In this document: piece after piece, positions 1 through 34,599 of the stretch
Layout: each line of letters starts with the position of its first letter
How positions within the stretch are numbered: position 1 is the stretch's first letter
Origin: Lysobacterales bacterium
Lineage (GTDB): Bacteria; Pseudomonadota; Gammaproteobacteria; Xanthomonadales; Xanthomonadaceae
Length of the DNA: 34,599 nucleotides
Direction of reading: 5' to 3'
Assembly (NCBI GenBank): GCA_015655355.1
Contig: JAATFG010000073.1
Location: forward strand, 1-34,599
Position numbers and translations under genes: made by a program
The notes under the pieces: model-generated
What the model was told of the DNA's origin: nothing
The model's input: only the letters and a program-made list of their open reading frames with translations
Database searches by the model: none

Positions 1-384
1 GGTGGTCATGCCGCCGAACGGGCGCTGGTAGATCTTGCCTTCCTCGGTGCGCGAGAACGGGACGCCGTAGTGCTCGAGTTCGATGATCGCGGGAATCGCC
101 TCGCGCACCATGTATTCGATCGCGTCCTGGTCGCCCAGCCAGTCCGAACCCTTGATGGTGTCGTAGAAGTGGTAGCGCCAGTCGTCCTCGCCCATGTTGC
201 CGAGCGCGGCGGAGATGCCGCCTTGAGCTGCGACGGTGTGCGAACGGGTCGGGAACACCTTGGTCAAACAGACCGTGTTCAAGCCCTTCTGGGCGAGGCC
301 GAACGTGGCGCGCAGGCCGGCGCCGCCGGCGCCGATCACGACCATGTCGTACTTGTGTTCGGTGATCTTGTAAGCGGAAGTCAT
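1..384 (-). CDS. sdhA: Succinate dehydrogenase flavoprotein subunit, N-terminal part (cut by window edge)
   Basis: This is the catalytic FAD subunit of complex II, which oxidises succinate to fumarate at the cytoplasmic face of the inner membrane. Only the first 128 codons are inside the window; the rest lies to the left. Seen directly: a dinucleotide-binding GAGGAG motif at about residues 18-23, and SHTVAAQGG, whose histidine (about residue 49) is the expected site of covalent FAD attachment. The ATG at 384 is preceded by AAGGA five bases upstream. It lies 19 bp downstream of sdhD in an sdhCDA order, so sdhB is expected next outside the window. Identification is secure. Confidence 0.97.
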
Positions 385-403
385 GTGGGTTCCTTTGCGA
401 AGC

Positions 404-802
404 TCAGACGCGGCCCAGCGCGATCAGCACGACCGCGAAGATGCCGGCCAGCGCGGCCAGCACGCAGACGAAGCGCACCGCCAACTGCGAAAGCACGGCC
501 AGCAGCGGCGCATGCACGTAATCCTCGAGCACTACCTGCACGCCCAGTTGCGCGTGCCACAGCGCGGCGATCAGGAACGCGATCAGCGCGATCGCATTGC
601 ACGGCCTGGCGACCGCAGCGGTGGCGGTGACGTAATCGGCGCCGACCAGGCCGACCACGAAGATCAGGAACCACGAAGCGAGGAACACCAGCGCCACCGC
701 GGTGACGCGCTGGAAAATCCAGTGATGCAAGCCCTGCTTGGACGACCCCAGGCCACGCGCGGTCTTCAGCGGCGTGCGGAAATTCTTTTCTGCGGCGCCC
801 AT
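404..802 (-). CDS. sdhD: Succinate dehydrogenase membrane anchor subunit
   Basis: The 132-residue hydrophobic anchor has three predicted transmembrane helices (about residues 30-52, 64-86 and 97-125). With SdhC it holds the SdhAB catalytic part to the inner membrane and forms the haem b/quinone site. The segment [16 protein letters not shown] in the second helix region carries the conserved histidine and aspartate typical of this family. The N-terminal [16 protein letters not shown] is also family-like. It starts one base after the sdhC stop, with GAAGGGGG upstream, so the two are translationally close. Sequence conservation in SdhD is low in general, so the call relies on position as well as motif. 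Confidence 0.92.
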
Positions 803-803
803 C

Positions 804-1190
804 TCAAGCCCCCTTCGACAGCGCGATTGCGAAAACGACGACCGCCAGCACCAGGCTGACGACGATGGCCAGCCAGCCGTTGCGGATGAAGGTCGGCTTG
901 GCGAAGCCCTTGCCGCCGTCCAACCACAGGAACTTCAGGCCGTTGACGAGGTGGTAGGTGAAGGCCCACGTCCACAGGAACAGGAAGGCCTTGCCGTACC
1001 ACGCGGCGGCGAACTGGCTGATGCAGGCCCAATGGCCCGGGCCGGAAATCAGGCCGAGCAAGGCAGCGACGATCAGCAGCAGGCCCAACGCCAGGATGAT
1101 GCCGGTGGCACGGTGGAAGATGGAGGTGGCCATCTGCACTTGCCAGCGGTATACCTGCAAATGCGGAGAAAGCGGACGCGGATTTGCCAT
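804..1190 (-). CDS. sdhC: Succinate dehydrogenase cytochrome b556 subunit
   Basis: The 128-residue membrane subunit of complex II has three predicted helices. The start at MANPRPLSPHLQVYRW is chosen because this is the canonical SdhC N-terminus. It is followed by the family signature SIFHRATG (about residues 23-30) and by FTYHLVNGLKF, which carries the probable haem-ligand histidine. An upstream extension in the same frame has no similarity to the family. A weak AGAG ribosome site precedes the ATG. It is the second gene of the operon, 82 bp downstream of the SDHAF4-like gene. Confidence 0.95.
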   Translation of the reverse strand: MANPRPLSPHLQVYRWQVQMATSIFHRATGIILALGLLLIVAALLGLISGPGHWACISQFAAAWYGKAFLFLWTWAFTYHLVNGLKFLWLDGGKGFAKPTFIRNGWLAIVVSLVLAVVVFAIALSKGA

Positions 1191-1272
1191 CGTCAATTCT
1201 CTTGGCTGAGCGATCCATCGTCGGCGATGCGACAATGCGACCGTGTGGCTGGAAGACGCCGCGCCGGCTTCG

Positions 1273-1461
1273 TCAGAAGTCGATGCAACGCCCGTTCTTT
1301 TCCCAATCGCCGTAGCGCGTCGGCTCCAGACCACCGCGACCGCCCACTTCCGTGGGCAGCACGACGCTCTGCACCGCTTCGGTCTTTTCGAGCTTGACCG
1401 GCTCGTCGGACTGCTGCGTTGCAGGCGTGGTTTCGGTGGCGGGAGCGTCGTGTTCTATCAT
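1273..1461 (-). CDS. Succinate dehydrogenase assembly factor 4-like protein (DUF1674)
   Basis: A 62-residue soluble protein. Its C-terminal segment GGLEPTRYGDWEKNGRCIDF is the diagnostic end of the DUF1674/SDHAF4 family, whose eukaryotic members bind flavinated SdhA and help it join SdhB. The N-terminal half is low-complexity and acidic, as is usual. It lies 82 bp upstream of sdhC on the same strand, so it probably heads the sdh operon, which supports the role. The ATG at 1461 is preferred over an in-frame GTG at 1470 because a good sigma70-like promoter predicts transcription starting at about 1467. That leaves a leader of only a few bases. Function in this organism is inferred from family and position. 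Confidence 0.85.
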   Translation of the reverse strand: MIEHDAPATETTPATQQSDEPVKLEKTEAVQSVVLPTEVGGRGGLEPTRYGDWEKNGRCIDF

Positions 1462-1473
1462 GCGGTGCACAAA

Positions 1474-1502
1474 ATTCTAGACCTCGCACCCGTGGCTGAC
1501 AA
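1474..1502 (-). promoter_or_regulatory. Predicted sigma70 promoter of the SDHAF4-sdhCDA operon
   Basis: On the minus strand TTGTCA (1497-1502) and TAGAAT (1474-1479) are separated by exactly 17 bases, close to consensus. The expected transcription start near 1467 is about 6 bases before the ATG of the SDHAF4-like gene. The promoter sits inside the 5' end of the divergent ygfZ gene. Confidence 0.6.
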
Positions 1503-2337
1503 CCAGTTGAACACCTTTATCGAGACCGACAAAACCTTCGCCCTGCCCGCGCATGCCGTGTTGTCGCTGCAAGGCGTTGATGCGATTGCGTTTGCGCACG
1601 CGCAGTTCGCCAACGACGTCGCTGCCCTCGCCGCCGGGCATTGGCAATGGAATTGCTGGCTGAGCGCGAAGGGCCGCGTCATCGCGCTGTTCGCCCTGCT
1701 CAAACTGGACGAAAACAGTCTGCTATTGCTGCTGCCCGACTATCCTGCGGAGTTGTTCGCCGAGCAATTGCGCAAGTTCGTGTTCCGCAAGAAAGTGAAG
1801 GTCGACGTCGCCGCGTTGCACGCGAACGCGCGTTTCGCCGCACCGGTGCAAGCGCACGGTTCGCAATTGCATGTCGAAGGCGATGTCATCGAGCTGGATA
1901 TCGGCACGTCTGGCTTGCCGCGCACGCTGCTGCTCGCGCCGGATGCCGCCGAAGCCGATGACGCGCTGGCCGCGCGCTGGTTCGCGCTCGATCTGCGACA
2001 CGGTTTGCCGCACCTGCCCGAATCGCAGCGCGAGCAATGGACGCCGCAACAACTTTCGCTCGAACGCCTGCCCGCTTTCAGCGTGAAGAAAGGCTGCTAT
2101 CCGGGCCAGGAAATCGTCGCGCGCACGCATTTCCTCGGCAAGGCCAAGCGCGGGCTGGCGCTGCTGGAAAGCGATGCGCCGTTGCAGGCCGGTGCCGAAG
2201 TTCTCGCCAACGATGCCAGCATCGGGAAAGTGGTTTGCGTTGCCGACCAATATGCGCTTGCGGTGCTGCCGCTGGAACACGACGCGGCGGCGCTGTCGGT
2301 CGATGGCCATGCGGTGCGCGGATTGCCGCTTCTGTAG
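1492..2337 (+). CDS. ygfZ: YgfZ-type folate-binding iron-sulfur cluster maintenance protein
   Basis: A 281-residue protein of the YgfZ/GcvT-like family, which supports activity of certain Fe-S enzymes such as MiaB and uses a tetrahydrofolate-binding fold. The hallmark motif KGCYPGQE (about residues 200-207, cysteine near 202) is intact. The frame is open upstream, but that upstream sequence is not family-like. The GTG at 1492, giving VADNQLNTF followed by FALP, best matches the usual N-terminus. No ATG is available in frame nearby and there is no clear ribosome site, so the start is uncertain. The stop codon TAG lies inside a palindromic repeat. It is divergent from the sdh operon, which itself contains an Fe-S enzyme. 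Confidence 0.9.
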   Translation: MADNQLNTFIETDKTFALPAHAVLSLQGVDAIAFAHAQFANDVAALAAGHWQWNCWLSAKGRVIALFALLKLDENSLLLLLPDYPAELFAEQLRKFVFRKKVKVDVAALHANARFAAPVQAHGSQLHVEGDVIELDIGTSGLPRTLLLAPDAAEADDALAARWFALDLRHGLPHLPESQREQWTPQQLSLERLPAFSVKKGCYPGQEIVARTHFLGKAKRGLALLESDAPLQAGAEVLANDASIGKVVCVADQYALAVLPLEHDAAALSVDGHAVRGLPLL

Positions 2338-2434
2338 AGCCGGGCTTGCCCGGCTGATTCTCGTTCCGGGTCACGGGTCCCGTTGCAGGCATTGCGCACG
2401 GCAATCAGGGCAGCCGGGCAAGCTCGGCGCTACA
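2333..2434. repeat. Paired TGTAG-type extragenic palindromes (REP-like)
   Basis: Two inverted copies of one unit face each other. The first, at 2333-2356, is TGTAGAGCCGGGCTTGCCCG. The second, at 2411-2434, reads on the other strand TTGTAG...CGAGCTTGCCCGGCTG. Each contains a CGGGC-TTG-CCCG hairpin core. A third single copy is at 16964-16993. The ygfZ stop codon is the TAG of the first copy. The arrangement resembles paired REP/BIME elements. No coding sequence is visible between them. Confidence 0.65.
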
Positions 2435-2439
2435 AGAAC

Positions 2440-2470
2440 GAAAAAGCCGGCATTGCTGCCGGCTTTTCCT
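2440..2470. terminator. Bidirectional intrinsic terminator between ygfZ and the lipoprotein gene
   Basis: AAAAGCCGGCA, a short loop TTGC and TGCCGGCTTTT form a strong GC-rich hairpin with an A-run on one side and a T-run on the other. It can therefore end transcription of both convergent genes. Confidence 0.85.
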
Positions 2471-2495
2471 TTGTCGCATCGGGCGTGCTGCGCGA

Positions 2496-3272
2496 TTACT
2501 GCTGGCTCTGGCCACCCACTGCCGCGACGACCTGGCCGTTGATGACCGGCAGGCGGTCCGCATCCGGCTTCTGGTTCATGCGGAGGGTCTTTTCCTCGCC
2601 GTTGTAGCGGTAGGTCACGTCATAGCCCTGCACCGCGTCCTGGCTGCCGAGGGTGATGGTCGAACCCGGCTTCTTGTCGGTGCGGATGGTGCCGGTGGTG
2701 CCGTCGTCCTTCTTGTAGGTGACGTTGTAGCCGGTGACGGTGCTGGTTTCGGCAGTGGCGTTCTCGGTGTGGCACTGCTGCTGGGTCACGGTCTTGGCGT
2801 CGGCCCGCTTCTGCTCGACGCGGTTGCCCGCATAGCCGCCTGCCGCGGCGCCAGCCACGGTCGCCACGGTCTTGCCCTTGCCGCCGCCGACCATGTGGCC
2901 GAGCAGGCCACCGGCCACCACGCCGACCGCGGTACCGGCGACATTGTGTTGGTCCTTGCGCGGCGCCGCCACCTGCACGTCCTCGCAGACCTGCTTGGGC
3001 GTGGTCGTGGTGCTGGTCTTGGTGATCGGCTCGCTGCCGATCACGGTGGCAACCACCTTCTCCTTGCTGGTCACCGGCACCACATTGACCACGTCGGCGT
3101 ATTGCACGGTATCCGCCGGCAAGGCGCCGCTGGCCGCGGCATCGCCGGCGCTGGCCGGGGCCGCCGCCGCAGACGTCGCGGCAGTATCGGTCGCCGGCTT
3201 GCTGCAGGATGCGACCGCCAAGGTGCCGGTCAGCAGGGCGGCGATCAGAAGGGGGGTGGTATTGCGCTTCAT
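2496..3272 (-). CDS. Glycine-zipper outer membrane lipoprotein with duplicated C-terminal module
   Basis: A 258-residue predicted lipoprotein. It has a positively charged N-terminus, a hydrophobic stretch and a lipobox VASC with the lipidated cysteine near residue 23. An Ala/Thr-rich linker follows. Residues about 112-150 form a glycine-zipper 2TM segment (repeated GxxxG, as in SlyB/OsmB-type proteins). The C-terminal part holds two similar modules, GYNVTY...RTDKKPG and GYDVTY...RMNQKPD, and ends in LPVINGQVVAAV. A shorter lipoprotein at 5760-6140 ends with a comparable module. The specific role is unknown; envelope integrity or stress is a family-level guess. It has its own terminator and is convergent with ygfZ. 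Confidence 0.8.
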   Translation of the reverse strand: MKRNTTPLLIAALLTGTLAVASCSKPATDTAATSAAAAPASAGDAAASGALPADTVQYADVVNVVPVTSKEKVVATVIGSEPITKTSTTTTPKQVCEDVQVAAPRKDQHNVAGTAVGVVAGGLLGHMVGGGKGKTVATVAGAAAGGYAGNRVEQKRADAKTVTQQQCHTENATAETSTVTGYNVTYKKDDGTTGTIRTDKKPGSTITLGSQDAVQGYDVTYRYNGEEKTLRMNQKPDADRLPVINGQVVAAVGGQSQQ

Positions 3273-3464
3273 AGTTCTAGCCTCGTCATTGAGTTAACCG
3301 CGTCTTGTGCGCGGCGCGAATTGCAGCATGGAATAGCTGAACAAAACCCGGACCGCCGTCGGATAAACAGCAAGACGGGCTTGCTGCACGCGCCAGCGAC
3401 CGCATGTTAGCTTGGCGCCTGTTTTCCGTCGAATCCGCCCGTCGCATCGAGGAACCCTTCCATC

Positions 3465-3686
3465 ATGGCCAATCCGCTGCTGCAACCTTTCATGGGCTGG
3501 CTGGGCAAACTCAGCCACCCGCGCCTGTTCGTGGTCATCGCGGTGCTGTTCCTGATCGACCTGTGCATTCCCGACCTGGTGCCATGGGACGACATCGGCC
3601 TGGGCCTGGCGACGATCTTCCTCGCCAACTGGAAGAAGCGCAAACAAGACCCCGCCGACGCGATAGAACAACCGCCGCGGAAGTAA
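3465..3686 (+). CDS. Small membrane protein of the DUF6116 type
   Basis: A 73-residue protein with one or two hydrophobic segments: residues about 22-38, and a weaker LGLATIFLANW near 47-57 followed by the basic KKRK. The pattern (MANPLLQP, then HPRLF, PDLVPW, LANWKKRK) matches what I recall of the DUF6116 proteins of Xanthomonadales. No function is established. GAGGAA lies upstream of the ATG. Its stop overlaps the tatD start as TAATG, so the two are probably co-translated. The 190 bp upstream hold no other gene. Confidence 0.75.
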   Translation: MANPLLQPFMGWLGKLSHPRLFVVIAVLFLIDLCIPDLVPWDDIGLGLATIFLANWKKRKQDPADAIEQPPRK

Positions 3687-4471
3687 TGCCGGTTTTGGAC
3701 GCGCTTGCAGACAGCCACTGCCACCTCGACGCACCGGAATTCGATCCCGATCGCGGCGCAGTGATCGCGCGCGCGCGCAGCGCCGGCGTGACCCGGCAGG
3801 TCGTGCCGGCGATCACCGCCGCCTCGTGGCCGAAACTGCGCGAGGTCTGCGCATCGGCGCCGGGATTGTTCCCGGCCTACGGCCTGCATCCGATGTACCT
3901 GGCCGATCACCGGCCAGAACACTTGCACGCGTTGCGTGACTGGATCGAACGCGAAAAGCCGGTCGCGGTCGGCGAATGCGGCCTCGATTTCTTCGTCGAA
4001 GGCCTCGATGCGCAACAACAGCAAATCCACTTCGACGGGCAACTGCAACTGGCCCGCGAATTCGGCTTGCCCCTCATCGTGCATGCGCGGCGCGCGGTCG
4101 ACCAGGTCATCGCCTCGATCCGCAAGGTCGGCGGCCTGCGCGGCGTGGTCCACAGCTTTTCCGGCAGCGAGGAACAGGCGCGACAGCTGTGGAAGCTCGG
4201 TTTCCTGCTCGGCATCGGCGGCCCGGCGACTTACCCACGCGCGAACCGTCTGCGCAAACTGGTCGCAACCATGCCGGCGGAATTCCTGCTGCTGGAAACC
4301 GACGCGCCGGATCAACCCGACAGCATGATTCGCGGCCAGCGCAACGAACCGGCACGCCTGCACTTCATCTGCGCCAGCTTCGCCGCATTGCGCGGCATCG
4401 ACGCGCACGAACTTGCGCGCATCACCACGGACAACGCCGCACGTTTGTTCAATCTGCCCGCTTCGGCTTGA
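3686..4471 (+). CDS. TatD-family metal-dependent deoxyribonuclease
   Basis: A 261-residue TIM-barrel hydrolase of the TatD/YjjV group, which cleaves DNA from the 3' end and acts in repair or DNA clearance. All metal-site residues are seen: HCH at 11-13, the glutamate in VGECGLDF (97), histidines in VHAR (133) and VHSFSG (156), and the aspartate in ETDAPD (206). Length is normal. The ATG at 3686 overlaps the stop of the DUF6116 gene, and this start gives the canonical DSHCHLD near the N-terminus. The last 23 bp overlap the end of convergent tcdA. Which TatD paralogue it is cannot be decided from sequence alone. Confidence 0.92.
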   Translation: MPVLDALADSHCHLDAPEFDPDRGAVIARARSAGVTRQVVPAITAASWPKLREVCASAPGLFPAYGLHPMYLADHRPEHLHALRDWIEREKPVAVGECGLDFFVEGLDAQQQQIHFDGQLQLAREFGLPLIVHARRAVDQVIASIRKVGGLRGVVHSFSGSEEQARQLWKLGFLLGIGGPATYPRANRLRKLVATMPAEFLLLETDAPDQPDSMIRGQRNEPARLHFICASFAALRGIDAHELARITTDNAARLFNLPASA

Positions 4472-5261
4472 GCAGCAATTCCAGCGCCTTGCCGACCATC
4501 GCGAACGCGAACGTGCCGGTGATGTGCGTCGCCGCGCCGAGGCCGACGCCGCAATCGAGCTTCAACGCCGCATCCGCGCCGAGTTGCGGACGCAGGCCGC
4601 AGACGCTGCCGTCGGCCTGCGGATACTTGACGTTTTCCAGCGAATACACCGCCGGCACGCCGAAATAGCGGTCGGGATTCTTCGGGAAATTGAATTCGCC
4701 GCGCAGTTTCTTGCGCACCAGCGCCAGCAGCGCGTCGTGTTCGGTGCGCGACAGGTCGCGCACGCGCACCTGGGTCGGATCGGTGCGCCCGCCGGCCGAA
4801 CCGCTGACGATGATCGGCCGCTTGCGCCGGCGGCACCACGCGATCATTTCCACCTTGGTGCGGAAGCTGTCGCAAGCGTCGAGCACGAGGTCGTAATCCT
4901 TGTCGAGCAGTTCGGCGAGATTGCCCGAAGTGACGAATGCGGTGACCGCATCGACGTCGATCACCGGATTGATCGCAAGGCAACGCTCGGCCATCGCATC
5001 GACCTTGTTGCGCCCGTACTGCCCGGCCAGCGCCGGCAACTGGCGATTGGTGTTGGACACGCAGATGTCGTCGGCATCGATCAGCGCCAGATGGCCGACG
5101 CCACTGCGCGCCAGCGCTTCGGCCACCCACGAGCCGACGCCGCCGAGGCCGACGATGGCCACGCGCTTGTGCGAGAAACTTTCCACGCTGCCGGCGCCGT
5201 ACAAGCGGTCGATGCCGGCGAAGCGCTGCTTCAATTCGGAATGTTTCAGTTCGCTGTTCAT
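4449..5261 (-). CDS. tcdA: tRNA threonylcarbamoyladenosine dehydratase
   Basis: A 270-residue E1-like ATP-dependent enzyme that cyclises t6A at position 37 of ANN-decoding tRNAs to ct6A (TcdA/CsdL). Seen: an N-terminal RFAGIDRLYG, the nucleotide-binding VGLGGVGSW (about 37-45), IDADDICVSNTNRQ (the family's DxDxVxxxNxNRQ region), and DACDSFRTK. The C-terminal part GVGLGAATHITGTFAFAMVG is also typical. Length is normal. A -10-like TAAAAT ends 9 bases before the ATG, so the mRNA may have almost no leader. It is convergent with tatD, overlapping by 23 bp. Confidence 0.93.
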   Translation of the reverse strand: MNSELKHSELKQRFAGIDRLYGAGSVESFSHKRVAIVGLGGVGSWVAEALARSGVGHLALIDADDICVSNTNRQLPALAGQYGRNKVDAMAERCLAINPVIDVDAVTAFVTSGNLAELLDKDYDLVLDACDSFRTKVEMIAWCRRRKRPIIVSGSAGGRTDPTQVRVRDLSRTEHDALLALVRKKLRGEFNFPKNPDRYFGVPAVYSLENVKYPQADGSVCGLRPQLGADAALKLDCGVGLGAATHITGTFAFAMVGKALELLLKPKRAD

Positions 5262-5270
5262 AGGCTGCGC

Positions 5271-5276
5271 ATTTTA
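5271..5276 (-). promoter_or_regulatory. Probable -10 element of tcdA
   Basis: TAAAAT on the minus strand, 9 bases before the tcdA ATG and with no ribosome-binding sequence in between, fits a near-leaderless transcript. No convincing -35 hexamer is seen. Confidence 0.35.
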
Positions 5277-5325
5277 CGCGTTGACGTGTACCATCGGCCC
5301 ATCATCGACAGAACGGAGCCTGTGC

Positions 5326-5760
5326 ATGTCCCAGCCCGCCAAGAAGCCCTCGCAAGCCTCTCGCTACCTGTTCCTGCTGCTGGTCGGCCTCGTGATCGGC
5401 GTTGTCGCCGCGGTGATGGGGCTGCGCGCGTGGCAGGAACGGCAGGACCCGTTCCCGCACAGCGTGATGCACGTGATGGACCACCACGCCGATGCGCTGA
5501 AGCAGAGCATCGCCGCCAACCGCTGCGCCGCCAGCGACACCGTCCCGCACCTGCGTACCCTGCGCGCGATGGCCGACGACATCGAAACCGCCTTCCCCGA
5601 CCTGGCCCAGGACGCGCGCTTCGGCGCGCACGCCACCGACCTGCGGCGCAAGCTCGACGCGGCGCTGGAAAACCCGCCGGCCAATTGCGCCGCGGCCAGC
5701 GCGGCGCTGGCGCAAGTGCACGACAGTTGCTCCGCCTGCCACCAGGACTTCAACGACTGA
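5326..5760 (+). CDS. Membrane-anchored cytochrome c'-like protein
   Basis: A 144-residue protein with one N-terminal membrane helix (about residues 14-33) followed by a helical periplasmic part. A single haem-binding CSACH lies near the C-terminus (135-139), the arrangement of class II cytochromes c' and c-556. Two further cysteines (67 and 121) could form a disulfide. The start is chosen for GGAG upstream and because it begins just before the membrane segment. The in-frame open region further upstream is antisense to tcdA. It would need the Ccm system encoded at 18-25 kb for haem attachment. The electron partner is unknown. The next gene overlaps it as TGATG. Confidence 0.8.
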   Translation: MSQPAKKPSQASRYLFLLLVGLVIGVVAAVMGLRAWQERQDPFPHSVMHVMDHHADALKQSIAANRCAASDTVPHLRTLRAMADDIETAFPDLAQDARFGAHATDLRRKLDAALENPPANCAAASAALAQVHDSCSACHQDFND

Positions 5761-6140
5761 TGCGCCGCATTCTCGCCCTCGCCTTTTTCGCCGCCTGCGC
5801 CATCGTCCTGTCGGCCTGCGCCACGTTCGGCAACAACAAGCCGGCGGCCTGCGCCAGTTGCGGCACCGTGATGTCAATCGCCGCCAGCAGCGCCACCCAC
5901 GCCAACGCCGGTGGCAGCGGCGTGGTGCTCGGCGGCATCGTCGGCGGCGTGGCCAACGCGCAGCCGGCACAACCGGCCAAGCCCGCACCGCCGGCCGGCT
6001 ACGACATCCGCGTGCGCATGGACGATGGCCGCGAAGTCGTCGTCCACCAGGCCGAAACCGCCGGCCTGCGCCCGAACGCGCCGGCACGGGTGATCAACGG
6101 TCGCGTCGTCGCGGCGACCACGGTGACGGCGAAACCATGA
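5760..6140 (+). CDS. Small lipoprotein of unknown function
   Basis: A 126-residue predicted lipoprotein: a basic N-terminus, a hydrophobic stretch and lipobox LSAC with cysteine about 20. A CASC pair follows, then a glycine-rich VVLGGIVGGV segment (a short glycine zipper). The C-terminal module YDIRVRMDDGREVVVHQ ends in PARVINGRVVA. That module resembles the C-terminal module of the larger lipoprotein at 2496-3272 (...LPVINGQVVA), so the two look related. The ATG overlaps the stop of the cytochrome gene, suggesting translational coupling. No enzyme motif is visible. Confidence 0.75.
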   Translation: MRRILALAFFAACAIVLSACATFGNNKPAACASCGTVMSIAASSATHANAGGSGVVLGGIVGGVANAQPAQPAKPAPPAGYDIRVRMDDGREVVVHQAETAGLRPNAPARVINGRVVAATTVTAKP

Positions 6141-6142
6141 AG

Positions 6143-6164
6143 CCCCTCTCCCCTCGCGGGAGAA
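6143..6164. repeat. Short CCCCTCTCCC/GGGAGA palindrome
   Basis: A hairpin with TCTCCC and GGGAGA arms lies immediately after the lipoprotein stop. It resembles the palindrome embedded in the 3' end of ccmE at 21028-21048, so both may be copies of one extragenic repeat family. Confidence 0.45.
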
Positions 6165-6171
6165 GCGGCAC

Positions 6172-6199
6172 GAAAAAAGCCCGGCTTGCGCCGGGCTTC
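6172..6199 (-). terminator. Intrinsic terminator of the cold-shock gene
   Basis: Read on the minus strand, GAAGCCCGGC-GCAA-GCCGGGC is followed by a run of six T. It lies 41 bp downstream of the cspA-like stop codon. Confidence 0.85.
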
Positions 6200-6240
6200 A
6201 AGAAATGTCTTGCATGCGGCATGCTCCTAAGCGGAAACGC

Positions 6241-6450
6241 TCAGAGCGGCTGCACCGCATCGGCCTGCAGGCCCTTCTGGCCCTGGACGACGGTGAAGCT
6301 GACCTTTTGGCCTTCCTTCAGACTCTTGAAGCCATTGGTCTGGATGGCGCGGAAGTGCACGAACACATCCTCGCCGTTCTCGCGGCTGATGAAACCAAAG
6401 CCCTTCGCATCGTTGAACCACTTGACGGTTCCGTTTTCACGCTCGGACAT
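6241..6450 (-). CDS. Cold-shock domain protein (CspA family)
   Basis: A 69-residue single OB-fold protein that binds single-stranded RNA/DNA and acts as an RNA chaperone. Both nucleic-acid motifs are intact: RNP1 as KGFGFI (about residues 16-21) and RNP2 as VFVHF (about 29-33). The C-terminal [17 protein letters not shown] is typical of the family. The start [11 protein letters not shown] is supported by GGAGAGA 6-7 bases upstream; the longer in-frame reading is not family-like. The 250 bp between this gene and the next contain its 5' leader and probably its promoter. I could not pick a convincing -35/-10 pair there. Confidence 0.95.
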
Positions 6451-6701
6451 CGTTGACTCTCTCCATGAAGCAGTTGGGTGGAAAACGCCGTGGCAGCGGC
6501 GGCTGGTTGCAGGGAGGAGCGTGTAACGATGGAGCCGAACGTGCAACGATAAAGCGCAGACAAGTTCAACTGCATCAGGTCACAATTCACCGTGACCGTG
6601 CAAGCACAGCGGCTGCACACTAACCCGGCGTTCAGCAAAATGCAACGCCTGCGCCGGGTAGCCTCGCATCCCTCCCACCCTGCCCCGAAAGGACCACGAA
6701 C

Positions 6702-7196
6702 TTGACCCTCGACATCCTGCTGTACCTGCTGGCTGGCCTGCTGATGCTCGGCGGACTGCTCGGCGTGGTGTTCCCGGTGCTGCCGGGCGTGCCGCTGGTT
6801 TTCGCCGGCATGCTGCTGGCCGCCTGGACCGACCATTTCCGGCACGTCGGCTGGGTCACCCTGATCATCCTGGCGGTGCTGACCGCGCTTTCGGTCGCCG
6901 CCGACTTTTTCGCCACCGCGCTGGGCGCGAAAAAGGTCGGCGCCAGCCGCAAGGCCCTGCTCGGTTCGGTGATCGGCACCGTGGTCGGGTTCTTCATCGT
7001 GCCGCCGTGGGGGATCTTCATCGGCCCGTTCGTCGGCGCCCTGCTCGGCGAGCTGTGGCACAGCCAGGAAGTGCACAAGTCGCTGAAAGTGGGACTGGGC
7101 ACCTGGCTCGGGCTAGTACTCGGCGTCGTGCTCAAGCTCGGGCTGGCGTTCGCGATGCTGGCGCTGTTCGTGTTCGTCTGGATCTGGAACCGTTAA
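6702..7196 (+). CDS. DUF456 family integral membrane protein
   Basis: A 164-residue very hydrophobic protein with about four or five membrane helices and repeated glycine-rich turns. The opening GGLLGVVFPVLPGVPLVFAG and the middle LGAKKVGASRKALLGSVIGT are characteristic of DUF456. The family has no established function. The start is a TTG at 6702, chosen because GAAAGGA stands the right distance upstream and no ATG gives the full first helix. It is directly followed by pldA with no spacer. A hairpin (CCCGGCG...CGCCGGG, about 6633-6659) lies in the leader region. Confidence 0.85.
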   Translation: MTLDILLYLLAGLLMLGGLLGVVFPVLPGVPLVFAGMLLAAWTDHFRHVGWVTLIILAVLTALSVAADFFATALGAKKVGASRKALLGSVIGTVVGFFIVPPWGIFIGPFVGALLGELWHSQEVHKSLKVGLGTWLGLVLGVVLKLGLAFAMLALFVFVWIWNR

Positions 7197-8333
7197 ATGC
7201 GCCCACTCCGGTTTGCCCTCTGCCCGCTCGCGCTGGTTGCCGCACATGCCGTGGCGCAGGAAGCCACGCCGACGCCGAGTTCGCCGCAGGCCTGCGTCGG
7301 CCTGGATTCCGACGCGCTGCGCCTGGCCTGCTACGACGCCGCATTCGGGCGCAAATCCGATGCCCAGGCCACCGCCACTGCCGACGCCACCGCGGATTAC
7401 GCCGAGTTGCTCCGACGCGACCTCGACGCAAAAGGCAAATCCGGCGACACGACCGCGCAAAACGGGCTGTTCAAGATCGACGCCGGCCTCGACCAGGCAC
7501 AGGCCAACGCCGGCCGCGGCTCGCTGCTGGACCGGCGCTGGGAACTGGCCCGGGACAGCAAGCTCGGCGTCTTCCAGTTGCGCGGCTACAAGCCGCTGTA
7601 CCTGTTCCCGGCGTTCTGGACCAGCAGCCCCAACCCAAGCCCGCATTCGCCGAACCCGCGCGATACCGCCACCGAGCCGATGCAGCTGCAATCGACCGAG
7701 ACCAAGTTCCAGCTCAGCTTCAAGACCAAGGTCTGGGAAAACATCTTCGGCGACAACGGCGACCTGTGGACCGCCTACACCCAGGATTCGCACTGGCAGG
7801 TCTACAACGCCGACAGCTCGCGCCCGTTCCGCGAGACCAACTACGAGCCGGAAGCGATGCTGGTGTTCCGCACCAACTACAGCCTCGGCGGCTGGCGCGG
7901 GCGCCTGCTCGGGGTGAGCTTCGACCACCAGTCCAACGGCCGCGGCGATCCGCTGTCGCGCAGCTGGAACCGCATCATCGGCAGCGTCGGCCTGGACGAT
8001 GGCAAGTGGTCGCTGGTACTGCGGCCGTGGTGGCGCATTCCCGACCCGCGCAACAACGACGACAACCCGGACATCAGCAACTACATGGGCCGCGGCGACG
8101 CCACGCTCGTGTGGCACGGCGACGACGGCCGGGAATTCAGCCTGCTGGCGCGGCACTCGCTGCGCACCGGCGACGAATCGCACGGCGCGCTGCAACTGGA
8201 CTACTCGATCCCGATCAACGGCAATTTCCGCGGCCACCTGCAGATCTTCCGCGGCTACGGCGAGAGCATGATCGACTACAACCACATGGCCACCTACATC
8301 GGCCTCGGCATCTCGCTGCTGGAGTGGTACTGA
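7197..8333 (+). CDS. pldA: Outer membrane phospholipase A (OMPLA)
   Basis: A 378-residue outer membrane beta-barrel lipase that hydrolyses phospholipids misplaced in the outer leaflet, acting as a Ca2+-dependent dimer. Signal peptide cleavage is likely after about residue 20 (AVAQ). The catalytic triad is visible with correct spacing: HQS at 244-246 (His and Ser) and Asn 258 in SRSWNR. The barrel ends in a C-terminal aromatic, LLEWY, as expected for Bam-dependent insertion. It is longer than the E. coli enzyme because of a low-complexity N-terminal region before the barrel. The ATG follows the DUF456 stop directly, so the two are likely co-transcribed. Confidence 0.93.
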   Translation: MRPLRFALCPLALVAAHAVAQEATPTPSSPQACVGLDSDALRLACYDAAFGRKSDAQATATADATADYAELLRRDLDAKGKSGDTTAQNGLFKIDAGLDQAQANAGRGSLLDRRWELARDSKLGVFQLRGYKPLYLFPAFWTSSPNPSPHSPNPRDTATEPMQLQSTETKFQLSFKTKVWENIFGDNGDLWTAYTQDSHWQVYNADSSRPFRETNYEPEAMLVFRTNYSLGGWRGRLLGVSFDHQSNGRGDPLSRSWNRIIGSVGLDDGKWSLVLRPWWRIPDPRNNDDNPDISNYMGRGDATLVWHGDDGREFSLLARHSLRTGDESHGALQLDYSIPINGNFRGHLQIFRGYGESMIDYNHMATYIGLGISLLEWY

Positions 8334-8342
8334 CCACTGCGT

Positions 8343-8420
8343 TCGTCATCCCGGCGAAAGCCGGGATCCAGCGACTTTGCGCGCGGAAGGCGCTGGGTTC
8401 CGGCTTGCGCCGGAACGACG
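8343..8420. repeat. GTCATCCCGGCGAAAGCCGGGA-type double-hairpin repeat, copy 1
   Basis: Two hairpins, CCCGGC-GAAA-GCCGGG and GTTCCGGC-TTGC-GCCGGAAC, flank a CCAGCGACTT...GCGCTGG core. The outer ends CGTCAT and ACGACG are roughly inverted. It lies between the convergent pldA and GST genes and may also act as a terminator. A second copy is at 33882-33966. Confidence 0.75.
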
Positions 8421-8430
8421 GAGGAATGCA

Positions 8431-9066
8431 TCAAGTCCAGTCGGTCAGACCTTCGCGTCGATACGCTTCCTTGAACGACGGCAGCGCCTTCATCCGCGCC
8501 GCATGCGCATGCAACGCCGGCCACGCATCGGACGGTTTCGGCATGTTGCGCGACCAGCGCATCAGCATCGTCAGCACGAAATCGGCGGCGGACTTCTCGC
8601 CACCCAGCAAGTACGGCCCGTTGGCGGCGAGATGTTCGTCGAGCTGCTGCCACGCCCGTTCGATGATCGCGCGCGAAGACGCTTTCACCTTGTCGATGTT
8701 CTCCTCGCCAGCCGGCTCGTCCGGATAGAACCAGCCGCGGAACGCCGGCATCAGCGTGTACGCGCAAAACAACATCCAGCGGTAATACGCTGCGCGCTGC
8801 GGCGTGCCGATTTCAGGTGCGAGTTTCGCCTGCGGATGCAGGTCCGCAAGCTGCATCGCGATGGCGGCCGATTCGGTCAGCACCTGTCCGTCGATCAGCA
8901 GCGTCGGCACGCGGCCTTGCGGGTTGAGCCGCAGGTACTCCGGCGATTTCTGCTCGTTCCTGTCGAAGTCGAGCATCACCAGTTCGTGTTCGATGTCCAA
9001 TTCGATCAGCAGCCAGTGCACGACCAGCGAAGCGGTGGACTGCGAACCGTAAAGCGTTACCGGCAT
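8431..9066 (-). CDS. Glutathione S-transferase family protein
   Basis: A 211-residue two-domain GST. The N-terminal thioredoxin-like domain starts MPVTLYGSQST, with serine/threonine candidates for activating glutathione. It contains the glutathione-contact RVPTLLIDG and TESAAI (about residues 53-70). The C-terminal helical domain contains LGGEKSAADFVL, the conserved N-capping region of GSTs. The start at 9066 is chosen because of a GGGGAG site and the canonical N-terminus. The substrate cannot be told. It lies 50 bp downstream of the VOC gene on the same strand, with a hairpin in between, so it may be partly separate. Confidence 0.9.
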   Translation of the reverse strand: MPVTLYGSQSTASLVVHWLLIELDIEHELVMLDFDRNEQKSPEYLRLNPQGRVPTLLIDGQVLTESAAIAMQLADLHPQAKLAPEIGTPQRAAYYRWMLFCAYTLMPAFRGWFYPDEPAGEENIDKVKASSRAIIERAWQQLDEHLAANGPYLLGGEKSAADFVLTMLMRWSRNMPKPSDAWPALHAHAARMKALPSFKEAYRREGLTDWT

Positions 9067-9089
9067 TTTTTTCTCCCCACGAATGAAGA

Positions 9090-9108
9090 AACCGGGCGGC
9101 GCCCGGTT
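9090..9108 (-). terminator. Hairpin between the VOC and GST genes
   Basis: AACCGGGC and GCCCGGTT form an 8-bp stem with a 3-base loop, followed on the minus strand by TTTCTTCATT. It may be a weak terminator of the fumarase-VOC unit. Confidence 0.45.
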
Positions 9109-9116
9109 GCGATGAT

Positions 9117-9500
9117 TCAACTGATGCGATGGAAGCCGCACAGCTTGTTGCCGGCCGGATCGCGCAGGTAGGCCAGATACAGCATGCGATTCTCGGTGGC
9201 GTGGCGGATGCCCGGCGGGTCTTCGATGCTCGTGCCGCCATTGGCGATGCCCGCAGCGTGCCAGGCATCGACGATTTGAGGCGATGCGGCGAGGAAGCCG
9301 GTCGTGTTGCCGTTGCCATGGTGCGCCGGCCCGCCGTCGATCGGCCGGGTGATCAGCAGGCGGCCGCCGTCGTGCACGTAGACGATGCGGCCTTTCGCGT
9401 CGAGCGTGCCCGCCGCCACGCCCAGCACGCCGAGCGTGGCGTCGTAGAACCGCTTCGATGCGTCGATGTCGTTCGCGCCGAGGACGATATGCGAAAACAT
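9117..9500 (-). CDS. VOC (glyoxalase/dioxygenase-fold) family protein
   Basis: A 127-residue protein with the beta-alpha-beta-beta-beta fold pattern of vicinal oxygen chelate proteins. The N-terminal SHIVLGANDIDASKRFYDATLG and the C-terminal YLRDPAGNKLCGFHR are the usual first and last strands. In the last strand the common metal-ligand glutamate position reads C/F/H rather than the usual GNxxE, as in the GNKLCAFH subgroup. Metal and substrate are therefore uncertain. The start at 9500 is the usual VOC N-terminus. It begins 10 bp after the fumarase stop and is probably co-transcribed. Confidence 0.85.
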   Translation of the reverse strand: MFSHIVLGANDIDASKRFYDATLGVLGVAAGTLDAKGRIVYVHDGGRLLITRPIDGGPAHHGNGNTTGFLAASPQIVDAWHAAGIANGGTSIEDPPGIRHATENRMLYLAYLRDPAGNKLCGFHRIS

Positions 9501-9510
9501 GTGCGTGCCC

Positions 9511-11055
9511 TTACTCGACCACGACCGGAATCTTGCCGATCTTCGCCTGCCATTTCCTCGGGCCGGTCTGGTGCACCGATTCGCCGGTCGCATCGACCGC
9601 GACGGTGACCGGCATGTCCTTGACCTCGAATTCGTAGATCGCCTCCATGCCCAAATCCTCGAAGCCGACGACCTTGCTGGCCTTGATCGCCTTCGACACC
9701 AGGTACGCCGCGCCGCCGACCGCCATCAGGTAGGCGCTCTTGTGGCGCTTGATCGATTCGATCGCGACCGGGCCGCGCTCGGACTTGCCGATCATCGCGA
9801 TCAGGCCGGTCTGGCCGAGCATCGTCTCGGTGAACTTGTCCATGCGCGTCGCGGTGGTCGGGCCGGCCGGGCCGACGACTTCATCGCGCACCGGGTCGAC
9901 CGGGCCGACGTAATAGATCACGCGATTGGTGAAATCCACCGGCAGTTTTTCGCCCTTCGCGAGCATGTCGGCGATGCGCTTGTGCGCGGCGTCGCGGCCA
10001 GTGAGCATCTTGCCGTTGAGCAACAGGGTCTGGCCCGGCTTCCACGCCGCCACCTGTTCCGGCGTCAGCGTGTCGAGGTTCACCCGCGTCGAGGTCTTGG
10101 TGTTCGCTTCCCACGTCACCTTCGGCCAGTCTTCCAGCTTCGGGGTCGGCAGTTCGGCAGGTCCCGTGCCGTCGAGGTGGAAATGCACGTGGCGCGTCGC
10201 CGCGCAGTTCGGGATCATCGCCACCGGCAGGTTCGCCGCGTGGGTCGGATAATCGAGCACCTTGACGTCGACGACCGTGGTCAAGCCGCCCAAACCCTGC
10301 GCGCCGATGCCGAGATCGTTGACCTTCTCGTACAACTCGAGGCGCAATTCCTCGGCACGGTTTTGCGGGCCGCGCGCCTTCAGTTCGTGGATGTCGACCG
10401 GCGCCATCAGCGATTCCTTGGCCAGCAGCATCGCCTTCTCCGGAGTGCCGCCGATGCCGATGCCGAGGATGCCCGGCGGACACCAGCCCGCGCCCATCGT
10501 CGGCACGGTCTTCAGCACCCAGTCGACGATGGAATCGGACGGGTTGAGCATCGCCATCTTCGATTTCGCTTCCGAGCCGCCGCCCTTGGCTGCGCAGATC
10601 ACCTCGACACCGTTGCCTGCGACGATTTCGTAGTGGATCACCGCCGGCGTGTTGTCCTTCGTGTTGGTGCGCTTGCCGGCCGGATCGGCGAGCACGCTGG
10701 CGCGCAGCTTGTTGTCCGGGTCGTTGTAGGCGCGGCGCACGCCTTCGTTGACCATGTCGGTGATCGACAAGGTGCTGTCCCAGCGCACGTTCATGCCGAT
10801 TTTCAGGAACACGGTGGCGATGCCGGTGTCCTGGCAGATCGGGCGGTGGCCTTCGGCGCTCATCCGCGAGTTGGTCAGGATCTGCGCGATCGCGTCCTTC
10901 GCCGCCGGATTCTCTTCGCGCTCGTAGGCTTCGCCCAGCGCGGTGATGTAGTCGAGCGGATGGTAGTAGCTGATGTACTGGAAGGCATCGGCGATCGAGG
11001 CGATGAAATCATCCTGCTTGACGACGACGGGCGCGTTGCTGCTGGCGTGGGACAC
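9511..11055 (-). CDS. Class I (iron-sulfur) fumarate hydratase
   Basis: A 514-residue enzyme that interconverts fumarate and malate in the TCA cycle, using a [4Fe-4S] cluster. The three expected cluster cysteines are in ICQDTG (about residue 74), GWCPPGILGIG (192) and IPNCAATRH (284). The N-terminal FQYISYYHPLDYI and the C-terminal KWQAKIGKIPVVVE are typical. The start is set at a GTG (11053-11055) preceded by AGAGAG six bases away. An in-frame TTG at 11076 has no ribosome site. It is monocistronic or leads the VOC gene. Class I fumarases are oxygen-sensitive, unlike FumC; whether FumC is also present cannot be seen here. Confidence 0.95.
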   Translation of the reverse strand: MSHASSNAPVVVKQDDFIASIADAFQYISYYHPLDYITALGEAYEREENPAAKDAIAQILTNSRMSAEGHRPICQDTGIATVFLKIGMNVRWDSTLSITDMVNEGVRRAYNDPDNKLRASVLADPAGKRTNTKDNTPAVIHYEIVAGNGVEVICAAKGGGSEAKSKMAMLNPSDSIVDWVLKTVPTMGAGWCPPGILGIGIGGTPEKAMLLAKESLMAPVDIHELKARGPQNRAEELRLELYEKVNDLGIGAQGLGGLTTVVDVKVLDYPTHAANLPVAMIPNCAATRHVHFHLDGTGPAELPTPKLEDWPKVTWEANTKTSTRVNLDTLTPEQVAAWKPGQTLLLNGKMLTGRDAAHKRIADMLAKGEKLPVDFTNRVIYYVGPVDPVRDEVVGPAGPTTATRMDKFTETMLGQTGLIAMIGKSERGPVAIESIKRHKSAYLMAVGGAAYLVSKAIKASKVVGFEDLGMEAIYEFEVKDMPVTVAVDATGESVHQTGPRKWQAKIGKIPVVVE

Positions 11056-11240
11056 GGCGGGCTCTCTGGCTGGCAAAGGAACCGGATCATTTTACGCCAA
11101 CGACGCCGGTCACGTTCCCGTGCCGAAGGACAGGGGCGCGGCGCGCATTGCAACACCGCCGCAACAGTGGCCGCAGAACATCGCCGACATCCGCCACCTC
11201 CGATGCTGCGATGAACCAAGACACGCTCCCGTCCGCCGAC

Positions 11241-11246
11241 TATCCT
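11241..11246 (+). promoter_or_regulatory. Probable -10 element, leaderless layout
   Basis: TATCCT ends six bases before the ATG at 11253, with no ribosome site between. This fits a leaderless transcript of the arginine-hydrolase-like gene. No clear -35 is seen. Confidence 0.35.
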
Positions 11247-11252
11247 GTGGCC

Positions 11253-12116
11253 ATGAATGCAGAACACGCGGCAGCGGCCGCCTCTCCCGCACACACCACG
11301 CGCATTTTGATGTGCGTGCCGACCCACTTCGGCGTCGAATACGTGATCAACCCGTGGATGCAGGGCCAGACCGGCAATGCCGACGTCAGCCACGCGCAAC
11401 GCCAATGGGATGGATTGACCGCGGCCATCGGCCGCGTCGCCGAGGTCGAACTGGTCGCGCCGATCGCCGGCCTGCCGGACATGGTGTTCACCGCCAACGC
11501 CGGCATGATCTGGGACGACGCCTTCGTGCCGTCGCGCTTCCGCCATGCCGAACGCCAGGGCGAGGAAGCGCATTTCATCGCCTGGTTCCGCGAACGCGGC
11601 TTCCGCATCGTCGAACTGCCCGAAGACCTCGAATTCGAGGGGGCCGGCGACGCGCTGTACGACCGCGCGGTCAGCAACCGGCTGTGGATGGGCCACGGCC
11701 ATCGCAGCGACCTCGGCGTCGCCGCCGAACTGGAAAAGCGGCTGCCTGTCCAGGTGCTGCCACTGCGCCTGAGCGACGAACGCTTCTACCACCTCGACAC
11801 CTGCTTCTGCCCGCTCGAAGGCGGCTGGCTGCTGTATTTCCCGGGCGCGTTCGACGCCGCGGCCAATGCGCTGATCGAAGCCAACGTGCCGGCGCACAAG
11901 CGCATCGCCATCGACGAAAGCGATGCGGTGCACTTCGCCTGCAACGCGGTCAACGTCGGCGACACGATCATCCTCAACCGCGCCGGCGACAGCTTGAAAG
12001 CGCGCTTGCATGCGGCCGGTTTCCGCGTGCTCGAAACGCCGCTGGACGAATTCCTCAAGGCCGGCGGTTCGGCCAAGTGCCTGACCTTGCGCCTGCAGGA
12101 ACCGCCGCGGCCATGA
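11253..12116 (+). CDS. Dimethylarginine dimethylaminohydrolase / arginine deiminase-related hydrolase
   Basis: A 287-residue guanidino-modifying enzyme of the amidinotransferase fold. Seen: DMVFTANAGMIWDD near 76-89 (the conserved NxG/N-A region with an acidic residue), LEFEGAGDAL (127-135), HLDTCFCPL with the catalytic histidine (about 180), and a C-terminal GGSAKC whose cysteine (about 276) is the expected nucleophile. Such enzymes hydrolyse methylated arginine or related guanidines to citrulline. The exact substrate is not determined. The ATG at 11253 is favoured because a -10-like TATCCT stands six bases upstream; an alternative ATG is at 11211. The stop overlaps the next start as ATGA. 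Confidence 0.85.
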   Translation: MNAEHAAAAASPAHTTRILMCVPTHFGVEYVINPWMQGQTGNADVSHAQRQWDGLTAAIGRVAEVELVAPIAGLPDMVFTANAGMIWDDAFVPSRFRHAERQGEEAHFIAWFRERGFRIVELPEDLEFEGAGDALYDRAVSNRLWMGHGHRSDLGVAAELEKRLPVQVLPLRLSDERFYHLDTCFCPLEGGWLLYFPGAFDAAANALIEANVPAHKRIAIDESDAVHFACNAVNVGDTIILNRAGDSLKARLHAAGFRVLETPLDEFLKAGGSAKCLTLRLQEPPRP

Positions 12117-12637
12117 GCGCCACACTGCGGCGCATGCAACCGCGCCTCGCCATTGCCGCTTTGCTGTGCGCCGCAATCGGCGGCCTCGCCGCAGTCGGTG
12201 CGTCCGCGCAACAACCGAAGGAGACGATCATGCACGCCACCGGCACGTTCGAGGTCAAGGTCAAGCCGCAGCAGGCGGACAACCCGGACGCGCAAGCGGC
12301 AGGCTCGATGCGGCTGGCGCTGGACAAACAGTTCAGCGGCGCGCTGCAAGGCGAAAGCCACGGCGAAATGCTCGCCCTCGGCGACGGCGGCAAAACCAAC
12401 GGCGCCTACGTCGCGGTCGAGACCTTCAGCGGCACTCTGGACGGTCGCGCCGGCAGCTTCGGCCTCATCCATCGCGCGCTGATGCGCGATGGCAAGACCA
12501 AGACCGAGCAATGGAGCATCCTCGTCGCGCCAGGCTCCGGCACCGGCGCGCTGGCCGGCATCGACGGCAGCCTGACGATCAGCGTCGACAACGGCGTGCA
12601 CCACTACGCATTCGACTACACGCTGCCGAACCGGTAA
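12113..12637 (+). CDS. DUF3224 domain protein with possible signal peptide and two starts
   Basis: The DUF3224 domain begins at HATGTFEVKVKP and runs to the end (GVHHYAFDYTLP), about 135 residues. The family is poorly characterised. Two starts are credible. The ATG at 12113 overlaps the upstream stop (ATGA) and adds about 39 residues with a signal-peptide profile: basic MSATLRRMQPR, then a hydrophobic stretch, then ASAQQ. The ATG at 12230 yields exactly the usual domain length and has a perfect AAGGAG six bases upstream. I list the long form. Whether the protein is exported, cytosolic or both cannot be settled from sequence. Confidence 0.8.
   Translation: MSATLRRMQPRLAIAALLCAAIGGLAAVGASAQQPKETIMHATGTFEVKVKPQQADNPDAQAAGSMRLALDKQFSGALQGESHGEMLALGDGGKTNGAYVAVETFSGTLDGRAGSFGLIHRALMRDGKTKTEQWSILVAPGSGTGALAGIDGSLTISVDNGVHHYAFDYTLPNR
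12218..12223 (+). promoter_or_regulatory. Strong internal ribosome-binding site
   Basis: AAGGAG followed by six bases and an in-frame ATG (12230) inside the DUF3224 gene. It is one of the best Shine-Dalgarno sequences in the window and suggests a second, shorter product. Confidence 0.6.
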
Positions 12638-12641
12638 CCGC

Positions 12642-12647
12642 TAAACT
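12642..12647 (+). promoter_or_regulatory. Probable -10 element, leaderless layout
   Basis: TAAACT ends seven bases before the ATG of the ABC transporter gene, with no ribosome site. Nearly the same string (TAAACTGGCGGC-ATG and TAAGCTGGCGGC-ATG) precedes the genes at 24833 and 27341. Confidence 0.45.
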
Positions 12648-12654
12648 GCGGCGC

Positions 12655-14508
12655 ATGCCGCCGAATCCCGAACCAAAACCGAGCTTGCGCGAACGCTTCC
12701 ACGCGCTGCGCAACGTGCCACCGTTCCTGAAGATGGTGTGGAACACCAGCCCGTGGCTGGCCGCGTCGAGCATCGGCCTGCGCCTGTTGCTCGCGCTGAT
12801 CCCGCTGGCCAGCCTGTACATCGGCAAGCTGATCATCGACCAGGTCGTGTACCTGCTCGCGAATGGCGCGCACGTCGATTCGTTCGCCGCCGCGTGGCGC
12901 GATGGCCAACTCGACCCGTTGCTGTACCTGCTGCTGGCCGAATTCGGCCTGGCCATCGTCCAGGATTTCTTCGGGCGCATGATCGGCTACGCCGACGGCC
13001 TGCTCTCGGAGAAATTCAACAACGCCGCCAGCATCCGCCTGATGGAACACGCCGCCACGCTCGACCTCGAAGACTTCGAGAGCCCCGACGTGCAGGACAA
13101 GCTCGACCGCGCGCGCCGCCAGACCCTCGGCCGCTCGAACCTGCTCAGCCAGTTGTTCGAGCAGATGAAGGACGTCATCACCATCGTCAGCCTCGCCGCC
13201 GGGCTGGTGGTGTACGCGCCGTGGCTGATGGCCCTGCTCGGCGTCGCGCTGGTTCCGGCGTTCCTCGGCGAAATGCACTTCAACGCCATCGGCTACACGC
13301 TCAGCCACTTCTGGACGCCGGAACGGCGCGAAGTCGAGTACCTGCGCCAGACCGGCGCCAGCGTGGAGACGGCGAAGGAAGTCAAGATCTTCAACCTCAA
13401 CCGCTTCCTGATCGAGCGCTACCGCGCGCTGGCCGAGCAGATGTACGCGGCCAACCGTTCGCTGGCACGGCGCAGCGCGTTGTGGGGCGTGGCGTGGGCG
13501 ACGCTGGGCACGTTCGGCTACTACCTCGCCTACGCCTACATCTGCTGGCGCACCGTGCACGGCGATTTCTCGATCGGCGACCTGAGCTTCCTGTCCGGCA
13601 GCTTCATGCGCCTGCGCGGCTTGATCGAAGGCTTGCTGATCGGCTTCTCGCAAGTCGCGGGACAAGCCTTGTACCTCGACGACCTGTTTTCGTTCTTCGA
13701 GATAAAACCCGAAATCGTCTCGCCGCAAAATCCCGTGCCGTTTCCGCATCCCATTCGCCATGGCTTCGTGTTCGAGGACGTCGGCTTCCGCTACCCCGAT
13801 GCGCAGCGCTGGGCGGTGCGCCATCTTTCCTTCGAGTTGCAGGCCGGCGAAGTGATCGCGCTGGTCGGCGAAAACGGCGCGGGCAAAACCACCCTGGTGA
13901 AGCTGCTCGCGCGCCTGTACGACCCGGACGAGGGCCGCATCCTGCTCGACGGCCACGACTTGCGCGACTATTCCATCGATGACCTGCGCGCCAACATCGG
14001 GGTGATCTTCCAGGACTTCGTGCGCTTCAACCTCACCGCCGGCGAGAACATCGGCGTCGGCCAGGTCGATGCGCTGCATGACGCCGAGCGCATCCGCAAC
14101 TCCGCGCAACGCGGCATGGCCGACGAAGTGATCGCCGCGCTGCCGAAAAGCTACGCGCAGCCCATCGGCCGCCGCTTCAAGGACGGCGTGGACCTAAGTG
14201 GCGGGCAATGGCAGAAGATCGCCATCGCCCGCGCCTACATGCGCGAGGCGCAGGTGATGATCCTCGACGAACCGACCGCGGCGCTGGACGCGCGCAGCGA
14301 ATTCGAGGTGTTCCAGCGCTTCAAGGAATTGAGCGACGAACGCACCGCGGTGCTGATTTCGCACCGGTTTTCCAGCGTGCGCATGGCCGACCGCATCCTC
14401 GTGCTGGCCGATGGCAAGGTCGAGGCATCGGGGACGCACGATGAACTGATGGCGCACGGCGGCCGCTACGCGGAGTTGTTCGAGCTGCAGGCGGCAGGCT
14501 ATCGTTGA
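12655..14508 (+). CDS. ABC transporter, fused membrane and ATPase domains (exporter type)
   Basis: A 617-residue half-transporter: an N-terminal membrane domain of about six helices (residues about 35-330), then a nucleotide-binding domain. Seen in the latter: Walker A GENGAGKTT (about 405-413), Q-loop GVIFQDF, signature LSGGQ (about 514-518), Walker B VMILDEPT (about 535-542) and the switch histidine in ISHRFSSVR. This is the lipid/peptide/drug exporter architecture, working as a homodimer or heterodimer. The substrate is unknown. Its nearest relatives are often named HlyB/MsbA-like, but the sequence lacks a peptidase domain. The ATG at 12655 lies 17 bp after the DUF3224 stop and may have its own leaderless promoter. 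Confidence 0.9.
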   Translation: MPPNPEPKPSLRERFHALRNVPPFLKMVWNTSPWLAASSIGLRLLLALIPLASLYIGKLIIDQVVYLLANGAHVDSFAAAWRDGQLDPLLYLLLAEFGLAIVQDFFGRMIGYADGLLSEKFNNAASIRLMEHAATLDLEDFESPDVQDKLDRARRQTLGRSNLLSQLFEQMKDVITIVSLAAGLVVYAPWLMALLGVALVPAFLGEMHFNAIGYTLSHFWTPERREVEYLRQTGASVETAKEVKIFNLNRFLIERYRALAEQMYAANRSLARRSALWGVAWATLGTFGYYLAYAYICWRTVHGDFSIGDLSFLSGSFMRLRGLIEGLLIGFSQVAGQALYLDDLFSFFEIKPEIVSPQNPVPFPHPIRHGFVFEDVGFRYPDAQRWAVRHLSFELQAGEVIALVGENGAGKTTLVKLLARLYDPDEGRILLDGHDLRDYSIDDLRANIGVIFQDFVRFNLTAGENIGVGQVDALHDAERIRNSAQRGMADEVIAALPKSYAQPIGRRFKDGVDLSGGQWQKIAIARAYMREAQVMILDEPTAALDARSEFEVFQRFKELSDERTAVLISHRFSSVRMADRILVLADGKVEASGTHDELMAHGGRYAELFELQAAGYR

Positions 14509-14610
14509 ACCCCGCCCGCCACTGCCACCAGCGCGGGGATCCATGGGCTTTGATTTCGTTCGCCGCTCTCGCGCAGGCGTGAGCCCAGCGGCTCCACATG
14601 AGGAGGAACC

Positions 14611-15015
14611 ATGAAAAAGATTTTCGCCACCGCGCTTTGCATCGCCCTGCCCTTCGCCGCGCAAGCCCGGCAAGCCGCGGCCGACCTCGCGCCGCGCCCG
14701 GATTTCGCCGGCGCCAAGAAACTCGCCGACCGCGACGAGGACCGGATGGAAAACCTGACCAAGAAATACGTCACCACCGCGCAGGGCCAGTTGCTCAACG
14801 AGATCGCCGCGCAATGCGCCGCGCCGGATGCCGAAACCAAGCCATTCACGATCGTGGTCGAGCTGGACAAGGACGGCAAGGCGCTGGACATCTGGCGCCA
14901 GGGCGACACCAGGCTGGCGCAATGCTTCGAGCAGCAGATGCGCACGCGCCCGACGCTGGTGCGTCCGCCGGCGGCGCCGTATTACCTGAGCTTCGAGGTC
15001 AGCTTCACGCAATGA
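14611..15015 (+). CDS. Small secreted protein, possibly TonB-C-like
   Basis: A 134-residue protein with a clear signal peptide (MKKIFATALCIALPFAAQA). The ATG has an excellent ribosome site, AGGAGG. The mature part has two cysteines, in QCAAP and QCFEQQM, which could form a disulfide. The end (PFTIVVELDKDGKALDIW... then a proline-rich stretch, then YLSFEVSF) follows the strand-helix-strand pattern of the TonB C-terminal/AgmX fold. This is suggestive only. I do not recognise a specific family. The 100 bp before it hold no gene. Confidence 0.65.
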   Translation: MKKIFATALCIALPFAAQARQAAADLAPRPDFAGAKKLADRDEDRMENLTKKYVTTAQGQLLNEIAAQCAAPDAETKPFTIVVELDKDGKALDIWRQGDTRLAQCFEQQMRTRPTLVRPPAAPYYLSFEVSFTQ

Positions 15016-15034
15016 ACCTCGCAGGTTGGCGCGC

Positions 15035-15415
15035 CTAAGCGATCTTGCGTGTTCCCTCACGCGTCGCCGGCGTCGATTCGCCGATCCATTGGAAGATCGC
15101 GTCGAACACCGGACGCAGGCGCCGGGCTGATTCGGCCAGATCGTATTCCACCCGCGGCGGGACTTCCGGATAAGCCGTTCTGCGGATCAGCCCGTCGGCT
15201 TCCAGTTCGCGCAATTGCGCGGTCAGCATGTGCTGGGTGACGCCGGGAATGGCGCGGCGCAGTTCGTTGAAGCGGTACGTCCGTTGGTTCAGCAGCCACA
15301 GGATTTCCAGCTTCCACTTGCCGCCGATGGACTGCAACGCACGGCGCAGTTCGTTGTGCATCGGCGCGACGTGTTCCAGCGTGCCGCTACAGATGTCGTT
15401 GGTATGGTTTTCCAT
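15035..15415 (-). CDS. HxlR-family transcriptional regulator
   Basis: A 126-residue winged-helix regulator. The HxlR signature is clear: GGKWKLEILWLLNQRTYRFNEL..IPGVTQHMLTAQLRELEADGLI, followed by the wing VPPRVEYDLAESARRL. A single cysteine near the N-terminus (about residue 9) occupies the position used by YodB/HypR-type members to sense quinones, aldehydes or disulfide stress. It is divergent from an azoreductase, the classic target of such regulators. A perfect GTATGG-TTTT-CCATAC repeat overlaps its own start codon, suggesting autoregulation. Redox sensing is an inference from family and neighbour. Confidence 0.9.
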   Translation of the reverse strand: MENHTNDICSGTLEHVAPMHNELRRALQSIGGKWKLEILWLLNQRTYRFNELRRAIPGVTQHMLTAQLRELEADGLIRRTAYPEVPPRVEYDLAESARRLRPVFDAIFQWIGESTPATREGTRKIA

Positions 15416-15417
15416 AC
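15402..15417. promoter_or_regulatory. Inverted repeat, candidate HxlR operator
   Basis: GTATGG and CCATAC are perfect 6-base arms around TTTT. The site covers the start codon of the HxlR gene (CAT at 15413-15415) and lies 82 bp before the azoreductase start. Confidence 0.5.
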
Positions 15418-15498
15418 TTGGTCAGCAAAACAATCCTTCTTGATGGAATCACTGTACGCCAATAATTTCATGTGCCCAACCAATCAACTTCCGGACAC

Positions 15499-16113
15499 AT
15501 GAACATCCTGCACATCGATTCCAGCATTCTCGGCGAACAATCCGTTTCCCGTTCTCTCACCTCTGCGGCCGTGGCACGGCTGCGTGCGCTGTCGCCGGAC
15601 GCGCGCGTGGTCTACCGCGACCTTGCCGCCAATCCCATCCCGCAATTCTCCGCAGCGCTGGTTGCCGCTGGCGCGACGCCACCGGAGCAACTGGACGAAC
15701 CAACCCGGCGCGACGCGGCGACACTGGGTGCGGTTCTGGAGGAATTGCTCGCGGCGGACGTCATCGTCGTCGGCGTGCCGATGTACAACTTCGGCATCCC
15801 CAGCCAGTTGAAATCGTGGCTGGATGCATTGGCCGTGCCGGGCAAGACCTTCAGTTACGACGAGAATGGCGCGAAAGGATTGCTCGGCGCCAAACGCTTC
15901 GTCATCGCCTCGGCACGCGGCGGGCTGTTCGGCGAAGACGGCCCTTACGCGGCATTGGAACATCAGGAAAGCTACCTGCGCAGCTTCCTCGGCTTCCTCG
16001 GCGTGACCCGCATCGAGATCGTCCGCGCCGAGGGCGTGCGCATCAGCCAGGCGCAGGCCGAAAGCGCCATTGCCGCCGCCCTGCAGGAGGCGAGTCAGTT
16101 GCAGCCCGCCTGA
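15499..16113 (+). CDS. azoR: FMN-dependent NADH:quinone/azo reductase
   Basis: A 204-residue flavodoxin-fold reductase that transfers two electrons from NADH to quinones or azo compounds, avoiding semiquinone radicals. Typical AzoR features are present: the N-terminal MNILHIDSSILGEQSVSR phosphate-binding region, VGVPMYNFGIPSQLKSWLDA (about residues 94-113), GKTFSY, and SARGGLFGE near the flavin. The start at 15499 matches the family N-terminus; the longer in-frame reading does not. It is divergent from the HxlR regulator. AATAAT about 40 bases upstream, with TTGATG before it, is a possible promoter. Confidence 0.93.
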   Translation: MNILHIDSSILGEQSVSRSLTSAAVARLRALSPDARVVYRDLAANPIPQFSAALVAAGATPPEQLDEPTRRDAATLGAVLEELLAADVIVVGVPMYNFGIPSQLKSWLDALAVPGKTFSYDENGAKGLLGAKRFVIASARGGLFGEDGPYAALEHQESYLRSFLGFLGVTRIEIVRAEGVRISQAQAESAIAAALQEASQLQPA

Positions 16114-16149
16114 CAAGCGTCAACGCTGAAGGCGTTGCACGCAGCGCCT

Positions 16150-16950
16150 TCAGCGCAATTCGAAACAGTCGGCATCCAGCATCGCCGGGAAATGCGCGCG
16201 GAATTCGGCCAGTTTCCGTGCCGAAACCGTCGTCGTCGCGATGTGTTCGCCGGCCGGCAATTCGAGCAACGGCTGGCCGAGGAAATCGATCACTGCACTG
16301 TCGCCGGCATATTCCAGGTTGTTGCCGTCGATGCCGGCGCGATTGACCGCCGCGACGTAGGCAAGATTTTCGATGGCGCGCGCACGCAGCAAGGTTTTCC
16401 ACGGATACGCGCGCACCGCCGGCCAATTGGCGACGAAGATCTGCAGATCGAAATCGAGCTGGTTCTCGCGTTCGACGTTGTAGCGGTTGCGGCAGAACAC
16501 CGGGAAACGCAGGTCGTAGCAGACCTGCGGATTGATCCGCCAGCCTTTCCAATCGACGCTCAGGCGATCATGTCCTGCCGCATAGCGTTTGTGTTCGTTG
16601 GCGTAGCGGAACAGATGGCGCTTGTCGTAGTGCTGCAATTCGCCGTCAGGCGTCGCCCACAACAGGCGGTTGAACACGCCGTCCGCGGTGCGCAACTGCA
16701 CGCTGCCCGTCACCGCCGCATCGAGTTTTTTCGCCTGCTCCGCGATCCACGCGACGGTCGGCCCGTCCATGCCTTCGGCCTTGTCGATGGCTTCGTTGGA
16801 GAACCCGCTGGTGAAGGTTTCCGGCAGGATCACGAGGTCGCTCTTGCCGGCCAGCGGCGCGATCAAGTCGCCGTAGTAATCGCGATTGCCGGCCGGATCG
16901 TGCCAGCGCGTGGCGCCTTGCGCCAGCGAGATGCGCAGTTCTTCCTGCAT
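16150..16950 (-). CDS. Omega-amidase of the nitrilase superfamily (YafV-like)
   Basis: A 266-residue carbon-nitrogen hydrolase. The catalytic triad is visible: Glu 44 in LPETF, Lys 110 in YDKRHLF, and Cys 144 in VCYDLRFP. The subgroup signatures [15 protein letters not shown] and [21 protein letters not shown] match YafV/Nit2-type omega-amidases. These hydrolyse 2-oxoglutaramate or 2-oxosuccinamate to the keto acid and ammonia. It lies 36 bp downstream of an aminotransferase on the same strand. That enzyme produces such amides when glutamine or asparagine is the amino donor, so the pair likely works together. Confidence 0.92.
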
Positions 16951-16963
16951 GTTCGTTCTCCAA

Positions 16964-16993
16964 TGGAGCCGCGGGCAAGCCCGCGACTACAAC
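16964..16993 (-). repeat. TGTAG-type extragenic palindrome, single copy
   Basis: On the minus strand, TTGTAGTCGCGGGCTTGCCC begins the element, which continues with a GCGG arm. The hairpin is CGCGGGC-TTG-CCCGCG. It is the same family as the pair at 2333-2434. The stop codon of the aminotransferase is the TAG of this element. Confidence 0.65.
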
Positions 16994-18135
16994 CTCTTCA
17001 AGCGTTCGATCGCCGCATCCAGCGTCTGCGGGTTCTTGGCGAAGCACAAGCGCACCAGACGCTGGCCTTCCGGCGCTTTTTCGTAGAACGGCGACAGCGG
17101 AATCGCGGTGACGCCATGCTCGATGGTCAGCCATTTGACGAACTCGGCGTCGGGCAGATCGCTGACCGCCGAGTAATCGACCAACTGGAAATAACCGCCG
17201 GCCACCGGCAGCGGCTTGAACTTGGTCTGCAGCAACTGCGCGCGGAATGCATCGCGCTTGGCCTGATAGAACGCGCCAAGCTGCTCGTCGTGTCCGGGCT
17301 CCTCGCGGATCATCGCCGCGAACGCGTGCTGCGCCGGGGCGAAGGTGCAGAACACGTTGTACTGGTGCACCTTGCGGAATTCCGCCGACAGCGCCGGCGG
17401 CGCGATGCAATAGCCGATCTTCCAGCCGGTGCAGTGGTAGGTCTTGCCGAAGCTCGACACGACGAAGGCGCGCGCGCGCAGTTCCGGCCAGCGCAGCACG
17501 CTTTCGTGGCGGCGGCCGTCGAACACGATGTGCTCGTACACTTCGTCCGCAAGCAGGAACACGTCGGTGCCGCGCAGGATGTCCTGCAGGGCGCGCATGT
17601 CGTCCGCGTCGAGCATCGCGCCGGTCGGGTTGTGCGGCGTGTTGATGACCAGCAGGCGCGTGGCCGGGGTGATCGCGGCCTTGAGCTTGGCCCAGTCCAC
17701 GCTGAAATCCGGCTCCAGCGCGACGTGCACCGCTTTCGCGTTGGCCATGTCGATCGCCGGCTCGTAGCTGTCGTAGCACGGGTCGAGCACGATCACTTCC
17801 TCGCCCGGCCGCACCACCGCCTGGACCACGTTGAACAACGCCTCGGTCGCGCCGCTGGTGACGGTCACTTCCGCATCGGCATCGACCTGCGCGGCGTACA
17901 CGCGCAGCGCCTTTCCGGCGATGGCCTGGCGCAGCGCCGGCACGCCGGTCATCGGCGCATATTGGTTGTGGCCGGCGCGCATCGCCGCGTCGAGTTCATC
18001 GACCAGCCGCTGCGGCACGGCGAAATCGGGAAAGCCCTGGCCGAGGTTGACCGCCTTGTGTTCGGCCGCCAGTTGCGACATCACGGTGAAGATGGTGGTG
18101 CCGACCTTCGGCAGCCGGGTCTGGGGCTGGGGCAT
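16987..18135 (-). CDS. PLP-dependent aminotransferase (methionine/glutamine transaminase type)
   Basis: A 382-residue class I aminotransferase. Key residues: NLGQGFPDF (about 30-38), TSGATEALF (93-101), NTPHNPTG (165-172), and the Schiff-base lysine in [16 protein letters not shown] (about Lys 231). This pattern matches YbdL and the kynurenine/glutamine transaminase group, which prefer methionine, glutamine or aromatic substrates. It may replenish methionine from its keto acid. It is paired with an omega-amidase downstream, which would make the reaction irreversible. The start is the canonical [16 protein letters not shown]. Its stop lies inside a palindromic repeat. Confidence 0.9.
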
Positions 18136-18269
18136 CGCGGGAGACTCGTGGGGACGTTGCAGGCGCAAAGTGTACGCAAACTGCCGTGTCGCCGAGATGG
18201 CGATGCGCCATATGCGCGCGCAAACCGGTTTTGCGTCGAAGGTCGTGCGCCACGCCCGTGGCCAGCCGA

Positions 18270-18275
18270 TACAAT
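18270..18275 (+). promoter_or_regulatory. Probable -10 element of the ccm operon, leaderless layout
   Basis: TACAAT ends seven bases before the ccmA ATG, with no ribosome site, which fits a leaderless first gene. A -35 is not obvious. Confidence 0.45.
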
Positions 18276-18282
18276 CGCGACG

Positions 18283-18930
18283 ATGACCGCCGATGCCACG
18301 CACCGCACATTCCCGTTCGCCGCGACTCCCCTGCTCGCCGCCGACGGACTGGCGTTTTCGCGCAATGGCGAGCCGGTGTTCGGCCCGCTCGACCTGCACG
18401 TCGACGCCGGCGAAGCGCTGCTGATCCACGGTGCCAACGGCGCCGGCAAGACCAGCCTGCTGCGCGTGCTCGCCTGCCTGCTGCGCGCCGACGCGGGCCG
18501 GGTCGCGCGCGCCGCGACGCTTGCCTTCCTCGGCCACGCACCGGGGCTGAAGGCCGAACTTTCCGCGCGCGAAAACCTCATCGCGGCCTGTGGCATAGCT
18601 GGCCGGCGCGACGCACGCACGGTGTCCGCCGCGCTGGACACCGTCGGCCTCGGCGGCTACGACGATGCGCTGTTCCGCCAGCTTTCGGCCGGGCAGAAGA
18701 AGCGCCTCGCGCTGGCGCGGCTGTGGCTGTCGCCGGCGGCGCTGTGGCTGCTCGACGAGCCTTACGCCAATCTCGATCTCGACGGCATCGCACTCGTCAA
18801 CCAGCTGCTCGGCGAGCATCTCGATGCCGGCGGCGGCGTCCTGCTCAGCACCCACGGCGCGCAGGCCGCGCCGCCGGTGCGGCATCGGGTCTTCCCCCTT
18901 CCCCCGGCAAGCGGAGAACAGGCCGCGTGA
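18283..18930 (+). CDS. ccmA: Cytochrome c maturation ATPase CcmA
   Basis: A 215-residue ABC ATPase. With CcmB and CcmC it releases holo-CcmE (haem chaperone) for haem delivery to periplasmic apocytochromes. Walker A is GANGAGKTS (50-58), signature LSAGQ (134-138) and Walker B LWLLDEP (154-160), all intact. The last residues, [10 protein letters not shown], are encoded by CCCCCTTCCCCCGGCAAGCG-type sequence, look repeat-derived and are not family-like. It is the first gene of the ccm operon; ccmB follows within 2 bp. Confidence 0.95.
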
Positions 18931-18932
18931 CA

Positions 18933-19616
18933 ATGCCCACGCCGACGCTCGCCGCTTCCGCGCGCGCGCTGCTGCGGCGCGATGCGCACCTGCTGTGGCG
19001 CCGCCGTGGCGATGCCGCGCAGCCGCTGCTGTTCGCCATGCTCGTCGTCGTGCTGTTCGCGTTGGCCGGCAATGGCGACAAAGCCGAGCTGGCGAGAATT
19101 TCGGCATCCGTGATCTGGGTCGCGGCACTGCTGTCCGGCCTGCTCGCGCTGGACAACCTGTTCCGCGGCGATGCCGAGGACGGCACCCTGGAACAATGGC
19201 TGCTTGCGCCGGTGCCGCTGGCCTGGCTGATCGCGCTGCGCGTGCTCGCGCATTGGCTGGCGACGACGCTGCCGCTGATCGTGTTCGCGCCGCTGCTCGG
19301 CGAATTGCTGTATTTGCCGCACGCATCGATCGCGCCGCTGCTGGTGTCGCTGTTGCTCGGCACGCCGCTTCTGGCCCTGCTCGGCGGCATCGTGGCCGCG
19401 CTCACCGTCGGCATGAAGCGCTCTGGTATCCTGCTGGCGTTGCTGGCGCTGCCGCTGTACGTGCCGGTGCTGGTGTTCGGCGCGGGAAGCGTGGCCGCGC
19501 GTGCGCAGGGGCTGGACGCCTCGGGCGCATGGCTGCTGCTCGGTGCCGGGCTGGCGCTGGCGCTGGTGCTCGCGCCGCTCGCCGCCGCCGCCGCGTTGCG
19601 CATCGCTCTGGATTGA
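18933..19616 (+). CDS. ccmB: Haem exporter membrane protein CcmB
   Basis: A 227-residue polytopic protein with about six membrane helices, the membrane partner of CcmA. Typical are RRRGDAAQPLLFAMLVVVLFAL at the first helix and DNLFRGDAEDGTLEQWLLAP in the first loop. The ATG at 18933 is used; an in-frame GTG at 18927 overlaps the ccmA stop and is possible. It stands between ccmA and ccmC with 8 bp to the latter, so translation is probably coupled. Confidence 0.94.
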   Translation: MPTPTLAASARALLRRDAHLLWRRRGDAAQPLLFAMLVVVLFALAGNGDKAELARISASVIWVAALLSGLLALDNLFRGDAEDGTLEQWLLAPVPLAWLIALRVLAHWLATTLPLIVFAPLLGELLYLPHASIAPLLVSLLLGTPLLALLGGIVAALTVGMKRSGILLALLALPLYVPVLVFGAGSVAARAQGLDASGAWLLLGAGLALALVLAPLAAAAALRIALD

Positions 19617-19624
19617 ATGCACGA

Positions 19625-20410
19625 ATGAACGCCCTGACCACCACGAGCCTGACGCGCTGGTTCCACAAACTCGCATCGCCGCCGTATTTCGATGCGTTCG
19701 CCGCGCGCTGGTCGCCGCGCTTCTTCATTGCCGCACTAATATTCTTCGCGTTCGGCCTGTGGCAGGGCCTGTTCGTAGTGCCGGCCGATTACCAGCAGGG
19801 TGATGCATTCCGCTTGTTCTTCGTGCACGTGCCGATGGCGATGCTGTCGCTGCTGGTGTTCATCGCGATGGCGGTTTATTCGGCGATCGCGCTGATCTGG
19901 CGGATCAAGCTGTGCGAAACCCTGGCGATGGCCTGCGCACCGACCGGCGCGCTGTTCACTGCGGTCACCCTGGTTACCGGTTCGATCTGGGGCAAGCCGA
20001 TGTGGGGCACGTGGTGGGACTGGGACCCGCGCCTGACGACGGAACTGATTTTGTTGTTCCTGTACCTCGGCGTGATCGCGCTGTACGCCGGCATCGAGGA
20101 TCGGCGCAACGCCGCGCGCGCCGCCGGCCTGCTCGCCATCGTCGGCGTGGTGATGGTGCCGATCATCAAGTATTCGGTGACCTGGTGGAATTCGCTGCAC
20201 CAGGGACAGACGATTTCGCTGTTCGGCCAGTCGAAGATCGACGCGAGCATGATCGCGCCGTTCTGGCTGATGTACGCGGGACTGAGTTGCTGGTTCGTCG
20301 CCTCGCTGCTGCAACGCGCGCGCCTCGACAACCTGCGCCGCGAGATGGACAAGGAATGGGCCAGACAACTTGCGCACAAGCAGTCCGCGCCATTGGAGAG
20401 CCGGTCATGA
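19625..20410 (+). CDS. ccmC: Haem handling protein CcmC
   Basis: A 261-residue inner membrane protein with six helices that loads haem onto CcmE. The tryptophan-rich WWD motif [12 protein letters not shown] is intact. The flanking periplasmic histidines expected as haem ligands are in FVHVPMAM and SLHQGQ. The N-terminal segment before the first helix is somewhat long. The stop overlaps the ccmD start as ATGA. Confidence 0.96.
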
Positions 20411-20559
20411 GCTATCTGCCCTATGTCGTCGCCGGCTACGCCGCCTTCGCCATCGCATTGGCGTGGGACTTCATCGCCCCGCGCCTGCAACTGCGCGGGC
20501 TGCTGCGCGCGATCCGCCTGCGCAGCGCGCGCAAGAACGCCAAGAACCGGAACCCATGA
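20407..20559 (+). CDS. ccmD: Haem exporter small subunit CcmD
   Basis: A 50-residue single-span protein (helix about residues 5-22) with a strongly basic cytoplasmic tail ([10 protein letters not shown]). It is the usual small stabiliser of the CcmC-CcmE complex. Sequence conservation is low, so the call rests on size, topology and position between ccmC and ccmE. It overlaps both neighbours with ATGA junctions. Confidence 0.9.
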
Positions 20560-21062
20560 ACCCCACCCGCAAGCGCCGCCTGCTGCTCGTGTTCGCTTTG
20601 CTGCTTGCCGCGGGAATCGCCGCGACGCTGGTCGCGCTCGCGCTGCAGCACAACGCCACCTATCTGTACACGCCAAGCGAAGTGCTGCGCGGTGAGACCG
20701 CAAGACAGGCGCAATTCCGCCTCGGCGGCATGGTCCAGCACGGCTCGTTCCAGCGTGCTCAAGGCGCGCTCGAAGCGCATTTCCGCGTGACCGATGGCGA
20801 CGCGGCCTTGCCGGTGAGCTATACCGGCATCCTTCCCGACTTGTTTCGCGAGGACCAGGCGGTGATCGCCACCGGGAAGATGCTCGGCAACGTATTCGTC
20901 GCGACCCAGCTGTTGGCCAAGCACGACGAAACCTACATGCCGAAGGAAGTGGCGGACAAGATGCAGGCCGCGCACGTGAAGCACGGCGTGGCCCCCTCTC
21001 CTGTCGCCGCTGGCGCTGGCGCGACATCCTCTCCCGCGAAGGGAGAGGGGACAACGCAATGA
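20556..21062 (+). CDS. ccmE: Haem chaperone CcmE
   Basis: A 168-residue membrane-anchored periplasmic protein that carries haem covalently. It has one N-terminal helix (about 8-30) and an OB-fold. The haem-binding histidine 123 and Tyr 127 sit in [12 protein letters not shown]. After residue about 143 the tail [20 protein letters not shown] is encoded by a palindromic CCTCTCCC-GCGAA-GGGAGAGG element. It seems to be an added extragenic repeat rather than conserved protein. The stop overlaps the ccmF start. Confidence 0.95.
20992..21050. repeat. Palindromic repeat inside the 3' end of ccmE
   Basis: CCTCTCCC (21028-21035) and GGGAGAGG (21041-21048) are perfect arms. A further CCCCCTCTCC lies at the left end. 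It resembles the extragenic hairpin at 6143-6164 and is translated as the CcmE tail. Confidence 0.55.
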
Positions 21063-22981
21063 TTCCCGAACTCGGACAAATCGCCTTGCTGCTGGCGCTG
21101 CTGGTTGCCGCGCTGCAGGCCGTGCTGCCGCTGCTCGGCGCGCACAGGAACAAGCCGACGTGGATGCAGGTCGCGCGCCCGGCCGCGTTCGCGCAGCTGT
21201 TGTGCCTGCTGTGCGCGTTCGCCGCGCTGACGGTGAGCTTCGTGCAGCAGGATTTCTCGGTGAAGTACGTCGCCGACAATTCCAATTCGCTGCTGCCGCT
21301 GGTCTACCGCTTCACCGCGGTATGGGGCTCGCACGAAGGCTCGCTGCTGCTGTGGGCGCTGGTGCTGGCGTTGTGGAGCGCGGCGGTCGCCGAATTCTCG
21401 CGTGCCCTGCCCGACCCGGTGGTCGCGCGCGTGCTCGGGGTGATGGGCCTGGTCGCGGTCGGCTTCCTGTCGTTCCTGATCTTCACCAGCAATCCGTTCG
21501 CGCGCCTGCTGCCGGCGCCGGTCGAAGGCCGCGACTTGAATCCGCTGCTGCAGGATCCGGGCATGATCGCGCATCCGCCGATGCTGTACCTCGGCTACGT
21601 CGGTTTCAGCGTGCCGTTCGCGTTCGCCATCGCCGCGCTGCTGCAAGGCGAAATCGACGCGCGCTGGCTGCGCTGGACGCGGCCGTGGACCAACGCGGCG
21701 TGGGGCTTTTTGACCTGCGGCATCACCCTCGGCAGCTGGTGGGCGTACAAGGAACTGGGCTGGGGCGGCTGGTGGTTCTGGGACCCGGTCGAGAACGCCA
21801 GCTTCATGCCGTGGCTGGCCGGCACCGCGCTGCTGCATTCGCAGGCGGTGACCGAGAAGCGCGGCAGTTTTTCCGGCTGGACCTTGTTGCTGGCGATCGC
21901 CGCGTTCGCGCTGTCGCTGCTCGGCACCTTCCTCGTGCGCAGCGGGGTGATCACCAGCGTGCATTCCTTCGCCGCCGATCCGGCGCGCGGGCTGTTCATC
22001 CTCGTCTTCCTTTTCGTCGTGATCGGCGGTTCGCTGCTGCTGTATGCGCTGCGCGCGCCGGGCGGTGGCGGCAAACCGTTCGCCGCGTATTCGCGCGAGA
22101 CGCTGTTGCTGGGCAACAACCTGCTGCTGGCCTGCGCCTGCGCGATGGTGCTGCTCGGCACGTTGTATCCGCTGCTGGCCGATGCGCTGCACCTGGGCAA
22201 GATTTCGGTCGGCCCTCCCTATTTCGGCCTGCTGTTCTTCGTGCTGATGACGCCGCTGCTGCTGTTGCTGCCGTTCGGGCCGCTGGTGCGCTGGCAGCGC
22301 GAGCAGGATTTGCGCGTGGTCGCGATGCTGGCGCCGTGGCTGCTGATTGCGCTGGCCGCCGGCATCGCGTCCTTCGTTTTCGGCCATGCGCAAATACCGT
22401 GGAAAATCGCCCTCGGCGCGATCGCCGCGGCGTGGGTCGGTTTCGGCACGCTGCGCTTCGTCTGGTCGCGCTTCAAGGTCGCCGGCAAGAAGTTCACCGC
22501 GGAAATGCTCGGCATGTGCCTCGCCCATTCCGGCATCGCCGTGTTCGCGATCGGCGCGGTGTTCGGCGACGCGCAGGCGGTGCAGCACGAACTGGCGATG
22601 AAGCCCGGCGACAGCGCCGCGCTCGGCCGCGACCGCATCGTCTTCGATGGCGTCGGCGACAACGCAGGCCCGAACTACCAAGCGCATCGCGGCCAGTTCC
22701 GCCTGCTCGCTGCCGACAACGGCATGCTGGCCACGCTGCATCCCGAAAAACGCGAGTACGCCAGCGGCGGCCAGGTGATGACCGAAGCCGGCATCGACGC
22801 CAACCTCGTGCGCGACGTCTACGTCTCGCTCGGCGAAGACCTCGGCGGCGGCGCGTGGTCGCTGCGCGTGCAGGTCAAGCCGTTCGTGCGCTGGATCTGG
22901 ATCGGCGCGCTGCTGATGGCGCTCGGCGGCTTCGTCACCGCCTGCGACAAGCGCTTCCGCAAGCGCGAGAGCGCCGCATGA
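21059..22981 (+). CDS. ccmF: Cytochrome c haem lyase core subunit CcmF
   Basis: A 640-residue integral membrane protein of about 14-15 helices that ligates haem from CcmE to CXXCH motifs together with CcmH. The WWD region [20 protein letters not shown] is at about residues 232-251. The expected periplasmic histidines occur in [30 protein letters not shown] and SVHSFA. Length is normal. The ATG overlaps the ccmE stop, and the last codons overlap the next start (ATGA). Confidence 0.97.
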
Positions 22982-23568
22982 GCGCGCGCATCGCCAACAA
23001 CCGGCTGCGCAATCTCGCCCTCGCCATCGGCGCGCTGGCGTTCGCGGCGTTGTTCGCCCTGCTGGCCTGGAGCGTGTGGCACAGCGACGACGCCGACCGC
23101 AAGGCGCTGCCCTCGACCCTGATCGGCCGGCCGGCGCCGCAGTTCGATTTGCCCTTGCTGCAAGACCCGCAGGACGCATCAGCGCGAAGCCGCCTGGAAA
23201 CCGGCGACCTGCGCGGCGCGCCGTTCGTGCTCAACGTGTGGGGCAGTTGGTGCGTGGAATGCCGCGTCGAGCAGCCGGCGCTGCTGCAACTCGCATCCGC
23301 GCAGCAGGTCAAACTGGTCGGCTACAACCTCAAGGACGAACCGGGCGACGCGCAGCATTGGCTGCGGCAGAACGGCAACCCTTACGGCGTGATCGTCAGC
23401 GACGTCGATGGCCATGCCGCGCTGGACTGGGGCATCTACGGCGCGCCGGAAACCTTCCTCGTCGATGGCGCCGGCATCGTGCGCTGGAAACACGTCGGCC
23501 CGCTCGACGCGGCCATCGTCGCCAGTGAACTGTTGCCGCAACTCGATGCGCTGGAGCGGGCGCGATGA
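22978..23568 (+). CDS. ccmG: Thiol:disulfide oxidoreductase CcmG/DsbE
   Basis: A 196-residue membrane-anchored thioredoxin-like protein with one N-terminal helix (about residues 11-33). It keeps apocytochrome c cysteines reduced before haem attachment. The active site WCVEC (Cys 92 and 95) is preceded by VLNVWGS. The conserved acidic-loop glutamates and the GAPETF cis-proline region are present. It sits between ccmF and ccmH, overlapping both by four bases. Confidence 0.95.
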   Translation: MSARIANNRLRNLALAIGALAFAALFALLAWSVWHSDDADRKALPSTLIGRPAPQFDLPLLQDPQDASARSRLETGDLRGAPFVLNVWGSWCVECRVEQPALLQLASAQQVKLVGYNLKDEPGDAQHWLRQNGNPYGVIVSDVDGHAALDWGIYGAPETFLVDGAGIVRWKHVGPLDAAIVASELLPQLDALERAR

Positions 23569-23993
23569 AAGCATTGCTCGCGATGTTGATGCTGCTCGCC
23601 GCCTTCGCCGCGCAGGCGCAAGTCGAAACGCCGGAACGCCTGCAGTTCCGCGACGCGGCCGAGGAAGCCCGTTTCCACGCGCTGGCCGCGGAACTGCGCT
23701 GCGTGATGTGCCAGGACCAGTCGATCGCCGATTCCAACGCGCAGATCGCCCGCGACCTGCGCCGCGAAGTGCTGGCGCAGATGCAGGCCGGGCGCAGCGA
23801 CGCGCAGATCAAGCAGTACCTGGTCGCGCGCTACGGCGAATTCGTGCTGTACCGGCCGCGGGTCGAAGCGCGCACCTGGCTGCTGTGGTTCGGGCCGGCG
23901 CTGTTGCTGCTGCTCGGCCTCGCGTTGCTGGTCCTGGTCGTGCGCCGACGCGGCGGCACCCGCATTCCCGCCGACGACGGACAGGAATGGTGA
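23565..23993 (+). CDS. ccmH: Cytochrome c maturation thioredoxin-like protein CcmH (CcmL type)
   Basis: A 142-residue protein with a signal peptide (about residues 1-18) and one C-terminal membrane helix (about 106-127). The redox motif LRCVMCQ (Cys 46 and 49) and QSIADSNAQIARDLRR are diagnostic. It is the short form, without the fused CcmI part seen in E. coli CcmH; that part is encoded by the next gene. Confidence 0.95.
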   Translation: MKALLAMLMLLAAFAAQAQVETPERLQFRDAAEEARFHALAAELRCVMCQDQSIADSNAQIARDLRREVLAQMQAGRSDAQIKQYLVARYGEFVLYRPRVEARTWLLWFGPALLLLLGLALLVLVVRRRGGTRIPADDGQEW

Positions 23994-24823
23994 TGACCGC
24001 TTTCATCGCTCTTGCCCTGGTCTTCGCCTTGCTCGTGTTCACCAGCGTGCTGTGGCCGCTGTGGCGCACTGCATGGAAATTCGCGCTGGCCCTGCTGCTG
24101 GCACTGTGCGTCGGCGCATTCGCGCTGTACGAAATCGTCGGCACGCCGAAAGCGCTCGATCCGCGCAATCGTGTTGCGCACGCGCAGGAGAACCCCGACC
24201 AACTGGTCGAAATCGCCTACCAGCGAATGATGGCCGACCCGCAACGCCATGCCGACGCGCAAACCGTCGCCCTGCTCGAACGCGCGCTGCAACTGGACCC
24301 ACGCAACCAGCGCGGTCGCTGGTTCTTCGGCGTCGTGCTGCGCCAGGCCGGACAGGCCGCGCAAGCCGCGGCGCTGTGGGAAACGCTGTTGTCCGACGTC
24401 GATGCGAACACCGCCGCGAGCCTGCGCACGCAGATCGACGCGGCGCGCAAGGATGCCGGCTTGCCAGCGTTGCCGGCGGACGCCGGCGCCAAACCGATCC
24501 TCGACATCACGCTCGATGCAACGCCCGCATTGCGCAAGCGCTTCGCCGGCGATGCAACGGTCTACGTGCTCGCCCGCGAGCCCGGCGGCGCGCCGATGCC
24601 GGTCGCGGTGCAAAAGCACGTGCTGTCCGAATTGCCGTTGCACGTCGCCCTGAGCGATGCCGACAGCCCGATGCCGACGCGCAGGCTTTCCTCGCTGCAG
24701 CAAGTCGAAGTGCTGGCGCGCATTTCCGCCAGCGGCGATGCGCTGCACGCCGATGCCGAAACCGTGCCGGTGCGAATCAGCATTCCGGACGACCAGCCGG
24801 TCAGTGTCACCCTCGGCAAGTAA
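23993..24823 (+). CDS. ccmI: Apocytochrome c chaperone CcmI (TPR protein)
   Basis: A 276-residue membrane protein: two N-terminal helices (about residues 3-22 and 29-47), then a TPR-type helical domain. An example is ALLERALQLDPRNQRGRWFFGVVLRQAGQ. The C-terminal periplasmic domain starts near DAGAKPILDITLD. It presents apocytochromes to the CcmFH ligase. The start overlaps the ccmH stop (TGATG-like); an in-frame ATG six bases earlier is possible. Last gene of the ccm operon. Its stop codon lies within a -10-like element of the next gene. Confidence 0.9.
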   Translation: MTAFIALALVFALLVFTSVLWPLWRTAWKFALALLLALCVGAFALYEIVGTPKALDPRNRVAHAQENPDQLVEIAYQRMMADPQRHADAQTVALLERALQLDPRNQRGRWFFGVVLRQAGQAAQAAALWETLLSDVDANTAASLRTQIDAARKDAGLPALPADAGAKPILDITLDATPALRKRFAGDATVYVLAREPGGAPMPVAVQKHVLSELPLHVALSDADSPMPTRRLSSLQQVEVLARISASGDALHADAETVPVRISIPDDQPVSVTLGK

Positions 24824-24826
24824 ACT
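24821..24826 (+). promoter_or_regulatory. Probable -10 element of the serine O-succinyltransferase gene
   Basis: TAAACT overlaps the ccmI stop codon and ends six bases (GGCGGC) before the ATG. No ribosome site is visible, so a leaderless transcript separate from the ccm operon is plausible. Confidence 0.45.
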
Positions 24827-24832
24827 GGCGGC

Positions 24833-25945
24833 ATGAGCGAATTCATCCCTCCGGGCACGCGGTTCCACCTCCTGCCCCCGACGTTCCCGATGAAACGCGG
24901 CGGCGCATTGCATGGCGCGCGCATCGCGTTTGAAACCTGGGGCGAATTGAACCCCGCGCGCGACAACGCGATCCTGCTCGTCACCGGCATGTCGCCGGAC
25001 GCGCACGCCGCCAGCAACACGGGCAACCCGGCGCCGGGCTGGTGGGAAGCGATGCTCGGTCCGGGCAAGTACATCGACACCCGGCGCTGGTTCGTGGTCT
25101 GCGTCAATTCGCTGGGCAGTTGCAAGGGGTCGACCGGGCCGGCGTCGATCAATCCGGCGACGCACCAGCCGTATCGGCTGGCGTTCCCCGAATTGTCGGT
25201 CGAAGACGTCGCCGACGCGGCGTTCGAGGTCGTGCGTGCGCTCGGCATCGAGCGGCTTGCGTGCCTGATCGGCAATTCGATGGGCGGCATGACCGCGCTG
25301 GCGTATTTGTTGCGCCATCCGGGTTCGGCGCGCGCGCACGTCAACATCAGCGGCGCGGCGCAATCGCTGCCGTTCTCGATCGCGATCCGCTCGCTGCAGC
25401 GCGAGGCGATCCGCCTCGACCCGAACTGGAACAACGGCGATTACACCGAGGACACCTATCCCGAATCGGGCATGCGCATGGCGCGCAAGCTCGGCGTGAT
25501 CACCTATCGCTCGGCGCTGGAATGGGAAGGCCGTTTCGGCCGCGTGCGCTTCGACTCCGACCGGCCCGACGAAGAACCCTTCGGCATGGAATTCGAGGTC
25601 GAGAGCTATCTCGAAAGCCATGCGCGCCGCTTCGTGCGCCGCTTCGACCCGAATTGCTATTTGTACCTGAGCCGCTCGATGGACTGGTTCGACCTCGGCG
25701 ACCACGGCAACGGCGACGTGCTGCAAGGGCTTGCGCAAATCGACGTGCCGCGCGCACGGGTGCTCGGCGCGCGCACCGACATCCTGTTTCCGCTGCAGCA
25801 ACAGGAACAGATCGCGCACGGCCTGCGCCTCGGTGGGTGCGATGCAACGTTCGTGCCGCTGGATTCGCCGCAGGGCCACGACGCCTTCCTCGTCGACATC
25901 GCCGGGTTCGGCGCGCCGATTCGCGAGTTCCTCGCCCAGGTCTGA
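24833..25945 (+). CDS. metX: Serine O-succinyltransferase (MetX-like alpha/beta hydrolase fold)
   Basis: A 370-residue acyltransferase of the MetX family. The catalytic triad is visible: Ser 149 in GNSMGG, Asp 316 in ARTDILFP and His 349 in QGHDAF. From memory the sequence is close to the Xanthomonas proteins characterised as serine O-succinyltransferase, for example the opening EFIPPGTRFH and VNSLGSC, GYT-like and YPESGMRMARKLGV segments. That enzyme makes O-succinylserine for cysteine synthesis rather than acetylhomoserine for methionine. The specificity is by similarity, not proven. Annotation pipelines often call it homoserine O-acetyltransferase. The next gene encodes a cysteine dioxygenase-type enzyme. 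Confidence 0.85.
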   Translation: MSEFIPPGTRFHLLPPTFPMKRGGALHGARIAFETWGELNPARDNAILLVTGMSPDAHAASNTGNPAPGWWEAMLGPGKYIDTRRWFVVCVNSLGSCKGSTGPASINPATHQPYRLAFPELSVEDVADAAFEVVRALGIERLACLIGNSMGGMTALAYLLRHPGSARAHVNISGAAQSLPFSIAIRSLQREAIRLDPNWNNGDYTEDTYPESGMRMARKLGVITYRSALEWEGRFGRVRFDSDRPDEEPFGMEFEVESYLESHARRFVRRFDPNCYLYLSRSMDWFDLGDHGNGDVLQGLAQIDVPRARVLGARTDILFPLQQQEQIAHGLRLGGCDATFVPLDSPQGHDAFLVDIAGFGAPIREFLAQV

Positions 25946-26054
25946 TCCGCAAGTGCTTGATGCCGGGTCGCGATGCGCGCCGCAGCGCATGATTTAACCG
26001 TTTGTGTACGCCGTGCATTTACCATCGGGCTCAACGTCACGACGTACCCCACCG

Positions 26055-26630
26055 ATGCCCCAACCGGATTTCCATGGCCGCGACGCGCTTCTGGCGACGA
26101 TCGATGCCGCCATCGCCGAAAACGACGTGCCGCGCATCGTCGCGCGCCTGTCGCGCGATCTCGCATCGTTGCTGCACGATGGCGCATTGCAGTTGCCGGC
26201 GCAGGTGTTCACGCCGGTCGCGGGCCATTACGCGCGGCGCCTGCTGCATCACAGCGCCGAACGCGGCTACAGCGTGATCGCGATGACCTGGGCGCCGGGG
26301 CAGATCACGCCGCTGCATGACCACGATGGCCAGTGGTGCGTCGAAGGCATCATCCAGGGCGCGCTGGAAATCGCCGGGTTCGACTGGCTCGAAAGCGATG
26401 GCGAACTGCATCGTTTCGCCGCCGGCGCGCGCGAACTGGCGCGCATCGGCAACACCAGCGGCCTGTACGCGCCACGCAAATACCACGTCGTGCGCAATCC
26501 GTCGGCGGACATCACGACCGTGTCGCTGCACGTCTACGAACGCCGGATGGACCGTTGCCACGTGTTCGAGCCGCTGCCCGAACGCCCGGGCTGGTACCAG
26601 CGCACGTTGCGCGAACTGGCGGCGGATTGA
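26055..26630 (+). CDS. Cysteine dioxygenase-family cupin enzyme
   Basis: A 191-residue thiol dioxygenase. The iron-binding cupin motif PLHDHDGQWCVEG gives His 88 and 90, and the third ligand is probably His 144 (KYHVVRN) or His 159 (SLHVYE). The latter carries the tyrosine often found near the active site. Bacterial members oxidise cysteine to cysteine sulfinate, or 3-mercaptopropionate to its sulfinate, and these cannot be told apart here. The start MPQPDFHG is chosen because the in-frame extension is not family-like. It lies 109 bp after the serine acyltransferase; both concern cysteine. A strong terminator follows. Confidence 0.85.
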   Translation: MPQPDFHGRDALLATIDAAIAENDVPRIVARLSRDLASLLHDGALQLPAQVFTPVAGHYARRLLHHSAERGYSVIAMTWAPGQITPLHDHDGQWCVEGIIQGALEIAGFDWLESDGELHRFAAGARELARIGNTSGLYAPRKYHVVRNPSADITTVSLHVYERRMDRCHVFEPLPERPGWYQRTLRELAAD

Positions 26631-26640
26631 AGCCATCAAC

Positions 26641-26669
26641 GAAAAACCCGGCCAAAGGCCGGGTTTTCG
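26641..26669. terminator. Bidirectional intrinsic terminator
   Basis: AAAAACCCGGCC-AAA-GGCCGGGTTTT forms a strong stem with A and T runs. It ends the dioxygenase gene on the plus strand and tRNA-Leu on the minus strand. Confidence 0.88.
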
Positions 26670-26675
26670 TCGAGC

Positions 26676-26761
26676 TGGTGCCGGAGGGGGGACTCGAACC
26701 CCCACGATATCACTATCGGCGGATTTTGAGTCCGCTGCGTCTACCGTTCCGCCACTCCGGC
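26676..26761 (-). tRNA. tRNA-Leu (anticodon CAA)
   Basis: On the minus strand the sequence folds as a class II tRNA. The acceptor arm is GCCGGAG/CTCCGGC, the anticodon arm GCGGA-CTCAAAA-TCCGC with anticodon CAA, there is a long variable arm, and the T-arm is GGGGGTTCGAGTCCCCC. The terminal CCA is encoded. It reads UUG codons. Confidence 0.96.
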
Positions 26762-26809
26762 GGGTTGCGCAGTATAGCCGAGCGCCCCGGCCGGCGCCAA
26801 GCCACCGGC

Positions 26810-27157
26810 TCAGTGCAGCGCGTTGGCCACGATGCTGGCGATCACCCCGGTCGCCGCCGCCACCAGCAGGAAATCTCCGTTGTCGCTGCGCACCCAGTGG
26901 TAGCCGCGACGGGGCTTCTTCAGGTGGTAGGTACGGTAATCGTTGACCACGTAGGTGTTGCCGCGATACGCGGTGGGCACGTGACCGCCCTTGCGATACC
27001 AGCCTTCGCGCACGCCGCGATCGTGGAAGCCCTGCGGGCCGTGTGGCGCGCCGTGGTGCGACGACGACGGCCCCGAATGGTGGTAATCCTGCGCCAGGAC
27101 CAGCGACGGGGACAACAACGCGCTGCAGATGACAGCGGAAAGCACCAGCTTCTTCAT
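26810..27157 (-). CDS. RcnB-like periplasmic protein
   Basis: A 115-residue secreted protein: signal peptide (about 1-22, ending LVLA), then a histidine/serine-rich stretch (HHSGPSSSHHGAPHG). The RcnB-type C-terminal part follows: GHVPTAYRGNTYVVNDYRTYHLKKPRRGYHWVRSDNGDFLLVA. Family members such as E. coli RcnB modulate nickel/cobalt efflux, but many xanthomonad relatives are uncharacterised. The last 15 residues are hydrophobic. The start has no good ribosome site. Upstream at 27263-27290 are tandem ATGTTG repeats with 10-11 bp spacing that could be a response-regulator site. A metal role is inference only. Confidence 0.85.
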   Translation of the reverse strand: MKKLVLSAVICSALLSPSLVLAQDYHHSGPSSSHHGAPHGPQGFHDRGVREGWYRKGGHVPTAYRGNTYVVNDYRTYHLKKPRRGYHWVRSDNGDFLLVAAATGVIASIVANALH

Positions 27158-27262
27158 CTCTGACTCCAATTGCGATATGGATGGATGGGCCCTTGCGCGC
27201 GCCGGAGGTGCGCCTGCAAGTGGACTGCACGCTAGCGCCAGCGCACTGAACTGTCCGCCAAC

Positions 27263-27290
27263 AATGTTGCACGATGTTGTCGGAATGTAT
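27263..27290. promoter_or_regulatory. Tandem ATGTTG direct repeats, candidate regulator site
   Basis: ATGTTG at 27264-27269, ATGTTG at 27274-27279 and ATGTAT at 27285-27290 recur every 10-11 bp in the region between the RcnB-like and GNAT genes. CAACAATGTTG (27259-27269) is also a small inverted repeat. Confidence 0.4.
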
Positions 27291-27328
27291 CCGTGGCAAC
27301 GAAAGCGCAGTCGAATCCGTGCCTCCGG

Positions 27329-27334
27329 TAAGCT
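27329..27334 (+). promoter_or_regulatory. Probable -10 element of the GNAT gene, leaderless layout
   Basis: TAAGCT is followed by GGCGGC and then the ATG at 27341. It is the third instance of the TAARCTGGCGGC-ATG layout in this window and has no ribosome site. Confidence 0.45.
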
Positions 27335-27340
27335 GGCGGC

Positions 27341-27877
27341 ATGAGCGCCGCAACCCTCACCCACCGCCTCGCCCGCCGCGACGACCTGCCGGCCCTGCGC
27401 ATGCTGATGGACGCGGCGATCGGCGAATTGCAGCAATCCTTTCTCGACCCCGAACAGATCGCCGCCAGCCGCTTGTTCATGGGCCTGGACACGCAACTGA
27501 TCGACGACGGAACCTACTTTCTCGTCGAGGCCGACGGCGAACTGGCCGGCTGCGGCGGCTGGAGCATGCGCAACACCTTGTACGGCGGCGACCATACGCC
27601 GGGGCGCAATGCGGATTTGCTCGATCCGGCGCGCGATGCCGCGCGCATCCGCGCGATGTACACGCACCCGACGCACGCACGCAGGGGTGTCGGCAAGCTG
27701 ATCATCTCGCTGTGCGAACGGGCCGCGCGCGAAGCGGGTTTCAGGTCCGCGGAAATGATGGCGACGCTGTCCGGCGTGCCGCTGTACCGTGCCTGCGGCT
27801 ACACGCCGATCGAGGAAGTGCTCGACGAACGCGGCGGCGTGCCGGTGCCGCTGTTGCGGATGCGCAAGCAATTCTGA
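27341..27877 (+). CDS. GNAT-family N-acetyltransferase
   Basis: A 178-residue acetyl-CoA-dependent acyltransferase. The fold is visible as HRLARRDDLPALRMLMDAAI (helix 1), FLVEADGELAGCGGW (strand 2-3), and IRAMYTHPTHARRGVGKLIISLCE. In that last segment the V/T-HPxxxRRGVG motif (about residues 105-115) binds the pyrophosphate of acetyl-CoA. The C-terminal GVPLYRACGYTP is also typical. The substrate is unknown. It is followed by a clear terminator. Confidence 0.9.
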   Translation: MSAATLTHRLARRDDLPALRMLMDAAIGELQQSFLDPEQIAASRLFMGLDTQLIDDGTYFLVEADGELAGCGGWSMRNTLYGGDHTPGRNADLLDPARDAARIRAMYTHPTHARRGVGKLIISLCERAAREAGFRSAEMMATLSGVPLYRACGYTPIEEVLDERGGVPVPLLRMRKQF

Positions 27878-27911
27878 TACCTGGGTCACGGTATCTTGCC
27901 GATTTTTCTCA

Positions 27912-27937
27912 GAACCCGCGGAAACGCGGGTTTTTTC
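27912..27937 (+). terminator. Intrinsic terminator of the GNAT gene
   Basis: AACCCGCG-GAAA-CGCGGGTT is followed by TTTT, 34 bp after the stop codon. Confidence 0.88.
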
Positions 27938-27988
27938 GTCATGGCCCCTCGCGTTTTCCGCCATTTCCGCAGCCGCAATGTCGCCGCG

Positions 27989-28020
27989 CTGTCACGCGCC
28001 GTTTCTAACATTTTCCTAAC
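27989..28020 (+). promoter_or_regulatory. 11-bp-spaced repeats upstream of the receptor gene, Pho-box-like
   Basis: CTGTCAC at 27989 matches six of seven bases of a PhoB half-site. The segments that follow at 11-bp spacing are CGTTTCT and TTTTCCT, with TTTCTAAC and TTCCTAAC as a clear 11-bp direct repeat. This is the usual spacing for OmpR/PhoB-type regulators. The match beyond the first half-site is poor. Confidence 0.35.
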
Positions 28021-28068
28021 CGCTGCACACCGGCCGGTTCATTCCATTTTTCTCCAGGTATTCCGCTC

Positions 28069-30333
28069 ATGCGCAAGAATCTGCTTGCCCTCCATGTCTC
28101 GTTGCTGCTCGGCAGCGCCGTTCCCGCCATCGCCTTCGCGCAGTCCGCCACCAACAATGCCGCGCAGGACGCGAAAGTCGACAGCGGCACCGCGACGGCG
28201 AGCGCGACCACGCTCGACAAGGTCATCGTCAGCGGCAACAGCGTCGACACGCTGGCGCCGTCCGCCGCGCCGCTCGAAGCGAGCCAGCCGACCTCGATCA
28301 TCGACGAGCGCTTCATCCGCGACAGCCTGCGCAACAACTCGAACTTCGACTCCCTCATCAAGTACGCGCCAAGCATGTCGGTGAGCTCGCCGGAAGGCCC
28401 TGGCATGGGCAAGGCCGAAAACACTTCGCTGCGCGGCTTCCAGGACGGCCAGTTCAACATGACCTTCGACGGCATCCCGTTCGGCGATTCCAGCGACTGG
28501 CACCACACCACCTCGGCCTACTTCACCAACCACGTGCTGAGCCAGGCGCAGATCGAACGCGGCCCGGGCACCGCCAGCACGATCGGCAATGCCACCTTCG
28601 GCGGCAACATCGGCCTGCGCTCGCGCAACCCGAGCGACGTCGACGGCATCACCCCGTACTTCACCGTCGGTTCGTGGAACACGCTGGCCGGCGGCGTCAG
28701 CGCCGACGAGCACGTCGGCAACACCGCCGTCTTCGCCGACCTGTCCGACGAAAAGAGCGACACCTACCTGAAGAACACCGACGACAAGCGCCAGCACGTC
28801 TTCGTCAAGACCATCACCCGGTTGGGCGACGAAACCACGCTGACCGTCCTCGCCAACTACAACAAGGAACGCCAGAACACCGTGCAGGGCGCGACCAAGG
28901 AGATGATCGAAAACGATCCGCGCTCCGGCGGCCTGACCGACAACCCGGCCCTGCTGAGCTACGCCGGCTACAACGGCGCCAAGTATTCCTCGGTGTTCAG
29001 CTACATCGGCCTGGATACGCGCTTCGGCGACAACTGGAGCTTCAACGACAAGCTCTACTTCAACAACTTCGACCACTGGTCGAACAAGACCGCCGACGCC
29101 ACCGACAGCGACCCGGATTCGCCGTCGCTCGGCGTGCAGTATTACTACCCGGTCGGCAGCACCGACGGCACGCCGGGCGACAAGAGCCAGAAGATCGCCG
29201 GCGACGTCGGCGGCAACCAGAGCGACAACAAGTTCCACGCCATCGGCGACACGGCCAAGTTCAGCTACGACTTCGACACCGTGGGCAGCCTGTTGTTCGG
29301 CGTGTGGTACGAACACAGCGAAGCCAGCAAGAGCAAGCGGCCGATGGACTACACGCTGGGCGTGCCGAGCTACGTCAAGAAGACCGGCGTCGTCTCCACG
29401 TTGGAAACCTACACCACCGACACCTTGCAACCGTACCTGGAATTCGACTGGAAGCTCACCGACCAGCTGACCTTGACCCCCGGCGTGCGCTACGCCTCGA
29501 CCAAGCGCGAGGACAAGCAGCCGAGCCTCGCCTACGATGGCAGCGCCACGTACAGCGCCACGTTGCCGTCGGTGTCGCTGCACGATGCGATCAGCGACCA
29601 CTGGTCGGCCTATGCCCAAGCGGCGCAAGGCTTCCTCGCTCCGCCGATCGACTACGTCGAAGACACCGACACCACCAGCGGCCGGCATCTCGACCCGGAA
29701 AAGACCACCAACTTCCAGATCGGCACGGCTTACGCGGCCAAGAGCGTCACCTTCGGCATCGACGTCTACGACATCGACTTCGACAACTACATCACTTCGT
29801 ACACGCCCGTCGGCAGCGACGATGCGATCTACGTCAACCGCGGCGGCGCAACCTACAAGGGCGCCGAAGCCGAAGCCACGCTCTCGCTGACCCACGGCCT
29901 GAGCCTGTACGCCAACGCCAGCTACAACCAGGCCGAGTACAAGCACAGCAACGTGCAGATCGGCAACACGCCGAAGGAAACCGGCGCGATCGGCCTGCTC
30001 TATTCCGGCGACAGCGGCTTCTTCGGTTCGCTGATGGACAAGATCATCGGCGAGGAATACGGCGACGACGGCTCCACGGCCGACGTGCCCGTGTTCCAGG
30101 ACCAGCCGAACACGCACATGGGCGGCTATTCCACCTGGGATGGCGCGTTCGGCTACCGCAGCAAGGACGGCGGCCCGACCGGCAAGGGCTGGACGGTCAG
30201 CCTCGACGTCACCAACCTCTTCGACGTGCACAAGCTGGCGGACTGGGAAGGCTTGAACACCGCCGGAACCGAAGACACCTGGTTCGCCACGCCCGGCCGC
30301 GGCGTGTTCCTCGACTTCGCCATGAAGCTGTAA
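28069..30333 (+). CDS. TonB-dependent outer membrane receptor
   Basis: A 754-residue receptor with a signal peptide (about residues 1-24, ending AFAQ). A TonB-box-like LDKVIVSG near 48-55 follows. The plug domain comes next (PSMSVSSPEGPGMGKAENTSLRGF, then QIERGPGTAST, the conserved ERG-P-x segment), and then a 22-strand-type barrel with typical endings such as WTVSLDVTNLFDVH. The last residues are FLDFAMKL. It has no N-terminal signalling domain. The substrate is not evident. It is next to a secreted phytase-type phosphatase, so a phosphorylated inositol or its metal complex is an attractive guess. The leader holds AGG upstream of the ATG. Confidence 0.92.
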   Translation: MRKNLLALHVSLLLGSAVPAIAFAQSATNNAAQDAKVDSGTATASATTLDKVIVSGNSVDTLAPSAAPLEASQPTSIIDERFIRDSLRNNSNFDSLIKYAPSMSVSSPEGPGMGKAENTSLRGFQDGQFNMTFDGIPFGDSSDWHHTTSAYFTNHVLSQAQIERGPGTASTIGNATFGGNIGLRSRNPSDVDGITPYFTVGSWNTLAGGVSADEHVGNTAVFADLSDEKSDTYLKNTDDKRQHVFVKTITRLGDETTLTVLANYNKERQNTVQGATKEMIENDPRSGGLTDNPALLSYAGYNGAKYSSVFSYIGLDTRFGDNWSFNDKLYFNNFDHWSNKTADATDSDPDSPSLGVQYYYPVGSTDGTPGDKSQKIAGDVGGNQSDNKFHAIGDTAKFSYDFDTVGSLLFGVWYEHSEASKSKRPMDYTLGVPSYVKKTGVVSTLETYTTDTLQPYLEFDWKLTDQLTLTPGVRYASTKREDKQPSLAYDGSATYSATLPSVSLHDAISDHWSAYAQAAQGFLAPPIDYVEDTDTTSGRHLDPEKTTNFQIGTAYAAKSVTFGIDVYDIDFDNYITSYTPVGSDDAIYVNRGGATYKGAEAEATLSLTHGLSLYANASYNQAEYKHSNVQIGNTPKETGAIGLLYSGDSGFFGSLMDKIIGEEYGDDGSTADVPVFQDQPNTHMGGYSTWDGAFGYRSKDGGPTGKGWTVSLDVTNLFDVHKLADWEGLNTAGTEDTWFATPGRGVFLDFAMKL

Positions 30334-30354
30334 GCCTCGCACGCCGGCGAACAT

Positions 30355-30387
30355 GGGAAAGCCCCGGCAACGGGGCTTTCCTTTTCC
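30355..30387 (+). terminator. Intrinsic terminator after the receptor gene
   Basis: GGAAAGCCCCG-GCAA-CGGGGCTTTCC is followed by TTTTCC. It lies only 22 bp after the receptor stop and 46 bp before the phosphatase start. The two genes may therefore be only partly co-transcribed. Confidence 0.85.
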
Positions 30388-30432
30388 GACGCGATCGCCA
30401 CAATGGCGCCATTCCCGAACGGAACCCCTGCC

Positions 30433-31665
30433 ATGAAATTCCAATCTCTCTGCCTGCTGCTCGGCCTCAGCCTCGCCGGCCTGGCCAATGCAGGCGTGCC
30501 GGCCGCAAACACGCACGACGGCGCGCAGATCGTGCAGCAGATCGTGCTGATCCGCCACGGCATCCGCGCGCCGACCAAGGCGCCGGAAGCGCTCGACGCG
30601 TATTCGGCGCAGCCCTGGCCGCAATGGCCGGTCGCGCCGGGCCAGCTCACCGAACACGGCATCGACCTGATGCGCGCGCTCGGCGCCTGGCACCGCAACG
30701 ACCTGCTCGCCGCCGGCATCGACGTGAAGGCGTGCAACAGCGTGCGCGTGATCGCCGACAGCACGCCGCGCAACCACGACAGCGCCGCGGCGATGCTGCA
30801 AGGCCTCGCCCCGGAGTGCGCGCAGCCGTACTACGCGCTCGCCTCCGACCAGCGCGACCCGTTGTTCAGCGGCGTCGGCAAGAAGCCCGACGACACCTCC
30901 ATCGAGATCGATCCGCGAACCCACGCCACCCTCGCCGAATTGCAGCGCGTGCTGCTCGGCTGCGACGACGACGCGTGCATCGCCAGGGCGCAGGCCGACG
31001 ACCGCAAGCCGCTGCTGGCGATGAAGCCGGACAAGGCGCTGGGCACCGCCGGTTCGCTCTCGGAAAACCTGATGCTCGAATACGTGCAGGGCCTGCCAAG
31101 CGACCAGGTCGCGTGGGGCAAGCTTGATGAAGCCGGCATCGCGCGCATCGTCACCCTGCACAACGCCGATTTCGCCGCATCCGACAAACCGCACGCACGT
31201 GCGCAGCAGCGCGGCGGCAACCTGCTCGCCCACGTCGCCGCGACCTTCGCCCACACCGCCAACGCACAGACCGCCCTGCCTTCGCTCGCCGCGAACGGCG
31301 AACGCGCGGTGGTCCTGCTCGGCCACGACACCGACCTTGCCGTCGCCTCCAGCCTGCTCGACGTCGATTGGCACGACGCCACCGCGCCGGACGACTATCC
31401 ACCCGGCGGCGCGCTGATCTACCAGCTCGTCGAAACCGGCAAGAACGCCTACGCCGTGCGCCTGCGCGTGGCGATGCCGACCCTGCCCGGCCTGCGCGCC
31501 GCCAGCACCGACGGCGACGGCCTGCGCGTGGCGACGGTCAAGCAAGCGGCCTGCGGCAATGCCGAACTGTGCCCGCTGCCGAAGTTCCTGCAGCACGTCC
31601 ACGCCGTCGTCAGCGATGCGGCGATCGATGCGGGCAGCGGCAGCGAGCCGGCGATTACCCCCTGA
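30433..31665 (+). CDS. Secreted histidine acid phosphatase (phytase/glucose-1-phosphatase type)
   Basis: A 410-residue periplasmic phosphatase with signal peptide (about 1-20, ending ANA). The nucleophile motif LIRHGIRAP is at 39-47 (RHGxRxP, His 42), and the acid catalyst HD is in LLGHDTDLA (His 298, Asp 299). Several cysteines (101, 129, 178, 182) could form disulfides, as in AppA. The family includes AppA phytase and Agp glucose-1-phosphatase. HDT favours the broader AppA/Agp type, but specificity is not decidable. The ATG at 30433 starts the signal peptide; an in-frame ATG at 30403 is less likely. Upstream is a TonB-dependent receptor. Confidence 0.9.
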   Translation: MKFQSLCLLLGLSLAGLANAGVPAANTHDGAQIVQQIVLIRHGIRAPTKAPEALDAYSAQPWPQWPVAPGQLTEHGIDLMRALGAWHRNDLLAAGIDVKACNSVRVIADSTPRNHDSAAAMLQGLAPECAQPYYALASDQRDPLFSGVGKKPDDTSIEIDPRTHATLAELQRVLLGCDDDACIARAQADDRKPLLAMKPDKALGTAGSLSENLMLEYVQGLPSDQVAWGKLDEAGIARIVTLHNADFAASDKPHARAQQRGGNLLAHVAATFAHTANAQTALPSLAANGERAVVLLGHDTDLAVASSLLDVDWHDATAPDDYPPGGALIYQLVETGKNAYAVRLRVAMPTLPGLRAASTDGDGLRVATVKQAACGNAELCPLPKFLQHVHAVVSDAAIDAGSGSEPAITP

Positions 31666-31672
31666 TCCGGCC

Positions 31673-31695
31673 GCCCTGCGTGAATCACGCAGGGC
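31673..31695. terminator. Perfect 10-bp hairpin after the phosphatase gene
   Basis: GCCCTGCGTG-AAT-CACGCAGGGC lies 7 bp after the stop codon. It lacks a T-run, so it may be an mRNA-protecting hairpin or a weak terminator rather than a full intrinsic terminator. Confidence 0.55.
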
Positions 31696-31737
31696 AATTC
31701 CCAGGAGGAGGGGTTGGGGAGGTTCGCTTGGTCATGA

Positions 31738-31760
31738 TCCGGTGCGAATCCGGCCCCCGC
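31738..31760 (+). other. tRNA-3'-end-like segment, possible tRNA remnant or structured RNA
   Basis: CCGG-TGCGAAT-CCGG forms a four-pair stem with a seven-base T-loop-like loop, followed by CCCCCGC as in an acceptor strand. No matching 5' half with a credible anticodon arm is found. It directly precedes a strong terminator at 31767. Confidence 0.3.
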
Positions 31761-31766
31761 GTATTC

Positions 31767-31792
31767 AAAGCCCCGGCCTGCCGGGGCTTTTT
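31767..31792 (+). terminator. Intrinsic terminator before the methionine-cycle operon
   Basis: AAAGCCCCGG-CCTG-CCGGGGCTTT followed by TT. It lies 102 bp after the phosphatase stop and 12 bp before the predicted promoter of the next operon. Confidence 0.88.
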
Positions 31793-31803
31793 CGTTCATG
31801 CAG

Positions 31804-31833
31804 TTGACCATGGACGGCCTTGCCATCGATAAT
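31804..31833 (+). promoter_or_regulatory. Predicted sigma70 promoter of the regulator-metH operon
   Basis: TTGACC (31804-31809), 18 bases, GATAAT (31828-31833). The predicted start, near 31840, lies inside the inverted repeat at 31830-31861. Confidence 0.6.
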
Positions 31834-31861
31834 ATCTCCCCATCGCGATAAAAAGATATTA
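31830..31861. promoter_or_regulatory. Perfect inverted repeat, candidate operator of the ArsR-type regulator
   Basis: TAATATCT (31830-31837) and AGATATTA (31854-31861) are perfect 8-base arms 16 bases apart. They overlap the -10 element and the expected transcription start. The segment is AT-rich in a GC-rich context. Confidence 0.6.
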
Positions 31862-31872
31862 CGGATTCCCGC

Positions 31873-32802
31873 ATGGATCTCGAAGCCTGGTCGGCCCATC
31901 TCAAGGTGTTCGCGGACGCCACCCGCGTGCGCCTGCTGGCCTTGCTCGCGCGCGAGGAGCTGACCGTCGCCGAGCTGTCGGCGATCACCCAGCTCGCGCA
32001 GCCGCGCGTGTCCACGCATCTGGCCAAGTTGAAGGACGCCGCGCTGGTGCGCGACCGCCGCGCCGGCGTGTCCGCGTACTACCGTTTCGACGAGGACAAG
32101 CTCGACGCCGCGCAACGCAACCTGTGGCGCAGCCTGCGCGACGGCAGCAACGACCCGCTGCTCGACCAGGACGCCGAGCGCATCGCGCAGGTACTCGCCG
32201 CGCGCGCACAAAGCCAGAACTGGGCCGACAGCGTCGCCGGCGACATGGAGCGCCACTATTCGCCCGGCCGCACCTGGGAAGCGATGGCGCGCAGCGTGCT
32301 GCCGCTGTTCTCCACCGGCGACGTGCTCGACATCGCCAGCGGCGACGGCGTGCTGGCGGAGCTGTTGTCGCCGCACGCGAACCGCTACGTGTGCATCGAC
32401 ACCAGCGCGCGCGTGGTCGCCGCCGCCGGCGAACGCCTGCGCAAGTTCGGCAACGTCGAAGTGCGCGAAGGCGACATGCATGCCCTGCCCTTCAAGGACG
32501 CGAGCTTCGACCTGGTCGTGTTGATGCATGCGCTGACCTATTCGCAGAAGCCGGCGCAAGCGGTGGGCGAAGCGGCGCGCGTGCTGCGCAAGGGCGGGCG
32601 CCTGTTGTTGAGTTCTTTGGCCAGGCACGAACACCGCGCCGCGGTCGAAGCCTACGGCCACGTCAACCTCGGCTTTTCCGACAAGGAACTGCGCAAATTC
32701 GCCGAGAAAGCCGCGCTGGACGTCGCGAACCTCGACACCGTCACCCGCGAGCGGCGCCCGCCGCATTTCGAGGTGATTTCACTGATTGGAGTCAAACAAT
32801 GA
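31873..32802 (+). CDS. ArsR-type regulator fused to an SAM-dependent methyltransferase domain (SahR-like)
   Basis: A 309-residue two-domain protein. Residues 1-85 form an ArsR winged helix ([17 protein letters not shown], then [26 protein letters not shown]). The metal-binding ELCVCDL of classic ArsR is replaced by ELTVAEL, so it is not a metal sensor of that kind. Residues about 130-300 are a class I methyltransferase fold with DIASGDG (153-159) binding SAM or SAH. Regulators of this layout (SahR) respond to S-adenosylhomocysteine and control methionine-cycle genes. Here it overlaps metH (ATGA), and a perfect inverted repeat lies over its promoter. Whether the domain also methylates is unknown. 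Confidence 0.85.
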
Positions 32803-33881
32803 AAGAGTTGCCGTGGCTCGATCCGCAGCGCGCCGCAGCGCTGCTGCAAGCACTGCGCGAACGCATCCTGATCATCGATGGGGCGATGGGCACGATGATC
32901 CAGCGCCACGAGTTGCAGGAAGCCGACTATCGCGGCGCGCGTTTCGTCGAAGGCTTCGACGCGCAACATGCGCACGCCCACGGCGAAAATTGCGGCTGCG
33001 ACCTCAAAGGCAACAACGACCTGCTGCTGCTGACCCAGCCGCAAATCATCGCCGGCATCCATGCGCAATACCTCGAAGCCGGCGCGGACCTGATCGAAAC
33101 CAACACCTTCAATTCGACCAACGCGTCCCAGGCCGATTACCACCTCGAACACCTCGTCTACGAATTGAACAAGGCCGGCGCGAAACTGGCGCGCGAGTGC
33201 TGCGATGAAATCGAGAAGAAAACCCCGGACAAGCCGCGCTTCGTGATCGGCGTGCTCGGCCCGACCAGCCGCACCGCGAGCATCAGCCCGGACGTCAACG
33301 ATCCCGGCTTCCGCAACACCAGCTTCGACGAACTGCGCGAAACCTACAGGGAAGCGACGAACGGCCTGATCGACGGCGGCGCCGACATCGTGATGGTCGA
33401 GACCATCTTCGACACGCTCAACGCCAAGGCCGCGCTGTTCGCGATCGAAGAGGTTTTCGAGCAACGCGGCGCACGCCTGCCGGTGATGATTTCCGGCACG
33501 ATCACCGATGCCTCCGGGCGCACGCTGTCCGGGCAAACCGCCGAGGCGTTCTACACCTCGCTGATGCACGCGCGGCCACTGAGCATCGGCTTCAACTGCG
33601 CGCTCGGCGCCAAGGACATGCGCCCGCACGTGGAAACGCTGGCGCATGTCGCCGATGCCTACGTCAGCGCGCACCCGAACGCCGGCCTGCCCAACGCCTT
33701 CGGCGGCTACGACGAAACACCGCAAGACATGGCGGAAATCCTCAGGGAATTCGCCACCTCCGGCCTGCTCAACATCGTCGGCGGCTGTTGCGGGACCACG
33801 CCCGAACACATCAAGGCGATTGCCGAGGCGATGCAAGGCGTCAAGCCGCGCGTGCCGCTGGCATGCGAAAAAGCGGCGTAG
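32799..33881 (+). CDS. metH: Methionine synthase, homocysteine-binding module (separate gene)
   Basis: A 360-residue protein equal to the N-terminal homocysteine S-methyltransferase domain of cobalamin-dependent MetH. It has [11 protein letters not shown] (27-37), [14 protein letters not shown], and the zinc-binding cysteines in GFNCALG (Cys 267) and [10 protein letters not shown] (Cys 330 and 331). It takes up zinc-activated homocysteine and needs the cobalamin and folate modules encoded downstream. GGAG precedes the ATG, which overlaps the regulator stop. In E. coli these modules form one 1227-residue protein. The split layout is, to my knowledge, usual in Xanthomonadaceae. Confidence 0.93.
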
Positions 33882-33966
33882 TCGTCATGCCGGCGAACGC
33901 CGGCCTCCAGCGACTTCAGCGCGAAATATCCAAGACACTGGATCCCGGCGTCCGCCGGGATGACGA
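33882..33966. repeat. GTCATCCCGGCGAAAGCCGGGA-type double-hairpin repeat, copy 2
   Basis: It starts immediately after the metH stop codon: TCGTCATGCCGGCGAACGCC, then CCAGCGACTT, then CACTGGATCCCGGCG...CGCCGGGATGACGA. It has the same two-hairpin plan and core as copy 1 at 8343-8420 and fills nearly the entire gap between the two methionine synthase genes. Confidence 0.78.
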
Positions 33967-33976
33967 GCAAAAGAAA

Positions 33977-34599
33977 ATGATGCAAGCCCGCCACACCCGC
34001 CTCTCCGGCCTCGAACCGCTGGTCGTCAGCCCCGACCTGCTGTTCGTCAACATCGGCGAGCGCACCAACGTCACCGGCTCGGCGCAGTTCCGCAAGCTGA
34101 TCAAGGAAGAGCGCTACGGCGAAGCGGTCGATGTCGCGCGCCAGCAGGTCGAAAGCGGCGCGCAGATCCTCGACATCAACATGGACGAAGGCCTGATCGA
34201 TTCGGAAAAGGCGATGCGCCGCTTCCTCAACCTGATCGCCTCCGAGCCGGACATCGCGCGTATCCCGGTGATGGTGGACAGCTCGAAATGGAGCGTGATC
34301 GAAGCCGGCCTGCAATGTTTGCAGGGCAAGGGCGTGGTCAATTCGATTTCGCTCAAGGAAGGCGAAGCGGCCTTCATCGAACACGCACGCAAAGTGCTGC
34401 GCTACGGCGCGGCGACGGTGGTGATGGCGTTCGACGAGAAAGGCCAGGCGGACACCAAGGAACGCAAGATCGAAATCTGCACGCGCGCCTACGACATCCT
34501 CGTCGGGCAAGTCGGCTTTCCGCCGGAAGACATCATCTTCGACCCCAACATCTTCGCCATCGCCACCGGCATCGAGGAGCACGACAACTACGCGGTCGA
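33977..34599 (+). CDS. metH: Methionine synthase, folate/cobalamin/activation part (cut by window edge)
   Basis: The first 207 codons of the second methionine synthase gene. Seen is the beginning of the pterin (methyltetrahydrofolate)-binding domain: [20 protein letters not shown], then [42 protein letters not shown] and NSISLKEGE, then FDEKGQADT and [11 protein letters not shown]. The cobalamin-binding and SAM-activation domains are expected beyond the right edge. The start is ATG 33977 or 33980. No clear ribosome site exists because the palindromic repeat ends just 10 bp upstream. It works with the homocysteine module upstream. Confidence 0.92.

Follow-up and report, generated by a model that had tools for sequence, protein, structure and literature searches.

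A TonB-dependent receptor paired with an AppA-like histidine acid phosphatase behind a Pho-type promoter in a Lysobacterales bacterium

The window, a 34,599-nucleotide stretch of DNA from a Lysobacterales bacterium, carried a TonB-dependent receptor gene and a histidine acid phosphatase gene (Table 1), which probably form a PhoB-controlled two-gene module for the uptake of organic phosphate. The pairing of the genes was conserved, the promoter was of the Pho-box/-10 type, the genome encoded PhoB (372.3 bits against an NCBIfam cut-off of 296.2), the receptor frame was intact, and the phosphatase had the AppA phytase fold with its catalytic motifs. The most likely function, as judged from sequence, is PhoB-controlled uptake of a phosphomonoester, probably an inositol phosphate, followed by dephosphorylation in the periplasm. 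Under phosphate limitation, PhoB would activate the receptor promoter, and the receptor would use TonB energy to bring the phosphomonoester, most likely inositol phosphate, into the periplasm. The periplasmic phosphatase would then strip off the phosphates, which would enter through Pst.

Table 1. Positions of the features of the receptor–phosphatase locus in the window.
Feature	Position	Strand	Description
Terminator-like hairpin after GNAT gene, before receptor promoter	27911–27934	+	10-bp stem, -16.8 kcal/mol, z -3.3, then T run
Pho box ATGTCGC-N4-CTGTCAC	27978–27995	+	two 7-mers (27978–27984 and 27989–27995), 11 bp apart; matrix scan
-10-like element CTAACAT	28005–28011	+	9 nt past Pho box; place of CTAGCNT/CCAGCAT in relatives
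TonB-dependent receptor	28069–30333	+	754 aa, intact frame; Pfam Plug and barrel; signal peptide by eye; no STN domain found
12-bp hairpin in 99-bp intergenic gap; possible attenuator	30355–30382	+	fold 30345–30395: -27.7 kcal/mol, z -4.4
AppA-like histidine acid phosphatase	30433–31665	+	410 aa, intact frame; Sec signal peptide by eye; RHGIRAPT and HD catalytic motifs
Terminator-like hairpin after phosphatase	31767–31790	+	10-bp stem, -19.4 kcal/mol, z -3.7, then T run; shorter stem in terminator scan

The adjacency of the two genes, pointed out in the preliminary description, was borne out by both intact frames and by the relatives. The phosphatase gene lay directly downstream of the receptor gene in all 24 strong receptor orthologs from 398 genomes of the order (own genome excluded), and the adjacency is therefore not due to chance. 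The fecR gene was located upstream in 24/24 of these orthologs and fecI in 23/24, the remaining stretch ending before fecI. Conservation of the pair had been proposed as a check, and the pair was also present in Xanthomonas, in another family of the order (f12), and in Mitsuaria, and so was not confined to one strain. From the side of the enzyme, a receptor was found upstream in five of the eight named phosphatase relatives. Short peptide patterns drove the contig search, which retained 8 of 40 stretches; its distribution is therefore not a census. The label g27 was equated with Xanthomonas by inference, since L047 was identical to L015; the two are the same locus and thus not independent. The 24 records of a plasmid search were all below 60% identity.

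The phosphatase matched Pfam His_Phos_2 with 41 bits (gathering score 23.6), which was its only domain at E 0.001; the pf02333 phytase family, of the beta-propeller type, was not found in this search. An upstream ATG at 30403 would give an alternative start and a protein of 420 residues. The RHGxRxP and HD motifs and residue Arg113 did not vary among the 30 phosphatases aligned, 29 of them different, and residues Arg41, His42, Gly43, Arg45, Pro47, His298, and Asp299 were the invariant catalytic residues of all 30 rows. By motif and Pfam match, the enzyme belongs to the AppA/Agp branch of histidine acid phosphatases. Its score against the NCBIfam AppA equivalog (NF007552) was 153.9 bits, far under the curated 585, and the enzyme is therefore AppA-like and not AppA. 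The structural model fitted best to Hafnia alvei phytase, with a Z score of 38.0 over 362 residues. AppA-type phytases gave Z scores of 38.0–35.5 and glucose-1-phosphatases 34.0–33.3, and the other entries shown reached at most 27.4. The window enzyme shared the fold and catalytic motifs with E. coli AppA and H. alvei phytase, although the identity in the structural alignments was 26–29%. By fold match, the modelled enzyme may be a phytase.

The same Pho-controlled module could instead import a ligand other than inositol phosphate, such as a sugar phosphate, a nucleotide, or a phospholipid head group, which is a lesser but still appreciable possibility. The fold of the enzyme is common to AppA-type phytases and glucose-1-phosphatases, and the cut-off of neither NCBIfam equivalog was reached, which favours such a ligand; the better fit of the AppA-type phytases argues against it. 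The sister receptors pointed in the same direction as the shared fold, because in all five of them the next frame downstream had a PAP2 phosphatase signature (checked with Pfam in L072 only), and the wider receptor family may thus handle phosphomonoesters generally. The sister group also lent support to Pho control, with a Pho-like site located 78–81 bp upstream (p < 0.05 in two of five cases).

The receptor itself gave evidence on both sides of the ligand question. It matched Pfam Plug (PF07715) with 38.9 bits (cut-off 23.9) and TonB_dep_Rec_b-barrel (PF00593) with 137.4 bits (cut-off 27), and shared 51–57% identity with the strong orthologs. It was the most divergent member aligned, with 53 of the 289 positions that were invariant in the 28 other members altered, and its end branch in the tree was 1.02, compared with at most 0.34 for the rest of its group. 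Five invariant basic positions were replaced by non-basic residues (K227D, R286S, K371D, K383N, and K482D), in favour of another ligand, and the near-invariant Arg449 was threonine. From the long branch and the altered invariant sites, the ligand of the window receptor may have shifted. In contrast, the window receptor and no fewer than 27 of the 28 other members retained the clade-specific basic residues Lys115, His145, His243, and Lys340, which were replaced in the eight outgroup receptors, as expected for a highly anionic ligand. The AlphaFold model of the receptor, from an alignment of six rows, was poor (pLDDT 41), so that arguments on the pocket and ligand from the structure were left aside.

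The promoter before the receptor was analysed with a PhoB matrix trained on 23 same-genus pstS promoters, a scan suggested in the preliminary description. The E. coli consensus seeded the matrix, the own genome's pstS was among the training promoters, and pstS loci of other families (L029 and L041) and weak ones (L042–L046) were left out. The Pho box was the top site of the whole window on both strands with 13.8 bits, followed by a site of 10.8 bits. Its shuffle p value was 0.006 within an 80-bp promoter region that was picked after the site positions were seen, and it was imperfect, matching the E. coli consensus at 10 of 14 positions. When 12 of the 23 promoters were subsampled in 40 trainings, the box ranked first 34 times, second five times, and 463rd once. 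With matrices from shuffled promoters (20 trials) its rank ranged from 2 to 43784, and with the E. coli consensus alone it ranked 19th in the window. The two 7-mers and the following -10 element match the layout of a putative Pho regulon promoter.

The repeats described earlier as Pho-box-like were CTGTCAC (27989–27995) and the pair TTTCTAAC (28002–28009) and TTCCTAAC (28013–28020), the latter two 11 bp apart. The first was retained as one half of the top site, whereas TTTCTAAC/TTCCTAAC was present but as a PhoB repeat gained no support. When TTTCTAAC was included in a PhoB model of three units, the region scored only 1.3 bits, and this model was rejected. As a further PhoB unit TTTCTAAC was also discarded, because its CTAACAT fills the place of the -10-like element that stands at a fixed spacing of 9 nt from the box in the relatives. 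At this offset, 14 of 23 module promoters carried the dinucleotide TA; none of the 24 other offsets had it in more than 2 of the 23.

In the relatives, the Pho-type site preceded fecI-fecR, and a separate, highly conserved element preceded the receptor gene. The best Pho-type site was on the sense strand in 23/23 module promoters, with p < 0.05 in 19 and above 0.05 in 4. Upstream stretches were analysed for 20 of the 24 orthologs, and the fecI-promoter site was the best of the whole 3.9-kb stretch in just 9 of these 20. In two of the eight named loci (L009 and L016) the best Pho-type site was not before the module. The pre-receptor element, TGTAAGAAAA(A/G)ATTCAY, was present in all 20 of these fecIR stretches as well as in L010 and L011, with a variant in L012. 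No copy was detected within 170 bp upstream of the receptor gene in either the window or L013, and the whole window gave no match with three mismatches allowed.

The receptors differed correspondingly at their N-termini. An STN-like match was obtained in three of three four-gene relatives tested, all below the Pfam cut-off, whereas the window receptor and the L013 receptor gave no STN match. The 1.5 kb next to the window receptor (locus L070) gave no match to FecI or FecR. With no N-terminal STN match and no adjoining fecI-fecR in that interval, the window receptor does not appear to be a FecA-type transducer. The own genome and Mitsuaria were alike in that fecI, fecR, the N-terminal signalling domain, and the pre-receptor element were absent and a Pho-type promoter stood directly before the receptor. 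The window pair resembles a reduced version of the four-gene set that is conserved in related bacteria. The window phosphatase fell in a supported group of seven (100/98) with Dyella L009 and five f12 members, which kept fecIR.

The relatives appear to be controlled in two tiers. In the first, PhoB would make FecI and FecR; in the second, the loaded receptor would signal through STN, FecI would be released, and the promoter of the receptor and phosphatase would fire. The signalling tier is missing from the own genome and from Mitsuaria, where the receptor would answer directly to the Pho-type promoter. It is tentatively proposed, at somewhat less than an even chance, that this is a dedicated, active importer of inositol phosphates in the outer membrane with two regulatory forms, one combining phosphate hunger with ligand sensing and the other under PhoB alone. 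The sensing form would comprise the Pho box before fecI, receptor STN, FecR, FecI, and the conserved promoter element; the reduced form would have shed the sigma factor, the anti-sigma factor, the signalling domain, and the promoter element.

FecI/FecR and FecA-like receptors are classically iron systems, and iron transport by inositol phosphate occurs in Pseudomonas aeruginosa. The receptor could accordingly import ferric phytate or another phosphorylated chelate from which the phosphatase frees iron, a reading given little credence here. Its best NCBIfam match was TonB-siderophor, below the cut-off (129.7 vs 223.5 bits), and a lone 12/19 match to the Xanthomonas Fur consensus fell at the start codon of the window receptor. 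However, the module promoters bore Pho-type sites, and their Fur-box scores were at shuffle level: the best match in the 23 promoters was 11/19, the 95th percentile of shuffles (130 bp scanned per promoter, 160 bp for L012). Fur control was therefore rejected as weakly supported. The Fur boxes of Xanthomonas campestris matched 14–17 of 19 positions in the rows seen of PMC1790865. Thus, of the earlier proposal that a phosphorylated compound or its iron complex is taken up, the first part gained from the conserved pair, the Pho-type promoter, and the AppA-phytase-fold enzyme, with the Pho box now placed differently, and the iron complex found little support.

A further reading, though an improbable one, is that the module was acquired horizontally and that the pair in the own genome is a remnant of it, either decaying or put to new use. 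The long branch, the many changed invariant sites, the absent signalling genes, and the intergenic hairpin agree with a remnant, as does the distribution, the receptor not being found in the other 36 genomes of the same genus searched. On the other hand, neither frame was interrupted, and the pair retained its catalytic motifs, the plug, and the layout of the promoter. The downstream ArsR-type methyltransferase gene was present in 15 same-genus genomes, none of which gave a match to the GNAT, the receptor, or the phosphatase within 1.5 kb on either side; the comparison of these 15 gave no clean empty insertion site. In the five of the 15 that were inspected by eye, a divergent acyl-CoA dehydrogenase-like frame was located upstream, and the gene order of the window is therefore unlike that of those genomes. 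Contamination of the contig is unlikely, because MetX (named by eye) on the same contig was 76–82% identical to its counterpart in 12/12 same-genus genomes, and 49–63% to the best copies in 8/8 genomes of other families (the lowest a fragment).

In five named relatives with the pair, the receptor and phosphatase genes overlapped or were separated by 8–10 bp. Co-transcription in the window is not assured in view of this spacing and the strong intergenic hairpin, which was not called a terminator under the T-tract rule. The hairpin after the GNAT gene was missing from the terminator-scan list.

Comparable loci have been reported from other bacteria. In the passages available of PMC8115612, the Fjoh_1367/1368 locus of Flavobacterium johnsoniae has a receptor and a phytase that are adjacent, as in the window pair, and both induced by phosphate depletion, and genes for FecR-like proteins and sigma factors occur in some of the phosphate utilisation system (Pus) clusters as well. 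These systems differ in that they belong to Bacteroidetes, the phytase is of the pf02333 family instead of a histidine acid phosphatase, and PusC works with the SusD-like PusD (PMC8115612). In Citromicrobium, a TonB-dependent receptor gene beside a phytase gene, a similar adjacency at one locus, was interpreted as phytic acid uptake in the part available of PMC3400609, in which neither regulation nor conservation of the locus appears. The PhoB regulon of Caulobacter likewise includes TonB receptors and a phytase, with uptake proposed; an adjacent pair or a FecI/FecR module does not appear in the passages available (PMC11208175). Like the four-gene form of the relatives, the VreA-VreI-VreR (PUMA3) system of P. 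aeruginosa has a cell-surface signalling sigma/anti-sigma pair under PhoB, but VreA is the receptor-like protein of a virulence regulator and the abstract names no phytase (PMC4971064). The X. campestris XCC3593-3595 genes, also from a xanthomonad, have the same fecI-fecR-receptor order, but a Fur box precedes fecI and the word phytase is absent from the main text (PMC1790865). In the open-licence literature, no paper was noticed on a module of receptor, AppA-like phosphatase, and FecIR.

Among the organic stores of phosphorus in soil and seeds, phytate is a major one, and to our knowledge its passage across the outer membrane has rarely been addressed. With a receptor and an AppA-like phosphatase that travel together under a PhoB-type promoter, active import of inositol phosphates would become directly testable in Proteobacteria. 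Furthermore, as the parts of the sensing tier are present or absent together, the module may serve as a natural experiment on the gain and loss of signalling by transport receptors.

The TonB-dependent receptor gene and the adjacent histidine acid phosphatase gene were preceded by the best Pho-type site of the entire 34.6-kb window (both strands). A two-unit matrix trained on the regions before pstS in 23 genomes of the genus, including its own, gave this site, ATGTCGCCGCGCTGTCAC, 13.8 bits and the runner-up 10.8 bits. After retraining on random 12-promoter subsets (40 runs), the site ranked first in 34 runs, second in 5, and 463rd in 1; with shuffled-promoter training (20 trials), its rank was anywhere from 2 to 43784. 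The E. coli consensus, used alone, ranked it 19th. A PhoB gene was found in the own genome over the NCBIfam cut-off. The sequence CTGTCAC, described earlier as Pho-box-like, corresponded to the second unit of the site, and the 11-bp direct repeat described with it lay outside the box.

Features of the receptor and phosphatase region (window positions)
Feature	Position	Strand	Details
tRNA-Leu	26676-26761	minus	anticodon CAA
GNAT gene	27341-27877
Pho-type site	27978-27995		top matrix site
Gap	27996-28004
-10-like element	28005-28011		CTAACAT
Second repeat copy	28013-28020
TonB-dependent receptor gene	28069-30333		754 aa; Plug and barrel domains
Intergenic hairpin	30355-30382		fold of 30345-30395, -27.7 kcal/mol, z -4.4
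Histidine acid phosphatase gene	30433-31665		410 aa; His_Phos_2
ArsR-type methyltransferase gene			downstream of phosphatase; named by eye
metH			after the methyltransferase gene; named by eye; two reading frames
Break between metH frames	33881-33980		palindromic repeat-like sequence between the two frames

The promoter layout was shared by 23 module promoters (20 fetched fecI stretches, Xanthomonas L012, Mitsuaria L013, and the window), in which the box was followed by a constant 9-nt gap and then by CTAGCNT, CCAGCAT, or a comparable sequence. At that offset, 14/23 promoters had the dinucleotide TA, against at most 2/23 at any of 24 other offsets. In the window, CTAACAT follows the same gap, so the first copy of the 11-bp repeat contains the -10-like element. 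No counterpart of the second copy was seen in the other module promoters, and it was taken as a coincidence. In 80–100-bp regions of these promoters, the best site was on the sense strand in 23/23 with a shuffle p<0.05 in 19/23; since the regions were chosen after the site positions had been seen in the fetched stretches and many of the promoters are related, these are not 23 independent tests. The site before fecI topped the whole 3.9-kb stretch in 9 of the 20 fetched fecI upstream stretches. Among eight named loci, the best matrix site preceded the module in six, narrowly in L012 (10.6 versus 9.7); L016 (X. bromi) had no matrix site before the module, and Dyella L009 had its best site elsewhere (14.2) and a 12.7 site about 210 bp ahead of the phosphatase. 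Iron uptake, included in the preliminary description as an iron-complex option, was weakened as an explanation because Fur-box scores in the 23 promoters were no better than those of shuffles; the only 12/19 Fur-box match among the regions scanned lay at the start codon of the window's receptor.

The pair was conserved outside its own genome. Receptor matches at E<=1e-100 were found in 70 of 398 genomes of the order, own genome counted, and 24 orthologs besides the own genome were set apart (23 at 1353.8 bits or more and one broken into two pieces of 706 and 670 bits; next-best outsider, 590.7). The phosphatase lay immediately downstream in 24/24, and upstream were fecR in 24/24 and fecI in 23/24, the remaining stretch stopping short of the fecI position. 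A peptide-pattern search for phosphatase relatives yielded eight genome records, with a receptor directly upstream in five (Xanthomonas L010, L011, L012, and L015; Mitsuaria L013) and none seen there in L009, L014, and L016. In L014 (X. axonopodis DSM 3585) and L016, the phosphatase match was divided between frames with no receptor match beside it; L014 retains an upstream Pho-type site. A class-wide search (369 genomes, E<=1e-140) returned only the own genome and three distant receptor matches of 489–572 bits. Within the genus, the receptor was found in 0/36 other genomes at E<=1e-30. None of the 15 same-genus genomes examined shared the window's arrangement ahead of the ArsR-type methyltransferase gene (window 31873): GNAT, receptor, and phosphatase had no match within 1.5 kb of that gene in any of the 15.

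Two regulatory forms were distinguished. In the four-gene form, fecI-fecR-receptor-phosphatase, a Pho-type site lay 53–91 bp ahead of the estimated fecI start, and a separate element, TGTAAGAAAA(A/G)ATTCAY with a trailing GGTA block, lay 81–129 bp before the receptor in 20/20 fetched stretches. This element, which we infer to be a putative FecI-dependent promoter, also occurred in L010, where it starts at the fecR stop codon, and in L011, with a variant in L012. Three four-gene receptors tested had an STN-like N-terminal region (E 2.8e-6, 0.001, and 0.055), all below the Pfam cut-off. In the window and in L013, the Pho-type promoter stood straight ahead of the receptor; neither fecI nor fecR was found beside it (in L013 by ORF reading), the TGTAAGAAAA(A/G)ATTCAY element was not found, and neither receptor matched the STN domain. 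The post-box sequence of Mitsuaria, CCAGCATCGCCGGCTTTTC, had one mismatch to CCAGCATCGCAGGCTTTTC of the L077 and L078 fecI promoters, which suggests that the fecI promoter was fused to the receptor when the signalling genes were lost. The window phosphatase clustered (support 100/98) with that of L009 and five members retaining fecIR, a grouping that speaks for loss rather than for an ancestral two-gene state. The loss may have occurred once or twice, the receptor tree being open at this point.

The closest PDB sequence matches of the phosphatase were bacterial phytases. Its model (pLDDT 77.7, built from 7 rows) aligned best with AppA-type phytases (Z 38.0–35.5; Hafnia alvei phytase, Z 38.0, r.m.s.d. 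2.9, 362 residues), followed by glucose-1-phosphatases (34.0–33.3). Z was at most 27.4 for other acid phosphatases and about 21–23 for phytases of fungal or MINPP type. The catalytic motifs were unchanged across 30/30 aligned rows, and the AppA equivalog score, 153.9, was well under the 585 needed. By sequence and predicted fold, the enzyme is AppA-like and a candidate phytase.

The window receptor departed at 53 of 289 positions invariant in 28 other members (leave-one-out, 54/290; next, L012, 13/249), and five invariant basic residues were gone. Residues K115, H145, H243, and K340, clade-specific against eight outgroup receptors, were retained. Decay of the pair in this genome is possible, although its reading frames and promoter layout are preserved. 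The intergenic hairpin, followed by an imperfect, broken T tract and absent from the terminator-scan list, may lower the phosphatase level below that of the receptor; in each of the five named relatives that carry both, receptor and phosphatase genes overlapped or were 8–10 bp apart, with no room for a hairpin.

Related pairings were also seen. At five sister-receptor loci in genomes of the order (L072–L076, about 34% identical), the next frame had a PAP2 acid phosphatase signature in 5/5 (Pfam-checked in L072 only), and each promoter had a similar layout, with a Pho-type box at -78 to -81, 9 nt, and then CTAG(G/C)TTG or (T/C)TACGGTG. Shuffle p values were 0.006 to 0.15 (<0.05 in 2/5), and the site topped the whole locus in 3/5. 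The genus of the window also has a second, only distantly related histidine acid phosphatase, which directly followed an apparent other TonB-dependent receptor at five of six loci (L003, L004, L005, L007, and L008; Pfam check limited to L003), the sixth, L006, not being clear-cut.

In the parts of the literature consulted, phosphate-inducible receptor–phytase neighbours are described in Flavobacterium, with a phytase of a different family (PMC8115612), and a receptor next to a phytase gene in Citromicrobium (PMC3400609). The Caulobacter PhoB regulon contains receptors and a phytase (PMC11208175), the P. aeruginosa Vre cell-surface signalling sigma system is under PhoB (PMC4971064), and TonB-dependent regulatory genes of B. 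multivorans respond to soluble phosphate (PMC9414882). X. oryzae PhyA is mentioned as a phytase that is secreted and a presumed contributor to virulence (PMC9403785). In an open-licence library, largely without subscription journals, no paper was noticed on the module of this receptor and an AppA-like phosphatase, nor on the form with FecIR.

The module would import a phosphomonoester, probably an inositol phosphate, under PhoB control and dephosphorylate it in the periplasm. Pho-controlled organophosphate uptake is the likely predicted role; that the ligand is an inositol phosphate in particular has about an even chance, another phosphomonoester being the main rival.
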